Shown in pieces: positions 1 to 64,000 of a stretch of 64,000 nt of DNA. The stretch is from Antrihabitans stalagmiti. GTDB taxonomy: Bacteria > Actinomycetota > Actinomycetes > Mycobacteriales > Mycobacteriaceae. A model generated the notes under the pieces. The model was given only the letters and a program-made list of their open reading frames with translations. It was not told the DNA's origin and did not search any database. The stretch is from NCBI RefSeq assembly GCF_016482825.1, contig NZ_JAEMNV010000003.1, positions 62,001 to 126,000 of the forward strand. The letters run 5' to 3'. Numbering within the stretch: position 1 is the first letter of the stretch; each line of letters starts with the position of its first letter. A program made the position numbers and the translations under genes.

Positions 1-397
1 ACGAGATCTGGCGCGCGAATCCGATCTGACCTTCGTCGAGTATCACGTGTTGGCGTCGTTGCATTCGACGCCGCAGCACCGAATGGGGCTCAGCGAGTTG
101 GCTGACACGCTGCAGTGGTCGCAGAGCAGGCTGTCGCATCAGATCACGCGTATGGAACGGCGGAAGTTGGTCGCTCGCGAATCGGCCGTAAGGGATGCGC
201 GCTGCTCGGACGCTGTGCTGACAGAGACCGGGTTGGAGACCTTGTGCAACGCGGCACCCGGCCATATCGCGAGCGTGCGCAAGCACTTCATCGACAATCT
301 CGATGATGTGCAGTTGGCAACGCTCGCAGACACTTTCGACACTTTGCTGAAGTATCTCACCGGTGGCGAGCCGGGGCCGAGTCCGCAGAACACCTAG
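1..397 (+). CDS. MarR family transcriptional regulator, 5' end outside window
   Basis: The frame is open from the first base, so the start lies to the left of the window. About 131 residues are visible. They contain the typical MarR segment (LTFVEYHVLASL, then the winged helix with LSELADTLQWSQSRLSHQITRME and a wing near RDARCSDAVLTETG). MarR proteins are dimeric repressors that usually answer to small aromatic or oxidant ligands. The stop lies only 4 bp from the stop of the convergent tautomerase gene, so the two are neighbours but not an operon. The target is unknown. Confidence 0.85.
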   Translation, partial: RDLARESDLTFVEYHVLASLHSTPQHRMGLSELADTLQWSQSRLSHQITRMERRKLVARESAVRDARCSDAVLTETGLETLCNAAPGHIASVRKHFIDNLDDVQLATLADTFDTLLKYLTGGEPGPSPQNT

Positions 398-401
398 CTC
401 A

Positions 402-851
402 TCAGGCGTTTATGGCGTCACGCTCTGTTGCGGCGACGCTCGCCAGGTTCTCGAACTTGACGGCCTGGCCTGCAGCGCCCCAGTTGCCCTCGGGTACCTC
501 ACGAATCAGTGTCCAGACATGCAACGCCTGCTCGCTTTGTGGATTCAGTCCCGCCGCGCTGACCACTGCCTCGTGGACCTCGCCGATCAGGATGTCTTTG
601 CGACGCTGCGATAGCGCGCCGGCCGGTACGGTGATGTCGACGCGGAACCGCGGAGCACCGCCGGGTCGGCCGCCGACCGCGAGGTGGTGCTGCGGCAGTT
701 CGTGCAGGTAGGTCCAGGTGATGCCGCGGAAGAACTCGGTATCGGGAGCCTTCTCCGCGCGCAGCAGAATCGTGACCAGGTCGTCGAGCAGTTGTGCCGA
801 CTTGTCCGGTGAAATCGCGCCTTCGGGAATTGTCAGATCGATCAACGGCAT
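402..851 (-). CDS. Tautomerase family protein (double-length 4-oxalocrotonate tautomerase fold)
   Basis: A 149-aa protein starting MPLIDLTIPEGA. Pro2 after the initiator Met is the catalytic base of the tautomerase superfamily. A second beta-alpha-beta unit begins near residue 68 (RFRVDITVPAGAL), so the protein looks like two fused 4-OT-type halves. Members isomerise keto/enol forms of unsaturated acids, or act as dehalogenases or promiscuous enzymes. The substrate cannot be told from sequence. It is convergent with the MarR gene and has no operon partner. The start is the only ATG with Pro at position 2. Confidence 0.8.
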   Translation of the reverse strand: MPLIDLTIPEGAISPDKSAQLLDDLVTILLRAEKAPDTEFFRGITWTYLHELPQHHLAVGGRPGGAPRFRVDITVPAGALSQRRKDILIGEVHEAVVSAAGLNPQSEQALHVWTLIREVPEGNWGAAGQAVKFENLASVAATERDAINA

Positions 852-1002
852 TGTCAGTCATCGCCCTTCGGTGTCGGAGTCACGGACTTCTCGCCCGTAT
901 TATGTAGTATGGCATAGCACTGACTTGCTGTACCAGTGTGATCGAGCGGCTCGTCGACAGGACTCGGATCGCAACCCGGCCACAGATGCGCATATCCGAC
1001 TT

Positions 1003-1017
1003 TGACAATCGTTTGCA
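1003..1017. promoter_or_regulatory. Candidate Zur box upstream of the AztD-like gene
   Basis: TGACAATCGTTTGCA matches the actinobacterial Zur core TGAAAATCATTTTCA, as I recall it, at 12 of 15 positions. It lies 20 bp before the ATG at 1038. The neighbouring gene encodes a His-rich AztD-like zinc protein, so zinc-dependent repression fits. This is a motif comparison by eye and has not been scored. Confidence 0.45.
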
Positions 1018-1037
1018 ATAGCGGCTACTTCTTGCGT

Positions 1038-2282
1038 ATGGCAACCACACTTCTTCACCGATCAGGCGGCGCCGCCGTGGCGATATCCCTCGCGGCAGCA
1101 CTTGCGGTCGGGTGCTCGTCGAACGAGCCCGACGGCACCGCGTCCGCTACCTCGACTACTCCACAAGAGTCCGAACCGATCGAATCCGAAACGGCACAGC
1201 CCCGACTGACCGTCACCTACGACGGCGGGATCATGGTGCTGGACGCTGACACGCTGGGGCTGATCCAGACAACCGAACTGGACGGATTCAACCGCGTGAA
1301 TCCCGCGGGCGACAGCAGGCATGTGCTGGTCTCGCACGGCAATTCGTTCCGCGTCCTCGATGTCGGAACCTGGAGCGACAGTCATGGCGATCATTCCCAC
1401 CACTACACGGCGCCGCCGCAACTGACCGACGTCGAGTTCGAGTCCTCCGAACCCGGCCACGTCGTTCGCCACGATGGCAAGACGGTGTTGTTCTTCGACG
1501 GATCGGGTCTGGTCGAGATTTTCGATCCGAACACACTCGACGGTAAGCCGGAGACCCGTACCTACACCGCCCCGGATCCCCATCACGGTGTTGCTGTCGA
1601 GCTCGCCGACGGACGCCTGGTCACGAGTCTGGGTACCGACGAAAAGCGTACGGGCATAGTCGTTCTCGATGCGGCGCGGACCGAAACCGCACGCAGCGAG
1701 GACTGCCCCGGCGTGCACGGCGAGGCTGTTGCAGCAAACGAGGCCGTGACCTTCGGCTGCGAGAACGGTGTGATCGTGTTCAAGGACGGAGCCATCCGCA
1801 AGATCGCCAGCCCCGACTCCTACGGCCGAATCGGAAACCTGTCGGCCAAGGAAGACTCGCCGATCGTGCTCGGTGACTACAAGGTCGACCCGAATGCCGA
1901 GTTGGAACGCCCGACGCGGGTGTCGCTGGTGAACACCGAAACCGGCGAATTGAAGCTCGTCGAACTGGGTACGTCATACACGTTTCGGTCGCTCGGTCGG
2001 GGACCAGCTGGTGAGGGACTGGTCCTCGGCACCGACGGAACACTGCAGGTCATCGACCCTGTCAGCGGGGCTGTAACCAGTCGCTTCCCGGTCATCGCGC
2101 CGTGGTCCGAGCCGCAGGAGTGGCAGTCACCGAGGCCCGCGCTGTACGTGCAGGGCAACGAGGCCTTCGTGACCGAGCCTGCGACCGACTCGATCCACAC
2201 GGTCGACCTCGCGTCCGGCAGCGTGACCAAGTCCGAGAAGGTTCCGCACACCCCAAACGAAATCACCGGTGTGACGGGGTAA
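1038..2282 (+). CDS. aztD: AztD-like zinc metallochaperone lipoprotein
   Basis: A 414-aa protein with an N-terminal lipoprotein signal (MATTLLHRSGGAA... then LAVGC lipobox), so it should sit outside the membrane. The rest reads as repeated beta-propeller strands. A His/Asp cluster (DSHGDHSHHYTAPP, about residues 115-128) resembles the zinc-binding loop of AztD, which passes zinc to the binding protein AztC of the AztABC importer. The Zur-like box just upstream agrees with a zinc role. No aztABC genes are beside it in this window. It could also be another propeller lipoprotein, but the HGDHSH loop is characteristic. Confidence 0.7.
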   Translation: MATTLLHRSGGAAVAISLAAALAVGCSSNEPDGTASATSTTPQESEPIESETAQPRLTVTYDGGIMVLDADTLGLIQTTELDGFNRVNPAGDSRHVLVSHGNSFRVLDVGTWSDSHGDHSHHYTAPPQLTDVEFESSEPGHVVRHDGKTVLFFDGSGLVEIFDPNTLDGKPETRTYTAPDPHHGVAVELADGRLVTSLGTDEKRTGIVVLDAARTETARSEDCPGVHGEAVAANEAVTFGCENGVIVFKDGAIRKIASPDSYGRIGNLSAKEDSPIVLGDYKVDPNAELERPTRVSLVNTETGELKLVELGTSYTFRSLGRGPAGEGLVLGTDGTLQVIDPVSGAVTSRFPVIAPWSEPQEWQSPRPALYVQGNEAFVTEPATDSIHTVDLASGSVTKSEKVPHTPNEITGVTG

Positions 2283-2294
2283 GGGCCTGCGGCG

Positions 2295-2338
2295 TCGTGC
2301 GCGGTTGACGGGTCCATGGACCCATCAGCCGCGCACGA
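2295..2338. terminator. Bidirectional terminator hairpin between aztD-like gene and mftD
   Basis: A 44-bp near-perfect inverted repeat with outer arms TCGTGCGCGG and CCGCGCACGA and inner arms TGACGGGTCC and GGACCCATCA, with only two mismatched pairs. It sits in the 69-bp gap between two convergent genes, the expected place for a shared terminator. No long U tract is present, which is common in actinobacteria. Confidence 0.75.
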
Positions 2339-2351
2339 GCGGCTAAGGAGC

Positions 2352-3515
2352 CTATCGGGTGAAGCCGGGCGGGATGATCAGATCGTCGGCGGTCAGGTCA
2401 TGAATCGAGGAATGACCGGTTCCGAGGATGGCGGAGTCGATACCGCCCCTGAGGATGTCGAGAACGTTCTCGACCCCTGCCTGCCCACCGGCCGCAAGGC
2501 CCCAGAGATACGCGCGACCGATCATGACGGCCCGGGCGCCGAGGGCGACTGCCTTCACGACATCACTGCCGCGACGGATACCACCGTCGAGAACGATCTC
2601 GACCTGATCTCCGACGGCTTCCGCGATGGCAGGCAGGACGCGGATCGGTGCAGGCGTGCCGTCGAGATTGTTGCCGCCGTGATTGGACACCGAGATCGCA
2701 GTGACACCGGCCTCGACCGCTCGCTTGGCATCGTCGACGCGCATGATGCCCTTCAACATAAACGGCCCACCCCACTGCTCGCGAAGCCACGCGACGTCCT
2801 CCCAGGTCGGCAGCGGTGTACCCATCCATTCGCCATAGGCCCCGAAGAAGGTCGGCGGTGTTTCGCCCGGTCGAGCCAGGTTCGGCGTCGTCAGGTCGGG
2901 CACCTTGCCGGTCTTCGCGAAATCGAGTAGCCACCGTGGCCGCAGCAGACCTTCCGGTGCGAATCGAGCCATCGCACGGAGGTCCATTTTCTCGGGGATA
3001 GCTGGGCTGCCCCAATCTCGACCGTTCGAGAAGGACCAATCCAGCGTCACGATCAATCCCGATGCCCCTGCGCTTCGTGCGCGTTCCATCCGTTCGACCA
3101 TGCGCTCGCGGGTGCCGACCCAGTACATCTGGAAGAAGGTCTGCGGATTCGCTGCGCAGACCTCTTCGACCGGTTTGCTTGCAAACGACGACAATCCGAC
3201 CACGGTGCCTCGGGCGGCCGCGGCTCGCGCGACTGCCACCTCCCCGTCCGGGTGCACGGCCTGCACACCGGTCGGTGAAATGATCACCGGTAGCGAAATC
3301 TGCTGTCCCATAATCGTTGTCGACAGGTCGCGTTTGGCCGACAGATTCGCGACGTGCGGTGCGAAGCCGAGTTCACCGAATGCCGCAACATTGTCGTCGA
3401 TCGACAGACCCTGCTCCGAGCCGGCGACGAGTGCCGAGTAAACCGACTTGGGCAGCCGCTTGCGTGCTCGACGTTGCGCCTCGGCAACGGTCTCGAACCA
3501 TCCTGTTCTACTCAT
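2352..3515 (-). CDS. mftD: Mycofactocin system FMN-dependent oxidase MftD
   Basis: A 387-aa protein of the FMN-dependent alpha-hydroxy-acid dehydrogenase family (L-lactate dehydrogenase-like TIM barrel). It shows the C-terminal FMN/active-site run SNHGGNNLDGTPA, then LDGGIRRGSDVVKA and ALGARAVMIGRAYLWGLA. In mycofactocin biosynthesis MftD oxidatively deaminates the Val-Tyr-derived intermediate AHDP to premycofactocin. It is last in the leftward mftABCD run, 9 bp after mftC, and the start codon has its ribosome-binding region within the mftC end. The usual next gene, mftE, is not downstream; a terminator is. Confidence 0.93.
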   Translation of the reverse strand: MSRTGWFETVAEAQRRARKRLPKSVYSALVAGSEQGLSIDDNVAAFGELGFAPHVANLSAKRDLSTTIMGQQISLPVIISPTGVQAVHPDGEVAVARAAAARGTVVGLSSFASKPVEEVCAANPQTFFQMYWVGTRERMVERMERARSAGASGLIVTLDWSFSNGRDWGSPAIPEKMDLRAMARFAPEGLLRPRWLLDFAKTGKVPDLTTPNLARPGETPPTFFGAYGEWMGTPLPTWEDVAWLREQWGGPFMLKGIMRVDDAKRAVEAGVTAISVSNHGGNNLDGTPAPIRVLPAIAEAVGDQVEIVLDGGIRRGSDVVKAVALGARAVMIGRAYLWGLAAGGQAGVENVLDILRGGIDSAILGTGHSSIHDLTADDLIIPPGFTR

Positions 3516-3524
3516 GGTCGTGTC

Positions 3525-4733
3525 CTATTCCATTCCTGCTAAGGGGTTTTCGTCACAGATCTTGGCCGGGGGACGCAGCATCAACGTCAAGGGAACAGAC
3601 GCGCGTGGCGTCTTTCGCTGACCGGTTCGGGAGTGGTCGACGCTGGACTTCGGGATCGAACCTGCTGCGGCAAGGGCGGATTCACCGTTGCCGAGCACAC
3701 ATTCGGGGTCCGGACCGTCCATGGGAAGGCCGGTGAAGAATTTGGCCGCCATACATCCGCCGCGGCACGAGTCGAAGAACGAGCACTTGGTGCACGCCCC
3801 ACCGGTCTGGGGTGAGCGAAGCTCGGTGAACAGTTCCGAGGTCTGCCAGACGTGCTGAAAACCACCGTCGCGCAGAATGTTTCCCGCAAGAAAGTTCTCG
3901 TGGATCGCAAACGGGCAGGCGTAGACGTCGCCGATCGGATCGATCAGGCACACCACGCGCCCCGCGCCGCAAAGATTGAGCCCCGGCAGCGCGTCACCGA
4001 ATGCGGACAGGTGGAAGAACGAATCGCCAGTGAGGACGCCCTCACCGTTGGCTACCAGCCAGTTGTACAGCTCCCGCTGCTGAATATTGGTCGGATGCAG
4101 GTCGTTCCACACATCCGCGCCACGGCCGGCCGGCCGTAGCCGGGTGATTCGCAGAGTCGCGCCGTATTTGTCCGCAAGTGCCTTGAACTCGTCGAGTTGT
4201 GGGACGTTGTGCCGGGTGACGACGACCGAGATCTTGGCATCCTTGAAGCCGGCTTCGGCGAGGTTTTCCAGTGCCCTGATTGCCATGTCGAACGATCCTG
4301 GACCACGAACCGCGTCGTTGACCTCGGCGGTCGCGCCGTCGAGCGAGATCTGCACGTCGACGTAGTCGGACGCGGCGAGACGTGCTGCGACCTTCTTGTC
4401 TATCCGCACCCCGTTCGTCGAAAACTTCACTCCGACCTGGTGTGCCGTCGCGTAGTCGACGAGTTCCCAGAAGTCCGAGCGCACGGTCGGCTCGCCACCT
4501 CCGATGTTGACGTAGAACACCTGCATACGCTGCAACTCGTCGATTACCGCCTTGCACTGTTCGGTCGACAGTTCACGCGGATCGCGGCGACCCGACGACG
4601 AAAGGCAGTGCACGCAAGACAGATTGCAGGCGTAGGTGAGTTCCCACGTCAGACAGATGGGCGCGTCGAGACCGAGTTCGAATTGATCGACGAGTTTGCC
4701 GACGCGGGCGGGTTGTTCCAGCACAGTGGTCAT
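3525..4733 (-). CDS. mftC: Mycofactocin radical SAM maturase MftC
   Basis: A 402-aa radical SAM enzyme. The CX3CX2C cluster motif is visible as CNLSCVHC near residue 30. A C-terminal SPASM region holds further cysteines (CGAGRVVC, CPFAIHEN, CTKCSFFDSCRGGC). MftC oxidatively decarboxylates the C-terminal Tyr of MftA and then crosslinks it to the preceding Val. The frame is open to 5021, but the start MTTVLEQPARVGKLVDQ at 4733 is chosen because it follows the mftB stop by 11 bp and gives the family length. It is cotranscribed with mftA and mftB upstream and mftD downstream. Confidence 0.95.
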   Translation of the reverse strand: MTTVLEQPARVGKLVDQFELGLDAPICLTWELTYACNLSCVHCLSSSGRRDPRELSTEQCKAVIDELQRMQVFYVNIGGGEPTVRSDFWELVDYATAHQVGVKFSTNGVRIDKKVAARLAASDYVDVQISLDGATAEVNDAVRGPGSFDMAIRALENLAEAGFKDAKISVVVTRHNVPQLDEFKALADKYGATLRITRLRPAGRGADVWNDLHPTNIQQRELYNWLVANGEGVLTGDSFFHLSAFGDALPGLNLCGAGRVVCLIDPIGDVYACPFAIHENFLAGNILRDGGFQHVWQTSELFTELRSPQTGGACTKCSFFDSCRGGCMAAKFFTGLPMDGPDPECVLGNGESALAAAGSIPKSSVDHSRTGQRKTPRASVPLTLMLRPPAKICDENPLAGME

Positions 4734-4744
4734 GTGAAAAGTCC

Positions 4745-5065
4745 TCAGGATTGCGAGTCGGAGTCGGAGTCGGCTGTCGCGCGAACGAGCATGTTGGATC
4801 GCACCAGTGCGGACAGAGCGGTCACGTACGGGCGCGCGGCTGATCTGTCGATCCCGGCGGCCTGGAATGCGGCCCACGCGTCGGGGTGGCTTGGTAGCGC
4901 ACGAACCAAGTCGACAACGGTCTGGTTCTTGAGGAACGACAGTTTGCGTGTTCCGAAGTGATAGAGGAGCGCCCCGAAAGGTTCCGGACGTAGGGCGACC
5001 ATCGGGTGCAGTCGCCAGCACGCGTCGAACTCGAATTCCGGGGCCTCCCCCATCACCGTGGACAT
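4745..5065 (-). CDS. mftB: Mycofactocin precursor chaperone MftB
   Basis: A 106-aa PqqD-like RiPP recognition element protein (ACWRLHPMVALRPEPFGALLYHF, then a winged-helix-like body). MftB binds the MftA leader and presents it to MftC. Its ATG is one base after the mftA stop (TGA-C-ATG), which points to translational coupling. The C-terminus ends in a short acidic/Ser tail (ATADSDSDSQS), probably flexible. Confidence 0.93.
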   Translation of the reverse strand: MSTVMGEAPEFEFDACWRLHPMVALRPEPFGALLYHFGTRKLSFLKNQTVVDLVRALPSHPDAWAAFQAAGIDRSAARPYVTALSALVRSNMLVRATADSDSDSQS

Positions 5066-5066
5066 G

Positions 5067-5183
5067 TCAGTAGACCCCGCACATACCGTCGATCGACACT
5101 TCTTCGACCAACTGCTCTTCGACGAGATCGTCGTTGGTCACCGCGGTCGATGTTGCAGCCGTGGGCGAGTTGCTTTCGGACAT
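5067..5183 (-). CDS. mftA: Mycofactocin precursor peptide MftA
   Basis: A 38-codon gene, easily missed because of its size. The peptide begins MSESNSPTAATS and ends IDGMCGVY, the invariant MftA C-terminus whose Val-Tyr pair becomes the redox core. The middle is acidic (DDLVEEQLVEEVS), the part read by MftB. A strong Shine-Dalgarno AAGGAGG lies just upstream. It is the first gene of the leftward mftABCD operon. Confidence 0.96.
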   Translation of the reverse strand: MSESNSPTAATSTAVTNDDLVEEQLVEEVSIDGMCGVY

Positions 5184-5198
5184 TGGAGCCTCCTTGGT

Positions 5199-5212
5199 TG
5201 TGACGTGTCACA
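5199..5212. promoter_or_regulatory. Inverted repeat upstream of mftA
   Basis: TGTGAC-GT-GTCACA is a perfect 6-bp dyad with a 2-bp spacer, 15 bp before the mftA start. It resembles a CRP half-site pair, but the TGTGA/TCACA spacing is 4 instead of 6, so CRP is unlikely. It may be the site for the mycofactocin TetR repressor MftR or another repressor. No mftR gene is in the window, so the protein is unidentified. Confidence 0.4.
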
Positions 5213-5283
5213 CACGATATTGGCACCGAGTGCGTAATTGAAGGGCCAGCGACCGAAACCGTCCGAAGTGCGCCACAGAACTG

Positions 5284-5297
5284 ACCGATCGGGTAGG
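5284..5297 (+). promoter_or_regulatory. Shared 14-bp motif, site A (mftA/mftM divergent region)
   Basis: ACCGATCGGGTAGG occurs in the 219-bp gap between divergent mftA and mftM, about 100 bp from each start. Near-identical copies lie upstream of the Fe-alcohol dehydrogenase (9810-9823) and the methanol dehydrogenase (13966-13979). The core CCGATCGG is self-complementary. A regulator common to the block, possibly the LuxR-type protein encoded at 6308-7003, is the likely reader. That is inference. Confidence 0.55.
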
Positions 5298-5402
5298 TGG
5301 GTGCAGCCTTGTCGGAGAGTCGAACTCCGCCTGATGGGCGGAATCGCCAGCGGCGCAGCGCAACTAGCGTTGAATCGACACGCGAACGGCGAGAGGGCGA
5401 CC

Positions 5403-6311
5403 ATGTCGACAACTACGGTGAGGTTGGATCCGCTCGAGCCGTGCCTGCGCGGCGAGTGGACCCACGACGACGTGACGGTTCGTCGAGTAGCGGACTACCC
5501 GCTACCGGAGCATCCGGTGCAGCCAGGACTGTCCGACTCTGTCCGTACTCCTCATTTTCAGGTGTTCCGCGACCTGCGCGGGCTTACGATCGTGCACTCG
5601 CTGACGGTTGCAAGCCTGTCCGACGAACTTGCGACCATCGTCGCCGACGAACTCGATGCGCCGGGATACATAGACGGGGAGAGGGAGTTTCAACTCGTTC
5701 TCGTCGGGCTCATCAGATCGACGGTGCCAGGCGCCATCGAATCCTGGCGGTACTTCTACAGGCGCTCGATCGAGCGTCTGGAAGACGGTAGCGCGAGCTT
5801 CGCTGCCGTTCACGAGCACGCCGAAGCGCTGATCGTCGGACGCGAGCTGCTCGATCTGGGCTCGTGTTTCGGCTTCTTCCCGCTCCGCATCGCAGCGGGT
5901 GACATCGATATCGCGGTCACCGCAAGCGATCTCATCGGCGACACGATGCGACTGCTCGACCGCGTCGCGGGCGATCTCGGCCGACCGTTGCGCACGCTGA
6001 CCTGCGACGCCCGCGAGGTACCGCTATCGTCCCGCAGCGCCGATACCGTGACCGCGATCCATCTGCTCGAGCATCTCGACCGTACGGCGGCGATCGAAGT
6101 TCTCGACGAAGCGATTCGGCTGGCACGACGGCGGGTGGTCGTCGCAGTTCCGTTCGAGGGCCAGCCACGCGAATGCTTCGGCCACATACAGGCTTTCGAC
6201 CTCGACTCGCTGTACCACCTCGGCTGTGCGGTAGCGAGCTTGCACAGTGGTGTCAGCGTCGAGGTGCACGAGCATCACGGTGGTTGGCTGGTCTTCGACC
6301 GATCCTGCTAG
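5403..6311 (+). CDS. mftM: SAM-dependent methyltransferase, MftM-like (mycofactocin oligosaccharide methyltransferase)
   Basis: A 302-aa class I methyltransferase with SAM motif I LDLGSCFGFFPL near residue 148, and later DTVTAIHLLEHLDR and RRVVVAVPFEGQP. MftM methylates the glucose chain attached to mycofactocin. The position fits: it is divergent from mftA and convergent with the response regulator, as in mycobacteria. The frame extends back to 5238, but MSTTTVRLDPLEPC is chosen because it is where the conserved family N-terminus begins. It overlaps the stop of the convergent response regulator by 4 bp (ctag). Confidence 0.85.
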   Translation: MSTTTVRLDPLEPCLRGEWTHDDVTVRRVADYPLPEHPVQPGLSDSVRTPHFQVFRDLRGLTIVHSLTVASLSDELATIVADELDAPGYIDGEREFQLVLVGLIRSTVPGAIESWRYFYRRSIERLEDGSASFAAVHEHAEALIVGRELLDLGSCFGFFPLRIAAGDIDIAVTASDLIGDTMRLLDRVAGDLGRPLRTLTCDAREVPLSSRSADTVTAIHLLEHLDRTAAIEVLDEAIRLARRRVVVAVPFEGQPRECFGHIQAFDLDSLYHLGCAVASLHSGVSVEVHEHHGGWLVFDRSC

Positions 6312-7003
6312 ATCAAGCCGCTCTTGCTTGCTGCGTACACGGCTTCGGCGCGACGTGACACTTCGAGCTTGCGCAGGATGTTGCTGACGTGGAATTTGGC
6401 GGTCGTCCCCGAGATGTACAGCTTCTCACCGATTTTCGCGTTCGATAGCCCGGCGGCGAGCAGTCGGAGGACCTCCAGCTCACGGCTTGTGAGGCGTTCT
6501 CGATGTGTGGTGCGACCGTTCAGCGACCGCACCACCGCGGCCGCACTTCGGGAATCGAATGCACTCTCACCCTTCGATACCGCCCGGATAGCCCGAACGA
6601 GTTCGGTCGTGTCCACGTCCTTGACGACGTACCCTTTCGCGCCGGCATGTACCGCTCGAACGACAATTTCGTCGTCGAGGAAGGTCGTCAGGACCAATAG
6701 ACCGATGCCCTCGTGGGCGGCAGAAAGCTTCGCGCACAACGAGAGTCCCTCGTACTCAGAGCTGGCCGACAGCTTCAGGTCCATCAGGACGACGTCAGGA
6801 GCGACGCGGCTGACGACGGCATCGGCCTCTGCCTCCGACGACGCCTCGCCGACGACCTGCAGATCTGCTTCTCGTTCGAGCACCGACCGCAGACCCTGCC
6901 GCAGAATGGCGTGATCGTCGACGAGCACAAGCCGGATCACCCCGGTTTCGCGGGTGGTAGAACGTTGTCCGATCGGCGTGCCGAGCCCGGTTGCACTCGT
7001 CAT
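6308..7003 (-). CDS. NarL/LuxR family two-component response regulator
   Basis: A 231-aa protein. The REC domain has VLVDDHAILRQGL and the phospho-acceptor Asp in DVVLMDLKL. It is followed by a LuxR helix-turn-helix (LTSRELEVLRLLAAGLSNAKIG and SGTTAKFHVSNILRKLEV). The frame is open far upstream, but the ATG at 7003 overlaps the histidine kinase stop as ATGA, so the two are translationally coupled. It probably controls the methanol/mycofactocin block, whose control regions share a 14-bp dyad motif. This regulatory link is inferred from position only. Confidence 0.92.
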   Translation of the reverse strand: MTSATGLGTPIGQRSTTRETGVIRLVLVDDHAILRQGLRSVLEREADLQVVGEASSEAEADAVVSRVAPDVVLMDLKLSASSEYEGLSLCAKLSAAHEGIGLLVLTTFLDDEIVVRAVHAGAKGYVVKDVDTTELVRAIRAVSKGESAFDSRSAAAVVRSLNGRTTHRERLTSRELEVLRLLAAGLSNAKIGEKLYISGTTAKFHVSNILRKLEVSRRAEAVYAASKSGLI

Positions 7004-8403
7004 AGTTGTTCTCCTACTTGTAAGGTCTGCGGTCGAACCGCGGCAGCGTCGGTGCGCGGGATGGTCGCCACGATCGACACACCGCCGATCCTGGCGCGAC
7101 GCACCTCGAAGACGCCACCGTGATCTGCGGCTCGCGTTTTCATGTTGACCAGCCCGCGGTGATGACCGTTGACGTCGCCGATCTCCGCCATCTTCAGCAT
7201 CAGCCGAAGTTTCTCCGGATCGCCGTCCCCGTCGTCGGAGACCGAAAGCAGCACGTCCTGCGCCCGGTACGCCAGCCGTACGATTGCGCGACTTGCGTTG
7301 CCGTGCATAGCTGTATTGAACAGAGCTTCCCCCGCGATCCGAAGTAGCGAGTGTTCCGTCTCGTTCGGCAGTTCGACGTGCTGCCCCTCGACCCGAAACC
7401 GGATGTGCAGATCTTCCGGCATGTGGACCGTGCAGAGTTGCCCGAGCAATTCGGGCAGCGTCGAGCGCCCCGAGTCCGCGGGATGATTCAGTGCATAGAT
7501 GGCTGAACGAAGTTGTTCGACCGCTGTGCGCGTCATGTGTTTGGCGAGTTCCAGCCGCTGCCGTCGTTCCTCCGGCGGAATCTCGCGGCGGCATACTTCG
7601 ATCTGCATGCCTGCCGACAGCACACACTGCGTCACGCTGTCGTGCAGCTCACGTGCGATGCGATGGCGTTCGGAGTCGAGAGCCTGATGACGTTGTGCGG
7701 CACCGAGTTCACGTTGCGTCGCCAGTAGCTCGATGTTGCGAGCAGCCAATTCGGTTGCGTGCCTGCTCGCCTCGGCGAATGCGCGTTCGGCTTGATCGAG
7801 CAAAGTCTGCGACTTTTGGAACAACGCCGAATTCTGCAGTGCCACTGCGGTTTGACTCGACAGGATCCGCATCACGGCCTTGTCGGTGCCGTCGAGAGTG
7901 CGGTGCTGCGGAGTCCACGCTGCGATCGCGCCGACGACGGCGCCGTTCAATTCGATCGGCACGTGGGCGTGGTGGCGTTCGACGACCGGAGCGGTGAACT
8001 GGTCGAGTTCACCGCGCAGTATGCCGTTCAACCGGTTCAGTACGTCGCTCGGCAGATTGGCGCCGGGTGCCTCGGCTGCGGCCCACCCTTCGAACGCGTA
8101 CGCCGTCCCTTTCGCGTCCAGGATCAGATGCCGTGGTTGGGCTTCGGGCAGCGCGCCGTCCGCGAGAGCGATCAGGACCCAGTCGGCGTTCAGATGCGCC
8201 CGCGCGGCGTCGGCTACCGCGCGGACGAGACGCTCGGGTCCGTCGACGGTCTGGACCAGCGCGCGCGATATGGCGTCCAACGCGTGTACGACGCGTTCCA
8301 ATCGTTGTGCGGCGCCACGAAATTCCGGATAGAACGTGCTCTTGCCCGACCGCACTCCGGTCAGGCTCGCCAAATCCGGAGGTCCTGGAAGTTTGCCTGT
8401 CAC
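7000..8403 (-). CDS. GAF domain sensor histidine kinase (HisKA_3 type)
   Basis: A 467-aa soluble kinase without membrane segments. It has an N-terminal GAF-like sensor (about residues 30-180), a coiled coil (TLLDQAERAFAEASRHATELAARN), then the HisKA_3 phospho-His box ERHRIARELHDSVTQ. The ATPase part has LLRIAGEALFNTAMHG, SVSDDGDGD and RGLVNMKTRAADHGG. The start is taken as GTG at 8403, because it overlaps the Fe-ADH stop as GTGA; the frame would otherwise run into that gene. With the downstream regulator it forms a two-component pair in an operon with the dehydrogenase, suggesting that it senses an alcohol, aldehyde or redox cue in the cytosol. Confidence 0.9.
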   Translation of the reverse strand: MTGKLPGPPDLASLTGVRSGKSTFYPEFRGAAQRLERVVHALDAISRALVQTVDGPERLVRAVADAARAHLNADWVLIALADGALPEAQPRHLILDAKGTAYAFEGWAAAEAPGANLPSDVLNRLNGILRGELDQFTAPVVERHHAHVPIELNGAVVGAIAAWTPQHRTLDGTDKAVMRILSSQTAVALQNSALFQKSQTLLDQAERAFAEASRHATELAARNIELLATQRELGAAQRHQALDSERHRIARELHDSVTQCVLSAGMQIEVCRREIPPEERRQRLELAKHMTRTAVEQLRSAIYALNHPADSGRSTLPELLGQLCTVHMPEDLHIRFRVEGQHVELPNETEHSLLRIAGEALFNTAMHGNASRAIVRLAYRAQDVLLSVSDDGDGDPEKLRLMLKMAEIGDVNGHHRGLVNMKTRAADHGGVFEVRRARIGGVSIVATIPRTDAAAVRPQTLQVGEQL

Positions 8404-9638
8404 AGTGCGGTCCGGAACAGCGCCTGCATCTGCAACTCGTCCGCAGGGCGCGGATTGGTGGACATACACGCGTCACGCAGCGCGAGATGTGCCAGGCGTG
8501 TGATGTGGTCCTCGGTTACGCCCAACTCTCCGAGGCCGCGTGGGCCGCCTACCTCGATGGCGAGCTGTTCGACCCGATCGGCAAGTGCGAGTGCAGCTTC
8601 GAACGGGTCACCGCGGCTCTCGGGCACTCCGAGGCAGCCTGCGATCGTTGCATAGGGATACGGATCGGCCTCGGCGTTGAATCTGATGACATGCGGAAGG
8701 AGGATCCCGTTGATGACCCCGTGGGGTAGGTCGAGCATGCCGCCGACCTGATGGCTCATCGCATGTGCGGCACCGAGTATCGCGTTCGTGAACGCAAGGC
8801 CGGCTTCCAGACTCGCCTGCGCCATCATGGTGCGGGCAGGCATGAAGTTGGGTCGCTCCATGGTCTGCGCAAGGTGCCGGAACACCATCGCGACGGCGCG
8901 TAGCGCGTGATGATCGGTGAGTTGGTTGTGACCGAGTGACACGAATGCCTCGATGCCGTGCGTGAGTGCGTCGAGTCCAGTTGCGGCATTGAGCCATTCG
9001 GGCATGGTGGTGAGCAGGCGCGGATCGATCACGGTGATGTCGGGAACCAGTGCGCGGCCCAGAATCGTGATCTTGGTGCCGCGGGCGGTATCGGTGACGA
9101 TGCAGAACTGCGATACGTCGGCACCGGTGCCCGAGGTGGACGGGACGACGACAAGCGGCGGAATCGGCCACGGCGCTTGATCGACGCCCTCGTAGTCGAG
9201 GATGTTGCCACCGTTGGCTGCAAGGATTGCGATCCCCTTCGCCGCGTCGATGACCGAGCCGCCGCCGATAGCGATCAGCACATCGCAGCCCTGATCACGG
9301 TAGAACTCGTGGCCCGCAGCGATCTCGTGGTCTTTCGGATTGGGAGTCAAGTCGTTCCAGGTGCGGGCGTCCAACCCGGCGTCGCGCAGATAGCCGAGCA
9401 GTTCGTCCGGCCAACCGGCCTCGATCATGCCCGGGTCGGTCACCAGCAACGGGCGGTGGGCGCCGAGCCTGACCGCGGCATGTGCGGCCTCGGCAACCGA
9501 GTTCTCGCCGAAGACGATTTCTGGCGCGTGGAACTTCAGCAGGCGACCTGGAGCGCCGGCAAGCGCTTGCCGCTGCGGAACCAGCAGCGGGATATGTGCA
9601 GGCGCGTCGTCCGCCAGGGCCTCGAGGTTCAGTGCCAT
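8400..9638 (-). CDS. Iron-containing alcohol dehydrogenase (second Fe-ADH)
   Basis: A 412-aa member of the Fe-ADH family. The NAD-site GGGSVIDAAKGIAIL, the metal-binding helix GLDALTHGIEAFVS and the His-rich segment GAAHAMSHQVGGMLDLPHG are all present, so the metal ligands (Asp, His, His, His) look intact. In mycobacteria and rhodococci, NDMA-dependent Fe-ADHs depend on mycofactocin. The product may be of that class or an aldehyde/propanediol-type enzyme. The start MALNLEALADDAPAH is chosen over longer options because the extension is Arg-rich and lacks family character. It is first in an ADH-kinase-regulator operon with 4-nt overlaps. Confidence 0.88.
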   Translation of the reverse strand: MALNLEALADDAPAHIPLLVPQRQALAGAPGRLLKFHAPEIVFGENSVAEAAHAAVRLGAHRPLLVTDPGMIEAGWPDELLGYLRDAGLDARTWNDLTPNPKDHEIAAGHEFYRDQGCDVLIAIGGGSVIDAAKGIAILAANGGNILDYEGVDQAPWPIPPLVVVPSTSGTGADVSQFCIVTDTARGTKITILGRALVPDITVIDPRLLTTMPEWLNAATGLDALTHGIEAFVSLGHNQLTDHHALRAVAMVFRHLAQTMERPNFMPARTMMAQASLEAGLAFTNAILGAAHAMSHQVGGMLDLPHGVINGILLPHVIRFNAEADPYPYATIAGCLGVPESRGDPFEAALALADRVEQLAIEVGGPRGLGELGVTEDHITRLAHLALRDACMSTNPRPADELQMQALFRTAL

Positions 9639-9792
9639 GTCGACGTCGGCGGCTTTTCCGCGCGTCGAAACCGGCGTCGAATGTGATGACCGTGTAGCCA
9701 CTGCTGTCCGCCTAACACCGAGCACGTTGTGATCCACGTTACAACTTGCTCTCGACGGTACGGCTGCCGCAGTCGAGTGCCAACCTGCGCGC

Positions 9793-9827
9793 GGACAGGT
9801 GCCTACCTGTCCGATCGGGTAGGTAGG
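9793..9827. promoter_or_regulatory. Compound dyad and shared motif, site B, upstream of Fe-ADH
   Basis: Two nested symmetries overlap here. GGACAGGT-gcct-ACCTGTCC (9793-9812) is a perfect 8-bp dyad. The motif TCCGATCGGGTAGG (9810-9823) sits inside a larger dyad with arms CCTACCT (9802-9808) and AGGTAGG (9821-9827) around a CCGATCGG centre. The Fe-ADH start is about 175 bp downstream on the minus strand. The gap 9639-9852 holds no gene, so this is probably its control region. Of the three sites, this one is the most symmetric. Confidence 0.55.
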
Positions 9828-9852
9828 GCGCTCGAGTACACGACTTGGGACT

Positions 9853-11382
9853 TCACGAAAGGGCGTGTGCCAACACCCCGGCCTGCGCGGCCAACTGTTC
9901 GGCGTCCGTTGCGATGATCACTCGGTCGCACACTTCGGCGTACTGCGTCATCGCACACGTTGCCTGGTTCCAGTACCGACGGGGTTCCGGCGTGATCCAC
10001 GCCAGCCGATGGACCTTTCGGCGCAATGCTTTCAGCTGCTCGACGTTGGGCGGCAACCCTCCCGACCGGGCGTCACCGACGATGAGGACGGCGGTCCGCG
10101 AGTCGAGCGCGTCGGCGTTGGTTGTCAGCATCTCGTCGAGCATCAGCCCGTAGTCGCTGCTCGCCTGGAGATCGAGACGGTCGGACGCCAGTACGGCGGC
10201 CAGCACGTCGTCGCCACCACCGCGGAGCAGAACGTCCGTCACTTCGGTCGGGCGATCGACGAACGCCAGCACTCGACACCGGTCCGCGCGCCGATGCATG
10301 GCCTGCGCCAAGCGCAGGGTGAACGCGGTGATCGGTCGGACCGACAGCGAGACGTCGGCAAGGATCAGCAGGCGGACCCGATCCGGGACGGGGGTCCGCA
10401 TGACCAAGCGGAACGGAACGCCGTCCGTACGCAGGCTTGCTCGTGTGGTGCGCCGCATATCGAGTGCGCCTGCACCGCGTTCGCGAGGGCGAGGTCGCCG
10501 AGCGCCGCGCATGCGCCGCAGGATCTCGTGACAGGCGAGATCGACGTCGGCTCGCACGTCCGACTCGCTTGGTGGCGTCGTGGCAACGGCCTGCGGTGCG
10601 GGTGAATTTGCCGCAAGCGCCGCAACGAAGGCTTCGACGGCATCGGTGAGTCGTGCCAGTTGCTCTGCGCTCAGCGGGCCGTCGTCTGCGGCGTCCCCGT
10701 AGGTAGCGCGCGGGTCGTATGCGTCGAGCCACGCCAGAATCGAATCGGGATCGTCCCAGCTCAACGTCCCCGCGACGATCGGAGCAGCGGAATCGGATAG
10801 GTCGCCGACCGTCGTAGAGCCTGCGCGGTCGACCTCGAGCGTGTATCGAACACCGCGGCGGCCCGAATCGTTTTCGGTGGATACCGACAGATCCGAATCG
10901 GCGCCCGAGACGCTGATGTCGTCGTCGTCCTTGTGCGGGTTGAAACCCTTCTCCGCTTCCGGCGTATCGAAGTACTCGCCCACCTCTGCGGCGCGCTCGT
11001 TGTATTCGGCGTACTTGCCGATCTCCTGGTCTTCGGCGACTTCCAGGTGCTCGGGCAGGCCTTGTGCACCGTGGGCGGTCGATCCGATCGTCGCAGGCTT
11101 GGTGATCGCTGCGCTGCGAGCACGGTCACCGAACATCATCTCGAAGGCACGGTCGAAGCCGGCCTGTTCGTGACCGTACTTCGCGCACGTGGCTCGCAGA
11201 GCTGGTCGGAGTATCGAATGATCTTGTGCACCAAGCAGAGCCAGCACTCGGCGGACCTCGATCACTTCCGCAGGCGATGCCGCGACGCCGGCAGACCTCA
11301 GCAACGCGCCGAAGCCTGCCGCGACGAAATCGAGGATTCCGGAAGGTGAGCCGGGTCCCCTCCGTGCGGTCGTCGTCGTCAT
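9853..11382 (-). CDS. VWA domain protein (CoxE-like) partner of MoxR
   Basis: A 509-aa protein. The N-terminal half is low in recognisable motifs and contains acidic linkers (KDDDDISVSGADSDLSVS). The C-terminal half is a VWA domain with the MIDAS-like start LILADVSLSVRPI and later VLIVGDARSGG. The canonical DxSxS is kept as DVSLS. MoxR/VWA pairs act as metal-dependent chaperones that insert cofactors or activate enzymes. The ATG overlaps the moxR stop as ATGA, and both lie directly after the methanol dehydrogenase gene, so that enzyme is the likely client. Confidence 0.85.
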   Translation of the reverse strand: MTTTTARRGPGSPSGILDFVAAGFGALLRSAGVAASPAEVIEVRRVLALLGAQDHSILRPALRATCAKYGHEQAGFDRAFEMMFGDRARSAAITKPATIGSTAHGAQGLPEHLEVAEDQEIGKYAEYNERAAEVGEYFDTPEAEKGFNPHKDDDDISVSGADSDLSVSTENDSGRRGVRYTLEVDRAGSTTVGDLSDSAAPIVAGTLSWDDPDSILAWLDAYDPRATYGDAADDGPLSAEQLARLTDAVEAFVAALAANSPAPQAVATTPPSESDVRADVDLACHEILRRMRGARRPRPRERGAGALDMRRTTRASLRTDGVPFRLVMRTPVPDRVRLLILADVSLSVRPITAFTLRLAQAMHRRADRCRVLAFVDRPTEVTDVLLRGGGDDVLAAVLASDRLDLQASSDYGLMLDEMLTTNADALDSRTAVLIVGDARSGGLPPNVEQLKALRRKVHRLAWITPEPRRYWNQATCAMTQYAEVCDRVIIATDAEQLAAQAGVLAHALS

Positions 11383-12464
11383 CGCCCGCGCTTGCCGATC
11401 CCACCGTGATCGCGACCACCGTGTCCTCGGAAGGCCGTGGTTGTCGTGTTCGCGGGTCGCGAGGCGACGGTCACGTGCTCCGGCCGACCTTCTTCGCCCC
11501 CGTGCTTGGGTGCGGGCGTTGCGCCGTCGAGGCGGTTGTCTGCCAGGTTGCGGTCGCTCGTGTACTTGAGCAGGGCGGCCAACAGTATGGATCGGGTCTG
11601 CTTCGATATGCCGGTCGTGCTGTCCTGCAGCAGCATCGCGGCTCGGGCGGCGTCGATGACCTCGGAGATGGACGGACTCTTCCGCAGTGGCAGTTCGCGC
11701 AACTGCCGTGCCAGGTCGACGACATCGGCGGCAACGTCCGCTGCAACCTCGGGTGCTCGCGCAGCGACGATTTCACGCTCACGCTCGGGCGACGGAAAAC
11801 CGAGATGAAAGTGCAGGCAGCGGCGTTTGAGCGCAGCCGACAGTTCGCGAGTGTCGTTGGACGTCAACACGACCCACGGTATGGACCGTGCCGTGAAAGT
11901 GCCGATCTCGGGGATGGTCACCTGCTTCTCCGCAAGCACCTCGAGAAGCAGCGCCTCCATCGATTCCTCCGTCCGGTCCACTTCGTCGATCAGCAGAACG
12001 ACGGGTTCGTCGGAGAGCACCGATTCCAGTAGTGGCCGTACGGAGAGGAAAGCCTCTGTGTACAAACCGAAGTCACGGTCGGCGAGATAGCGCGACGCGT
12101 CGTCGATATCGGAGATGTCGGCCGCGACGGCAGTGATGCGGTCGCGCAGCATCTGGACGTGCAGAAGTTGTTTCGCGTAGTCCCACTCGTAGAGCGCCCG
12201 GTTGTCGTCGAGTCCCTCGTAGCACTGCAGGCGGATCAGTCGGCGGCCACTCGCCTGCGCAAGAGCCTTTGCCAACTCCGTCTTCCCAACGCCCGCAGGA
12301 CCTTCGAGCAGTAGCGGTCGATCGAGCGCCGTAGCGAGATGGACGACGGCCGCGAGATCGTCGTCGGCTATGTAGTCCGCGTCGCGCAAGCCCTGACGGA
12401 CGAGTGCGGCGGACGTGAATGCCCGTGCGCGGTCGGGCAGGGTCGGTAGAGCGGCGGCCGTCAT
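11379..12464 (-). CDS. moxR: MoxR family AAA+ ATPase
   Basis: A 361-aa ATPase with Walker A LEGPAGVGKTELAKA, Walker B VVLLIDEVDRTEE and sensor region VVLTSNDTRELSAALKRRC. MTAAALPTL at 12464 is preceded by ATGGAGGAGCC, a good ribosome site, so the longer frame to 12530 is not used. MoxR proteins pair with VWA proteins to activate dehydrogenases, carboxylases or oxygenases. Here it lies between the methanol dehydrogenase gene and the VWA gene. The C-terminal 40 residues are Gly/Arg/His-rich and probably disordered. Confidence 0.9.
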   Translation of the reverse strand: MTAAALPTLPDRARAFTSAALVRQGLRDADYIADDDLAAVVHLATALDRPLLLEGPAGVGKTELAKALAQASGRRLIRLQCYEGLDDNRALYEWDYAKQLLHVQMLRDRITAVAADISDIDDASRYLADRDFGLYTEAFLSVRPLLESVLSDEPVVLLIDEVDRTEESMEALLLEVLAEKQVTIPEIGTFTARSIPWVVLTSNDTRELSAALKRRCLHFHLGFPSPEREREIVAARAPEVAADVAADVVDLARQLRELPLRKSPSISEVIDAARAAMLLQDSTTGISKQTRSILLAALLKYTSDRNLADNRLDGATPAPKHGGEEGRPEHVTVASRPANTTTTAFRGHGGRDHGGIGKRGR

Positions 12465-12558
12465 GGCTCCTCCATCGGGTGTGGCCTCTTCGACACGGCC
12501 GGGTGGGTCAGGTTCGTCGACCTGACGCACCCGGCCGCCTCATCGGGTGGTCGACTAG

Positions 12559-13830
12559 CTAGTACGCCTCGTTGATCGCATGTCCCACAACGGGAATCAT
12601 CGATTCGACGGTGACCTCACGGGGGTTGCCCGGCGTGCACCAGTCGTCCTGGATGTGCTCGGAGATCGCGCGGACGGTCTTCTCGTCGCCCTTGATCACT
12701 TCGCCTCGTCCGGCGTACTTGCCGGTGTTCATACGGTTCTTGTCGTAGGAATCGGTGCGAACCGCACTGAAGTTGTCGGGAATACCAACATCTTTCGCGA
12801 GCCTGATGGCTGCCTCGACCGCTGCGTCTGCGGCCTGGACCGTCGTCAGGTTGCGGGTGTCGACGCCGAGAGCCGTGGCGATCTGGGCGTAGCGCTTGTA
12901 GCGAGACGGCAGGTTGTATTCCCAGACTCGTGGCAGCGCGATCGCGTTGTTGAGTCCGTGGTGGCTGTCGAAGAATGCGCTGACGGCATGGGAGATGGAG
13001 TGCACGATGCCGAGACCGCCGGAGTTGAACGCTTGGCCTGCGATGTACTGCGCGTTCATCATGCCCTCACGCGCCTTCAGGTTGCGCGGCTCGTACACGG
13101 CTTCGCGAAGGTGCTTGCCCACCAGTTCGATGGAGTACAACGCGTTGCCGAGGGACGGTGCGAAATCGAGTCGGGAGACGAAAGGCTCACTGCCATGGGC
13201 GAGTACGTCGAAGCCGCAGAACGCAGTGAAGTGTTGAGGGCAGGTGTAGTACAGGAGGGGGTCGTCGATCGCGACGGTGACGATCGTCGCCTCGTCGAAG
13301 CCGACCCACTTGTGCGGGTGGTCCATGTCGGAGGTGTCGGTGATGACGTATGCCCAGGAGGTCTCGGAACCCGTTCCGGCAGTGGTTGATACCGCGATGT
13401 GGGGTGGGTTCTCCTTGTTCGTGGACTTGGCGAAGCCCTCGAACTCGTTGATGTTGCGGCCGTCGTGTGCGATGACAACGCGTGCACCCTTTGCGGCGTC
13501 GTGACTGGAACCGCCGCCGACCGAGATGACGCTGTCGCACTTCTCTTTCTGATAGAGCGCTGCCGCCTCCATGACGTTGTAGTCCTTGGGGTTCGACTCG
13601 ACCTTGTCGTAGAGGACGACTTCGACGCCCTGGTATTCGATCTTGCCGATGAGCTCTTCGATGATCCCGGAGCCGCGTAGACCGGTGGTCACCAGCAGCG
13701 AGCGTTTGAAGCCGAGGTTCTTCGCTTCGACACCGATGATGTCGTGTGCGCCGACCCCGAGCAACGCTCGCGGGAACGGGTGGAACTCCTTGATCGGAAA
13801 GTCCCAGATCTGGTTGAGTTCGATAGCCAT
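12559..13830 (-). CDS. mdo: NDMA-dependent methanol dehydrogenase (Mno/Mdo)
   Basis: A 423-aa Fe-ADH family enzyme beginning MAIELNQIWDFPIKEFHPFP, very like mycobacterial Mdo and rhodococcal/Amycolatopsis Mno. It has GGGSSHDAAKGARVV (nucleotide site), FCGFDVLAHGSEPFVS and HSISHAVSAFFDSHHGLNNA (metal ligands). These decameric enzymes oxidise methanol and other primary alcohols (and formaldehyde in vitro) with tightly bound NADH, and need mycofactocin as electron acceptor in vivo. The ribosome site is AAGGAG, 8 bp before the ATG. It heads a leftward run with moxR and the VWA gene; a 94-bp gap follows it. Confidence 0.95.
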   Translation of the reverse strand: MAIELNQIWDFPIKEFHPFPRALLGVGAHDIIGVEAKNLGFKRSLLVTTGLRGSGIIEELIGKIEYQGVEVVLYDKVESNPKDYNVMEAAALYQKEKCDSVISVGGGSSHDAAKGARVVIAHDGRNINEFEGFAKSTNKENPPHIAVSTTAGTGSETSWAYVITDTSDMDHPHKWVGFDEATIVTVAIDDPLLYYTCPQHFTAFCGFDVLAHGSEPFVSRLDFAPSLGNALYSIELVGKHLREAVYEPRNLKAREGMMNAQYIAGQAFNSGGLGIVHSISHAVSAFFDSHHGLNNAIALPRVWEYNLPSRYKRYAQIATALGVDTRNLTTVQAADAAVEAAIRLAKDVGIPDNFSAVRTDSYDKNRMNTGKYAGRGEVIKGDEKTVRAISEHIQDDWCTPGNPREVTVESMIPVVGHAINEAY

Positions 13831-13965
13831 TGGAGTACTCCTTGAACGACGTATCCGTCGATATGGTCTCGGCGGCTGAGGTGCCGCTGCAGACCACTCT
13901 GTGCGGGAGTGGCACCCGTCACAAGGCGTTGTGACCGATACCGTCCGGACAGCGTCGGAGAACCG

Positions 13966-13979
13966 TCCGATCGGATAGG
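13966..13979 (+). promoter_or_regulatory. Shared 14-bp motif, site C, upstream of methanol dehydrogenase
   Basis: TCCGATCGGATAGG differs from site B by one base. It lies about 136 bp upstream of the mdo start, in a 276-bp gap (13831-14106) divergent to the DUF6131-type gene. The same orientation is kept in all three copies. Confidence 0.55.
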
Positions 13980-14106
13980 CGCGAGAGCCTTACCCGTTTC
14001 TTCGGGTAACAGATTGGAAACGGACAAAGTGGGTATCCCCTTGTCAGGCCACCTGATTCGGTTGGCTGCGGAGGCTCGACCGCACATCCCGAGCAAGGAG
14101 GCTGTC

Positions 14107-14262
14107 ATGGTCGTTCTAGGTTTGGTGCTCTTGGTGTTGGGATTCTTGTTCAAGATCTCGATTCTGTGGACCATCGGAATCGTGGTACTCGTGATCGGCT
14201 TGGTCCTGATGCTGATGGGCAGCATGGGCCGAGCAGTCGGTGGTAGAAGGCACTATTACTGA
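14107..14262 (+). CDS. DUF6131-like small membrane protein
   Basis: A 51-aa hydrophobic peptide with two membrane helices (VVLGLVLLVLGFLFKISILWTIG and a Val/Leu/Met-rich second helix) and the C-terminal signature GRAVGGRRHYY that I associate with DUF6131 proteins of Actinobacteria. GCAAGGAGG precedes the ATG at 14107, so the longer frame from 13909 is not the start. The function is unknown. It is divergent from mdo. Confidence 0.75.
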   Translation: MVVLGLVLLVLGFLFKISILWTIGIVVLVIGLVLMLMGSMGRAVGGRRHYY

Positions 14263-14283
14263 CCCTCACGTCACCTGATCGCA

Positions 14284-14314
14284 CGGAATGGACGGACGAT
14301 TTCCGTTCCGTCCG
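14284..14314. terminator. Weak hairpin after the DUF6131-like gene
   Basis: CGGACG (14293-14298) and CGTCCG (14309-14314) pair around a 10-nt loop, with extra partial pairing outside. It lies about 20 bp after the stop of the small membrane gene. The rest of the 14263-14522 gap shows no gene. Confidence 0.35.
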
Positions 14315-14522
14315 ACGCGACCGGGCTTAATGTCTGCAGGATGAATGCTCGACGTAGTGACCGCACGCCCACGATCGGAACGAAATGGTCGTGGGCTGCG
14401 GTCTTTACCGTTCTCTGGAAAAGAGCCGGTCGAACGTCCCGCGGATGGCAAGCCCGTGCACTGATTCCGCAGGCCGCCCGCCTACAACACGAATTGTGTT
14501 GCAGAGGTCAAGGTTCCGGAGT

Positions 14523-15692
14523 TCACGACGTCTTGAACAACGGTGACGGAAAGCGCGGCAGTACCCGAGTACCGCCGAGCCATTCGGTGAGGGTCTCGGC
14601 CTGTCGGTCCAGAACCGCGCGTGCATCGGAGCCGACCTCGTCGAGAAATTGGAGAACGACCGCGGCGTCGTCGTCCTGAGTCCAACCGCCGACGATCCGT
14701 CCGTCCCACCAGATCGTCGGTCCGGCATTGCCATTGGTGTCGAAAAGTTGGCTGCGATGGGGTCCCAGGTACCAGTCGCGATCGAACCAACCCATCGTGG
14801 TCGGATCCAGGGACGGCAGCAGCGCTCCCCACGGTTCGACCGCCGGTGTCGCCTCGAGATCGTCTGGAAGTAGATACCCGGTGCCGCCGTCGAGTTCGAC
14901 TTCGACCGCCCGCAGCGCCCGCAGAGACCGCCGGACCGCTGTCAGTGTCGAGCCAAGCCACCATTTGATGTCGGTCTCGGTACCCGGCCCGAAAGCTCGC
15001 AACCACAGTTCGACCAGCTTCTGTTCGGCGGCTTCTCGCTCGTGCACGTCGACGTCGCTGCCGAGCCAGGCCCCCGTCGCCGACCAGCTGTTCCGGGAGA
15101 GGCGCCAATGACCCGAATTGCTGGACCGGACGATGTCGCCGGCTGCCGACAGTGTTGTGAGAACCCGCGGCCCAACGGCGACCTTCCCGCCCCAGGTACG
15201 TCCTTCGCCGTAGACCATCGATCCGTCGAGCAAAGGAATTGCCGCCCGTAGCTCCTTCAGTGTCGCTTCCTTGCCGTCGGACATAAATTCCCGAACCTGC
15301 GCGCTCGCCTCGTCCAACCAGCGTTCGGGGTCGTCGTACAAGCCTGCTTTCTCGACTTCACGAATCAGGCGGGCGCGCTCCGTCTCCGCGACGCGTTGGC
15401 TGGATCCCGCGATCGACAGTGCGAAGGTGTCCCGGGGAAAGACGAATATGGTTCTGCGCATCGCGAGATGTTTGACGAGTGTCCGGTCGTCGTAGAGGGC
15501 GCGGTCGAGGTCGGCCACCGACATGTTCCGAACACGAGCCCAGGCGGAGAGGTAGATGGTCGCCGGATCGGTTCCGTGCAGGCAGACCATACTGGCGGCG
15601 GCCTCGAGCGGGCTGTCGGCGAGGTGCGAAGGAGCGAGCCGGTGCCGCGTTGCCAGCCTGCGCTGACGCTCGGCCGTCGATATCGTCTGCAC
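14523..15692 (-). CDS. Winged-helix DNA-binding protein, AlkZ/YcaQ-like (HTH_42)
   Basis: A protein of about 389 aa of the winged-helix family that includes DNA glycosylases AlkZ and YcaQ. Family character is seen in [40 protein letters not shown] and, near the end, [20 protein letters not shown]. Members excise alkylated bases or unhook crosslinks, but I did not confirm a catalytic motif. The start is taken as GTG at 15692 because longer frames enter the hairpin repeat at 15714-15774. It is divergent from the glutamine synthetase gene. Confidence 0.75.
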
Positions 15693-15713
15693 GTGAAGAC
15701 GATAGGCCGCAAG

Positions 15714-15774
15714 CGGCTCGTGAGTCCTTTCGGAGGTCCCGCCCACCAAAAAGACTCACGAGCGGCGTAGCCGC
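15714..15774. repeat. Rhodococcus-type intergenic hairpin repeat, copy 1
   Basis: Arms CTCGTGAGTCCTTT (15717-15730) and AAAAAGACTCACGAG (15748-15762) surround a GC-rich loop, with GCGGC blocks outside. Related copies are at 45788-45843 (interrupted by an IS) and 51455-51525. The sequence looks like a REP-type or terminator-derived dispersed element. This copy is odd because it lies in a divergent promoter region. Confidence 0.7.
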
Positions 15775-15895
15775 CTTCCCACGAATTGCAGCGGTCACAG
15801 CGCTGAAACACTCCCGCCACGCGAGGTTCGTAGAGTTCGGCCGATCGGACTCCGCAGCACAGGCGGAGCGTAGAACGTCGGCAAGGGGTAGGAAC

Positions 15896-18073
15896 ATGAG
15901 TGGAAACGCAGTTCGCCTTCAGGCGATCAAAGACGTCGAGGCCTATGTGCCCCCTGCCGTCAGCTTCATCGACGCGGAGACGCCCGGTGAGGTGTTCGGT
16001 GAGAACGTCTTCAACAAAGTTGTGATGCAGAAGCGGCTGCCGAAGTCGGTCTACAAGTCCGTCATTGCAACGATCGAGCACGGCGAACCGCTCGACCCCA
16101 TGGTCGCCGACGCTGTTGCATCGGCGATGAAGGACTGGGCGCTGGAGAAGGGTGCGACGCACTACGCGCACGTCTTCTATCCGCTGACCGGTCTGACCGC
16201 AGAGAAGCACGACAGCTTCCTCGAACCCGTCTCCGACGGTTCCGCGTTGGCAGAGTTCGCAGGCAAGACTCTCATTCAGGGTGAGCCGGACGCATCGAGT
16301 TTCCCCAACGGCGGTTTGCGCAACACCTTCGAGGCGCGCGGCTACACCGGTTGGGATGTCACGAGCCCGGCGTACGTCCTCGAGAATCCGAACGGCAACA
16401 CACTGTGTATCCCGACGGTCTTCGTGTCGATGACCGGCGAAGCGCTAGACCACAAGACGCCGCTACTGCGCTCGCAGCAGTCGATGGGTCTGCACGCGCA
16501 GCGCATTTTGAAGCTGTTCGGGCACGAGAATCCCGACAATGTCGTGTCGTTCTGTGGTCCGGAGCAGGAGTACTTCCTCGTCGACCGCCACTTCTTCCTC
16601 GCCCGGCCCGACCTGCTGAACTCCGGTCGGACCCTGTTCGGATCGAAGCCGCCGAAGGGTCAGGAATTCGACGATCACTACTTCGGTGCCATTCCCGAAC
16701 GTGTCCTCGGATTTATGATGGACACCGAGCGCGAGCTGTTCAAGCTGGGCATTCCGGCGAAGACGCGACACAACGAGGTCGCTCCCGGTCAGTTCGAAAT
16801 TGCTCCGATGTTCGAGCGTGGCAACATCGCAGCCGATCACCAGCAATTGCTGATGACGACGTTCAAGACCATCGCCAAGAAGCACGGCATGGAAATCCTG
16901 TTCCACGAGAAGCCTTTCGAGGGCGTCAACGGTTCGGGCAAGCACGTCAACTTCTCGCTCGGCAACGCGACTCAGGGCAATCTGCTTCTGCCAGGCGATA
17001 ATCCGCACGACAACGCGCAGTTCCTTGTGTTCTGTGCAGCTGTCATTCGCGCCGTCCACAAGTACGGCGGGCTGCTGCGAGCATCGGTCGCATCGGCGAC
17101 GAACGACCACCGCCTCGGCGCGAACGAGGCGCCGCCGGCAATCATCTCGATCTTCCTCGGCGACCAGCTTGCCGACGTGTTCGAACAGATCGCGAAGGGC
17201 GCTGCCACCTCGTCGAAGGGCAAGGGCACCATGATCATCGGCGCCGATACGCTGCCGCAGCTGCCGACCGATCCGGGCGACCGCAACAGGACGAGCCCGT
17301 TTGCGTTCACCGGCAACCGATTCGAGTTCCGTGCGCCCGGTTCGATGCAGACCGTCAGCGGCCCGATGGTCATCATCAACACGATCATGGCCGAGGCGCT
17401 GGACTACATCGCGACCGATCTCGAAGCTGCGGTCGAGGCAGGTACCGAATTCGACACCGCTGTACAGAATTTGCTCACCGAGATCATCACCGAGCACGGT
17501 GCTGTCGTGTTCAACGGCGACGGCTACTCGGACAACTGGCAGGTCGAAGCGGCGTCGCGTGGACTGCCTAACCTGCGCACGACCCTCGACGCGCTGCCGG
17601 AGTTGGTGTCCGATTCCGCTATGGAGTTGTTCGCCAAGTACAAGGTCTTCAATCATCGAGAGATGCACAGCCGCTACGAAATCGGGCTCGAGCAATACGC
17701 GCTGACGATCGGTGTCGAAGCGAGATTGACGCTGGAGATGGGTTCGACGCTCATTCTTCCTGCGGCCGTTCGCTATCAGACCGAGGTTGCACACAACATC
17801 GGTGCTTTGAAGATCGCCGGCGTCGAGGCAGATCCCGCACCGCTCGAGGAAGTGACGGCTCCGCTCACCGCGCTGCGGACCGCGTTGGCAACTCTCAAGG
17901 CTGCCCTCGCGGAGGATGCAGCAGAGGACGCGTACGGCGAGGCGAAGCACGCCAAGGAATCGTTGCTTCCCGCGATGGCTGCAGTGCGTGCGGCAGCAGA
18001 TGTACTCGAAGACATTGTGGCCGACGATCTTTGGCCGCTCCCCACGTACCAGGAGATGCTCTTCATTCTCTGA
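15896..18073 (+). CDS. glnN: Type III glutamine synthetase
   Basis: A 725-aa protein, the length of GSIII (types I and II are much shorter). It contains the GSIII-specific N-terminus ([21 protein letters not shown]), [13 protein letters not shown], the ATP/glutamate segments [13 protein letters not shown] and [20 protein letters not shown], and [20 protein letters not shown]. It makes glutamine from glutamate, ammonia and ATP. The ATG at 15896 gives the family N-terminus; the open frame upstream is non-coding. It is monocistronic: the next gene is convergent, 37 bp away. Confidence 0.93.
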
Positions 18074-18110
18074 GTACATCCGCCGCGGTCGCTGGTCGCG
18101 CTGTCCGTCG

Positions 18111-18914
18111 TCACGCGTTGACGGGCAGTGCGACTACAACCTCGTGTTCGTTCGAGGGTAGGTAGTGCACCGTGACGATCCTGCCGACCTGCACGTGCTG
18201 TGCTGCGCCCGGCGGCAGAAACTTCTCGACGCGGGTGGTGAACATCGAGCCGTCTGGACGGGTAACCGCAAGGCCGAGTTCGATTTTGGAGCTACCGTTG
18301 CGGATTTCGCCGGGGACGTTCAGGCTCTGAACCACCGCGGATGCGACGACGCCACGTGCTGCGATGTCCAGCTTCTCGGGTGTGGTGACGCCTTTTCGGA
18401 TCATGGCCTGATCGATGACGTACTGAGCCTGGGACCGGTCGGCCGAGCGATCGACCTCGACGCGGTCGGTACGTTCCGGAAGATAGCGCACCGGAAGTAC
18501 GACGCCGGGACGTAGAAGTGCCAACTCTGTGAACGGCACGATCATCTTTGCGTACGAGTCGAAGATCTTGCCGTCCGCGCTTTCGACGTGAAAGTCGATT
18601 CGAACTTCGGGCTGATCGTTGAGCCTCATGCCGGTCTGCCTGACCGCTCGGATCGTGCCGATGCCGATCAAGCCGCGCTGATATGCGGCGCTGTTGCGGC
18701 CGGTCAAGGCAGACATGATGCTGTCGCCGGTGAAGGCAAAGGCAAAAATGAGTGCGGCGACGGCGACGATCGGCAGTGCCATCAGTCCGTTCGCCCAGGC
18801 GAGGGTGCCGGTGTCGTACGGCGACGAGGACTGATAGGTCAGCCCGTTCCACAGGTAGTAGCCGAACGCGAGAACCGCGAATCCGACTGCTGAGCCTCGG
18901 ACGATGTTCTTCAT
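18111..18914 (-). CDS. Membrane-anchored protein with a duplicated domain, unknown function
   Basis: A 267-aa protein with two N-terminal membrane helices (about residues 5-22 and 36-60), followed by two copies of an approximately 80-residue unit. Each copy runs from a GxIGxGxIRAV/GVVASAVV-type strand to a (V)xVxYLPxxxxxVxV ending (VVLPVRYLPERTDRVEV and IVTVHYLPSNEHEVVV), so it is an internal duplication. I do not recognise the family by name. The start at 18914 has GAAGGA in front; the upstream frame crosses a hairpin. The soluble part probably faces outward. Confidence 0.7.
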   Translation of the reverse strand: MKNIVRGSAVGFAVLAFGYYLWNGLTYQSSSPYDTGTLAWANGLMALPIVAVAALIFAFAFTGDSIMSALTGRNSAAYQRGLIGIGTIRAVRQTGMRLNDQPEVRIDFHVESADGKIFDSYAKMIVPFTELALLRPGVVLPVRYLPERTDRVEVDRSADRSQAQYVIDQAMIRKGVTTPEKLDIAARGVVASAVVQSLNVPGEIRNGSSKIELGLAVTRPDGSMFTTRVEKFLPPGAAQHVQVGRIVTVHYLPSNEHEVVVALPVNA

Positions 18915-18955
18915 GATGATTCCTTCGTGTGAGTACGTCGGTGGTGGTCGCGCAA

Positions 18956-18992
18956 CGCGCGGGTTCACCTGGTGGACAGGGGAACCCGCGCG
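18956..18992. terminator. Terminator hairpin after the LpqH-like gene
   Basis: CGCGCGGGTTC (18956-18966) and GAACCCGCGCG (18982-18992) form a perfect 11-bp stem with extra CCT/AGG pairing inside. It lies just downstream of the leftward LpqH-like gene and before the next leftward gene. Confidence 0.7.
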
Positions 18993-19014
18993 CAATCGGG
19001 GTGGGCAGCCGGGA

Positions 19015-19539
19015 TCAGCCAACGATGGTCGAGCACGCGAAGGTAATATCGAACTTGATGGTGTTCACCGCTGTCGGATTGGTCAGGTCCGGCGTTCCGA
19101 CGCCTTCGCCGGTGATGGTGAAGGTGTTGCCGTCCTTCGAAAGCTGTGCCGATCCTCCGGGTGCGCCCTGGCCGTAGCCGACCGCGTAGGGGAGGCCGTT
19201 CGATCCGCCCTTGTCGCCGGCGATGCCGACAGCCTGGACCGTGTCGCCGTTGAGAGTCGCACTGACTGCGAGGTTGCCGTAGGTGGCGTTGCTCAGGTCG
19301 GTCAAGGCGAGTGCCAACGTGTCACCCTGCTTAGCGCAGTTGGTCTCGAACTTCGCGTCGATGGCCTTGCCGTCGACCGACGCGGCGGACGATCCGCCTG
19401 CAGGCTTCGTGTCCGACGCCGAGTTCGGCGTGGAGCTGCCGGAGCTCGAGTCGTCGCTGCAGCCCGTGACCAGCAGTGCGACCGCTGCTGCCGCGGCGGC
19501 GAGTGCGGTTGTGTATGTGCGTACCGGCGTCTTCTTCAT
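19015..19539 (-). CDS. LpqH-like 19-kDa-type lipoprotein
   Basis: A 174-aa protein with a lipoprotein signal (MKKTPVRTYTTALAAA... LLVTGC lipobox), a Ser/Gly/Asp linker, then a compact domain with two cysteines (ETNCAKQG and TFACSTIVG). The run FTITGEGVGTPDLTNPTAVNTIKFDI matches the end of LpqH/19-kDa antigen family proteins. They are surface lipoproteins of mycolic-acid bacteria, and their precise role is unclear. The start at 19539 follows GAAGGACGAATC. A small GGGCGC-TCG-GCGCCC hairpin lies upstream at 19563-19577. Confidence 0.75.
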   Translation of the reverse strand: MKKTPVRTYTTALAAAAAAVALLVTGCSDDSSSGSSTPNSASDTKPAGGSSAASVDGKAIDAKFETNCAKQGDTLALALTDLSNATYGNLAVSATLNGDTVQAVGIAGDKGGSNGLPYAVGYGQGAPGGSAQLSKDGNTFTITGEGVGTPDLTNPTAVNTIKFDITFACSTIVG

Positions 19540-19698
19540 GATTCGTCCTTCACCTTCGTGAGGGGCGCTCGGCGCCCGTTCTCTCATCTGTTCGGCTCGC
19601 GGAGTGGAACCGATGAGAGAAACCTACGAAGCCGATTCGCCCTACCGATCCCAGGTTTGTGTGCCGCGATGGCGGCTGACCTCGGTTAACCTGGTCGA

Positions 19699-21057
19699 AT
19701 GCGGACGGGAACGGGGCGTGCTGCGGCCGGTCGTCGACCGCGCGGCGCGGTGTTGGACGAGGTCTGGCGGGAGCTGGACGGTGTCGAAGCACTCAGCGGT
19801 CCGCAGGGTGGACCGCTGAGCAGGACTGTGAAGCTCATCCTCGACCCACTTGTGATTCGACCTGTTCAGAACCCGTTGTGTGCCGGGCCGATCGTCACTG
19901 CTGACGGGGCTGTGCTGCTCGCGACGCGAGTCCATGCGTCGGCGGACGTGCTGCGGGCGAGCGCCGAGTGGTTCACAGTCCTCAAGCAGGTTCGGCGGTC
20001 GTTGCGGATCACCGAGGGCAATCCGCAGGACATGTACTTCCAACGGTGTTTCGAACTGGCGGTCACAACTGGTCGCCCTGATCCTGCAGGCTCGACGGCA
20101 ACAGCCGAACGCACGTTGCGCGAACTTCACGACGACACCGCTGGACGGACGACGCAGGCGCTCAAGGTTTATGTGAGCGAGCCCGCGCGGGCTCGCGAGA
20201 TCGCGAAGTTGATCGACATCGCCTGGCGACGGCGACCTTTGGCGGGTGGTAGCGATCATTCGGCGGAGGTTGCCGGTTTGCTCGATGTCGCTCCCTCAGG
20301 TCGGCTCGGCGCCGGCGGTGCTGCTGCCGACGAAATTTTCGACACACTGCTCGCTGCACACGCGGGAACGGGTTCGGGTATTCGGCTGTGGACGGCGGCG
20401 CTCGAGTACTCGGCCGCCGAGCTGGGGCTGTCGGCCACGGCAGTACCGCAACGACCGCAGGTCGGTACGACAGCGTCGACATCGACACTCGGTCTCCCGC
20501 TGGACCGCTCGCTGTACGAGCGGATCTTCACGGTGCTGCAAGGGTCGAGCGAGCGAGCGGACCTGCCGACCATCGCCGAACTGGTCGATGCCGAGATTGC
20601 TCGAAGTTGTTCGCCATGGGCATTTCTCGACGAATCACTGCGTGTCGCTGCCACGGTCGGCACCGCACTTGCGATCGGTTTGGTCGCAATAGGGACCGTG
20701 AACGATGGCGGTGTGACCACCGCCCATCAACTGGTGAACGGCCGCTGGCAGCGGGAAGCCTATGTGCTGCAGGCTCGTAGACTCGCAGTCCGCCCAGCGG
20801 ATGCTTTCGACGTAGTCAATCCGCTTACGGCACTGGCAGACGAACTCAGAACACCGTGGCGACCGTACCTGCGGCGACTGTGGGTTCGACTGCACGGACG
20901 TGATGTTCGTGATTCGACGATCTACGCTGCCGACGAGTTGTGGGACCTGCTCGACGGTGTCGCGCGCTCGGTCGTTCTCGACCATCGGATGCGAGTGAAA
21001 CAGGCGCTGGGCGCCACAGTCGGAATCCTCGACAGCAGCGAATCGAGGGCAAGCTGA
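19699..21057 (+). CDS. Unknown protein, first gene of the CHAT/TPR operon
   Basis: A protein of up to 452 aa that I do not recognise. It is soluble overall and mainly helical in character, except for one hydrophobic stretch (VAATVGTALAIGLVAIGTV, about residues 315-333) that might be a buried helix. The ribosome site before 19699 is weak, and a GTG at about 19749 (VLDEVWRELDG) is another possible start. Its TGA overlaps the ATG of the next gene (TGATG). Because it is first in a tight run ending in a CHAT protease, it may be a sensor, scaffold or substrate of that protease; this is inference. Confidence 0.75.
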   Translation: MRTGTGRAAAGRRPRGAVLDEVWRELDGVEALSGPQGGPLSRTVKLILDPLVIRPVQNPLCAGPIVTADGAVLLATRVHASADVLRASAEWFTVLKQVRRSLRITEGNPQDMYFQRCFELAVTTGRPDPAGSTATAERTLRELHDDTAGRTTQALKVYVSEPARAREIAKLIDIAWRRRPLAGGSDHSAEVAGLLDVAPSGRLGAGGAAADEIFDTLLAAHAGTGSGIRLWTAALEYSAAELGLSATAVPQRPQVGTTASTSTLGLPLDRSLYERIFTVLQGSSERADLPTIAELVDAEIARSCSPWAFLDESLRVAATVGTALAIGLVAIGTVNDGGVTTAHQLVNGRWQREAYVLQARRLAVRPADAFDVVNPLTALADELRTPWRPYLRRLWVRLHGRDVRDSTIYAADELWDLLDGVARSVVLDHRMRVKQALGATVGILDSSESRAS

Positions 21058-22082
21058 TGGCAGGAACGGTATTCGTGCAGCGGCCGACCGAGTCGATGTG
21101 GGTCGTCGGTCCGACCGCGGCATCTGCTGGCAACGCCGGAGCGGAGATCGATACCGCGGTCGTCGAGGTCGCAGGCGGTCACCTCGAGTGGCGGCTTCTC
21201 GAAGAAGAAGCAACTCCCACAGCGATATTCGACGATGTCGAACGAGCGCAGCAGTGGCTGTGGGCTGTGTTCGGTGAAGACGTCGCACTTGCGGTCGCCG
21301 ACTCCTCCGTCGGCCAATTTGCAAGTGAACCTGCTGCGCCGGAACTGGTTTCGCGTGCGCGTCGACTGGCTTATGCGCTGTGGGCGGCACGATGGTGGCC
21401 AGCGTCGATCATCGACGACATTCCGCCGCTCGACGCGGAACTGCTCGAAAGCGAGATCGGAACCCTCGTGTTGGAGTGTGAATCGATCGTCGACGACGAA
21501 TTCGATCCGGTGCTACCTCCGCGCTCCAGCAAAATGGCGTCCAATGCAGACGATTACGCGCTGGCAGCGGGGTCGCTTGCGGTGGCCGAGCGAGGCGGAC
21601 TGCTTGTGCTCGGGTCGGGTATCGGCGGCGTCGATTGGCGGCAGACTCCGCCGGGTGTCGTCGACGCGTCCGAGCGTGCTCTGACCTGGGACCTGTTCCG
21701 AGACAAGGGAACAACAACGATCCGAGTGGCTATCGTTGCGGCGCCCGACATCGATCCTGCTTTGCCCGAGTATCTGCATCCCCACGCTCGGATCGTCACG
21801 GAGTCGGCTTTGCTCGACCTGCCACTTCGCCTTCGGGGTGACACGTGGCAGGCTGACGCTGCCGCACCATCCGGTGCGGAAACAGCTGTTACAGTATCGA
21901 TCTCGGTGCCTGGATTCGGCACCGATCGGGCCGACGGTACAGGTGGTGCGGTGGTCCGCGAACAGGTTCGTACGCTCGTCCGGACCAGGCTGCGCCGAGT
22001 CTCGATCGCAGACCCTTCCGGCGTGTCGGAGGAACCTCTGCTCGCCGAGGTGGCGGCGGTCGCCTCGGACCTGGACTTCTGA
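21057..22082 (+). CDS. Unknown protein, second gene of the CHAT/TPR operon
   Basis: A 341-aa acidic protein without signal or membrane helices and without a family I can name. It has a Trp-rich N-terminal part (SMWVVGPTA, HLEWRLLEEE, QQWLWAVFGED) and a C-terminal part rich in beta segments (AVTVSISVPGFGTDR). The start overlaps the stop of the first gene, and the TPR gene begins 1 bp after its stop, so the product is almost certainly made together with the TPR and CHAT proteins. The function is unknown. Confidence 0.75.
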   Translation: MAGTVFVQRPTESMWVVGPTAASAGNAGAEIDTAVVEVAGGHLEWRLLEEEATPTAIFDDVERAQQWLWAVFGEDVALAVADSSVGQFASEPAAPELVSRARRLAYALWAARWWPASIIDDIPPLDAELLESEIGTLVLECESIVDDEFDPVLPPRSSKMASNADDYALAAGSLAVAERGGLLVLGSGIGGVDWRQTPPGVVDASERALTWDLFRDKGTTTIRVAIVAAPDIDPALPEYLHPHARIVTESALLDLPLRLRGDTWQADAAAPSGAETAVTVSISVPGFGTDRADGTGGAVVREQVRTLVRTRLRRVSIADPSGVSEEPLLAEVAAVASDLDF

Positions 22083-22083
22083 C

Positions 22084-23601
22084 ATGGCAGACCCGGGGCA
22101 GGACGAGGTCCGAGCGTTGCTCGAATCAGGTGCCGCTGCTTACGGCAACGGTGATATCGCCGGAGCGCTGCACGCCTTTCAGGAGGCGGCGCGCGTCGCC
22201 ACCGGCGACTGGAAGATCAGCGCGATGATCAACGCGGCCAGCATGTTCGACGAGCTCGGTGATCACACCGGCTCGATCGACACTCTTCGGTCGGCGCTGG
22301 CGAGCATGTCCGATGGACCGAGCAAGGTTCGTCCTGCTGCTCTCATCAACCTTTCCCAAGCGTTGCAGCACGTCGGTGAACTCGACGAAGCGCAGGATGC
22401 GCTGGAAGAAGCGCGCACGTTGCTGCTGGACCGAGACGACCTCGGTCAGATGCAGGTTGCCTGCCTGCTTTCGCTGACGGCTGTCGCCATTCATCGCCAG
22501 GACTGGAGTCGTGCCGCGGAAATCGCTACCGAGTCGTTGGCTGCGGCAGTTCATTTCGCGCCCGAGTTGGCCGTCCATCCGCTGATGAACCTTGCTGCAG
22601 TACATTTCGAGACGGGCAGAACGATTCTGGCCGAGGATTTCGGCGCCCAGGCCCTCGCCGCGTTCGAGACGACCGGCGACCAGAACGCCGTGGCCGAAAC
22701 GCAGCAGAATCTCGGCATGATGGCCGCACGGTCGGAACGCTTCGACGTTGCGGAACCACTCCTGGTGCAGAGTCAGAGCTATTTCGAACAGTCGGGCAAC
22801 GGGTATCGAGCTGGAATCGGCCGAAAGACGTTGGCGTTCCTCGCCGAGGGGCGCGGTGACCTTGTCCGCGCAGCCGAACTGTACGACCTGAGCCTTGAAT
22901 ACTTCGAGGCGTCGGGTGCCACGCTGGATGCAGCGGATGTCCGAACCCGCTTGGCCACACTGGCATTCGGACGGGGCGCGGTCGCCGACGGTGAGAGTCT
23001 CTTCGCCGACGCTTTCGCTGCCTACTCCGAACGTGGCCTGGGATTGCACTGCGCGCAGATCGACTTCTGGCATGCGAGTCTGATGGAGAAGCAGCTGGCG
23101 ACACACTCGACCGATCTCGGACTCGCGACCACGGCTGCTCGGTTGGCGGTACCGGCTGCTCTGGCGATCGATGCAGTCCGCTACACCCTGCCGAACGGGT
23201 ATCAGCGAGAGCAGTGGAACCGCCGGATCGCCGATCCTGCAATGAGTCTCGCTTTTCGGCTCGGCTATCGGTGTGGTGATGTGCGATTGGTGGCCGACCT
23301 CGTCGAGACTCAGTGCGCCGGTACAACAGTCAAGGCGGAGTCGAAACTGGCATCCGGATCGGTCGGTCGGTCGCTCAACTTTCTGGAACTGCCGCCGAGC
23401 CGTTCGCGAATCGTTGCCGGTTCGCTGCAGCTTGGCTCGGCTCTCGCGGGAGTTGCTGCGGGAGTTGGTCTGTCGGTCGAGCAGCCCGCGCGTCTAGCGC
23501 TCGACCGCGATGGACGAGTCGCGCTTGCGAAATACATCGATGCGGCTGAGCAGCGGTACGGCCGCGCGGTGCGCGACGAGAAGGTGTTGCGCGCATGGTG
23601 A
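22084..23601 (+). CDS. Tetratricopeptide repeat protein, third gene of the CHAT operon
   Basis: A 505-aa protein. Residues of about 5-330 are TPR-like helical repeats (for example AAAYGNGDIAGALHAFQEAARVA, HVGELDEAQDALEEARTLL, AELYDLSLEYFEASG). The C-terminal 150 residues are helical without clear repeats. It overlaps the CHAT gene by 7 bp. TPR proteins commonly gate or recruit CHAT proteases, for example in the type III-E CRISPR protease where both parts are one chain. Here the two are separate chains. A regulator or adaptor role is inferred. Confidence 0.8.
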   Translation: MADPGQDEVRALLESGAAAYGNGDIAGALHAFQEAARVATGDWKISAMINAASMFDELGDHTGSIDTLRSALASMSDGPSKVRPAALINLSQALQHVGELDEAQDALEEARTLLLDRDDLGQMQVACLLSLTAVAIHRQDWSRAAEIATESLAAAVHFAPELAVHPLMNLAAVHFETGRTILAEDFGAQALAAFETTGDQNAVAETQQNLGMMAARSERFDVAEPLLVQSQSYFEQSGNGYRAGIGRKTLAFLAEGRGDLVRAAELYDLSLEYFEASGATLDAADVRTRLATLAFGRGAVADGESLFADAFAAYSERGLGLHCAQIDFWHASLMEKQLATHSTDLGLATTAARLAVPAALAIDAVRYTLPNGYQREQWNRRIADPAMSLAFRLGYRCGDVRLVADLVETQCAGTTVKAESKLASGSVGRSLNFLELPPSRSRIVAGSLQLGSALAGVAAGVGLSVEQPARLALDRDGRVALAKYIDAAEQRYGRAVRDEKVLRAW

Positions 23602-24857
23602 GCGCTCCTACTGCGATCGTGCGGATGGCTGACGCGGGTGATGTCTACATCTCGTGGCGCTGGACACACGATGTTCTTTCGGGCGGCGTCGGCGTCGTGC
23701 CGGAGGCCGATGTCGTCGAGGCGATCCGGGGACTCGCAGCCGCGTTGCCCAATCCATCCGCACCCGACAGCCTCGAACAGACACTCACGCGCGGGGCGCT
23801 GAGCAGCTACGACGCCGAAGCCGAACTAGCCCAATTACTGTCGCGAACATTCCTGCCCTACGCGTTGGCTGCGCAGCTGCACGACCTGATGACCCGCGGT
23901 GTACGTCCGCATCTCCGCATCCAGCCGTCACCCCGGACGGCCCAGGTGCCGTGGGAGCTCATCGCGCCCGACCCGGACGTGCGTCTCGTCGAGATCGCCG
24001 ACGTCAGTCTGCTCGCTCCGATCAGCGTGACACAGGCTCCGGGGCGCCTGACCCGGCCGTGGGCGAGCACGAAACACTTGCCGGTCGTCGCTGTTCTCGA
24101 CCCCAAGGTCCCTGGTTTTCGTGCCGACTCGATGCTGGGTTCGGTTCTCGGACGACCTGATTCGGCAATGCCCGTCGCGGTACGGATGGCCACCCATGCG
24201 GAGGCCGGAAGATTACGTCCCGCCGTGTCCGATCCTGTTGCCGCCTTTCGGCGATCCGATATCGACCGCGAGTGGCTTGGCGAGGCGCTGCGGGCAGGAG
24301 CAGGCAGGCTGCTCTACGTCGGACATGTCACCGCCGCCGCACCGGAATCGGGTCAATCGGAGCTGGCGGAACTACATCTCGCGTGCACGGACTCGACCAC
24401 CGGGTTTGCGCAGGCAACTCGGTCGCATCGGCCCCTTTCCGCGCGTGATCTTCTCCTCGGCACCTACACCATCGAATCGGATCCGGTTGTAGGACAGGAG
24501 CTATGGCCGATGCCGAGCCGAGTTGCATTGATAGCCTGTGAAAGTGGTGGCGATGGGCGTTTCAGCGAGGCACTCGGCCTCGTGTCGGCGTTGATTCGCA
24601 ATGGATCCGAGCTTGTTACCGCCAGCCGCTGGTCCCTTCCGACTGATCTTGCGTTCACCAAGCTTGCGGGTGTGGCGTCCGGCGCGCGGCCGTTGCAGGA
24701 GGCGATCTGCGCGATCGATGCCGCACACGACGACGAGGACCCTGTGCGTTCGCTCGGAAGCTGGCAGCGTGAGCAGCTCGCTGTCTGGCGAGAACTCAGG
24801 ACGCCCGAGGTATCGCCGATCCTGTGGGGTGCGTTCGCGACCGTCCTAGCTAATTGA
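23595..24857 (+). CDS. CHAT domain protease (caspase-like)
   Basis: A 420-aa protein whose C-terminal two thirds is a CHAT peptidase. The family signature VPWELI is at residues 118-123, the catalytic His in RLLYVGHVTAAAP (His244), and the catalytic Cys in VALIACESGGD (Cys315). SPILWGAFATVL near the end is also typical. Both active-site residues are present, so it should be active. The N-terminal 110 residues are unassigned. CHAT proteins cleave specific partner proteins, often in defence or cell-death modules. It is the last gene of the operon; the next promoter is 45 bp on. Confidence 0.9.
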   Translation: MVSAPTAIVRMADAGDVYISWRWTHDVLSGGVGVVPEADVVEAIRGLAAALPNPSAPDSLEQTLTRGALSSYDAEAELAQLLSRTFLPYALAAQLHDLMTRGVRPHLRIQPSPRTAQVPWELIAPDPDVRLVEIADVSLLAPISVTQAPGRLTRPWASTKHLPVVAVLDPKVPGFRADSMLGSVLGRPDSAMPVAVRMATHAEAGRLRPAVSDPVAAFRRSDIDREWLGEALRAGAGRLLYVGHVTAAAPESGQSELAELHLACTDSTTGFAQATRSHRPLSARDLLLGTYTIESDPVVGQELWPMPSRVALIACESGGDGRFSEALGLVSALIRNGSELVTASRWSLPTDLAFTKLAGVASGARPLQEAICAIDAAHDDEDPVRSLGSWQREQLAVWRELRTPEVSPILWGAFATVLAN

Positions 24858-24901
24858 CCTATCGGTAATATACCTTCGACTCAGTCGATGAAGGAGTGTG
24901 C

Positions 24902-26515
24902 ATGACGTCAGCGAAGACGCGATCGTGGTGGGGTTGGGGCAACGTCGAAGACGCGGTCTCAGGTGAAGAACTCCACGGCCTGACCGCCCGAGCTGCGGCG
25001 ATGCTTCCCAACGCCGATCTGACGTCACACGAACCACCAGCCATCACCGATCTGAACCTGCCCGCGTCGCGGCTCGGCGTCCCCGCGACGCTCGCGACCC
25101 TCTGTTCGGACGACCCCGCGGACCGTGCAGCGCACGCCCACGGGCAAGCGTTTCGCGACGTCGTCCGAAATCTGCAGGGCGACGTGCACCACGTACCCGA
25201 TCTGATCGTCCGTCCGACCGATGAGAACGATGTTGTCGACGTGCTCGACTGGTGCACCCGGAGCAATATCGCCGTGATCGCCTACGGTGGCGGTACTTCG
25301 GTGGTCGGTGGTATCGAACCGCGGATCGACGGTGACTACCAGGGCGTTGTCACACTGGATCTCGGCGGGCTCGACCAGGTGCTCGAGATCGACACGACCA
25401 GCCGCGCAGCACGCGTCCAGGCGGGGATCCTTGGACCGGCACTGGAAGATCGGCTACGACCAGAAGGCCTGTCACTGCGGCATTTTCCGCAGTCCTTCGA
25501 GTTCTCCACCCTCGGCGGCTGGCTCGCAACACGTGCAGGCGGTCACTTCGCCACGCTGTATACCCACATCGACGACCTGGTCGAATCGATGCGCGTCGTC
25601 ACGCCGACGGGTGTCAGCGAGTCGCGGCGCCTGCCGGGGTCGGGCGCGGGTCCGTCACCGGACCGACTTTTTCTCGGTTCGGAGGGAACTCTCGGTGTCA
25701 TCACCGAAGCCTGGATGCGACTGCAGGACCGCCCGCGCTGGCGTGCCAACGCATCCGTCGTATTCGACGACTACGTCTCGGCGGTGACGGCGACCAGAGC
25801 GATCGCGCAGTCCGGGTTGTACCCCACCAACTGCCGTCTGCTCGATCCCGTCGAGGCCTTCATCAACGCAGGAACTTCGTCGCAGGGCGGCGTATTGGTA
25901 CTCGCCTACGAGTCGGCACACCATCCGGTCGAGCATGCGATGGTCCAGACACTCGAGATCTGCCGAGAGCACGGCGGGCGTCTCCCAGATCCGGCTAGGT
26001 ACTCCGATTCGGCCGACACTCGTCCGGGTTCGGGGGCTTCCGACGCGTGGCGGTCGTCGTTTCTGCGGATGCCGTACCAGCGCGACGCTCTTGCGTCTCG
26101 AGCACTGATCGTCGAGACCTTCGAAACCGCTTGCACCTGGGACCGATTCGACGAGTTGCGCACCGCGGTGATCACGGCTGCGAACGAAGCAATTGCCGCC
26201 GTCGGCTCAGTCGGCGTGGTGTCGTGCCGCTTTACCCACGTGTACCCGGACGGCGTCGCACCGTACTTCGGTGTGTATGCGGCGGGTCGGTGGGGGTCGA
26301 CCGTCCAGCAGTGGGGCGACATCAAAGCGGCTGTGTCGGAGGCTCTTTCGAATTCCGGGGGAACGATCACCCATCATCATGCGGTCGGACGTGACCACAG
26401 GCCGTGGTACGACAGGCAACGCCCTGATCCGTTCGCCGCTGCGCTGACAGCCGCAAAGTCGGCACTTGATCCGTCCGGAATCCTCAATCCAGGAGTCCTG
26501 CTCGATCCACGGTGA
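24902..26515 (+). CDS. FAD-binding oxidase, alkyldihydroxyacetonephosphate synthase-like
   Basis: A 537-aa protein with a PCMH-type FAD domain (PDLIVRPTDENDVVDVLDWC, AYGGGTSVVGG, STLGGWLATRAGGH, FLGSEGTLGVITEA) and the C-terminal cap (YPDGVAPYFGVYAAGR, HHHAVGRDHRPWY, DPSGILNPG). The HHH segment is typical of AGPS-type enzymes. In mycolic-acid bacteria, such proteins are annotated as AGPS, but the real substrate is unclear. GAAGGAG precedes the ATG at 24902. A small dyad GGTA-ATA-TACC (24865-24875) lies in the short promoter gap after the CHAT gene. Confidence 0.8.
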   Translation: MTSAKTRSWWGWGNVEDAVSGEELHGLTARAAAMLPNADLTSHEPPAITDLNLPASRLGVPATLATLCSDDPADRAAHAHGQAFRDVVRNLQGDVHHVPDLIVRPTDENDVVDVLDWCTRSNIAVIAYGGGTSVVGGIEPRIDGDYQGVVTLDLGGLDQVLEIDTTSRAARVQAGILGPALEDRLRPEGLSLRHFPQSFEFSTLGGWLATRAGGHFATLYTHIDDLVESMRVVTPTGVSESRRLPGSGAGPSPDRLFLGSEGTLGVITEAWMRLQDRPRWRANASVVFDDYVSAVTATRAIAQSGLYPTNCRLLDPVEAFINAGTSSQGGVLVLAYESAHHPVEHAMVQTLEICREHGGRLPDPARYSDSADTRPGSGASDAWRSSFLRMPYQRDALASRALIVETFETACTWDRFDELRTAVITAANEAIAAVGSVGVVSCRFTHVYPDGVAPYFGVYAAGRWGSTVQQWGDIKAAVSEALSNSGGTITHHHAVGRDHRPWYDRQRPDPFAAALTAAKSALDPSGILNPGVLLDPR

Positions 26516-26580
26516 CGTTCGCACCGGCCCTCGCTTCGCTATGCTCACGCCAAGCGGGGAATCGGTACGGGGGAGATCGA

Positions 26581-27567
26581 ATGAGTACACAACGTCGGAT
26601 CATTGCCGCATGCGCGAGTGTGCTCGCTCTTGCAGGCTGCACCACATCGGTTGCGGGCACGCCTGCCGCGAAGAGCAGTCCGCAGGTGGCATATGCATCG
26701 AAACTCTCTCCGAAGGACCAGGCGACGCTGGCCTACTTCGCCGAGCTTCGAAAACTCGACCCGTGTGCCTTTCTGGACGAGGCGACGCTGAAGGATCTCG
26801 GCACCGTCCGCGAGTTCGCCGGCGACGCCTATTCGGCAGCGTGTAACGCGAAGGTCGAGGTCGACAGGAGCTCGAACAAGTCACTGGAGATATCGATCCA
26901 ACTCGTTTCCAAGGACAACGGTTTCACGACCGGCGCCGAGACGATCACGGTCGACGACACTGCGGTCGAGCAGAAGGTCGAGTACAAACCGGGAGAGTCG
27001 TCGGCCTCCATCAATACCTGCCGCAACTTGGTTGCCTTCGACGGCGACTACTCGGTGCTGATCTCAGTGTTCCGCCGCACCAGCGACGCAGCCTGTGCCG
27101 AAGCGAATCAGTTGATCGCACAGACGATTCCGCTGCTCGACACCCGACCGCAGCGAGAAGACTCCGGTAAGCGTAAGTCCAACACCGCGACCGCGGTGCT
27201 GGATCCGTGCGAAGCGCTCGGTCGGCTGTCCGAAGACGCCGATGTTGCGTTGACCGAATCGACCCAGCCGTGGGGATGCAGATTTACCGTCGACGGTGCG
27301 GACGGGTCCATCCAGTACTCCGTCAACTCGAACGACGGGTACGAAAAGCCCTACGACGGTGAGCGTATCGACATCGACGGTCACGATGCTGTCCGCACGC
27401 AGTACGGCGACACGTGCTCGGTCGAGGTGTGGGCGGGTTACCCGAAGGGCAACTTCGATCCGGTCGATTCCGACTACATCGCAACAACGGTTCGCGTGTC
27501 GTCGGACGACTGCGACAGTGTGGAGAACACCGCGGAGATTGCGGTCGGTGCCTATCTCGATCGGTAG
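26581..27567 (+). CDS. Lipoprotein of unknown function (DUF3558-like)
   Basis: A 328-aa secreted lipoprotein (signal peptide, LALAGC lipobox). It has two similar halves, each opening with a DPCA/DPCE motif (LDPCAFLDEATL and LDPCEALGRLSE) and holding paired cysteines, which resembles the DUF3558 lipoproteins of mycolic-acid bacteria. It is probably an outer-surface protein and the exact role is unknown. Its stop abuts the stop of the convergent lipoprotein gene with no spacer. Confidence 0.7.
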   Translation: MSTQRRIIAACASVLALAGCTTSVAGTPAAKSSPQVAYASKLSPKDQATLAYFAELRKLDPCAFLDEATLKDLGTVREFAGDAYSAACNAKVEVDRSSNKSLEISIQLVSKDNGFTTGAETITVDDTAVEQKVEYKPGESSASINTCRNLVAFDGDYSVLISVFRRTSDAACAEANQLIAQTIPLLDTRPQREDSGKRKSNTATAVLDPCEALGRLSEDADVALTESTQPWGCRFTVDGADGSIQYSVNSNDGYEKPYDGERIDIDGHDAVRTQYGDTCSVEVWAGYPKGNFDPVDSDYIATTVRVSSDDCDSVENTAEIAVGAYLDR

Positions 27568-28539
27568 TCAGGAACTCCAACTACGCGCGGCCGCAACGAA
27601 ACTGGTCACGAGAGTGCGTTCGTCGTCGTCGAAGTCCGTGCTGCGTTCCTTCTTGTAGTCCTCGGATTCGTACTCGATCTCGAAGGTGCAGCAATCAGCC
27701 AGGTAGCCATCGAGACGCAGGCCCGAAATACTCGACGGCGAGAAGATGGCCGTGCCGTCGTCGATCGACGGTTTCACCTCGTTTTCGGGCGACACTTTCC
27801 GTTCGGAGTCGAGCAGTCGCTGGACGAACTTGCCGTCCTCGCGGCGGGCTTCGGTGTTGAGGATCCCCTCGGGGCCAAGGTAATCGCAGTACAGGTTGTC
27901 GTCGTCGACGCTTCCGCGGGCAGAGGTGACGTCTCCGACTATGGCGTCGACTCCTCCGATGCCGTCACATTCGCCTGGCAACACCGACTTCGGCAGGTCG
28001 ATCGTCTCGGGGAGCTTGTCGGCCACCTTCTGCGCGAGTTCGATCATCTGCTCGGGCGTGACACCCTCGTCGTCGATGTCCAGTAGTGGCTCCCACGCGA
28101 GGTAGAACTGCGTATTGCCATGCTGAACAGCGATGATGCTGTCGAACTCGGACTCGACCTGATAGGCCTTGTCGTTGCCGACCTCGGTGTCCCCGCCCTC
28201 GGAGGTATACGGAGAATGCGCAAGATCGGCAATATCGGGAGCCGGCTCACCAAGTGGCACACCCAGTGTCAGGCCGGTCGCGATGGCCGTTCCGAATTCG
28301 CAGGCAGCGATGCCGCCAGGAACGTAGACGTTCGATGTGATCCGCGTTCGCAGCGAGATCGGCTCGTCCGATCGGACGTAGCTGCCTTCGACGTCGTCGA
28401 TGGACAGCACCGAGCACAAGTCGAAACCAGCGCTGTCTGCGATCGGCACGGCGGTGCCACGGACAGAGGAACATCCGGCAGCTGACGCTGCGAGCACCCC
28501 GATGCTCAGCACAGCGGTGTAGATCCTGGTGTTGCGCAC
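27568..28539 (-). CDS. Lipoprotein of unknown function (DUF3558-like)
   Basis: A 323-aa lipoprotein (signal, ASAAGC lipobox) with a DLCSVLSIDDV segment and paired cysteines, like the convergent neighbour at 26581-27567. The two look distantly related by layout, not by close identity, and may be an old inverted duplication. TAG (27565-27567) of the neighbour is directly followed by the complement of this gene's TGA (27568-27570), leaving no room for a separate terminator. Confidence 0.7.
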   Translation of the reverse strand: MRNTRIYTAVLSIGVLAASAAGCSSVRGTAVPIADSAGFDLCSVLSIDDVEGSYVRSDEPISLRTRITSNVYVPGGIAACEFGTAIATGLTLGVPLGEPAPDIADLAHSPYTSEGGDTEVGNDKAYQVESEFDSIIAVQHGNTQFYLAWEPLLDIDDEGVTPEQMIELAQKVADKLPETIDLPKSVLPGECDGIGGVDAIVGDVTSARGSVDDDNLYCDYLGPEGILNTEARREDGKFVQRLLDSERKVSPENEVKPSIDDGTAIFSPSSISGLRLDGYLADCCTFEIEYESEDYKKERSTDFDDDERTLVTSFVAAARSWSS

Positions 28540-28703
28540 GTAGTTCGTCCCCTCGGTACAGCCTTCGACAGCCCCCGCAGCGAAGGTGAAGCAATTCTAG
28601 CGGCCCCGACGGACAGCCCGTTATCCTCGAACGAGTACACGCTACTGGCCGTACCGCCTACTGTCGGACGCGACCGTCCTCTCTCTCTCGTCAAGGTGAA
28701 CCC

Positions 28704-29366
28704 GTGCATCGAACGATCCGAACAGCCGCAGCGCTCCTGCAGGCGATCGTGGCGCACCCATCGGTCCTCGTCGAACTTGGACGCGAAGTGTTCGACGGGC
28801 TCACCTACGGCCGTTCCCGAGGAGAAGTGCACGTCCCGCCGGCCGAAGCGAACTTCTCGCGCGAGTTCGCGCGTCACTTCGGCTCGTCAACGGTGGTCTC
28901 GGCATCGCCGGACGAGATCGTCGCTGTGACACTCGATTTCGACCGGTTCGGCGAATGGTTCGGCCTGCACGTCGGTTGGCCCGACGGTGCGCCGAGCCGC
29001 GACGAACTTTGCGTCGGTGCGGTCTTCGGCGAAACACTTCGCGTGAAAGGTACGAAAGCCACGCTCGTGTGGACCGTGACGAGGTACGACCCTCCGCACA
29101 CCCTTGCTATCGAAGGCGGCGGACCGCTGGATGCTGCTGTTGCACTGTGGATTTCAGCCACCGAGGAAGGGTCGGGTGCACGAATTGTCGTGAGCGGCGG
29201 ATTCTCCTGCGACGCGCTCAGGGGGCCGATGCTTGCTGTCGTCATGAAGGCTCTGCAGGATGCCGCCGATGATTCGATGACGCATGTTGCGGCACTGCTG
29301 AATTCGCGGGACGTGGAGCTGAATCAGCCTGCCGTGGTGCGCAATCCTGCGGCGCAGTCCTCCTGA
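28704..29366 (+). CDS. SRPBCC (START/polyketide cyclase-like) family protein
   Basis: A 220-aa protein. The region from about residue 55 to 200 has the SRPBCC pattern (VVSASPDEIVAVTLDFDRFGEWFG, TLVWTVTRYDPPHTLAIEGGG, GARIVVSGGFSC, ALQDAADDSMTHVAAL). These folds bind hydrophobic ligands in a deep cavity; the ligand is unknown. The start is GTG at 28704 with AAGGTGA just before it. The 3' end overlaps the convergent gene at 29324-30586 by 43 bp. Confidence 0.7.
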   Translation: MHRTIRTAAALLQAIVAHPSVLVELGREVFDGLTYGRSRGEVHVPPAEANFSREFARHFGSSTVVSASPDEIVAVTLDFDRFGEWFGLHVGWPDGAPSRDELCVGAVFGETLRVKGTKATLVWTVTRYDPPHTLAIEGGGPLDAAVALWISATEEGSGARIVVSGGFSCDALRGPMLAVVMKALQDAADDSMTHVAALLNSRDVELNQPAVVRNPAAQSS

Positions 29367-30586
29367 CCGCAGGTCTGTGCTCGGTCGGCGAGCAACGCTC
29401 GTAACTTCTCGGGTATCTCCTCGCGCAGTTCGACGATCCCCGCCCATACCTCGGCCGGGGTGTCCTGTGTCAGGGCTGCGACCAACTCGTCGAGGTCGTC
29501 CATTCCGTCGATGATGTCGAAAATGCGTTGTCGCCCAGCGACATCCATTGCCATCGCGATGACGATCATCGCGTCCCACTGGTCGTCGTCGTTTGCCTGG
29601 CGGAGGAGTTCGCCGAGTCGGTCGTCGGTCTGCTCCGCGACCAGCGCGGCGATGAATGCCCGCTGCGGCGGCGGCAATTGCGCCGCCAGGGGCAGCAGGT
29701 CGAGCCACAGATCTTTGTTGAGGGCGACGTCCACGATGGCAGACAAGGTCGATTCTGCATGGACGGCCGGATGCTGGGAAAATGTGACGAGGCTGTCGAA
29801 ACTCATTGCGCGAGTGACCGGAAGCAACGTATCCCAGGCATCGAGGGATTGCGCTGCCGCGATGATTCCGCCGAGCACTTCGTCACTCTGCTGGGCCGTG
29901 ATGTCACCGAGCCGAGCCCGGTTGTCCGAGTTGACGGTTGCGAGCAGATCTATCGCTTCGGCCCAGAGGTCGTGCTCGTGCGCCGCGGCGATGATGCCGG
30001 ACAGACGGTCGGCGACGATCTCTAGGAGTCCGTCCATGCCGGATTTGTCCTCGAGTAGAAAGCCGACCGACAGGAGATCTGCGTCGCCCATGATCGGAGC
30101 CGCAGCTCGAAGCGACTTGTCCGGAAGGACGCCGACGAAGCGTCCCATCGTGATGTGGTCGCCGACTTTCAGTAACTCGCGCCCGACCTCGGCGACGACC
30201 TGCGCGGGCACGGCCCCGATCGTCGCCGCTGCCCGACGTGGATCGAGCTGGATGGAGGTCGCGGCGAGGAATTCGGCAGGCAGCTTCTGCGCGATCGCAA
30301 CAGCACGCGCAGGTTCGACAGAACCAGCAAGCGCAGCACACAGCAGCGGGCCGAAGGCGAGTTCCGCGGCTTTCGCGCTGATTGCAGCCGGCACGAGCTT
30401 CGCTGCCGATGCGACCCTCTTGAGGCGCACCGCGTCGCCGTCGAAAAGTAGGTCGGTGGTGCGTTCTCTGAACTCGCGCAGTGCGCTCGGTGAAAGGTCG
30501 GCGAGGAAGGCGAGATCCGCGTCGGACACGTTGAGCAGGCGGCCGAGTTTGGTGATCTCGGCAGACGCGAGCAGCTTGTCGCTCAT
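29324..30586 (-). CDS. Unknown protein with helical repeat character
   Basis: A 420-aa, Ala/Leu-rich protein, mainly helical, with repeated units of the HEAT/ARM type in the middle (GRFVGVLPDKSLRAAAPIM, LAATVNSDNR-like, LLPLAAQLPPPQRAFIAAL). There is no signal peptide and no catalytic motif that I can see. Its ATG overlaps the stop of the small gene at 30583-30798 by 4 bp, so the two form an operon. It shares 43 bp with the end of the SRPBCC gene on the other strand. The family is not recognised. Confidence 0.7.
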   Translation of the reverse strand: MSDKLLASAEITKLGRLLNVSDADLAFLADLSPSALREFRERTTDLLFDGDAVRLKRVASAAKLVPAAISAKAAELAFGPLLCAALAGSVEPARAVAIAQKLPAEFLAATSIQLDPRRAAATIGAVPAQVVAEVGRELLKVGDHITMGRFVGVLPDKSLRAAAPIMGDADLLSVGFLLEDKSGMDGLLEIVADRLSGIIAAAHEHDLWAEAIDLLATVNSDNRARLGDITAQQSDEVLGGIIAAAQSLDAWDTLLPVTRAMSFDSLVTFSQHPAVHAESTLSAIVDVALNKDLWLDLLPLAAQLPPPQRAFIAALVAEQTDDRLGELLRQANDDDQWDAMIVIAMAMDVAGRQRIFDIIDGMDDLDELVAALTQDTPAEVWAGIVELREEIPEKLRALLADRAQTCGQEDCAAGLRTTAG

Positions 30587-30798
30587 AGTCCGAGTGCCTT
30601 TTTCACAGCCGGGCGCATCAATCGAGGTGTGTGCTTCAGCGACCCGGTTATCGCGTCGTCGAGTGATGTGGATCGGTGCTCGACTGCCTTCGTGAGGAAA
30701 CCGTGGAGGCGCGCAAGATCGGCGTCGTCAACGGTATCGAAGCCCGGCGGCAATGGTGCCTGCAACGTGCGAGCGAGTGCTTGTCCGGCGTCGGACAT
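30583..30798 (-). CDS. Small protein of unknown function, coupled to the helical-repeat gene
   Basis: A 71-aa protein (MSDAGQALARTLQAPLPPGFDTVDD...). It has no membrane helix or known motif. Its stop overlaps the start of the next gene as ATGA, so they are translated together and may act as a complex. GACAGGAGACTTC before the ATG gives a good ribosome site. Confidence 0.65.
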   Translation of the reverse strand: MSDAGQALARTLQAPLPPGFDTVDDADLARLHGFLTKAVEHRSTSLDDAITGSLKHTPRLMRPAVKKALGL

Positions 30799-30923
30799 GA
30801 AGTCTCCTGACAGGTCGTTGCAAGCGGCGACGAACTCGCCGTTCGCTCGGACGAGACTCTAACCCGCGCAGCCGGCACGCCGGATGCGCGACACAGCACG
30901 ACGCTGTGTTTCGACCGGGTCGG

Positions 30924-31106
30924 TCAGGACAGGTCGCGGAAGGTAAATGCGAAACCGAAGACCGCAATAACCGCGGCGATGCCGTAGCCGATGATCGACA
31001 ACCAGCCAGCGTGCTGATAGGCCGTCAAAGCGACGATGAACATGGCGAGGAAAACCATGAACATGCCGATGATCGGTGTTCTGCTCTTGAGTTCGTTGCG
31101 TGCCAT
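30924..31106 (-). CDS. Small membrane protein, unknown function
   Basis: A 60-aa protein with two predicted membrane helices (IIGMFMVFLAMFIVALTAYQ and LSIIGYGIAAVIAVFGFAFTF) joined by a short loop, a charged N-terminus (MARNELKSRTP) and ending FRDLS. GAGGTGACTCCGA precedes the start. No family is recognised. Confidence 0.65.
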   Translation of the reverse strand: MARNELKSRTPIIGMFMVFLAMFIVALTAYQHAGWLSIIGYGIAAVIAVFGFAFTFRDLS

Positions 31107-31192
31107 TCGGAGTCACCTCATCGATGCAGAGAGAGAAGTGCCTACAGCTAATACCGCGCCTCGCGGAATGGCAACCACCTTGGAGTGGGCGT

Positions 31193-31768
31193 TCAACCTG
31201 TGATGTTGGCCGTGAGCAGAAGTGCAAGCTCGTCGGTGACGTCGTCGAGCGGTGTAGTCGATCGCGAAGCTCTGCACAGGATCACGGCACCTTCTATCGA
31301 TGCGACCGCCATGGTGGCCAAAGGTGCTGCGCGAGAGGGGTCGACGCCGTCGTCGACCAACGCCTGGGTCAGCGCGCTTCGCCACCGGGTGAAGATGGCG
31401 TCGACGGCTGGAAGTAGTTGCTGATCTTCCCGTGTTCCACCGACCGCGACGGCGACGACGGGACAACCTGCCGCGAAATCGCTGCCCTCGAGTATTTGTG
31501 TCCAGAAGCCCGCAAAAAGGCGGAGCGCGCCGATCGAACCGTCCTGCAGTGAATGTTCGATTATTTTCGTTATCGCTGTACCCGCAAATTCGAGTGATTC
31601 AGCGATGATCTGGTTTCTGCCGCCGGGAAAATGGTGATAAACGGAACCTCTGGGGGCGCCGCTACGCGCGAGTACAGCGTCGACCGTCGTACCGGCCGCA
31701 CCGTGTTCGCGCAGCAGTTCGGCCGCGCTCACGAGCATGTTGTGTCGCGTTGTGCTCCGCGCCGCCAC
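31193..31768 (-). CDS. TetR family transcriptional regulator
   Basis: A 191-aa repressor. The N-terminal helix-turn-helix is visible (LVSAAELLREHGAAGTTVDAVLARSGAPRGSVYHHFPGGR), and the ligand domain follows (FWTQILEGSDFAAGCPVVAVAVGG). The last part resembles TetR proteins of the LmrA/YxaF type. The start is GTG at 31768, preceded by GGGAGGCGAA; longer frames run through the intergenic region. It is divergent from the molybdopterin oxidoreductase gene and a dyad lies between them, so it probably controls both. Confidence 0.88.
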   Translation of the reverse strand: MAARSTTRHNMLVSAAELLREHGAAGTTVDAVLARSGAPRGSVYHHFPGGRNQIIAESLEFAGTAITKIIEHSLQDGSIGALRLFAGFWTQILEGSDFAAGCPVVAVAVGGTREDQQLLPAVDAIFTRWRSALTQALVDDGVDPSRAAPLATMAVASIEGAVILCRASRSTTPLDDVTDELALLLTANITG

Positions 31769-31803
31769 TTCGCCTCCCTTGTTCGTTCTCCTGGCATAGA
31801 GCC

Positions 31804-31824
31804 TAGTTGGTGCGAGGCCAACTA
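31804..31824. promoter_or_regulatory. Dyad operator between TetR gene and molybdopterin oxidoreductase gene
   Basis: TAGTTGG-tgcgagg-CCAACTA is a perfect 7-bp inverted repeat with a 7-bp spacer. It lies 36 bp from the TetR start and 60 bp from the oxidoreductase start, the expected place for an autoregulated TetR site. Confidence 0.65.
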
Positions 31825-31883
31825 TGTTATGTTGCAGATCATAATTGGGGCGTGTCTCGATGTGGCGCAGTTGGAGGATTTCG

Positions 31884-34358
31884 ATGGTCGGTCCAGGATC
31901 CAAGACGACGGCATGCGTGCTGTGCGAATGCAACTGCGGTATCAACATCGAACTGGAGGGTCGGCGGTTCGCGAAGATCCGTGGCGACAAGACACACCCG
32001 GCCTCGGAGGGATACACCTGCGAAAAAGCGTTGCGGCTCGACCTCTACCAAAACGGCCCGCATCGGATCACGTCCCCACTCAAACGGACCGACAACGGCG
32101 ACTACGTCGAAATCGACTGGGACACAGCGTTGGACGAGATCGCGACCAAACTCTCCCGCATCAAGTCGGCATACGGCGGTCGGTCGATCTTCTTCTACGG
32201 TGGTGGTGGTCAGGGCAACCATCTCGGTTCGGCGAACGCGCTTGCGTTGCGGGGTGCCCTCGAATCCAAATATCACTCGAACGCGTTGGCGCAGGAGAAG
32301 ACCGGCGAGATCTGGGTCGACGGCCGTCTCTACGGCGGTCATACCAAGGGCGACTTCGACAATGCCGAAGTGCTCGTCTTCATCGGCAAGAACCCGTGGC
32401 AGTCGCATAGTTTTCCCCGGGCGAGGCCACTGCTCAAGCAGGTCGCGGCCGACCCAGCGCGTTCGATGATCGTCGTCGATCCGCGGGTAAGCGAGACGGC
32501 CGCCATGGCCGACTTTCACCTGCAGGTCGCCCCTGGCGGTGATGCCTGGCTGATTGCGGCGATGGTCGCGGTGATCGTGCAGGAGGACCTCGTCGACGAT
32601 GCTTTCGTCGATACCCACACAAGCGGCTACGGACCCGTACGCGACGCGTTCGCAGCCGTCGACATCGCAGCTTTCGCACTCACCTGCGGCGTTGCCGAAG
32701 ACCAGATCCGGGCCGCTGCTCGGCGCATCGCTACTGCCGAAAGTGTCTGTGTATACGAGGATCTCGGCATACAGCAAGCTCCGAACAGCACACTGGTCTC
32801 CTACTTGAACAAGCTCCTGTGGATACTGACCGGAAACTTCGGCAAGCCCGGCACGATGTTTCTCCACTCGTCTTTCGCATCGTTGACTGGTGGCGGAAGC
32901 GGAACGAATTCGGTTCGTAGGACCCCGACGCGAGTGGATCGGGCAAAGAAGAAGGCCATCGGAACCGGAGTCACCGCCGCCGGTAGGGCGCTTGCGTTCA
33001 CGATTCCGCGGCTCTCGAGAATCGGAAGGTTGACTGCCGCAGTCGAATCCGTTTCCAGCAAGGCTCTCGATGTGATGGTTCCGTTCGCGGCAGGTCTGCT
33101 GGCCTCGGGGGTTGGTGCGGGCGGCGGTGAGCGCGTCAGTCCCGTCACCGGTGCGAAGATCATCGGCGGGTTGGTCCCGTGCAATTCGATCGCGGACGAG
33201 GTACTGACCGACCATCCTGACCGATTCAGAGCGATGTGGATCGACAGCTCGAATCCAGCCCATTCCATCGCGGATTCCAAACGCTTTCGACAGGCGATGC
33301 GAGCTCTGGAGCTGTCGGTGGTTATCGACGTCGCCTTCACCGAAACGGCTCGTCAGGCCGACTACGTACTGCCTGCCGCCAGTCAGTTCGAGAAGCCTGA
33401 GGCGACCTTCTTCAACTTCGAGTTCCCCAAAAACGTATTCCACCTTCGTAAGCCGATTCTCGACCCACTGCCCGGCACATTGCCGGAGCCGGAGATCTAC
33501 GCGCGCCTGCTGCGTCGCCTTGATGTCGTCGATGCGGCGGTGCTCGAGCGCCTGCGCAGTGCCGCACAGGGTGGTCGAGACACCTTCGCAACCACCTTCT
33601 TCGCAAGCGTCGCCGCTGAGCCGCGCCTTGGCGCGATCGCGCCCTTCCTGCTTTACGAGACCCTCGGTCAGACGTTGCCGCCGAAGCTGCGCGGCGCCGC
33701 AGTCCTGTGGGGAGTGAGTCAGATGTGCGCACTGTCGAATCCCGAAGCGGTTGCGCGGTCGGGCTATTCCGGTAGCGGACTCACCCCGGGCAACAAGCTG
33801 TTCGACTCGATCATCGCGACGGACACCGGCGTCGTGTTCACCACCGACACGTGGGACGACGTGTGGGACTACGTCAAACGGCCGGACCGGCGGTTCACGA
33901 TCGACATCGATTCGCTGCTGACCCGAGTACGTGAACTCGGTGCGGCACAGTCGGTATGGACAACGGAGGAGTTTCCGTTCGTGCTTGCGGCAGGAGAGCG
34001 GCGATCGTTCACCGCGAATACGATCTTCCGCAATCCCGATTGGCGGCGGCGTGACAAAAACGGCAATTTGCGGATCAGTCGGGAAGACGCGATCGCACTG
34101 GCTCTGAGCGACGGGGACAGCGCAAGGGTGGTGACCCAGAGCGGCGCCGCAACGGTCACCATCGAAGTCAGCGACATGATGCAAGCGGGGAACATTGCGC
34201 TGCCCAACGGGTTCGGTCTCGACTGCCCTACCGAGGACGGAACGCTGAAGTCCGCTGGCGTGTCACCGAACGAGCTGACGAGCGCGGGCCACAAGGACGA
34301 CTTCGCCGGCACACCGTGGCACAAGCATGTGCCGGCTCGTCTGGAAGCGATCCGCTGA
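31884..34358 (+). CDS. Molybdopterin-dependent oxidoreductase (DMSO reductase family)
   Basis: An 824-aa protein. The N-terminal 4Fe-4S ligands are CVLCECNC plus Cys in YTCEKALRL; Mo-bis-MGD segments follow (FFYGGGGQGNHLG, VFIGKNPWQSH, MIVVDPRVSETA, GGDAWLIAAM) and the C-terminal domain DAIALALSDGDSARVVTQSG. There is no Tat signal, so it is cytoplasmic and formate-dehydrogenase- or assimilatory-reductase-like. About 100 residues (315-415) form an Arg/Ala/Gly-rich insertion with hydrophobic helices (ALDVMVPFAAGLLASG). The substrate is unknown. TTGGAGGATTTCG precedes the ATG. The gene is single and divergent from TetR. Confidence 0.85.
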   Translation: MVGPGSKTTACVLCECNCGINIELEGRRFAKIRGDKTHPASEGYTCEKALRLDLYQNGPHRITSPLKRTDNGDYVEIDWDTALDEIATKLSRIKSAYGGRSIFFYGGGGQGNHLGSANALALRGALESKYHSNALAQEKTGEIWVDGRLYGGHTKGDFDNAEVLVFIGKNPWQSHSFPRARPLLKQVAADPARSMIVVDPRVSETAAMADFHLQVAPGGDAWLIAAMVAVIVQEDLVDDAFVDTHTSGYGPVRDAFAAVDIAAFALTCGVAEDQIRAAARRIATAESVCVYEDLGIQQAPNSTLVSYLNKLLWILTGNFGKPGTMFLHSSFASLTGGGSGTNSVRRTPTRVDRAKKKAIGTGVTAAGRALAFTIPRLSRIGRLTAAVESVSSKALDVMVPFAAGLLASGVGAGGGERVSPVTGAKIIGGLVPCNSIADEVLTDHPDRFRAMWIDSSNPAHSIADSKRFRQAMRALELSVVIDVAFTETARQADYVLPAASQFEKPEATFFNFEFPKNVFHLRKPILDPLPGTLPEPEIYARLLRRLDVVDAAVLERLRSAAQGGRDTFATTFFASVAAEPRLGAIAPFLLYETLGQTLPPKLRGAAVLWGVSQMCALSNPEAVARSGYSGSGLTPGNKLFDSIIATDTGVVFTTDTWDDVWDYVKRPDRRFTIDIDSLLTRVRELGAAQSVWTTEEFPFVLAAGERRSFTANTIFRNPDWRRRDKNGNLRISREDAIALALSDGDSARVVTQSGAATVTIEVSDMMQAGNIALPNGFGLDCPTEDGTLKSAGVSPNELTSAGHKDDFAGTPWHKHVPARLEAIR

Positions 34359-34365
34359 CAGAGAG

Positions 34366-35736
34366 CTAGGGCGTCTGCGTCGCCAACTTCTTCTGCTCTT
34401 CGATGGATTCCGGCGTGCCGGGAACTTCGGTGCCACGCAACGACAATCCCTTGGTCTCGATCAGGAAGTACGCGGAGACTATGCCGATCAGGCACGCGCC
34501 GAGCATGTAGAACGCCGGGACGAGGTTGTTGCCGGTGGCGCCGATGATCGCCTCGTTGACTGCGGATGCTGTTCCGCCGAACAACGAGGTCGCGACGTTG
34601 TAGCCGATCGCCACGCCGGCGAAGCGCACGATCGTCGGGAACATCGCCGGGAAGGTCGCCGAAATCGTCGCCAGCTGGGGCGCGTACAGCATGCCCAGCA
34701 CAGCGAACCCGATGATCGCACCGGTCAGGCTTGTCCCGATCAACAAGTACATCGGAATAACGGCGACGACCAGTGCCGCGCACGATCCGAGCCACATGGG
34801 CCGTCGCCCTATTCGGTCGGACAGAATTCCGAAGAACGGCAGGGTCACCAGCATCGCGATCTGGCCGAACAATGGAACGAGGAGGGCATCGGATTCCTCC
34901 ATGTCCAGGGTCGTCTGCAGGTAGGTCGGCATGTAGCTGAGCAGCGTGTAGTTGACGACGTTCAACGCGATCACCAGGCCGAACAGCGTGAGGATCGACC
35001 GTGTGTAGCGCGTCAACAGATCCTTGAAGACGCCGCTGACCTGGTCCTTCGTTGCTTCCTTTTGCTCCAGTTCGCGGAAGACGGGGGTGTCTTCCATCCT
35101 GCTTCGCAGGTACATGCCGATGAGGCCGAGTGGTGCGGCGACGAAGAACGGCAGGCGCCAGCCCCAGCTTTCCATCGAGTCGGCGTCCAACACGTTGACC
35201 AGAAGCAGGGCGATCAGATTGCCCATTGTGAAGCCGACGAGTGTGCCTACTTCGAGGAAGCTGCCGTAGAAGCCACGCTTCTTGTCGGGAGCGTATTCCG
35301 CCATGAATGTCGCAGCACCGCCGTATTCACCGCCCGCCGAGAAGCCCTGCAGCATGCGGCACGCGTACAGCATGATCGGCGCCCAGATGCCGATCGTTTC
35401 GTAACTCGGAATGAGACCGACAACCAGCGTCGACGACGCCATGAGGAGGATCGTCATCGCGAGGACGCGCTTGCGCCCGATCCTGTCGCCGAGGGGTCCC
35501 CAGAACAGGCCACCGATCGGACGTATCAGGAACGAAATCGCGAACCCGACGAGTGTGTAGAAGACGCCGTTGGAGCCTTCGGGAAACAGGGATGCCGCAA
35601 TGTGCGTGGTGAGATACGCGTAGACGCCGTAGTCGAACCATTCGACAGCGTTTCCGATCGCAGAGGCGCCGATCGCTCTGTGCAGGACTTTCGGTGGAAC
35701 ATCCTTGGTGGTCGGCGGACTTGATTTTTGCGACAT
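34366..35736 (-). CDS. MFS transporter, metabolite:H+ symporter (MHS) family
   Basis: A 456-aa transporter with 12 membrane helices and MHS hallmarks: AIGNAVEWFDYGVYAYLTTHIA, RPIGGLFWGPLGDRIGRKRVL, RMLQGFSAGGEYGGAATFMAE and GILSDRIGRRPM. The family carries organic acids, proline/betaine or shikimate into the cell; the substrate is not visible. The start at 35736 has CAGGAG 5 bp before it. The gene stands alone: a terminator separates it from the ABC transporter genes upstream. Confidence 0.88.
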   Translation of the reverse strand: MSQKSSPPTTKDVPPKVLHRAIGASAIGNAVEWFDYGVYAYLTTHIAASLFPEGSNGVFYTLVGFAISFLIRPIGGLFWGPLGDRIGRKRVLAMTILLMASSTLVVGLIPSYETIGIWAPIMLYACRMLQGFSAGGEYGGAATFMAEYAPDKKRGFYGSFLEVGTLVGFTMGNLIALLLVNVLDADSMESWGWRLPFFVAAPLGLIGMYLRSRMEDTPVFRELEQKEATKDQVSGVFKDLLTRYTRSILTLFGLVIALNVVNYTLLSYMPTYLQTTLDMEESDALLVPLFGQIAMLVTLPFFGILSDRIGRRPMWLGSCAALVVAVIPMYLLIGTSLTGAIIGFAVLGMLYAPQLATISATFPAMFPTIVRFAGVAIGYNVATSLFGGTASAVNEAIIGATGNNLVPAFYMLGACLIGIVSAYFLIETKGLSLRGTEVPGTPESIEEQKKLATQTP

Positions 35737-35883
35737 GGAAAACTCCTGTCCCGTTGTGGCGCACGCATTCGCACCCGAATTAGCGTCCGCGATCACATCT
35801 CGCCCAGATGTGACAGCCGACAACTCGACGGTCGTAGGTACCCACCCTGCGCGATGTGCAAACCCGGCAATACACGCCGTAAA

Positions 35884-35932
35884 CAAATCAACGCCCACCG
35901 CAGCGTATTCGGCTGCGACGGGCGTCGATTTG
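35884..35932 (-). terminator. Rho-independent terminator after the substrate-binding protein gene
   Basis: Three paired blocks (CAAATC/GATTTG, ACGCCC/GGGCGT, CGCAGC/GCTGCG) form one long hairpin with a 7-nt loop. On the minus strand it is followed by a T-rich run, 9 bp past the stop of the gene at 35942. It ends the ABC transporter operon. Confidence 0.8.
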
Positions 35933-35941
35933 AGGTGCGTG

Positions 35942-36943
35942 TTAGTTCGTACCACCTTCGAAGCGAGTGTCGACGAAAGCAGCGAAGTCAGCCTTGCCTG
36001 GAATTGCGTTCGCCTCCGTGAATGCGTCGGCGATCTCCTGTTCGGACGCAACTACTGTGTCGCTCAGCGCAATCGGTTGCTTGATCGATCGGGTCCACGT
36101 GACCTTCGAGGCGTCGAGAGTGATCGACGTGAGTTCGGCGTACGTCGTCGACCACGTGTCCAAGTTCTGCTCGGACCATTTCGTTGCCGCACTGTAGCGA
36201 GCCAGGAAGTCCTTGATGGCGGCAGATTTGCTTGCATCGCCGAGGGCTTTGTCCGACGCGGTCCAGAAGTTGTAGCCGTTTGCAGCGGTGTCTGCGCTGG
36301 CGATCGACTTCGCGCCGGCTTCCTGCTCGGCGATGGCTGTGTACGGATCCCATACGGCCCAGGCATCGACGTCACCCTTGGTGAAGGAGGTGTAGCCATC
36401 GGCGGGAGCGAGATAGATGGGCTCGATGTCGCTGAGTGCCAGACCCGCCTTCTTCAGTTGCAGAAGAAGATTGGCATTTGCCGAGCTGCCTTTCGTGACG
36501 GCGACCCGCTTTCCCTTCAGGTCGGCCACAGTAGAAATGGTCGAGTCCTTTCCGACCAAAAGCGCGTCGCCCTTGCCGGTTGCTTCGAGCGCTCCGACGA
36601 TCTTGATGTTCGCCTTCGCGGCTGCGCCGAATATCACCGGTGTATTGCCGACCTGGGCAAGATCGATGCCTGCTGCGCTCGCTGCCTCTACCAGCGGAGG
36701 GCCAGCGGTGAAGGTGGAGAACTCGACCTTGTACGGCAGGTTGTCGAGCTGACCCGATGCCTTCAGCAGCACCTCGATCGAGATCGCCTTCTGATCACCG
36801 ACTTCGAGCGTCACGCTCGACAGATCGACAGGTCCGCTCGGTGTCGTATCGGCGTCGGTCGAATCGTCGGTGCAGCCGCCGAGGAGCAGTGTCGCGACGG
36901 CGGCGAGGGCAATTCCCGCGATGCGGGCGGAACGGAGTTTCAC
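35942..36943 (-). CDS. ABC transporter substrate-binding lipoprotein (sulfonate/taurine/nitrate type)
   Basis: A 333-aa lipoprotein (LLLGGC lipobox) of the SsuA/TauA/NrtA fold: VEFSTFTAGPPLVEAASAAGIDLAQVGNTPVIFGAA, LKGKRVAVTKGSSANANLLLQL and VDAWAVWDPYTAIAEQ. It would capture aliphatic sulfonates, or possibly another small nitrogen or sulfur compound, outside the membrane. It is third in the order permease, ATPase, binding protein, 44 bp after the ATPase stop. The ATPase gene of the set has a premature stop, so the importer may not work. Confidence 0.85.
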   Translation of the reverse strand: MKLRSARIAGIALAAVATLLLGGCTDDSTDADTTPSGPVDLSSVTLEVGDQKAISIEVLLKASGQLDNLPYKVEFSTFTAGPPLVEAASAAGIDLAQVGNTPVIFGAAAKANIKIVGALEATGKGDALLVGKDSTISTVADLKGKRVAVTKGSSANANLLLQLKKAGLALSDIEPIYLAPADGYTSFTKGDVDAWAVWDPYTAIAEQEAGAKSIASADTAANGYNFWTASDKALGDASKSAAIKDFLARYSAATKWSEQNLDTWSTTYAELTSITLDASKVTWTRSIKQPIALSDTVVASEQEIADAFTEANAIPGKADFAAFVDTRFEGGTN

Positions 36944-36987
36944 AGTGCTGCTTTCTGTTTCAGATACTTGGCGGTGTGAATCGATAC

Positions 36988-37731
36988 TCAGTGCGTAGGG
37001 TCGTCGACCCCGAGAAGTTTCAGCAGACGACCGGCGTGCGTTGCGGCTTCAGGCGATGCGTGCTTGCGAGGACGCGGCAGGTCGATGCGAACCTCGTGTG
37101 CGATGCGTCCCCTGTCGAGAACCAGAACGCGGTCCGCGAGCGTGACCGCTTCGTTCACGTCGTGGGTCACGAGCAGGACGCCGAAACGATGCTCGCCGAA
37201 GAGGCGAAGCAGCAGATCATGCATGGCAAGGCGCGTCAACGCGTCGAGTGCCCCGAACGGCTCGTCGAGTAGCAGCAGTGTCGGCTCCGCGACCAGCGCG
37301 CGGGCGAGTGCGGCTCGTTGAGCTTCGCCACCGGAGAGTGTGAGTGGCCACGAGTCTGCACGCTTGGCAAGGCCGACCTGGCTGAGCACGTGGCGGGCCT
37401 TCGACTCGGCTGCCTGCCCTTTTCGTCTGCCTGGATGTCCGAGGACTACATTGCGAACCACGCTGAGCCACGGCACAAGTCGCGGTTCTTGGAACACAAC
37501 CGTCGGGATCCCTGCAACCTCGACGTGACCGGTGTGATCTTTGGAGAGCCCCGCGAGTGCTCGCAGCAGCGTCGATTTGCCTGAACCGCTGCGACCGACG
37601 AGCGCGACGATCTCGCCTCGCTCGATGGTCAGGTCGATGCCGTCCAGGACGATGTTTTCGTCGAAGGTTTTGCCGAGCCCCCTGACAGTGGCCGCTGTTT
37701 ATGTCACAGGATCAACCGCAGATGTGCTCAT
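36988..37731 (-). pseudogene. ABC transporter ATP-binding gene (SsuB/TauB type) with an in-frame TAA at codon 11
   Basis: From ATG at 37731 (overlapping the permease stop as ATGA) the frame reads MSTSAVDPVT, then TAA at 37701-37699. It then continues without a shift through TVRGLGKTFDEN, Walker A GRSGSGKST, the signature LSGGEAQRAALARAL, Walker B LLLLDEPFGALDALTR and switch His in LLVTHD to the stop at 36988. All ATPase motifs are therefore intact behind one stop codon. No ATG, GTG or TTG lies between this stop and the codon for VFQEP at 37497, which is downstream of Walker A. Either the gene is disrupted, or the base call is wrong, or a non-standard start is used. Confidence 0.8.
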
Positions 37732-38564
37732 CGCGCGACGCCTGGCTGCCAGCGCAGTGCGCGCAATTCGAACCATCGGACGATCGAGTCGGTTATCAGG
37801 CCGAGTAGTCCGTAGATCAGCAATCCGAAGATGACGATATCGGTGCGGAGAAACTCACGCGCATTGTTGACGATGAAGCCGAGGCCCGCGCTCGCATTGA
37901 TCTGCTCCGCAACGATCAGCGACAGCCACGCGATACCGAGGCTTTGACGCATCCCAACCAGAATGTGGGGCAATGCTGCGGGGACGATCAGCGTTCGCAA
38001 CCGCTCTGCGCGATTCAGGTGCAGTACGTCGCCGAGTTCGATCAACTTCGGATCGAGCTGGCGGATTCCGGCGAAGGTGTTTAGGTACAGAGGAAAAGCC
38101 ACGCCGAGGGCAATAAGCAGCACCTTGGGCTGCTCATCGATTCCGAACCAGATGATGAACAACGGAATCAGACCGAACAGCGGGACGGTGCGCAACATCT
38201 GCAGCGGCGGATCGACGACGTATTCACCGACTCGGCTGACACCGGCAAGAATGCCGAAGCCGATCCCGACGACCGCGCCGAGCACGAAGCCGAACAACGC
38301 ACGCTGACCCGAGACGTAAAGCGCGTCGCCGAGCACACCGGTTCGATACACCTCGAGTCCGGCTTCGACGATTACCGAGGGTGCGGGCAGGATCCGCTCC
38401 GACAGCAGCCCGTTCTGACTTGCGAGCTGCCAAGCAAGCAACAACGCCACGGGCGCGATCGTTCGAAGTATCCCGGGGTGTTGGTACCACTGGCCGGTCC
38501 GCCGTCGGCGCGGCCGCGCCGGGTCGGCCGTACGGCCGAGTTGTTGGCGGATGTCGACAAGCAT
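37728..38564 (-). CDS. ABC transporter permease (SsuC/TauC type)
   Basis: A 278-aa permease with about six membrane helices and the EAA-like loop typical of the sulfonate/nitrate group (LDPKLIELGDVLHLNRAERLRTLIVPAALPHILVGMR). GAGGAGAAG stands before the ATG at 38564. It is the first gene of the three-gene set. It would form the channel with the damaged ATPase and the binding protein. Confidence 0.88.
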   Translation of the reverse strand: MLVDIRQQLGRTADPARPRRRRTGQWYQHPGILRTIAPVALLLAWQLASQNGLLSERILPAPSVIVEAGLEVYRTGVLGDALYVSGQRALFGFVLGAVVGIGFGILAGVSRVGEYVVDPPLQMLRTVPLFGLIPLFIIWFGIDEQPKVLLIALGVAFPLYLNTFAGIRQLDPKLIELGDVLHLNRAERLRTLIVPAALPHILVGMRQSLGIAWLSLIVAEQINASAGLGFIVNNAREFLRTDIVIFGLLIYGLLGLITDSIVRWFELRALRWQPGVAR

Positions 38565-38792
38565 TCTTCTCCTCGGCCGTAGTTGTATTCCAGCGGATTC
38601 TGCAGTGCCACAGGCGATCGGAGAAGGGTTGCGATCAGTGCGAGGGGAATCCTGGACGGACGGCCGAGTGGGTTCGATATTCGGTTTCGCATCTGCGGGA
38701 CCGCTGCTAGCGTGGGGTCTTCGAACTAACGCACACGGCTTTCGAGGAGCGCAGGCAGATGATCGGGCAGACGGCAAAGGGCGAGGCGCACG

Positions 38793-38872
38793 ACGCTTCA
38801 CGCTCGTTCGGCCGTGCCCGTATGTCGCGTCTTATGACGGGACCTGTCACCGTTCGCCGTTGAGCGAAGCGT
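38793..38872 (-). promoter_or_regulatory. Nested inverted repeats in the 385-bp gap upstream of the permease gene
   Basis: The gap 38565-38949 has no gene. On the minus strand ACGCTTCGCTC pairs with GAGCG-T-GAAGCGT (one bulge) to close an 80-nt region. Inside it CGGC/GCCG and CCCGT/ACGGG pair in turn. The region could be the terminator of the PAS-GGDEF operon, or a structured leader of the ABC transporter mRNA about 230 nt before the start. I could not match it to a known riboswitch. Confidence 0.4.
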
Positions 38873-38949
38873 CAGGCTCATGCAGATTTGCCGTCTGGCT
38901 CTCATAAGGCCGGATCGCGTTGGTTTGACTCCACGATGAGCCACAACTT

Positions 38950-39885
38950 CTAGTCGAGCAACCGCCACAGCGAGTTTCTGATGTCGCGGTTCACGCGGCG
39001 TTGGATGGTCGGCAGTACCTCGGACAACGACGGCCGCAGCTTGCGACGCGACCGTTTGTCGTCGTACATATCGGTGTCCGCTTCGTGAAGTGCATCCTCG
39101 AATCGGCCCTGCGGCACCAGAATTGCCGTTCCGACGGAAACGGACGGAATTACTTCGTCGCCGTTCGGCATGACGAGCGCTGCTTGAACACAGCGGCGGA
39201 TGCAGTCGGTATAGAGACCGTCGATGTCGGTGCCCTGCGACGGGACGAGGATGACGAATTCGTCGCCGGACAGCCTTCCGACAACGCTGCCGCTGGGGGC
39301 GAACAGGGTCAGCGATTGGCCGATGGTTTCGAGGAGTAGATCGCCGCCTGCGTGTCCGTGTGCGTCGTTGACCAGCTTCAGATTGTCGACGTCGACCATC
39401 ATCACCAACGTGTCGACCGGCTCGGCGTCCTGCAGGGCTCGACGAACTCCGGCGCGGTTGAGCAAGCCGGTCAACTCGTCTCGATAGGCGGCATGCTCGA
39501 GCGCGCGAATGTGAGCGCGTTCGGTCGTCCAATCGTCGATGACGACCATGACGACGATTTCGTCGCCGTGCCGTACCGACGCCTTACGGACCCGAGCCCA
39601 GATCGTCGAGCCGTCCTTGTGGAGCAGGCGTCGTTCGGTAGCCAGTGAGGGTGCAGCGCCGGAGAGCAACTCGGCAGCATCTCTGTCGCGACTGGGTCGG
39701 TCGTCGGGATGGACAACCTGCGCGGCATGCAACTGGAGGGCTTCCGGCAGCGTGTAACCGAGCATGTCGGCGAACGCCTGATTCGCTTCTCGTACGTTGC
39801 CGTCGGCACCATGAATCACGAGTCCGGACGACACGCTGGCCATCAGCGCCTGGTAGACCTCGGCGTCGTATGCGCCCCCAACCAT
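38950..39885 (-). CDS. PAS-GGDEF diguanylate cyclase
   Basis: A 311-aa protein: PAS domain (about residues 5-130; MASVSSGLVIHGADGNVREANQAFADMLGYT...) followed by a GGDEF domain (DELTGLLNRAG, MMVDVDNLKLVNDAHGHAGGD and the active-site loop RLSGDEF). SGDEF is an accepted active variant, so it should make cyclic di-GMP in response to a PAS-sensed cue. It is soluble. The start at 39885 is chosen because GGGAGG lies 5 bp before it. It has no close operon partner. Confidence 0.87.
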   Translation of the reverse strand: MVGGAYDAEVYQALMASVSSGLVIHGADGNVREANQAFADMLGYTLPEALQLHAAQVVHPDDRPSRDRDAAELLSGAAPSLATERRLLHKDGSTIWARVRKASVRHGDEIVVMVVIDDWTTERAHIRALEHAAYRDELTGLLNRAGVRRALQDAEPVDTLVMMVDVDNLKLVNDAHGHAGGDLLLETIGQSLTLFAPSGSVVGRLSGDEFVILVPSQGTDIDGLYTDCIRRCVQAALVMPNGDEVIPSVSVGTAILVPQGRFEDALHEADTDMYDDKRSRRKLRPSLSEVLPTIQRRVNRDIRNSLWRLLD

Positions 39886-40055
39886 CCGACCTCCCGGCCC
39901 GTATCGTCGATGTCCGATTTCGCCAGATTGCGGCGAGTTAGCTATGAGCATAGGACTGGTGTGTGACACGGGCACGTCCAGTGCGTGCACTACGGCGGCA
40001 CGTCACACTGACCTGGAATTATGCCGCTGCAACGGAAAAGTGTCGAGGTGAACGG

Positions 40056-40568
40056 ATGTCGTCGGAGTACAGAGCTGGTCTGGTCGAATTCAACGAACTC
40101 GCCTACGCCAGCGCGCTCGAACAACTCATCGCGGTGTGTGCAGCTCCGACCTGGGCACACAACGTGGTCACCGGGCGACCGTTCGCTGATTCTGATCAGC
40201 TGTTCGAGCACGCCGAAAAGTGTTTGCGGGCTCTGCCTGATTCGGACATCGACCAGGCACTCGATGGCCACCCGCGCATCGGCGGCGACGTGCGCAACGC
40301 GAATTCCGCGGCCGAGCAAGCCGCCGTCACTGTGGCCGACACCGAGGTGCGGGCGAAGCTCGCCGATCTCAACGCCGAGTACGAAGCCCGATTCGGCCAC
40401 ATCTATCTGGTCTTCGCAAGCGGGCGTTCAGGCGAGGAGCTTCTGCAGATCCTGGAGGCGCGGTTGGGCAACGACGCCGCGACGGAACGCCTGACCATCC
40501 GGAACGAGCTCGTGAAGATCAATCGGCTGCGTCTCGCGCGGTTGCTTGGTCAGCCGACGGCCAGCTGA
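40056..40568 (+). CDS. uraD: OHCU decarboxylase (2-oxo-4-hydroxy-4-carboxy-5-ureidoimidazoline decarboxylase)
   Basis: A 170-aa protein with the catalytic His in DGHPRIGG, plus EARFGHIYLVFASGRSGEELLQILEARL near the end, which is the typical UraD C-terminal run. UraD completes conversion of uric acid oxidation products to S-allantoin. No other purine catabolic genes are in the window, which is unusual. The start at 40056 follows GTCGAGGTGAACGG. It overlaps the convergent monooxygenase by 19 bp. Confidence 0.9.
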   Translation: MSSEYRAGLVEFNELAYASALEQLIAVCAAPTWAHNVVTGRPFADSDQLFEHAEKCLRALPDSDIDQALDGHPRIGGDVRNANSAAEQAAVTVADTEVRAKLADLNAEYEARFGHIYLVFASGRSGEELLQILEARLGNDAATERLTIRNELVKINRLRLARLLGQPTAS

Positions 40569-42034
40569 CGCGTCACGTCGTAGTCTTTCGGGTCGAAGTT
40601 GGTCCGTTTGCCGTATTCGCTCATCTTGCCTGGCCAGTTGGCGACAACACGTCCGCTCGCCTCTCGGTACCAGCTGCTGCACTTCGTCCACACGGTCTTC
40701 TCGAGCCGCTTCTGAATCTCTGCGTCGTAGCTTTGCTCGACCTCCGGTTTGACCGCGACGTAGAACGCCTTCTTCCGCTTCAAGAATTCGACTGCTTGTC
40801 GGACGTAGCGCGCCTGCTGTTCGTGCATGTAGATGATCGATCCCGAGCCGAGGTTGGTGTTCGGTCCGTACATGACGAACATGTTCGGAAAATGCGGCAC
40901 CGCGAGTCCGTAATAGGCGCGGGCACCGTCGGACCAGACTTCACGAAGCGATTTGCCGCCGATGCCGTGAATGTTCATCGGAGCCAGGAACTGCGTCGCC
41001 GCAAATCCGGTGCAGTAGACGATGACGTCCACCGGATGACTGACACCGTCGTCGGTCACCACCGCGTTCGGCGTGATCTTTTCGATGTGGCTCGTCTCGA
41101 TGTGGACGTTCGGCTGCCCGACCGCGGGGTAGTAGTTGCTGGCCATCAAGCCGCGCTTGCACCCTGCCTGGTAGTCGGGCGTCATCTTGGCGAGCAGTTC
41201 GGGGTCGTCGATTTGAGATTCGCGATGGCTGGTCGCCCACGCGGTGAGAAGGTCGGCGACCTTGCCGTTCCCTTCCAGGCCCGACGTCACAAATTCGTAG
41301 AACGCCCACCAGCCGAGACGCTCGGCGCGGTGGATGCCAGGCAGCTTGTTGACTACCGGCAGCTTGGTCAGCGCCGCAACCTTGGGCGGAATGTAGTAAT
41401 TCTCGAACTTCGGGATGATCCACGGTGCCGATCGCTGGAAGACGGTCAGGCTGCCGACCTTCGGCTGTATCGCCGGGATGATCTGAATGGCGCTCGCACC
41501 TGTTCCGACAATCGCGACGCGCTTTCCGGTCAGGTCGACGTCGTGGTTCCACTGCGCCGAATGAAACGAAGCGCCGCGAAACGATGCCATTCCTTCGATT
41601 GTCGGCATTACCGGTCGTGACAACTGGCCCACTGCGGGCACGAATACGTCGGCCTCGATGACCTCTCCGGTGGACGTTTGCACGCGCCACACGCCGGAGT
41701 CGGCGTCGAAGTCTGCCGAGGCGACTTCGATGCCGAAACGAATATGGTCCATAAGTCCGTTGCGTTCGGCGACATCGTGCATATAGGCGAGGATGTCGGC
41801 TTGGCCCGCAAACCGCTTGGGCCAGTTCGCGTTCTGCTCGAAGGAGAACGAATACAGATCGGACGGCGCATCACATGCTGCACCGGGGTAGGTGTTGTCG
41901 CGCCACACGCCGCCGAGTCCGTCGGCCTTGTCGATGATCGTGAACTCGTGGTGGCCATGGCGCTTCAGTTCGAGCGCGGCCGCGAGTCCGCCGAAGCCGG
42001 CGCCGACGATGAGCACTGATGGTGTACGAGTCAT
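40550..42034 (-). CDS. Flavin-containing monooxygenase (Baeyer-Villiger type)
   Basis: A 494-aa protein with the FAD Rossmann motif VLIVGAGFGGLAAALE, a second nucleotide motif VAIVGTGASAIQIIPAIQ (NADPH) and a fingerprint FRGASFHSAQWNHD, close to the FxGxxxHxxxW(P/D) pattern of type I Baeyer-Villiger monooxygenases. It would insert oxygen into ketones, or hydroxylate N or S atoms; the substrate is unknown. The ATG at 42034 matches the family N-terminus, and longer frames are not supported. It overlaps uraD at the 3' end by 19 bp on the opposite strand. Confidence 0.88.
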   Translation of the reverse strand: MTRTPSVLIVGAGFGGLAAALELKRHGHHEFTIIDKADGLGGVWRDNTYPGAACDAPSDLYSFSFEQNANWPKRFAGQADILAYMHDVAERNGLMDHIRFGIEVASADFDADSGVWRVQTSTGEVIEADVFVPAVGQLSRPVMPTIEGMASFRGASFHSAQWNHDVDLTGKRVAIVGTGASAIQIIPAIQPKVGSLTVFQRSAPWIIPKFENYYIPPKVAALTKLPVVNKLPGIHRAERLGWWAFYEFVTSGLEGNGKVADLLTAWATSHRESQIDDPELLAKMTPDYQAGCKRGLMASNYYPAVGQPNVHIETSHIEKITPNAVVTDDGVSHPVDVIVYCTGFAATQFLAPMNIHGIGGKSLREVWSDGARAYYGLAVPHFPNMFVMYGPNTNLGSGSIIYMHEQQARYVRQAVEFLKRKKAFYVAVKPEVEQSYDAEIQKRLEKTVWTKCSSWYREASGRVVANWPGKMSEYGKRTNFDPKDYDVTRQLAVG

Positions 42035-42114
42035 GACACCAACGGTATGGAGTCTTGCTAGCTGGCCGCAGAGGCTCGCGGCCGAGAAATCGATATTTTC
42101 GGCCAGCTTTCGGG

Positions 42115-42459
42115 TCAGATGTCTTCGATGAGGCTCAACTGGTTGCCGTCCGGGTCGGAGATCGTCGCCAACCGCTGGCGCCCCTTCGCCACCGTGATCG
42201 GTTCCGTTGCGTCGATACCTCGATCGGCGAGATCGGCGAGGTGACGATCGAGATCGTCGTCGACGAAGTTCAGCGCGGTCCGTCCAGCTTTGTCGGGGCT
42301 GTGAAACACCTGGACGACGGCGTAGTCGCCAAGTTGCCATTCCGAAAGGCCGTCCATCGGGTGGCGATCGGCCGCACGATCGAAGAACGTCGTGTACCAG
42401 CGCTCGGCTGCGTCGAAATCGGAAACCGGGACGACCGGTAGAACTGCGGAGATGGTCAC
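42115..42459 (-). CDS. VOC family protein (glyoxalase/bleomycin-resistance fold)
   Basis: A 114-aa single VOC unit (MTISAVLPVVPVSDFDAAERWYTTFF, VFHSPDKAGRTALNFVDDDLDRHL and ISDPDGNQLSLIED near the end). The metal-site Glu (SLIED) is kept. The family includes dioxygenases, isomerases and drug-binding proteins; the role is open. The neighbouring monooxygenase could share its pathway, but the gap is 80 bp. Confidence 0.8.
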   Translation of the reverse strand: MTISAVLPVVPVSDFDAAERWYTTFFDRAADRHPMDGLSEWQLGDYAVVQVFHSPDKAGRTALNFVDDDLDRHLADLADRGIDATEPITVAKGRQRLATISDPDGNQLSLIEDI

Positions 42460-42549
42460 GGTGATACCTCTTCTGTTGGTGTAGTACGAGACGTCGGTGC
42501 TGGCTGACTGCTATCGACATACCCTGAGCAACATGAGCGAACACACGGC

Positions 42550-43623
42550 ATGTCGATGACGACGCCGTTCAGCTACGAGGCCCTTCCGATGCGGGTGATC
42601 TTCGGCGCCGGTCAGCGGGAAGCGATCGCTGCCGAGGTCGAACAGCTGGGATTGCGCCGCGTCATGGTGCTGTCGACCCCGAGAGGTCGGGACTTGGCGC
42701 AACGCGTCGCCGATCTGCTGGGTCCGGTTGCGGTCGGAATCTTCGACGGTGCGCGAATGCACGTTCCGGTAGAGACCGCAGCAGCTGCCGGCGACGCGGT
42801 GAATGTTGTTGGCGCAGATGGCTGTGTGGCGATCGGCGGCGGCTCGACCATCGGGCTCGGCAAAGCGCTTGCGTTGCGAAACGGCCTGCCGATCATTGCC
42901 GTTCCCACGACCTATGCGGGATCGGAGATGACGCCGGTCTGGGGACTGACAGAGAACTCCCGTAAGCAGACCGGGCGCGACATCCGTGTACTCCCGCGGT
43001 CGGTGATCTACGACCCTGAGCTCACAGTCGCTCTGCCGCAAAATGTTTCGGGGACAAGTGGATTGAATGCGATCGCGCACGCGGTCGAAGCGCTGTACGC
43101 ACCGGATCGGTCGCCGATCATGTCGCTGCTGGCCGAGGACGGGGTCCGCAGTCTTGCTCGCAGCCTGCCGCGGGTCGTAGCCGACGGAAGCGATCTCGAC
43201 GCGCGATCCGATGCGCTACGTGGCGCCTGGTTCTGCGGCGCATGTCTCGGAGCGACGACGATGGGCTTGCATCACAAGATCTGTCACGTTCTTGGCGGGA
43301 CGTTCGACCTCCCGCATGCCGAGACCCACGCGGTGGTGCTCCCCTATGTTGCGGCAATGCGCCTGGCCGAAGAGCCGGACGCCGCTGCGGCAATGCGGCG
43401 CGCTCTGGAAACAGATTCGCCTGCACAAGCTTTGGCGGACTTGGCCGCCTGGGTCGGGGCGCCGACGTCGCTGGCCGAACTGGGTCTGCAAGAAGCGGAC
43501 CTGGACGTTGTCGTTGAGGCGGTGCTGGCCAGCCAGTATTCGAAGCCCGTCGCGAAGGGCGAGCTCGAAACTCTATTGAGGCGGGCGTTGCATGGTGGGC
43601 CCGATGGGCCTACGCCTACATAA
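42550..43623 (+). CDS. Maleylacetate reductase
   Basis: A 357-aa Fe-ADH-like enzyme, shorter than the dehydrogenases in this window. Marks are GGGSTIGLGKALALR, PTTYAGSEMTPVWGLTE, NAIAHAVEALYAPDRSP and HHKICHVLGGTFDLPHAETHAVVLPY, all typical of maleylacetate reductases. It reduces maleylacetate to 3-oxoadipate in hydroxyquinol and chloroaromatic breakdown. The expected partner, an intradiol dioxygenase gene, is not next to it. Confidence 0.88.
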   Translation: MSMTTPFSYEALPMRVIFGAGQREAIAAEVEQLGLRRVMVLSTPRGRDLAQRVADLLGPVAVGIFDGARMHVPVETAAAAGDAVNVVGADGCVAIGGGSTIGLGKALALRNGLPIIAVPTTYAGSEMTPVWGLTENSRKQTGRDIRVLPRSVIYDPELTVALPQNVSGTSGLNAIAHAVEALYAPDRSPIMSLLAEDGVRSLARSLPRVVADGSDLDARSDALRGAWFCGACLGATTMGLHHKICHVLGGTFDLPHAETHAVVLPYVAAMRLAEEPDAAAAMRRALETDSPAQALADLAAWVGAPTSLAELGLQEADLDVVVEAVLASQYSKPVAKGELETLLRRALHGGPDGPTPT

Positions 43624-43683
43624 TTCGAATGATTTGACAGTTTCCCGCCGATTTCCACGAATTTTGTAGGCTCAGGCCCATTC

Positions 43684-44943
43684 TCACCGATTCCAATCGA
43701 CCCGCGCGGCCATGTCGAGCAGCCGCTGTCGTCGTCGGGGATCAGTTTCCCCTATCCATGCGATCCGCCCATAGATATGTGCGCGAAAATCGGTGTGGCC
43801 GTCGGTGTTCTGTTCATGCGCACCGGTCCGCGCGCAGTTGTGCAGCAGCGCCCGCAGCGCGTCGTACGCCTCGCGGGGCGCGCGTGGTTGCGAGTTGACG
43901 ACGAGGCCTGCAAGTAGTTGGCGCTGATGGCGTCGCCGGACCGACGTCTTACGTCGATTCACCGTGAACCCTTCGTCGTCGACCATGTGCGAGACCGCCC
44001 ACAGCAGTGCATCCACGTCGGTGGTCGCCGGACCCGAGAAAGCGAGGTCGTCGGCGTAGCGGGTGTAGGTGAGATCGTGCTTCGTTGCGTACCCGGCGAC
44101 GCGACGATCCAGATTGCGGGCGATCAGATTTGCGAGGCGAGGTGACGTGGGTGCGCCTTGAGCGAGGTGTGGCATCCGAAGCAGGCTGGCGTGTTGGTTG
44201 TCGATGCCGCGCAAAGCGGAAACAGCTGTCGCGGTCGTGCAGATGTGCGCGAGTACGTTCGCAATCGCGTAGTCGTAGCCGATCGCCCGATACACAGCGC
44301 GGACCCTGCCGACCCCGATGCTCGAGAAGAAGTTGCGCAGGTCGACGCGTACAACAACGTCCGATCCGGTATGAGGATCGGCGAACGATGCTGCACTGCA
44401 CTCTTTCTCGAATCCGTGGCACGCAGGGTGCGCAGGAACCGACGCGAGAACCTTCCGTGCGATGGTCCGCTGCATCTCGCGCAGCCTGGGCTTGGGTGCC
44501 TCGATCAGCCTGACCCCACTTGCCTTGGGACGCCGCAGGTACCGATAGTGCGTCAGTGGTTCGGTCGAGTTTCGTAGCCAACCGCCGCGGTCTGCGAACC
44601 AATCCAGTTCTGCAGGAGTCACATTCAACATGCTTGCGACAGACCGCAGGTCCGTGAGCTCCGGCACCCCGAACCGCAGTTCGTGCTGAGCAGGCTCGAC
44701 AAGATTGACAACTCGTTGCAGGACAGGCAGTTCCGCAAGAATCGAACGCAGGCTGTTGCGGCGATCGACGGGTTCGGTCGGCACCAATGCGATCACCCGT
44801 TGGGCAAGTTCCTCCGCGCGGACAGCGTTCACGAAGGATCCGAATACCTCTGCCAGGTCCGATCTTTGCCAGGTTCGGTCGGCCGCGTCGAACTCGTCGG
44901 CAAGGAGGTCGGCCAGCTGTGGCGGAACTGCGCGGCGAGTCAT
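43684..44943 (-). CDS. Retron-type reverse transcriptase
   Basis: A 419-aa protein. RT domains run from about residue 125: ASGVRLIEAPKPRLREMQR, DLRNFFSSI (first catalytic Asp, 201), QGAPTSPRLANLIARNLDRR, and the catalytic TRYADDLAFSG (YADD, 296-299). LAGLVVNSQPRAPREAYDALRALLH is close to the VTGLVxN region of retron RTs. YGRIAWIGETDPRRRQRLLDM resembles their thumb ends. About 120 extra N-terminal residues are of unknown type. A structured RNA lies 5 nt upstream of the ATG. Retrons make multicopy single-stranded DNA and usually act in phage defence. Alternatives are a DRT-type RT or a stray group II-like RT. Confidence 0.87.
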   Translation of the reverse strand: MTRRAVPPQLADLLADEFDAADRTWQRSDLAEVFGSFVNAVRAEELAQRVIALVPTEPVDRRNSLRSILAELPVLQRVVNLVEPAQHELRFGVPELTDLRSVASMLNVTPAELDWFADRGGWLRNSTEPLTHYRYLRRPKASGVRLIEAPKPRLREMQRTIARKVLASVPAHPACHGFEKECSAASFADPHTGSDVVVRVDLRNFFSSIGVGRVRAVYRAIGYDYAIANVLAHICTTATAVSALRGIDNQHASLLRMPHLAQGAPTSPRLANLIARNLDRRVAGYATKHDLTYTRYADDLAFSGPATTDVDALLWAVSHMVDDEGFTVNRRKTSVRRRHQRQLLAGLVVNSQPRAPREAYDALRALLHNCARTGAHEQNTDGHTDFRAHIYGRIAWIGETDPRRRQRLLDMAARVDWNR

Positions 44944-44948
44944 GACAT

Positions 44949-45110
44949 GTGAGGTGGAGTGGGGCGACCTGAATCCTTCGTCCTCGGCGCCGCGATGCGC
45001 GCGGAGCGCGCGGGCCGGCTTCGGACGCAGTGCCCAACTGATCTGTCATACCCAGGGGTTGCCCCTGAGACGGGTCCGATCGACCCACTCTCGCCCCACC
45101 TCCACCGCAC
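44949..45110 (-). ncRNA. Candidate retron msr-msd RNA
   Basis: On the minus strand, a 20-nt segment starting GTGCGGTGGAG (45110-45091) pairs with one ending CTCCACCTCAC (44967-44949), 18 pairs with one mismatch and one bulge. This is the a1/a2 stem expected of a retron RNA, closing a 162-nt region. Inside are a GGGTC-gatcg-GACCC hairpin and a CAGGGG-caa-CCCCTG hairpin (msr-like). Next comes a 49-nt hairpin at 45027-44979 with CGTCC/GGACG, GCCG/CGGC and GCGCGC/GCGCGC blocks (msd-like). The a2 end is 5 nt before the reverse transcriptase start. The branching G cannot be fixed from sequence. Confidence 0.72.
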
Positions 45111-45197
45111 AAACCCACCATGCCACAGGTCGCTGTAACGACCGCGACCTCCCGACGATCTAGGGGCGTCCGTCGCACACTTCGACAGAGGGATCCG

Positions 45198-45767
45198 TTG
45201 ACCAATCCGCCGTTCTACACGCCGCCGAACTCGCCCGATCCGTGGGCACGTCCGGAACCACCGAAGAAGCGCAAGGTGTGGCCGTGGATCGCCGGAGGCG
45301 GTGTCGCGGTCGTGGGAGTGCTTGCAATCATCGGCAACTCGGTAGAGAGCGAGACCGAGAAGAATCCTGCGCCGTCTGTCGCGTCCGTTGCTGCCACAAC
45401 GACCACGACCACGACCACTGCGAGAACGACATCTGCGACAGCGACGACCACCGTCACGACGGTTCCGCCCACGACAGTTCCGCCCACGACGACGTTCGAG
45501 CAGATTCCACTACCGGTGACGACCACCCGGATCACGACGACCATTGCGCCGCAGCCACTTCCGCCGCCGCCACCAATTCCGGAGATCGCAACAACCGTGC
45601 AGCCTGCCCCTGCGCCCTCCGTCGACCCCGAACCGCCCGCAGGTGTGTATTACAGGAATTGTGACGCGGTCCGCGCAGCCGGCGCGGCGCCACTGCATCG
45701 AGGTGAACCCGGTTATAGCTCGAAACTCGATCGCGACGGCGACGGGGAGGCTTGTGGCGGAGACTAA
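45198..45767 (+). CDS. Excalibur calcium-binding domain protein, membrane-anchored
   Basis: A 189-aa protein: Pro-rich N-terminus, one membrane helix (WPWIAGGGVAVVGVLAIIG), a long Thr/Pro linker (TTTTTTTTARTTSATATTTV, PPPPP), then an excalibur domain with YYRNCDAVRAAGAAPLHRGEPGY and the Ca loop DRDGDGEACGG. The linker suggests a wall-spanning extracytoplasmic domain. The start is TTG at 45198 with AGAGGGA before it; upstream frames run into the retron region. It is divergent from the retron and probably unrelated to it. Confidence 0.75.
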   Translation: MTNPPFYTPPNSPDPWARPEPPKKRKVWPWIAGGGVAVVGVLAIIGNSVESETEKNPAPSVASVAATTTTTTTTARTTSATATTTVTTVPPTTVPPTTTFEQIPLPVTTTRITTTIAPQPLPPPPPIPEIATTVQPAPAPSVDPEPPAGVYYRNCDAVRAAGAAPLHRGEPGYSSKLDRDGDGEACGGD

Positions 45768-45787
45768 TTGGCGCGTCAGGGAATATT

Positions 45788-45843
45788 GGGCGGCTTCGCC
45801 GCTCGTGAGTACTTCCGGAGGGCCCGACCGCCAAAAGGACTCA
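45788..45843. repeat. Hairpin repeat, copy 2, left part, interrupted by IS110
   Basis: GGCGGCTTCGCCGCTCGTGAGTA starts the element and CCAAAAGGACTCA ends at 45843. Instead of the expected CAC(G)AGG ending, the sequence becomes unrelated. The missing arm, CACAAGGTGCGTAGCGCC, is found after the IS at 47143-47160. The repeat therefore originally lay between the excalibur gene and the DapA-like gene, as a terminator. Confidence 0.75.
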
Positions 45844-45954
45844 GTGATACTTGATGGGTCGTTGGTGCGGGGCCTGACCCTAAAGGACTCTGACATCCGT
45901 GGATTGTCTTGCTCGTGATGTGTCGACCTCGTATCGGCGACGACATCACACGCG

Positions 45955-46033
45955 ACCGGTCGGACGGTAGTGACCTAATAGGAGCCTGACGCAACCAAGT
46001 CCCGTCACTGAGTTGTCCGTCCTTCCGGCCGGT
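45955..46033 (+). ncRNA. Candidate bridge RNA stem-loop of the IS110 element
   Basis: In the left non-coding end, ACCGG, GGACGG and AGTGAC (45955-45974) pair in order with GTCACT, CCGTCC and CCGG (46004-46028), leaving a 29-nt internal loop. IS110 elements such as IS621 encode a bridge RNA at this position whose loops recognise target and donor DNA. The fold and place fit, but the guide segments are not defined here. Confidence 0.5.
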
Positions 46034-46062
46034 GCGTGGCCCACCGATCGAAGGGTTGACCG

Positions 46063-47136
46063 ATGACCAGCATGACCGAAATTCACGCCGATGTCAGCCT
46101 CGCACTGTTCCTCGGCGTCGACACCCACCTCGACACCCACCACGCCGCATTGATCGATTCGCACGGCCGCAAGGTAAGCGATCACGAGTTCGGTACCGAC
46201 GCCGCCGGCTGCACCGAGTTGCTGGCCTGGGCCGCCCGCTACGGCGTCATCACCACAGCCGGTGTCGAAGGCACCGGCGGCTACGGCGCCGGCCTGACCC
46301 GGCACCTGCACCAGGCCGGGGTCACCGTTGTGGAGGTCGATCACCCCGACCGCCGGGCGCGTCGCCGCTACGGTAAATCCGACCCCCTCGATGCCTACGC
46401 CGCCGCCGCGGTGCAGTCGGGTCGGGCGACGACGATCCCGAAAGACCGTGACGGGGACGTCGAGTCAATTCGGTTGCTGCACAACGCCCGTGCCAGTGCA
46501 GTCAAGGCTCGTGCTGAGGCGATGACGCAGCTCAAATCCGTCATCGTCACCTGCCCGGACTCGTTGCGTACCCAGCTGCGCGCGCTGACCAAAGCGAAAC
46601 TGATCCGCACCTGCGCCGCGTTGCGGCCCGACCCGATCACCACCGGCGGTGTCCTGGCCGCCAACAAGACCACGCTGCGTCGGACCGCGAAACGCATCCT
46701 CGATCTCAGCGCCGAGATCAAAGAGCATGACCGCGATCTGAGGATGCTGACTCGTCGTGCGGCGCCGGATCTGCTGGCGTTGGTCGGTGTCGGCTTCGAA
46801 ACGGCGTCGCAGCTATTGGTCACTGTCGGTGAAAACCGCGACCGGATCCACGCCGAAACCAGCCTCGCGCGGTTGTGTGGTGTTGCCCCGTTGTCGGCAT
46901 CCTCGGGCAAAACCAAACGGCATCGGCTCAACCGCGGCGGGGACCGGCAAGGCAACCGGGCGCTGCACACCATCGTGCTCTGCCGTCTCAAACACGACCC
47001 TCGCACCAAGGCTTATGTCGAACGCAGAGCCGCGGAAAACAAGTCGGACAAGGAGATCATGCGCTGCCTCAAACGCTACGTCGCCCGCGAAATCTACCGA
47101 GTCCTCAACCCCAAAAACGGGGTTGACGAATCATAG
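46063..47136 (+). CDS. IS110 family transposase (recombinase)
   Basis: A 357-aa DEDD recombinase: GVDTHLDTHHAALID (first Asp), TAGVEGTGGYGAGL (Glu), RYGKSDPLDAYAAA (Asp pair), and the C-terminal Tnp20 part LLALVGVGFETASQLLVTVG, ARLCGVAPLSASSGKTKRHRLNRGGDRQGNRALH with the nucleophilic Ser segment. It is full length with no frameshift, so the element may be active. It moves the IS through an RNA-guided recombination. The ATG at 46063 follows AAGGGTTGACCG. Confidence 0.94.
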   Translation: MTSMTEIHADVSLALFLGVDTHLDTHHAALIDSHGRKVSDHEFGTDAAGCTELLAWAARYGVITTAGVEGTGGYGAGLTRHLHQAGVTVVEVDHPDRRARRRYGKSDPLDAYAAAAVQSGRATTIPKDRDGDVESIRLLHNARASAVKARAEAMTQLKSVIVTCPDSLRTQLRALTKAKLIRTCAALRPDPITTGGVLAANKTTLRRTAKRILDLSAEIKEHDRDLRMLTRRAAPDLLALVGVGFETASQLLVTVGENRDRIHAETSLARLCGVAPLSASSGKTKRHRLNRGGDRQGNRALHTIVLCRLKHDPRTKAYVERRAAENKSDKEIMRCLKRYVAREIYRVLNPKNGVDES

Positions 47137-47141
47137 GAGCA

Positions 47142-47162
47142 TCACAAGGTGCGTAGCGCCCT
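47142..47162. repeat. Hairpin repeat, copy 2, right part after IS110
   Basis: TCACAAGGTGCGTAGCGCC matches the right arm of copy 3 (TCACGAGGCGCGGAGCGCC at 51507-51525). It encodes the last residues (RALRTL) and the stop of the DapA-like gene, just as copy 3 encodes the end of the EamA transporter. Confidence 0.7.
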
Positions 47163-48008
47163 GTCGCGTGCGGATGCTGTGGCAGGCAGTAGTGGCAGTC
47201 GGACGAAGCTGCTCGGAATGATGCCCTGTGCCGCCAGAACCGACTTGATCACAACAGGATTCGGCTCGGCGAACAACGCTGAGGTCAGCGCGACTAGGCT
47301 GTGACCACGCTTCTGGGCCCGAGCCGTCTCGCCGGCATGCCAGGCGTCCACGAGGGCGGCAAAGGCGGCAGTAGCAACGTTGGCCGATGCGGTGATCGCT
47401 CCCGTCGCGCCGAGGGCCAGGAGCGGCGACGCATACAGATCGTCCCCGGCAAGGACGGCGAATCCATCAGGCACACAGGACATCATCGCCATCGTCGCAT
47501 CGTCGATACCACCGACGGCATGCTTGAAACCGATGATGTTGGGAATGCGCGCAAGCTGAAACAAGGTGTCCGCGTCGAGGCCAACGCCCGTGCGATACGG
47601 AATGTTGTAGACGATCAGTGGCACCGGGCTGGTCCCCGCGAGTCGCGTGAAATGAGCGACGATCCCGGCTTGGGACGGTCGGGTGTAGTACGGGACGACC
47701 GACAGCGCGGCCGTCACTCGCAAACCGAGTTGTGCAACGGCAGCCACCGACTCTGCGGTCGAATTCGACCCCGCGCCCGCGATCAGCGGAACGTCACGCT
47801 CCTCGCAGACCCGAACGCACACGGCGAGTACCCGACTACGTTCGTCGGCGGTCAACGTCGAGGTCTCTGCGGTTGTGGCAAGTGCAACGAGGCCGGTTGC
47901 GCCGCCGTCGAGTACCGAATGGGCGAGTCGCTCCAGCGCGGTGAATGCGATGTCACCGTCGTCCTCGAACGGTGTCACCAGTGGGACGAACAGTCCTGAG
48001 AGAGTCAT
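47142..48008 (-). CDS. DapA/DHDPS family aldolase
   Basis: A 288-aa TIM-barrel lyase of the DHDPS/N-acetylneuraminate lyase family: PLIAGAGSNSTAESV, the catalytic Tyr in VPLIVYNIPYRTG and the Schiff-base Lys in IIGFKHAVGG. LATTAETSTLT replaces the usual GTTGE-type loop, so it is probably not the lysine-pathway DapA but a catabolic lyase. It is divergent from a LysR gene and likely controlled by it. The IS110 insertion is directly behind its stop and has not changed the reading frame. Confidence 0.82.
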   Translation of the reverse strand: MTLSGLFVPLVTPFEDDGDIAFTALERLAHSVLDGGATGLVALATTAETSTLTADERSRVLAVCVRVCEERDVPLIAGAGSNSTAESVAAVAQLGLRVTAALSVVPYYTRPSQAGIVAHFTRLAGTSPVPLIVYNIPYRTGVGLDADTLFQLARIPNIIGFKHAVGGIDDATMAMMSCVPDGFAVLAGDDLYASPLLALGATGAITASANVATAAFAALVDAWHAGETARAQKRGHSLVALTSALFAEPNPVVIKSVLAAQGIIPSSFVRLPLLPATASARDRALRTL

Positions 48009-48079
48009 GTCATCCAGACTGAGCCGTTGCGAGCGTCACGTCCATTTCACGTTTGCACCGAGGAGCGTAAGATCAACTG

Positions 48080-48964
48080 ATGCTGGATGTCCGGAAGCTA
48101 CGCCTTTTGCGTGAACTTGCCCATCGTTCAACGATTGCGGCCGTGGCCGAAGCGCTGTCGTACACACCGTCCGCCGTCTCGCAGCAGTTGACGGCACTCG
48201 AACGCGAGACCGGCGTAGCACTCCTCGAAAGAACGGGTCGCCGCGTTGTTCTCACGCCTGCGGCACACGCATTGGTAGCGCACACCGAGACGATTCTCGC
48301 GGCACTCGAGCAGGCGTCCGCAGACCTTGCCGCCAGTCGAACCGTCCTCACCGGCGCACTGCGGATCGGCGCCTTCCCCACCGCGGTCCGAACGATTCTG
48401 CCGCCGGCGCTCGTCGACTTGAGTCGCAACCATCCCGATCTCGAACTGATGGTGACCGAGCTGGACCCGGCAACGGTCCCGGACGCGATCCGAACCGACG
48501 CCTTGGACATCGCGCTACTCCAGGAGTACGACTACGTACCCGCCGAGCCCGATCCGGCATTGGAGACCGAACACCTCCTCACCGAGACGATCTATCTTGC
48601 AGCGCTGGATGCGGAACCTCTGGCAGCGCGCCGAGACGATTCCTGGATCCTCGGCACGCCAGGAACGTTGTGTCACACGATGACCGTTCGTGCTTGTCAG
48701 GCAGCAGGTTTCACACCACGAGTGCGTCACCACGCCGACGATTTCAGCACGGTCCTCGCGCTGGTTTCAGCAGGGCAGGGCGTGGCACTGGTACCCGAAC
48801 TCGGCGCAATGACCAGGCCGCCGAACGTTGTCCTCGGCGCGTTGGCTGCCAGACGGACGACCCATATGGCGTTCAGACGTGGCAGAGGATCCCATCCTGG
48901 CGTCGTTGCGGCGCGTAATGCACTGCGGGCGTCCGCATCCGCGATCGGAGACGGCTATTCGTAG
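48080..48964 (+). CDS. LysR family transcriptional regulator
   Basis: A 294-aa LTTR. The helix-turn-helix is at residues 1-60 (LRLLRELAHRSTIAAVAEALSYTPSAVSQQLTALERETGVALLERTGRRVVLT), the co-inducer domain follows (GALRIGAFPTAVRTILPP, GQGVALVPELGA). It is divergent from the DapA-like gene across 71 bp, a typical LysR-target layout. Its 3' end overlaps the convergent FBP gene by 10 bp. Confidence 0.9.
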   Translation: MLDVRKLRLLRELAHRSTIAAVAEALSYTPSAVSQQLTALERETGVALLERTGRRVVLTPAAHALVAHTETILAALEQASADLAASRTVLTGALRIGAFPTAVRTILPPALVDLSRNHPDLELMVTELDPATVPDAIRTDALDIALLQEYDYVPAEPDPALETEHLLTETIYLAALDAEPLAARRDDSWILGTPGTLCHTMTVRACQAAGFTPRVRHHADDFSTVLALVSAGQGVALVPELGAMTRPPNVVLGALAARRTTHMAFRRGRGSHPGVVAARNALRASASAIGDGYS

Positions 48965-49443
48965 AGCCTGGCGACAAACGCTCCGATGTTGGTCTGTACG
49001 CGCGCGGCCTTTTCCTCCGGCGTCAGATCTTCCTTGTACCGCGTGCCCATCGAAGGCTTCTTCTTGCCACGCGCGTAGAGCGGACATGCGAGATCGGTAC
49101 ACATATAGGTGCCGATCGAGTTGCCGCGACGGCCGGATTCGCCAGCCTTGTGAGCAGACAGGAGAGCAACTCCACCGCCGGAGTGGGTGGTCAGGCAGAT
49201 CGAGCACATCTGCGTCTTGCCGGATCCACCGGTCTCGTAGCGCAGGAGGACTCCGACAGCTCCGTCGTCCTGAGGTACTACGAAATAGGCCCGCCCGGGC
49301 ATCGACGGGTCGGTCCAGCCGAAGAAGTCGAGATCGTCCCACGGGCGCTCGTCGAGGTTGCGCGGCACCGGAAGTCGTTTGGCCGCACCTTTGGAGCAAT
49401 TGACGAACGACGAGCGGATCTCGCGTTCGGTGAGCGGTTGCAT
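48955..49443 (-). CDS. FBP domain protein (elongation factor G-binding, treble-clef zinc finger)
   Basis: A 162-aa protein resembling the C-terminal zinc domain of FusB/FBP. Cys ligands are CSICLTTH and TDLACPLYARGKKK, with GNSIGTYMCTDLACP as core motif. FusB proteins bind EF-G and help its release from ribosomes. Many actinobacterial homologues are of unknown relevance. The gene is single, with a 96-bp gap to the next gene. Confidence 0.78.
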   Translation of the reverse strand: MQPLTEREIRSSFVNCSKGAAKRLPVPRNLDERPWDDLDFFGWTDPSMPGRAYFVVPQDDGAVGVLLRYETGGSGKTQMCSICLTTHSGGGVALLSAHKAGESGRRGNSIGTYMCTDLACPLYARGKKKPSMGTRYKEDLTPEEKAARVQTNIGAFVARLYE

Positions 49444-49539
49444 TGTGTTGGTCCGTTCCGGGTCTTGGGTCGAGGCGGGACTCAGGTTACGGAGGGTCCA
49501 GGATCGGCGTCCACGCCTTTTCGGTCGTACGCAGTCATG

Positions 49540-50463
49540 TCAGGTCGACTGCGTCCCGGCAAAGCCTGCTTCGAGTCGACCTATTGCGATGTGGTCGCGC
49601 AGCAGTTCGAGAACTCGCGCGACAGCAAGATTCGAACGTAAAGTCGCCCTGGTACGCACCGCGATCCGACGTGTCGGTGTCGGGTCGACGAGCGGAACAG
49701 CGATGACGGTCGGAGGTAGCTGACCGCAGCCGAGAACCGGCACAACCGTGATGCCAACCCCTTCGGCCACAAATCTGATACCGGTCGCATAGTCGTGCGT
49801 TTCGATGTGGAACGTCGGCATGAAACCTGCTGCAGCGCAAGCACGTAGCGTCGCCTCGCGACACGGACCGCGCGCGACGTCGTTGTCGACCCAGCGCTCC
49901 GCTTCCAGCTCGGAAACCTTGATCTCTGCGCGATCGGCGAGTCGATGGTCTCGTGGAAGCACGACGACATACGGCTCTTCGAGAAGGGGATGTACGTCGT
50001 ACTCGGTGCTGGTGGCGAGCGGACTGCCTTCGACGAAGATCTCGATGTCGGGATCGGGGGTTGCATCCACCACCAACTCGACCAGACGCAGATCTATGCG
50101 CAACCCGGGGAACTCGGTAGTGATCGTCGCGATGATCGGCGGGATCCACGCGGACCCGGCAGAGGCGAAATAGCAGACCGACAGTCGCCCGGTATGGCCG
50201 TCGCGCACATCGGCGACGAACGATTCGAACTCGGCCATGCTCTCCAGGACTCGTCCGGCCTCGTGCGCAATCGCGCGACCCACGGCGGTTGGCACAACGC
50301 CGCGGCCGTGTCGTTCGATGAGGCTGAGGCCCGTTTCGCGCTGCAGGACGGTGAGATGCTGGCTGACTGCAGACGGTGTGTACCCGAGCGTTGCGGCTGC
50401 CCCGTTGATGGAACCGTCGGCGACAACCGCCCTGAATACACGGAGACGGTGTAAATCGATCAT
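49540..50463 (-). CDS. LysR family transcriptional regulator
   Basis: A 307-aa LTTR: LHRLRVFRAVVADGSINGAAATLGYTPSAVSQHLTVLQRETGLSLIERHGRGVVPT at the N-terminus, ligand domain with GRLSVCYFASAGSAWIPPII and EGVGITVVPVLG. The start MIDLHR at 50463 is used; MLYIQA six codons earlier is possible. It is divergent from the EamA transporter across 81 bp and probably regulates it. Confidence 0.9.
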   Translation of the reverse strand: MIDLHRLRVFRAVVADGSINGAAATLGYTPSAVSQHLTVLQRETGLSLIERHGRGVVPTAVGRAIAHEAGRVLESMAEFESFVADVRDGHTGRLSVCYFASAGSAWIPPIIATITTEFPGLRIDLRLVELVVDATPDPDIEIFVEGSPLATSTEYDVHPLLEEPYVVVLPRDHRLADRAEIKVSELEAERWVDNDVARGPCREATLRACAAAGFMPTFHIETHDYATGIRFVAEGVGITVVPVLGCGQLPPTVIAVPLVDPTPTRRIAVRTRATLRSNLAVARVLELLRDHIAIGRLEAGFAGTQST

Positions 50464-50544
50464 CGCCTGAATGTACAGCAATACTGATGTGAAGTTAAGA
50501 AGAAATCATTTGTGCTTACGTGTCTGAGGGTCGAGAGTGGACGT

Positions 50545-51474
50545 ATGACAACAACCGCGTCCGAGCCGACGACGACTGACGAACCCGTGCGTCGCGGCCG
50601 CTTGCTCGACCTGCCTGGTGTGCCCAGCCTGCCTGTGCTCGCGGTGGTCGTCACCGTCCTCCTGTGGGCGTCGTCGTTCGTCGTGATCCGATCCGCAGGC
50701 GAGCAGTTCTCACCAGGCCCGATGGCCCTGCTTCGGCTGACCGCGGGAACTGTTGTGCTGGTCGTGATCGCGTTGCGGTACCGGCGACCGATACCGCGCG
50801 GGCGCGCCCTCGGCTTGGTCGTCGGCTACGGACTGGCGTGGTTCGCCGGCTACACGGTCTTGCTGAACTGGGCCGAGCAGCATCTCGACGCAGGCACTGC
50901 CGCACTGCTCGTCAATTTCGCACCGATCCTCGTCGCCGTATTCGCAGGGCTGTTTATGTCGGAAGGCTTTCGTCGCCCACTGGTCGTCGGCATTGCGATC
51001 GCATTCGTCGGTGTGGTCACGATCGCAGTCGGCGGATCGGGTGGCGGAGCCAACGACTCGCTCGGCATCGTCCTCGGTCTGATCACTGCCGTCCTCTACG
51101 CGGCGGGAGTGCTGATGCAGAAGGTCGCCTTGCGGACCGTAGACGCTGTGACGGCGACCTGGGTCGGTTGCTTTGCGGGTTTCCTTGCACTGCTGCCATT
51201 TTCGGGAGCGGCGATCAGCGAGGTGTCGCAGGCGCCGGTCTCGTCGATCCTCGCTGTCGTCTACCTCGGCGTCGGTCCGACTGCCATCGCCTTCACAACC
51301 TGGGCGTATGCCCTCACGCGTTCTGATGCAGGCAAGATGGCCGCAACCACACTAGTTGTCCCGGCCATCGCGATCCTGATGTCCTGGGTCTTCCTCGGTG
51401 AGGTTCCGACCATCTTCGGCTTCGTCGGTGGTGCGCTGTGCCTCGGCGGCGTGTGGCGGCTACGCCGCTCGTGA
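50545..51474 (+). CDS. EamA/DMT family transporter
   Basis: A 309-aa protein with ten predicted membrane helices in two EamA halves (VTVLLWASSFVVIRSAGEQFSPG and GLITAVLYAAGVLMQKVALR). It probably exports a small metabolite. The start is ATG at 50545 (MTTTASEP). The last residues, WRLRRS, and the stop are encoded by the hairpin repeat at 51455-51525, so the repeat has shaped the C-terminus. Confidence 0.87.
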   Translation: MTTTASEPTTTDEPVRRGRLLDLPGVPSLPVLAVVVTVLLWASSFVVIRSAGEQFSPGPMALLRLTAGTVVLVVIALRYRRPIPRGRALGLVVGYGLAWFAGYTVLLNWAEQHLDAGTAALLVNFAPILVAVFAGLFMSEGFRRPLVVGIAIAFVGVVTIAVGGSGGGANDSLGIVLGLITAVLYAAGVLMQKVALRTVDAVTATWVGCFAGFLALLPFSGAAISEVSQAPVSSILAVVYLGVGPTAIAFTTWAYALTRSDAGKMAATTLVVPAIAILMSWVFLGEVPTIFGFVGGALCLGGVWRLRRS

Positions 51475-51525
51475 GTCCTTTCGGAGGTCAGGCCCTCCGA
51501 AAAGACTCACGAGGCGCGGAGCGCC
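51455..51525. repeat. Hairpin repeat, copy 3, between convergent transporter genes
   Basis: GGCGGCTACGCCGCTCGTGAG on the left, arms GTGAGTCCTTTCGGAGG (51471-51487) and CCTCCGAAAAGACTCAC (51494-51510) in the middle, then GGCGCGGAGCGCC. It is the best preserved of three copies and should act as a bidirectional terminator. The EamA stop lies inside it, and the GntP gene stop is at its edge. Confidence 0.8.
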
Positions 51526-52983
51526 CTAGGCGAAAATTGCGAACAATATTGCCGCGACGGTGAAGCTGACAACCGACAGGATCGTCTCCAGGACGGTCCA
51601 GGTCTGCAGCGTCTGCTTGACGGTCAGGTTGAAGAACTTCGAGATGATCCAGAAGCCGCCGTCGTTGACGTGACTCAAAACGATCGAACCCGCGGCGATC
51701 GCCATGGCAATGAGGGCGACAGCCATCTGGGAGTAGTTCTGTTCCGCCACGAGCGGGGCGACGATACCGCCGGTGGTGACGATGGCCACCGTCGCCGACC
51801 CCTGTGCGATGCGGAGGCCGCAACTGATGATGTAGGCGAGGACGATGATCGGGAGCCCTGCAGCAGACATCGTTTCAGCGAGCGCTGACCCGATCCCTGT
51901 GGCGGAGATGACCTTTCCGAAGAAGGCACCCGCACCGACCACGAGCAGCAACATGCCGACCGGACGCAGCGACTCTCCGGTGAGGGTGCTGAGGTCCTGC
52001 ACACTCGAGCCTCGCCGAACGCCGAGCACGTAGAAGGCAACCAGGACAGCAATGAGCAGAGCAACCGCGGGCGTACCGAAGAACGTGAGCACCTGCAACA
52101 AGCTCGAACCCTCTTCGAGCAGTTGTGTTCCGAAGGTAGCGCCGAGGATCAGGACCAAGGGGATCGCGATGATGGCGCCGATCAGACCGACCGACGGTGG
52201 TGCGGTAACCGTCTTCGTCGGGTGCGGCTTCACGATCGTTGCGCCACCCGCGCCGCCGCTGTCGTCGCCAGATTCACGGTCGGGTGTGACGAGGAACTCG
52301 GGCGGTACCTCGACGTGCATCCGCTTGCCGATGTAGCTACCCCACACGATGCCCGCGGCGATGAATCCTGGTATACCGCAAACGAATCCCATGAAGATCA
52401 GCCAGCCGAGGCTCACTTCGAGCAAGCCGCCGAGTGCGACCGGACCCGGGTGCGGCGGCAGGAACGCGTGCGTCATCGACAGACCGGCGAGCATGGGCAT
52501 TGCGTACAGCACCAGCGATTTGCCGCCACGCTTCGCCGCGACGTAGACGAGGGGCGCGAGCACGAAGATGCCGATATCGAAGAACACCGGGATGCCGAAG
52601 ATCAGGCCGAGCAACCCCATTGCGACAGGTGCTCCGCGTTCACCGAACACGCCGAGCAGCTTCGTGGTCAATACGTCTGCACCGCCGGACTTTTCGAGGA
52701 TTGCGCCGAGCACTGTACCCAGACCGATGATGACCGCGATGTGCCCGAGAATGCTGCCGAACCCCACCTCCAGCAGCGATTCGTTGCTCTTGATCGCGGT
52801 ACCGACGATCTGCGAAACCGGCAGTCCCGCAGCAAGAGCCAGCGCGAGACCGGTGATGAGCAGCGCGATGAACGGCTCGAGTTTGATCTTGATGATCGTG
52901 AACAACAACACGGCGATTGCAAGGCCACAGAGCACCAGTAGACCCGGCGTGGACGTGCGTAGCCAATCGATGATGGAACTCAT
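51526..52983 (-). CDS. GntP family permease (gluconate/sugar-acid type)
   Basis: A 485-aa permease with about 12-14 membrane helices: GFGSILGHIAVIIGLGTVLGAILEKSGGAD, FDIGIFVLAPLVYVAAK, AFLPPHPGPVALGGLLEVS and GSATVAIVTTGGIVAPL are GntP marks. A hydrophilic loop of about 40 residues (DRESGDDSGGAGGATIVKPHP) splits the protein. It imports sugar acids by H+ symport. It is last in a leftward operon, 24 bp after KDPG aldolase, so the pathway substrate is the likely cargo. Confidence 0.9.
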   Translation of the reverse strand: MSSIIDWLRTSTPGLLVLCGLAIAVLLFTIIKIKLEPFIALLITGLALALAAGLPVSQIVGTAIKSNESLLEVGFGSILGHIAVIIGLGTVLGAILEKSGGADVLTTKLLGVFGERGAPVAMGLLGLIFGIPVFFDIGIFVLAPLVYVAAKRGGKSLVLYAMPMLAGLSMTHAFLPPHPGPVALGGLLEVSLGWLIFMGFVCGIPGFIAAGIVWGSYIGKRMHVEVPPEFLVTPDRESGDDSGGAGGATIVKPHPTKTVTAPPSVGLIGAIIAIPLVLILGATFGTQLLEEGSSLLQVLTFFGTPAVALLIAVLVAFYVLGVRRGSSVQDLSTLTGESLRPVGMLLLVVGAGAFFGKVISATGIGSALAETMSAAGLPIIVLAYIISCGLRIAQGSATVAIVTTGGIVAPLVAEQNYSQMAVALIAMAIAAGSIVLSHVNDGGFWIISKFFNLTVKQTLQTWTVLETILSVVSFTVAAILFAIFA

Positions 52984-53007
52984 GGGTGGACCTTTCAGTG
53001 CATGCTT

Positions 53008-53640
53008 CTAGGAGATGGATGTGACGAACGAGGCTGCGCGAGCCGCGATGTCGGACCACAGACCGTCGGCGACGGCGGCGGGAGAGACGACATCGGTTCC
53101 TGCGGTGACGGCGACGGCACCATTGGCGAGGAAATCGGCCGCATTGCCTGCGTTGACTCCTCCGGAAGGGATCAGTGCCACATCGGGAAAGGGCCCGAGC
53201 AGGTCTTTGAAGTAGCCGGGTCCGAGTGACCTGGCCGGAAAGATCTTGACTGCGGCAGCACCGAGATCCAGTGCAGTGAGAACCTCGGACGGAGTGAATG
53301 CCCCCATGACCACCGGAATGCCACGCTCGGCTGCGACCTCGGCGACAGCTGGACGAACGCCCGGTGTCACCAGAAACTGTGCGCCACAGTCGATGGCGGC
53401 GCGAGCCTGCTCGCCGGTGAGGACTGTGCCGAGGCCGAGGACCGCACGCGACGAGTTGGCCGCAATGCGCAGGTATTCGAGCACTCCGGGCGTGGTCAAG
53501 GTGAGTTCGAGTGCACGAATTCCAGAGTCGGCCAGCGCATCTGCAAGTGCGACGGGGTCGGGAATGGTGGGTGCGCGAACGACAGCGAGCACTCGATCCT
53601 CGAGTATCACGTCCATGGCTGTCAGGCGTGCGGTTGTCAT
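53008..53640 (-). CDS. eda: 2-keto-3-deoxy-6-phosphogluconate aldolase
   Basis: A 210-aa class I aldolase: ALELTLTTPGVLEYL (catalytic Glu), AQFLVTPGVRP, AVKIFPARSLGPGYFKDLLGPFP (Schiff-base Lys) and PSGGVNAGN. It splits KDPG into pyruvate and glyceraldehyde-3-phosphate. The ATG at 53640 overlaps the deacylase stop as ATGA. The KDG kinase that would supply its substrate is in the divergent arm of the same island. Confidence 0.9.
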   Translation of the reverse strand: MTTARLTAMDVILEDRVLAVVRAPTIPDPVALADALADSGIRALELTLTTPGVLEYLRIAANSSRAVLGLGTVLTGEQARAAIDCGAQFLVTPGVRPAVAEVAAERGIPVVMGAFTPSEVLTALDLGAAAVKIFPARSLGPGYFKDLLGPFPDVALIPSGGVNAGNAADFLANGAVAVTAGTDVVSPAAVADGLWSDIAARAASFVTSIS

Positions 53641-55250
53641 CGGGTCTCCTTGGTGGACGGGTTCATGCGAAGAGCACGGCCCGCGAGATTGCCTGTCGGC
53701 GTAGCATTTTCGATTGCACACACACCGTTGACCAGGACATGGCTGATCCCGCGGGCCTGCTGCTTGGGGTTGTCGAACGTCGCGGTGTCGGTGACCGTCT
53801 CGGGATCGAAAGCGACGAGGTCGGCCGCGTAACCGGGTCGAATCAGTCCGCGATCACGCAACCGGAGGCGTTCGGCGGGGCGTCCGGTCAGGTGATTGAT
53901 GCAGTCCTCCAGACCCAACAACCCGACGTCGCGGACGTAGTGGCCGAGGTAGCGGGGGAACGTTCCCCACGCACGCGGGTGTGGGCGTTCACCGACGAGG
54001 ATCGCGTCGCTGCCGCCCATGTGCTTGGGGTGCAGCATGATTGCGCGGACGTTCTCTTCGTGCCCGACGTGCTGCAGGATCGTCGTCGCTAGTTTGTCGC
54101 GACGAAGCAGGTCGAAGAACACGTCGACCGGTGACAGGTCCCGCTCTGCTGCGATTTCGACGACCGTCTTGCCGACGTAGCTGTCGAGTTCAGGATTCGC
54201 GACCCCACTGAGCTGGATCGTCTCCCATTCGACGGTGACGCCATGGCAGCCGTCCGAGCCGTGCACGTTCACATCTTTCGCGATGCGCTCCCGCAGCGCC
54301 GGGTTTTCGAAGCGCTCCAATGCGGCGTCCGGCCCACCCGACATCGCCCAACTGGGTAGCAGCGCAGACAACGTCGTCGCCCCGGGCAGGTAGGGGTAGG
54401 TGTCGAGGGTGATATCGCACCCCGACTCGATTGCCTCGTCGACGATGGCGAGGAATTCCGGTGCGCGACCTCGGTTTACGCCGAAGTTCATGGTCGCGTG
54501 GGTGAGGTGTAATGCGCAGCCGGTCGTGCGTGCCAACTCGATCATTTCGGCGTACGCCTCGAGCGCCCCGGCACCGTAGGAGCGAGTGTGGGGCGCATAG
54601 AAGCCACCGAAGTCGGCAACAACTTCGCACAGCGCGGCGAGTTCGCCTGTGTCCGCGTACATTCCAGGGGTATAGGTGAGCCCGCTCGACATTCCGACGG
54701 CACCCTCGGTGAGGCCCTGGGCGAGCAACTCCTGCATATGCGCGATCTCGCGTGGTGTCGCCGGTCGCTTGTCTGCGCCGACTGCGAGAAGGCGCAGCGT
54801 GCCCTGCGGCACAAGATAGGCCGCGTTCGGCGTGATGCCTTGGTCGAGTCTGTCGAGATAGCCGGCGACGGTTCGCCAGGAGAAGTCGAGATCGGTGGGA
54901 TTGCCGTTCCAGCCGGCTATTTGGCGACGGATGACGTCGAGAGCTCGGTCGTCGATCGGAGCGTAGGCGATGCCGTCCTGTCCGAGGACCTCTGTCGTGA
55001 CGCCCTGGCTGATTTTCGCGAAGTGGGCGGGATCGGTCAGTAGCCGCAGATCGGAGTGTGCGTGCATGTCAATGAAGCCGGGGGCAAGGATGGTGCCTGG
55101 TCCGGGTTCGATGGTCTTCGTGGCTGTGACGCCTGACCGTGGAGCGACGATCTCGGCGATGCGTCCCGCATCGACAAGCACATCGGCGCGGTATCGCGGG
55201 GAACCGGTCCCGTCGACGACGTCGACGTCTCTGATCACTAAGTCGGTCAT
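53637..55250 (-). CDS. N-acyl-D-amino-acid deacylase family amidohydrolase
   Basis: A 537-aa amidohydrolase of the D-aminoacylase group: LAPGFIDMHAHSDLRLL (HxH metal site), VGMSSGLTYTPGMYADTGEL, HTRSYGAG, HLTHATMNFG, and the Asp-bearing HVGHEENVR... region and RPGYAADLVAFDP at the end. The usual GNCG cysteine loop is GQDG here, so the bridging Cys ligand is replaced. It would remove an acyl group from an N-acyl-D-amino acid or N-acetyl-amino-sugar acid. It is in an operon between the PLP enzyme (15 bp upstream) and the aldolase (4-nt overlap). Confidence 0.85.
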   Translation of the reverse strand: MTDLVIRDVDVVDGTGSPRYRADVLVDAGRIAEIVAPRSGVTATKTIEPGPGTILAPGFIDMHAHSDLRLLTDPAHFAKISQGVTTEVLGQDGIAYAPIDDRALDVIRRQIAGWNGNPTDLDFSWRTVAGYLDRLDQGITPNAAYLVPQGTLRLLAVGADKRPATPREIAHMQELLAQGLTEGAVGMSSGLTYTPGMYADTGELAALCEVVADFGGFYAPHTRSYGAGALEAYAEMIELARTTGCALHLTHATMNFGVNRGRAPEFLAIVDEAIESGCDITLDTYPYLPGATTLSALLPSWAMSGGPDAALERFENPALRERIAKDVNVHGSDGCHGVTVEWETIQLSGVANPELDSYVGKTVVEIAAERDLSPVDVFFDLLRRDKLATTILQHVGHEENVRAIMLHPKHMGGSDAILVGERPHPRAWGTFPRYLGHYVRDVGLLGLEDCINHLTGRPAERLRLRDRGLIRPGYAADLVAFDPETVTDTATFDNPKQQARGISHVLVNGVCAIENATPTGNLAGRALRMNPSTKETR

Positions 55251-55265
55251 GGTGTTTCGCTCTGT

Positions 55266-56576
55266 CTAGAAGAAGGTGTGGATGAAGTCGACGATGCGGG
55301 GGTGTTCGGCGTCGGCGTCGTCGAGCACGGGGATCAGTCGCCACTTGTCGAAAGCTGTGCACGGGTGGGAAAGTCCGAGTCGGACGACGTCCCCGATTGC
55401 AACGGCATCGGCTCGAACACCGGGCAGCCGGAGAAACGCATGCTGATCGTTGAGTGCGGAGATGGTTGCTCCCGAATCGAGCACTCGAGCATCCGGTCCA
55501 GCGAAGCGTTGCGGCACCGGCAAACCCTCGTCGTAGGGAAGGTCGCGCTTGCCCGCATCGAGCAGCGCGAGTTCGGGTTCCGGGTGGGAGACAACTCTCG
55601 CCCAGCCGTGCATCGCCGATCGCAAGGCATGTTGGGATGGTGATTCCGCGCGGCCCTCGATCATCGGCGAGATGCCTGCATAGAAACCGTCGTCGTGAAT
55701 TATGTAGGCGCCGGAACGAAGGACGACCGATGTGGCGATGCCGCCGTCCCTCTCGCCCGCTAGTTTTGCGAGACGATCCACAACGAGGTCTTGGTAGGCG
55801 CTACCGCCGGCGGTGATGATCGCCCGCTCGGAATATGTTCCTGCAGATTGTAGTTCGACATGAAGGCGGGCGAGCTCGTCGAGATAGTTGCGGACATTGG
55901 TGAGTCCGGCAGGAGTGCGGTCGTGACTCAGCGCCCCCTCGTAGCCGCCGACGCCTGCGAGCGACAGGCGAGACGACTTCGCCACCGCGTGCGCGACATC
56001 GAGGGCCGCCTCGACCGATCGCGCGCCGGTACGTCCGTGCGGACCGCCGAGTTCGACGATCACGTTGACGTGGGCCTCGCCGGCGGCCGATCGTAGGGTG
56101 TCCTCCATCAGCGCGACGGTGTCGACGCTGTCGGCCCAGCAGTAGAAGTCGAAGGATGGGTCGCGGTCCAGTTCCTGCGCGATCCAGCGCAGCCCGGTGG
56201 GATCGACCAATGCGTTTGCGAGCATGATGCGCTCGACGCCGTAGGACCGCGCGAACTGCACTTGCCAGATGGTGGCGAGCGTTATCGCCCACGCGCCGGC
56301 GTCCAGCTGCCTCGACCACAGTTGCGGCGCCATCGTCGTCTTGCCGTGCGGTGCGAGCAAGACACCCTCCTGCTCGGCCCACTCGGCCATCGCGGCGACG
56401 TTCGAATCGATGGCAGCGTTGTCCAGCGTCAAGGCTGGGGTGATCAACTGCTCGAAAGTAGGTGCGGTGCTGAGGAATTCGTAGACGGTCGAGCCCCAGG
56501 CGGCGGGTGGCAGGCCCTTGTGCTCCGGTCCGAGGGTGCGGTTGCGGAGTGCTGCTACTGCCTGAGCGTCGATCAC
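55266..56576 (-). CDS. PLP-dependent D-amino acid / D-glucosaminate-type dehydratase (fold III, D-serine dehydratase-like)
   Basis: A 436-aa protein. The PLP Lys is in LLAPHGKTTMAPQLW; the C-terminal D-serine-dehydratase-like domain ends LGLSHPCTAFDKWRLIPVLD, with the His/Cys pair that binds zinc in this family. Members act on D-serine, D-threonine or D-glucosaminate. Because KDG kinase and KDPG aldolase are in the same island, a D-glucosaminate dehydratase making 2-keto-3-deoxygluconate is the best guess. The start is GTG at 56576 with GGAAGGACCC before it. First gene of the leftward operon. Confidence 0.82.
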   Translation of the reverse strand: MIDAQAVAALRNRTLGPEHKGLPPAAWGSTVYEFLSTAPTFEQLITPALTLDNAAIDSNVAAMAEWAEQEGVLLAPHGKTTMAPQLWSRQLDAGAWAITLATIWQVQFARSYGVERIMLANALVDPTGLRWIAQELDRDPSFDFYCWADSVDTVALMEDTLRSAAGEAHVNVIVELGGPHGRTGARSVEAALDVAHAVAKSSRLSLAGVGGYEGALSHDRTPAGLTNVRNYLDELARLHVELQSAGTYSERAIITAGGSAYQDLVVDRLAKLAGERDGGIATSVVLRSGAYIIHDDGFYAGISPMIEGRAESPSQHALRSAMHGWARVVSHPEPELALLDAGKRDLPYDEGLPVPQRFAGPDARVLDSGATISALNDQHAFLRLPGVRADAVAIGDVVRLGLSHPCTAFDKWRLIPVLDDADAEHPRIVDFIHTFF

Positions 56577-56604
56577 AGTCTGGGTCCTTCCGGCTGTCGT
56601 TCTT

Positions 56605-56625
56605 GCGTTGCGTATTGTGCAACGC
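56605..56625. promoter_or_regulatory. Dyad operator in the divergent amino-sugar-acid island
   Basis: GCGTTGC-gtattgt-GCAACGC is a perfect 7-bp inverted repeat with 7-bp spacer. A related GCGTATTGCGTATT run follows at 56624-56637. It sits between the divergent dehydratase and kinase genes. The IclR protein encoded 1.1 kb away is the likely binder. Confidence 0.6.
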
Positions 56626-56701
56626 GTATTGCGTATTTTGTTCGACCTGGCTATTCTGCAATGAACAGCTCGTGAAGCGCAAGGGTTCGGAGGAGATTGA
56701 T

Positions 56702-57751
56702 GTGACGTCGCCAACATCGGTTCGGCCACGGGTGGTCACCGTCGGAGAGGGTCTGGCAGTGCTGGTCGCGCAGCCAGGACCGCTCGAGGACTCGGCTACC
56801 TTCGAAAGAACCGCAGGTGGGGCCGAGGCGAATGTTGCAACCGTTCTCGCGCAACTCGGCGTCGATGCTTCCTGGGTGTCGCGTGTCGGCGACGACGGTT
56901 TCGGTCGCTACCTTGTTGAGCAACTGGCGCGGCGCGGCATCGATATCTCTGCCGTGGTGACCGATCCCGCTCGTCCGACGGCGGTCTATGTCAAGGAGCG
57001 GGGTATCGGCGACGGCCCACTCGGCGCTGGGCAGAGTCGGATGCTGTACTACCGCAATGGATCTGCTGCGAGTGCGTTCAGTCCCGTCGACCTCACCGCG
57101 TCCCCGGCCGCCGGGTTGTTGAATCGCGCGAATGTCGTCCACTTCACGGGGGTAACCACGGCGCTGTCGGACTCCGCTACGCAGCTGACCGAGGTGCTGG
57201 TCGCCCTGCCTCGTGGGGCCCGCCAGGTGAGTTTCGACCTCAACTACCGACCCGCACTATGGGCGGCGCGAGGCCTCGCGGGGACCGAGGTCGCCGAGAT
57301 CCTCGCCCGACACGTCCGTGGGTCCGATGTCGTCCTGATGGGTGCGGACGAGGCTGGCGCTGTGTTCGGCACGGAAGACCCCGCCGAACTACGACGACTT
57401 TTTCCGGAGCCGACGCACCTGGTCGTCAAGAACGACGCACATACGGTCACCGGGTTCTGGCGGGACGAGCGAGTCGATGTGCCCGCATTGCGTCTGGACG
57501 TTGTGGAACGGATCGGTGCCGGGGACGCGTTCGCCGGCGGTTTCCTTGCCGGGTTGCTGCAGGGTCGGGACCATCAGGAGCGCCTGCGATTCGGGCACCT
57601 TTGCGCCGCAGCGGCTTTGACGGGACACGGCGATGTCGCGGAACTGCCGCAGGTCGCCGAACTGCACGCACTGGCGACGGTGCCGGCGCAGGAGTGGGCT
57701 CGAATGGACTACCGACCCGGCCTGCGTGTGCCAGAGAATGTGGCGTTATGA
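56702..57751 (+). CDS. kdgK: PfkB family sugar kinase, predicted 2-keto-3-deoxygluconate kinase
   Basis: A 349-aa ribokinase-like enzyme: TVGEGLAVLVAQPGPLEDSATFERTAGGAEANVATVLAQLG at the N-terminus, SRMLYYRNGSAASAF, VSFDLNYRPALW, and the anion hole/base VVERIGAGDAFAGGFLAGLLQG. Its YYR element is like KDG kinases. It would phosphorylate KDG to KDPG for the aldolase at 53008-53640. The start is GTG at 56702 with GGAGGAG before it. The stop overlaps the IclR start (ATGA). Confidence 0.86.
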   Translation: MTSPTSVRPRVVTVGEGLAVLVAQPGPLEDSATFERTAGGAEANVATVLAQLGVDASWVSRVGDDGFGRYLVEQLARRGIDISAVVTDPARPTAVYVKERGIGDGPLGAGQSRMLYYRNGSAASAFSPVDLTASPAAGLLNRANVVHFTGVTTALSDSATQLTEVLVALPRGARQVSFDLNYRPALWAARGLAGTEVAEILARHVRGSDVVLMGADEAGAVFGTEDPAELRRLFPEPTHLVVKNDAHTVTGFWRDERVDVPALRLDVVERIGAGDAFAGGFLAGLLQGRDHQERLRFGHLCAAAALTGHGDVAELPQVAELHALATVPAQEWARMDYRPGLRVPENVAL

Positions 57752-58524
57752 GCCAAAGCCTCCTGCGTGCCCTGACGATTCTCACCGCTCTCGGCGAGGA
57801 TTCGAAGTCGCTCGAGCAACTCGCGACCCAGCTCGACGTCCACAAATCGACGGTGTTGCGTCTGCTGCGGACGATGGAGTCCGAGCGCTTCGTTTTTCAT
57901 GACGACGAGCATCGATATCTGCTGGGCTCCCGATTCTTCGAACTGTCGAATCGTGCACTCGAACAACGCGACATCCGAACGCTTGCCAGACCGCATCTGA
58001 GTGCGCTCAATTCGAGCACCGGACAAACGATTCACCTCGCCACCTACGAATCCGGCGAAGCCGTGTACATCGACAAGTTCGACGCGATACAGAGCGTTCG
58101 GATGTATTCACGAGTAGGTCGTCCTGCCCCGTTGCATTGCACTGCGGTCGGCAAGGTGTTGGTCTCGGCGCGGCCTCGTTCCGAATGGCGCGCGATCGCC
58201 GAGAGCATCGAATATCCGAAGTTCACGGAGCGGACCATTCTGTCGCCCGATGCGTACCTCGACGAGCTCGAACATGTTGTTGCACAGGGGTATGCGGAGG
58301 ATCACGAAGAGCACGAGAGCTTCGTCAACTGTATCGGCGTTCCGATCCGCGACGGAACCGGCGCAGTGGTCGCAGCCGTCAGCATGTCTGTTCCCGACAT
58401 GTTGCTCGACCACGATCAAGTGTTGGCCACACTGCCGCAGGTGCGTGCCGCCGCGGCAGCGGTATCAGCCGAACTCGGCTGGAGTCCGGACATTCAACCA
58501 GCTACCAAGAAAGGCTTTCGATGA
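57748..58524 (+). CDS. IclR family transcriptional regulator
   Basis: A 258-aa regulator: winged helix (SLLRALTILTALGEDSKSLEQLATQLDVHKSTVLRLLRTMESERFV), ligand domain with GEAVYIDKFDAIQSVRMYSRVGRPAPLHCTAVGKVLVS and GYAEDHEEHESFVNCIGVPIRDGTGAVVAAVSMSVP. Members sense sugar acids or aromatic acids. It is coupled to the kinase in front and RidA behind (both 4-nt overlaps), and a dyad lies in the divergent promoter region. The likely inducer is the sugar acid or KDG. Confidence 0.92.
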   Translation: MSQSLLRALTILTALGEDSKSLEQLATQLDVHKSTVLRLLRTMESERFVFHDDEHRYLLGSRFFELSNRALEQRDIRTLARPHLSALNSSTGQTIHLATYESGEAVYIDKFDAIQSVRMYSRVGRPAPLHCTAVGKVLVSARPRSEWRAIAESIEYPKFTERTILSPDAYLDELEHVVAQGYAEDHEEHESFVNCIGVPIRDGTGAVVAAVSMSVPDMLLDHDQVLATLPQVRAAAAAVSAELGWSPDIQPATKKGFR

Positions 58525-58928
58525 CCGGCAAGATTGCAGTAAGCACCACCGACGCACCCGCACCAGCGCACACCTTTTCCCAGGGTGTTCGCAAGGGTCC
58601 GTTCGTGCAGGTCTCCGGGCAGGGTCCGGTCGACCCTGCAACGAACGAATATCTATACCCAGGAGATGTTGGCGCCCAGACGATTCGCACGCTGCAGAAC
58701 GTCAAGGCGATCGTCAACGCGAGCGGCGCAACCTTCGACGATGTTGTGATGCTTCGCGTCTACCTCACCACACGCGATGATTTCGCCGCGATGAACGACG
58801 CCTACGGCGAATTCGTCGTTGCAAACACTGTCGGCGACGTGCTCCCGAGCCGAACGACAGTGTTCACCGGTCTCCCCCGTGAGCAGATGCTCGTCGAAAT
58901 CGACGCAATCGCGGTCATCAGCGACTGA
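58521..58928 (+). CDS. RidA family deaminase
   Basis: A 135-aa RidA/YjgF fold: TFSQGVRKGPFVQVSGQGPVDPATNEYLYPGDVGAQTIRTLQNVKAIVNASGATFDDVV, then PSRTTVFTGLPREQMLVEIDAIAV with the conserved Arg and Glu. RidA hydrolyses the reactive enamine/imine released by PLP dehydratases. Here it would protect against the intermediate from the dehydratase in the same island. Its start overlaps the IclR stop. Confidence 0.9.
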   Translation: MTGKIAVSTTDAPAPAHTFSQGVRKGPFVQVSGQGPVDPATNEYLYPGDVGAQTIRTLQNVKAIVNASGATFDDVVMLRVYLTTRDDFAAMNDAYGEFVVANTVGDVLPSRTTVFTGLPREQMLVEIDAIAVISD

Positions 58929-58999
58929 TTGCTGTTTGCTCGTCGTTAATGTTGCGGTCAGGGCTTGTATTTGTAAGCCAACCAAAGCACCTTGTAGGT

Positions 59000-60619
59000 A
59001 TGGCGACCCACGACGATCCGGCGCTGCTCGACTCAACTACCGGTGACGGACCCGGTCCGAAGCACCATGGCCCTGTGCCCGTCGACCGCATTGTCTTCGC
59101 GGTGACTGCCGCGATCGCTGCGGCGATTCTGGTGTGGGGCCTGGTGTGGCCCGACAACCTGAAGAGTATTTCCGATTCGATTCTCACCTGGCTCGTCGTG
59201 AACCTCGGCTGGCTCTTCGTCGTCGCTGCGTCCGGTTTCGTGTTGTTCGCAATATGGTTGGCGGTCAGCAGATTCGGGAAGATCCCGCTCGGTAAGGACG
59301 GCGAGAAGCCCGAGTTCAACACGGTCAGCTGGATCGCGATGATGTTCAGCGCCGGAATGGGCATCGGCCTGATGTTCTACGGCGTCAGTGAGCCTCTCAC
59401 CCACTTCGTCACGCCGCCGCCTGGTACCGAGCCCGGTATCGGAACGGCCATGGCAACGACGATGTTTCACTGGAGTCTGCATCCCTGGTCGATCTATGCG
59501 GTCGTGGGTCTGTCGATCGCGTACGGCACCTATCGCATGGACCGCAAGCAACTGATCAGCTCGGCGTTCATCCCGTTGCTCGGCAGGAAGCGTGCCGAAG
59601 GCCCGATCGGCAAGGTCATCGACATCCTCGCGATCTTCGCGACGATGTTCGGGACGGCGGCGTCCCTTGGTCTCGGCGCGCTCCAGATCGGATCCGGCGT
59701 AGAGGTGCTCGGCTGGATGGATACGGCAGGGACGTTGCTCTTGGTCGCTGTCGTCGCTGTTCTCACGCTCGCGTTCGTTGCGTCCGCGGTGTCGGGCGTT
59801 GCCAAGGGTATTCAGTGGCTGTCGAACACGAACATGGTGTTGGCGCTGATCCTCGCGATCTTCGTCTTCGTCTGCGGACCAACGGTTTTGATCCTCAACC
59901 TGATACCTACAGCTCTGGGTGACTACGCCTCGCAGATCACCGGGATGTCTGCTCGCACCGCTGCCGCCGGCGATGCCGAGACGGCGAAGTGGCTGTCGTC
60001 GTGGACGATCTTCTACTGGGCGTGGTGGATCTCGTGGACCCCGTTCGTCGGCATGTTCCTTGCTCGCATCAGCCGCGGCCGCACGATCCGTCAGTTCGTC
60101 ATCGGCGTCATCTTGGTTCCGAGCGTCGTCAGCCTGCTCTGGTTCTCGATCTTTGGTGGTTCGGCTATCGGGCAACAGCGTGACGGTGCCGATCTGGCGG
60201 GCAAGGGCAGTCCCGAGTCGCAGTTGTTCGGAATGCTGTCCGAGCTGCCGATCGCAGGCATTTCGTCGTTCCTGGTCATGGTGCTCGTGGCGATCTTCTT
60301 CGTCTCCGGTGCAGACGCTGCATCGATGGTGATGGGCACACTGTCCCAGCGGGGAACGCTCCATCCGTCACGGTGGACCGTCGTCTTCTGGGGTGTCCTC
60401 ACCGGAGGTATTGCGGCACTGCTGTTGTGGAGCGGTGGTTCGGATGCACTCAGCGGATTGCAGACGATGACGATCATCGCTGCAGCGCCGTTTGCAATAG
60501 TCATGATCGGATTGTGTGTATCCCTCTACCGCGATCTGAGTAGCGATCCTCTGATCATCGAAGGTTTGCGACGTCGACGCGAGATCGAGGAGGCCGACGT
60601 CGGCGCTACCCGAAAATAG
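59000..60619 (+). CDS. BCCT family transporter
   Basis: A 539-aa BCCT carrier with 12 helices: MMFSAGMGIGLMFYGVSEPLTHF, TMFHWSLHPWSIYAVVGL, SNTNMVLAL, and WTIFYWAWWISWTPFVGMFLARISRGRTIRQFV (Trp-rich substrate box). The GMGIG glycine motif is that of Na+- or H+-coupled betaine-type carriers. Cytosolic ends are charged (MATHDDPALLDSTTGDG and LRRRREIEEADVGATRK). The start is ATG at 59000; the ribosome site is weak. It lies 71 bp after ridA and may be a second transporter of the island or an independent osmolyte importer. Confidence 0.88.
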   Translation: MATHDDPALLDSTTGDGPGPKHHGPVPVDRIVFAVTAAIAAAILVWGLVWPDNLKSISDSILTWLVVNLGWLFVVAASGFVLFAIWLAVSRFGKIPLGKDGEKPEFNTVSWIAMMFSAGMGIGLMFYGVSEPLTHFVTPPPGTEPGIGTAMATTMFHWSLHPWSIYAVVGLSIAYGTYRMDRKQLISSAFIPLLGRKRAEGPIGKVIDILAIFATMFGTAASLGLGALQIGSGVEVLGWMDTAGTLLLVAVVAVLTLAFVASAVSGVAKGIQWLSNTNMVLALILAIFVFVCGPTVLILNLIPTALGDYASQITGMSARTAAAGDAETAKWLSSWTIFYWAWWISWTPFVGMFLARISRGRTIRQFVIGVILVPSVVSLLWFSIFGGSAIGQQRDGADLAGKGSPESQLFGMLSELPIAGISSFLVMVLVAIFFVSGADAASMVMGTLSQRGTLHPSRWTVVFWGVLTGGIAALLLWSGGSDALSGLQTMTIIAAAPFAIVMIGLCVSLYRDLSSDPLIIEGLRRRREIEEADVGATRK

Positions 60620-60945
60620 TGTGGGAGGCCGACAAGGATGCAAAGGGTTGCCTCCGGCAGGAGGAGTTGACGTAGGGACGATCCGGCAATCGAGCTTTCG
60701 GTCGAACCAATAACAGGTCTTATCGATCAACCGCCGTCGTTTCGGGTCGAAGGTGTGTTGCCCCTGGTAGGGCCGTGACGTTGGAGATCTCGACAACCGA
60801 TGCGGCCGGACATCGCCCACCACTGGAGTTCATGTCATCGGCCTCGACCTATCCGCTCAAATTGACAACTGTGGTTGTGCACCTAGGTTGTACAACTGGA
60901 GTGTTGCAATGTTTCATGTGAAACCGAGCGTTTTCGAGGTGTGCC
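60620..60945. promoter_or_regulatory. 326-bp gene-free region with MarR-like palindrome
   Basis: A GGAGGC (60624-60629)/GCCTCC (60650-60655) stem follows the BCCT stop. TTGACA at 60862-60867 is a possible -35 box. GTTGTACAAC at 60887-60896 is a perfect 10-bp palindrome, with a related GTTGTGCACC at 60874-60883. It could be the operator of the MarR protein encoded two genes down. Nothing else is seen in the rest. Confidence 0.4.
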
Positions 60946-61431
60946 GTGAGCAATTCGTGCGTCGTATTCGCGCAGGCAAGAGCAATCGTCGAGGAGATTG
61001 TGTACAGCATCGCCACCACGGTTGGGCCGGACGGCCGTCCGCGATCACGGGTCGTCCATCCCGTCTGGCTCTGGAACAACACGGAGACAACAGGTTTGGT
61101 GACAGCGAGACCCACGCCACTGAAGCGCAGGCACCTCGGGTCCCATCCCGTGATGACGTGTGGGTACTGGAGTCCACAGCATCACACAGCCTTCTTCGAC
61201 TGCGATTGTCGCTGGCTCGGCGCTGACGAACTCGAAGTTGCGTGGCACACAATTGCGGCCACGCCACCGCCCCTCGGCTTCGACCCTGGGACGATCTGGC
61301 CGGACGGATGGCGCAGCGCTGAATTCGCGGTGCTCGAGTTACGCCCCTACCGAGTCCAGGCCACGCGTGCCGAGGACTTCGCCGCGGGTCGCAGCGCCTC
61401 CCGGTGGTCGCGCGTCGCGGAGGCTGTGTGA
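60946..61431 (+). CDS. Pyridoxamine 5'-phosphate oxidase-like FMN-binding protein
   Basis: A 161-aa split-barrel protein. IATTVGPDGRPRSRVVHPVWLW and TGLVTARPTPLKRRHLGSHP are typical of PNPOx-like/F420- or FMN-binding proteins. It may be a reductase or a redox sensor; the cofactor is unclear. The start is GTG at 60946 with GAGGTG before it. It overlaps the MarR gene by 4 nt (GTGA), so both form an operon. Confidence 0.75.
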   Translation: MSNSCVVFAQARAIVEEIVYSIATTVGPDGRPRSRVVHPVWLWNNTETTGLVTARPTPLKRRHLGSHPVMTCGYWSPQHHTAFFDCDCRWLGADELEVAWHTIAATPPPLGFDPGTIWPDGWRSAEFAVLELRPYRVQATRAEDFAAGRSASRWSRVAEAV

Positions 61432-61916
61432 ACTCGGCCCGCGAGCCGATCCCGGCAGCCGAGGATGTCTCGCTGCTGTGCACGGCAATTTCCGCTGCCA
61501 TGAACCGGTCGATCCGGGAAACTCTCACTCGCGCGGGGTTCGACGATGCTCGTGACAGTCACGGCTACGTCTTCCAGCATCTTCTCGACGGCCCGGTGAC
61601 GATCGGCGAACTGGCCGCGCGACTCGGTCTGACGCAACAGGCGATCTCCAAGTCGACCATCGAACTCGAACGCCTCGGCTACGTGCGCCGAGTTGCCGAT
61701 CCCGATGATCAGCGTGTACGCAATGTCGAACTCGCAGAACGAGGTTGGGCCGTCATCGACGCGGGCTGCGCAGCCCGTGCAGCACTGAACGACCAACTCC
61801 GTCGTCGGCTCGGGGACAGTGAACTCGCGAAACTGATCAACGGTTTGCAGTTTCTCGCTGCTGAAGTCGGTGCGCTCGACGACCTCGAAAGCCGCAACCT
61901 CGTGCCGCCGAGTTGA
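61428..61916 (+). CDS. MarR family transcriptional regulator
   Basis: A 162-aa MarR protein: YVFQHLLDGPVTIGELAARLGLTQQAISKSTIELERLGYVRRVADPDDQRVRNVELAERGWAVID contains the winged helix and wing. The start is GTG at 61428, overlapping the previous stop. The palindrome at 60887-60896 could be its site (autoregulation). It is convergent with the acyl-ligase gene, with just 1 bp between the stops. Confidence 0.9.
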   Translation: MNSAREPIPAAEDVSLLCTAISAAMNRSIRETLTRAGFDDARDSHGYVFQHLLDGPVTIGELAARLGLTQQAISKSTIELERLGYVRRVADPDDQRVRNVELAERGWAVIDAGCAARAALNDQLRRRLGDSELAKLINGLQFLAAEVGALDDLESRNLVPPS

Positions 61917-61917
61917 C

Positions 61918-63486
61918 CTACTTCAGTAGCTCACGCTTTAGTACCTTGCCCGCAGGATTTCGCGGTATCTCGGAGACGATGTGTATGTCCCGCGGTTGTT
62001 CGAATCGAGAAGCGTTGGTCTTCAAGTACTCCCGAAGAATCTGCGCATCGAGAGTAGACCCAGGACGACGTACGACGTAGGCGGCAAGACGATGACCGAA
62101 GGCGTCGTCGGGCACGCCGGTGACGGCGTTGTCCGCGACGTCAGGATGACGATCCAATGCATTGCTGACTGCACGCGGATAGACGTTTTCGCCGCCGGAG
62201 ACGATCATGTCGTCGTCCCGGCCTTCGATGAACAGCCGGCCATATTCGTCGACGTACCCCATGTCGCCGGTGCTTGTCAGCCTGTCGACGACCGCCTTGG
62301 TCGCACCGTCGGTGTAACCGTCGAATGCCAGGTCCCCGCCGACGAAGATTCTGCCGACAACTCCTGGTGTCACAGGCGATCCCGCGTCGTCGAGTATCCG
62401 AATTGGTGATCCGACGACGGGACGGCCAACCGTGCCCGGTGCCTGTCGCAAGTCGTCCGGCGTAGCGAAAGTGCCGATGCCCACCTCCGACGATCCGTAG
62501 CCGTTGTAGAGGATGTCGCCGAATGTTTCCATAAATCTCTCGGCCAGCGCCGGACTCAGCGGAGCCCCACCCGAGATCGCAACGCGTAAACGTCGCAGGG
62601 GGTTTCGGGCGATGACCGCATCCGGCAGATCCACAATGCGTGCGAACATGATCGGCACTCCGGCGATGGCATCCGCCCGGTGCAGCGAAGCCTGTGCCAA
62701 CGCCGCTTCTGCATCGAAACGACGTCGTGTGATCATCGTGCCGCCGAGCGCGGTTGCAAGGGTGAGGATCCCAAATCCGAACGCGTGAAACATCGGTACT
62801 GCGAGCAGTATCCGAGTGCCGACGCGTAGACCGGTCCGGTCGAGGATTGTCGCTCCAACACCGAGTACGGGCCCGATAGCAGGTGTCCTCGGCACGCCCT
62901 TCGGGACACCGGTCGTACCGGACGTCAGCAGGACGATTCGTCCGGCGGCCGCAGGGGTCACGCGGATACGACTGTCGACCGTCGACTGCACGGCGGGATC
63001 CAGTGCGACAACACTGGTGTCTGCCGAGGTGACGAGCTCCATAAACTCGCTGTCGCACAAAACAACTCGGATCTTGTGTGCAGCGATCGCGCCAGCAAGG
63101 GCACGTGAGTCGAAGTCGGTGTTCAGAAGCACAACGTCGGCTCCGGTCGCTGCCGCCGCGAAAGTTGCTCCGACAAAGCCGCGACCGTTGCGGCAGAGGA
63201 TTCCAACCGCAGCGCCGGTGCCGATGTTGTTTCGCGTCGACAGCGCCGCTGCGAGTTCGGCTGTTCGGATACTCAACTCGCGGTAGGTGATTGCTCCGTC
63301 GTCGTCGATGACGGCCGCGCGGTTGGGCCAGCGGGCAGCGGCTACGGAAAGTAGAGTCGCAGGGTTGGCGCCGCCACGGTGAACCGCCCTTGCCATGCCG
63401 TAGATACGTTGCGGCGCAATGGGTGCAACGAGACGCGAGCGTGTCAGTGCACCAATTCCGGTCCGGGCGGTATCGACGAGTGTCAT
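61918..63486 (-). CDS. AMP-dependent acyl-CoA synthetase/ligase
   Basis: A 522-aa ANL enzyme: IVLLTSGTTGVPKGVPR (ATP loop), VPMFHAFGFGILTLATAL, YNGYGSSEVGIG, STGDMGYVDEYGRLFIEGRDDDMIVSGGENVYP (hinge) and the catalytic Lys in RNPAGKVLKREL. It activates a carboxylic acid, probably a fatty acid. The start is ATG at 63486 (MTLVDTARTG), overlapping the SDR stop as ATGA; longer frames are not coding. The pair looks like a lipid or ketone-modifying unit. Confidence 0.87.
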   Translation of the reverse strand: MTLVDTARTGIGALTRSRLVAPIAPQRIYGMARAVHRGGANPATLLSVAAARWPNRAAVIDDDGAITYRELSIRTAELAAALSTRNNIGTGAAVGILCRNGRGFVGATFAAAATGADVVLLNTDFDSRALAGAIAAHKIRVVLCDSEFMELVTSADTSVVALDPAVQSTVDSRIRVTPAAAGRIVLLTSGTTGVPKGVPRTPAIGPVLGVGATILDRTGLRVGTRILLAVPMFHAFGFGILTLATALGGTMITRRRFDAEAALAQASLHRADAIAGVPIMFARIVDLPDAVIARNPLRRLRVAISGGAPLSPALAERFMETFGDILYNGYGSSEVGIGTFATPDDLRQAPGTVGRPVVGSPIRILDDAGSPVTPGVVGRIFVGGDLAFDGYTDGATKAVVDRLTSTGDMGYVDEYGRLFIEGRDDDMIVSGGENVYPRAVSNALDRHPDVADNAVTGVPDDAFGHRLAAYVVRRPGSTLDAQILREYLKTNASRFEQPRDIHIVSEIPRNPAGKVLKRELLK

Positions 63487-64000
63487 CGTGTGCCGCCGAG
63501 TGCGCTGGCGGTGTCGGTCGAGAACCGGTGCATGATTCGCATTGCACGGTCGACCGGCCCCGGTGCAATCGCGGACCCGAGCTCTGCAGGCCACGTCCAC
63601 CACGGTTCGAGAGTTCGCGGACGCTCGATGATGGCCTTCGACACGATGTCTGCCGCTTCGTCAGGATGCAGGCCAGGCAGTTTGCGCATGATCGGTGTCG
63701 GAGCACTCATCCGTGTGTGGATGAGCGCCATGTACAACGAGCTGACGTGGACGCCATCGGCGTTTAGTTCGGGACTGACGCTGCGCAGCCACGTATCGAA
63801 GGCACCTTTCGATGCCTGGTACGCACCCCATCGAGGTCCCGGCGCGATCCGAACGCCGATCGTCGACACGTTGACCACATGTCCGGTTCGAGCCTCACGC
63901 ATGGAAGGCAGAAGGCCAAGGAGGAGGCGGACCGGACCCAGGTAGTTGATGTCGATCGTCCGCTGGAAGTCCTGCGGGCGGTCGTATTGCAGATCGAGGG
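63483..64000 (-). CDS. Short-chain dehydrogenase/reductase, 5' end outside window
   Basis: The frame is open to the right edge and the start lies beyond it. About 172 C-terminal residues are visible. The sequence QRTIDINYLGPVRLLLGLLPSM, VVNVSTIGV and YQASKGAF shows the SDR core with the catalytic Ser and the YxxxK pair. The rest is the substrate-binding end (ELNADGVHVSSLYMALIHTRMSAP). The 4-nt overlap with the acyl ligase gene implies joint translation. Confidence 0.85.
   Translation of the reverse strand, partial: LDLQYDRPQDFQRTIDINYLGPVRLLLGLLPSMREARTGHVVNVSTIGVRIAPGPRWGAYQASKGAFDTWLRSVSPELNADGVHVSSLYMALIHTRMSAPTPIMRKLPGLHPDEAADIVSKAIIERPRTLEPWWTWPAELGSAIAPGPVDRAMRIMHRFSTDTASALGGTR

Follow-up and report, generated by a model that had tools for sequence, protein, structure and literature searches.

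Retrons, in which a bacterial gene turns a partner RNA into a short DNA joined to RNA, are at present viewed mostly as toxin-guarding anti-phage systems. In the general plan given in the portions of PMC6868368 consulted here, reverse transcription is primed by the G that immediately follows a1, and the branch-site motif is usually TAGC (CAGA in Ec67, GAGC in Mx65); according to the same portions, 14 of 16 validated retrons carry NAxxH in region X of the reverse transcriptase (RT), between RT motifs 2 and 3, and in 14 of 16 region Y opens with VTG. Excerpts of that paper also place putative retrons in Actinobacteria, and ruber Chol-4 figures in a passage of PMC6498646, which may concern the retron family considered here; PMC12262390, PMC8934634 and PMC9252829 are cited as well, likewise from excerpts. 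The literature searched, which did not extend to the Mestre 2020 retron-type classification, turned up no publication that deals with a retron from this clade.

The locus described here lies in a window of 64,000 nt (the whole stretch of DNA that was analysed) and is very probably a genuine retron RNA/RT pair, with the following parts and one nearby mobile element:

43684–44943, minus strand: predicted retron RT, 419 aa, ORF intact
RT residues 8–71 (approximately): N-terminal 4-helix domain, followed by the RT fingers/palm and the thumb
RT residues 187–191: region X variant FADPH
RT residues 296–299: catalytic YADD
RT residues 344–346: region Y variant LAG
44949–45110, minus strand: whole msr-msd RNA (a1 to a2), 162 nt, its 3' end 5 nt ahead of the RT ATG at 44943
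45091–45110, minus strand: a1 arm of the closing stem, GTGCGGTGGAGGTGGGGCGA (45110–45091)
45090, minus strand: branching guanosine predicted from motif logic, in GAGA directly after a1
45072–45086, minus strand: msr hairpin 1, GGGTC-GATCG-GACCC, covarying
45051–45069, minus strand: msr hairpin 2, CTCAGGGG-CAA-CCCCTGGG, covarying
44980–45026, minus strand: long GC-rich msd hairpin closed by GTCC/GGAC, template of the predicted RT-DNA
44997–45011, minus strand: msd tip, in the window GCGCGC-TCC-GCGCGC (GCGCGCTCCGCGCGC), commonest family form GCACGCTNCGCGTGC; DNA form GCACGCTCCGCGTGC
44949–44967, minus strand: a2 arm of the closing stem, TCGCCCCACTCCACCTCAC (44967–44949)
45117–45127, minus strand: promoter-like element TGTGGCATGGT just upstream of a1, a putative promoter
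46063–47136: IS110-family transposase gene (NF033542, 173.7 bits)

An earlier note on this DNA had claimed an RT with YADD and LAGLVVN, a 162-nt region ending 5 nt before the RT start, a closing stem of 18 pairs, two small hairpins and a GC-rich one; all of these were found, at the positions listed above. The PADLOC search identified RT_other (573 bits, 1.4e-172) and RT_outgroup/retron (542 bits, 1.9e-163) as the best models for the window RT, both covering it nearly full length, followed by RT_XIII (318 bits) and RT_III-A (253 bits); the 25 best models listed are all RT models with retron-type names, and all 51 members of the family alignment, the window included, match the RT_other/RT_outgroup models. 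Among the NCBIfam profiles the retron St85 family scored best (177.2 bits, below its cut-off of 235, a shortfall that counts against the retron reading), with the group II maturase at 39 bits, also below cut-off. The sequence search of the PDB returned the Ec86, Ec67, Kva2 and Ec78 RTs as the top chains, and superposition of the AlphaFold (AF2) model (mean pLDDT 93.1) with VIA-align revealed the Ec86 RT as the closest structure (Z 26.5, rmsd 6.9, 302 residues), followed by Ec67 (Z 26.2, rmsd 8.0, 292 residues); other retron RTs gave Z 16–26, the best group II intron RT Z 18.4 (rmsd 3.0, 231 residues) and the DGR RT Z 17.4 (rmsd 8.4, 283 residues). The placement with retron RTs, for which the earlier note had proposed a check, was thus borne out by profile and by predicted fold, on which it rests, as the RT tree that was built comprises this family only; on these grounds the window protein is classified as a probable retron RT.

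Both aspartates of YADD, D298 and D299, are invariant in the 51 RT sequences. The FADPH of region X aligns with NATPH of Ec86 and H191 is invariant in the family, in which the general form is FAxPH, i.e. the N of NAxxH is replaced, as it is in two validated outliers in the part of PMC6868368 seen; the LAG of region Y aligns with VTG of Ec86 and G346 is invariant, and in the same part of that source two validated outliers also differ from VTG, by other changes. The FAxPH and LAG variants would count against the retron reading, and these precedents for them are only partial. Considered as a possible effector and folded alone, the N-terminal domain is predicted to form four helices (pLDDT 88.1). 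Its search with Foldseek gave a best E of 1.4, the best VIA-align match was to parts of EF-hand kinases (Z 5.3, rmsd 3.0, 65 residues), which is uninformative for a helical bundle, and the Pfam search of the N-terminal 96 aa returned no match.

The RNA at 45113–44948 folds at -89.8 kcal/mol, compared with -72.06 +/- 4.2 for 200 dinucleotide shuffles, none of which was as good (z -4.22); the predicted RT-DNA, when folded as DNA, does not stand out from its shuffles (z -0.91). The Rfam search of the window found nothing at the gathering threshold, and a match to RF03089 (cold-seep-1) in a lax search (20.3 bits, gathering 125.8, E 0.11) was taken as chance. The position of the priming G (G29 in the first row of the alignment) is conserved in at least 90% of 42 rows, in the context GAGA (GAGC in L046 and L047), and by its position at the inner end of a1 it would correspond to the conserved priming guanosine of retrons. 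The [T/G]GGCAYNNT element was found in 40 of 81 loci (90 nt searched, a count without chance control). The listed start of the Excalibur-domain ORF on the other side (45120, plus strand, divergent) overlaps the promoter-like element at 45117–45127, and the real start codon may therefore be internal to the listed ORF.

To the covariation of the a1/a2 stem and the hairpins, which the earlier note had suggested as a check, three lines of analysis were applied. The RNA alignment was made with MAFFT and comprises 42 rows (41 loci and the window) after removal of near-identical loci; 75 of the 80 fetched loci matched the hairpin pattern, the five that failed its first version being g30 loci with a swapped hairpin, and L067, L078 and L080 (extra msr hairpin), L075 and L113 were left out by hand. 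When pair counts were scored on the window's own fold, 79.8% of the cells were paired over the 42 rows, compared with 73.5% for shuffled and 34.6–54.1% for slid versions, the choice of fold being a bias in its favour relative to the slid ones. Double changes occur in 35 of 53 pairs (22.4 when shuffled, 42 rows) and in 162 cells (63.5 when shuffled; none of 500 shuffles as high). Helices 2 and 3 (msr hairpin 1) have 93.5% and 95.0% of cells paired, with pair 37–66 being GC in 19 and AU in 18 of the 42 rows; helix 4 (msr hairpin 2) has 100%, with double changes in 4 of 8 pairs, and in the g30 loci this hairpin is swapped to AGCGG..CCGCT; helices 6 and 7 (msd hairpin) have 96.4% and 98.4%. In the MAFFT alignment the paired cells of helix 1 (a1/a2) amount to just 71.6%, the register of its outer part being shifted there, and helix 5, at the foot of the window's msd stem, is poorly kept (55.1%). 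In L067, L078 and L080 (g6) an extra hairpin is inserted between msr hairpins 1 and 2.

Unaided, RNAalifold arrives at the inner part of the closing stem, the two msr hairpins and the msd hairpin, with double changes in 20 of 31 pairs. In the swap of a2 arms, for which 74 of the 81 loci were used, a1 pairs with its own a2 at -40.8 kcal/mol and with those of other loci at -29.6 (0 of 2000 permutations); the own a2 ranks first among all partners in 19 of 74 loci and within the top 5% in 39 of them, and the window's a1 pairs better with the a2 of eight other loci than with its own. The a1/a2 sequence varies freely while the pairing is kept. Pair counts, RNAalifold and the a2 swap all bear out the covariation, and the RT is accompanied, directly upstream, by an msr-msd RNA with an a1/a2 stem, msr hairpins and a long msd hairpin, as in retrons, where the msr has one to three hairpins.

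The covariance model, whose alignment contains the window as one of its 42 rows, finds a single copy in the window's own genome (166 bits) and the RNA in 95 of 301 family genomes, one copy each. An RT match is present in 98 of the 301, and these include all 95 RNA carriers; RT matches unaccompanied by the RNA are confined to G014, G218 and G259, where they are fragmentary or weak, and the RNA never occurs among the 301 unless an RT match is there too. The msr-msd RNA is thus strictly coupled to the RT. The retron is also dispensable, as the RT match is absent from 203 of the 301. The loci read with flanks are 80 and the window, 17 low-scoring or fragmentary matches having been left unfetched. 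In one genome (G286:C69:116450–127906) the RT match is truncated and the RNA match weak (50.5 bits); both are on the same strand, with about 10.5 kb separating them, as though by an insertion.

In an even draw of 396 genomes across the phylum the RNA was found in three, all of this family, under strict filters that may lose diverged forms. Applied to the window and to 18 loci taken from named records, with rough E-values, the RNA model reaches a distant planctomycete locus (L009, 1e-9), two Nocardioides loci (L004, L006), an acidobacterial one (L007), one in Winogradskya (L005) and one in Burkholderiales (L010, 0.0035); matches in L008, L011 and L015 are below significance, and L012 and L143 (Burkholderia pyrrocinia), both RT carriers, have none at E up to 1. 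Searches of viral contigs, sensitive to close relatives only, found no relative, and phage records gave 17 distant matches, none covering 80%.

The RTs are under purifying selection: dN/dS is 0.060–0.188 in all 16 hand-picked pairs of close relatives, the window having no relative near enough for such a pair. They are 33–62% identical to the window RT. The RT tree needs 15 genus changes, near the minimum of 13 (shuffled mean 60.8), so that descent has been mostly genus-true. The window RT groups with g26 and g2, apart from that of its genus-mate L070, which groups with g23 (containing Rhodococcus), and at least one of the two must have been transferred. The msd tip GCACGCTNCGCGTGC occurs in 60 of 81 loci, the window's form being peculiar to the window; a looser tip scan had hits in 81 of 81, with one match (TCAGGGGATCACCGCC) doubtful and three without the tip. 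Since the tip is nearly fixed despite the divergence of the RTs, and a1/a2 is free to vary, the tip sequence itself may be recognised, by the RT or by another protein. Some relatives' RTs look broken, possibly through draft errors: the match is in two pieces on one contig in G014, G050, G051, G229, G230, G251 and G268, split over two contigs in G277, and has two stops in G191.

Taken as a retron, the locus would work as follows. The putative promoter just upstream of a1 would transcribe the msr-msd RNA and the RT together, and the RNA would fold with a1 paired to a2, as the covariation indicates. Judging by retron biochemistry, the RT would use the 2'-OH of the conserved guanosine 45090 as its primer and copy the msd hairpin starting beside a2, the predicted product being a branched RNA-DNA (msDNA) of roughly 70–80 nt. 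Since no conserved effector was seen in the flanks examined, this product would most likely function as an RT-msDNA particle on its own, either together with a partner whose gene is elsewhere in the chromosome or through the activity of the N-terminal helical domain. That the locus has kept a cellular role, one in which the tip is read, is suggested by purifying selection, by descent mostly along genus lines and by the near fixity of the tip. We put forward the functional part of our reading tentatively and as short of probable; the role may be an unrecognised one in defence or a cellular one.

The search for an effector bears on the alternative of an anti-phage retron that relies on a lineage-specific effector, encoded just downstream of the RT in some genera, or on one encoded in trans, the window copy having lost its cis effector or never had one. 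We regard this as possible, if short of probable. The part of PMC12548924 seen presents retrons as systems of phage defence that have a toxic effector, and two candidates for a lineage-specific partner can be named: a 92-aa YrhK-like ORF (PF14145), membrane-like by eye, downstream of the RT in 6 of 22 g6 loci (L064, L067, L071, L073, L078, L084; 54–66 nt away in those printed), and a 140-aa ORF downstream of the RT in all eight fetched g11 loci (62–74 nt away in those printed). Against it, in 40 of 81 loci, the window with its Fe-ADH among them, the gene called next downstream is convergent with the RT, and a same-strand gene lies within 100 nt in just 24 of 81, from 11 clusters. No neighbour family within 3 kb occurs in more than 16 of the 81 loci, and neither this survey nor the Pfam search of the N-terminal 96 aa brought to light a general cis effector gene or a fused effector domain such as the numbered tripartite types have. 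Genes were called with a simple GC-frame caller and neighbours clustered at 50% coverage and E 1e-12, so that small, atypical or fast-changing genes may be missed. PADLOC gave just two marginal hits (7.1e-05 and 5.3e-04) among 10 neighbouring proteins of the window, and none beside the RT for the partner genes of type XIII and III-A retrons. The earlier note's description of a complete retron is correct for the RNA/RT pair, and an effector gene is what was not seen.

The window locus is flanked by the Fe-ADH, downstream of the RT, and by the Excalibur-domain protein. Homologs of the Fe-ADH in G002 and G003 lie in other contexts, so the insertion boundary cannot be read, and the Excalibur protein, tried as a marker of the empty site, gave short or weak matches only. 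The IS110 that the earlier note had placed next to the retron is a real gene, about 1 kb from the RNA and behind another ORF; no link to the retron was found, and it looks incidental. Elsewhere the retron is adjoined by DoxX, SDR and carboxypeptidase genes (the named record of Burkholderia pyrrocinia), by merA and a transposase (a Dietzia plasmid) or by HAD hydrolase and HTH genes (Tsukamurella). In L141 (Tsukamurella, labelled plasmid 5) polA and rpsA stand beside the retron, and the record looks like a chromosome piece.

A more specific version of a cellular role, which we consider unlikely, is that an effector-free, mostly vertical lineage was co-opted for DNA-damage tolerance or replication control, with a chromosomal DNA-binding or repair protein recognising the nearly invariant tip of the msDNA. 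The lead for it is the position beside repair polymerases. In 15 loci (L049, L055, L059, L060, L074, L075, L082, L083, L085, L087, L089, L093, L094, L098, L100) dnaE2, on the same strand, ends 196–811 nt before the RT start; these are 8/8 g11, 6/6 g18 and 1/1 g16 loci, all in one part of the RT tree, so the adjacency is largely one inherited event. In all six fetched g30 loci (L110, L115, L119, L122, L124, L125) polA lies upstream, at 227–2009 nt. The planctomycete MAG locus (L009:7468–13010) has lexA, imuA and dnaE2 after the RT, with a gene between imuA and dnaE2 that has no NCBIfam match and that we take to be imuB, and in L070 dnaE2 is 3.7 kb away on the opposite strand. NCBIfam supplied the names of dnaE2 in L009, L070 and L087 and of polA in L110, the others coming from clustering. 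The linkage was noticed post hoc and has no chance estimate, and it is a lead. SOS control was considered and found unsupported, with an SOS-box-like site (up to 2 mismatches, within 450 nt upstream) in just 5 of 96 loci, a set in which at least three loci occur twice.

It is highly improbable that the locus is instead a DRT-like system, in which the RNA is copied to a DNA that acts or codes by itself and no branched msDNA is made. DRT2-type systems likewise combine an RT with a structured RNA and lack a partner gene, and the DRT2 structure does match the fold of the window RT (Z 16.2, rmsd 8.1, 285 residues). On the profile side, the 177.2 bits of retron St85 stand against 35.4 for Drt2 (curated cut-off 390) and 25.0 for Drt3a (cut-off 200), both below the NCBIfam cut-offs for DRT2/DRT3 membership, and the names of the 25 best PADLOC models listed are of the retron type throughout; in addition, a closing stem formed by a1 and a2, together with a conserved G just past a1, follows the retron plan as set out in the portions of PMC6868368 consulted. 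Just as improbable is a degenerate remnant, with the RT gene and RNA drifting functionless in the window genome, as might be imagined from the seemingly broken copies in some relatives and from a context not common to the relatives examined, since the window ORF is intact with its YADD, its RNA scores fourth of 95 in a model whose alignment includes it, and dN/dS stays below 0.19 in 16 of 16 relative pairs.

What stands out in the retron proposed here is a lineage that is widely retained, solitary and nearly fixed in its msd tip. It is present in about a third of the sampled family genomes (95 to 98 of 301) and common in Rhodococcus relatives, and with its coupled RNA, no visible general cis effector and the nearly fixed tip it makes the role of effector-less retrons directly testable. 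It also offers actinobacterial RNA/RT pairs as possible DNA-writing parts for such hosts.

The known entries nearest to the window RT, and apparently its own family in a database, are RT_other (PDLC02949) and RT_outgroup (PDLC03740, 'retron') of PADLOC, and the entries seen are RT models only, without a type number, partner gene or RNA. The RT_outgroup model also matches 3 of 14 control genomes (E. coli, Bacteroides ihuae and Methanosarcina acetivorans), and so reaches other RTs. The retron had been called previously unassigned, which is right in that it has no numbered type and wrong in that RT_other and RT_outgroup/retron of PADLOC-DB 2023 match the RT nearly end-to-end; judged by these matches, the RT family is probably not new. 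Type XIII and type III-A retrons provide the next best RT profiles, with clearly lower scores (318 and 253 bits). The closest solved structure, by sequence (2.5e-33) as well as by fold (Z 26.5), is that of Retron-Eco1 (Ec86), which shares the general a1/a2, msr and msd plan set out in the part of PMC6868368 seen. It differs in that its RT is only 26–30% identical to the window RT, which carries the variants FAxPH and LAG and, at its N terminus, an additional helical domain, and in that Ec86 was solved with an effector (according to the title of the structure entry), none being seen at the window locus. A further likeness, of description and not of sequence, is to myxobacterial retrons, which belong to another phylum: in the portions of PMC6868368 consulted, Mx162, Sa163 and Mx65 (Retron-Mxa1, Sau1 and Mxa2) all have an extended N-terminus, like the window RT, and a branch site other than TAGC (CAGC in Mx162 and Sa163, GAGC in Mx65), and Mx162 and Sa163 are held to be vertically inherited.
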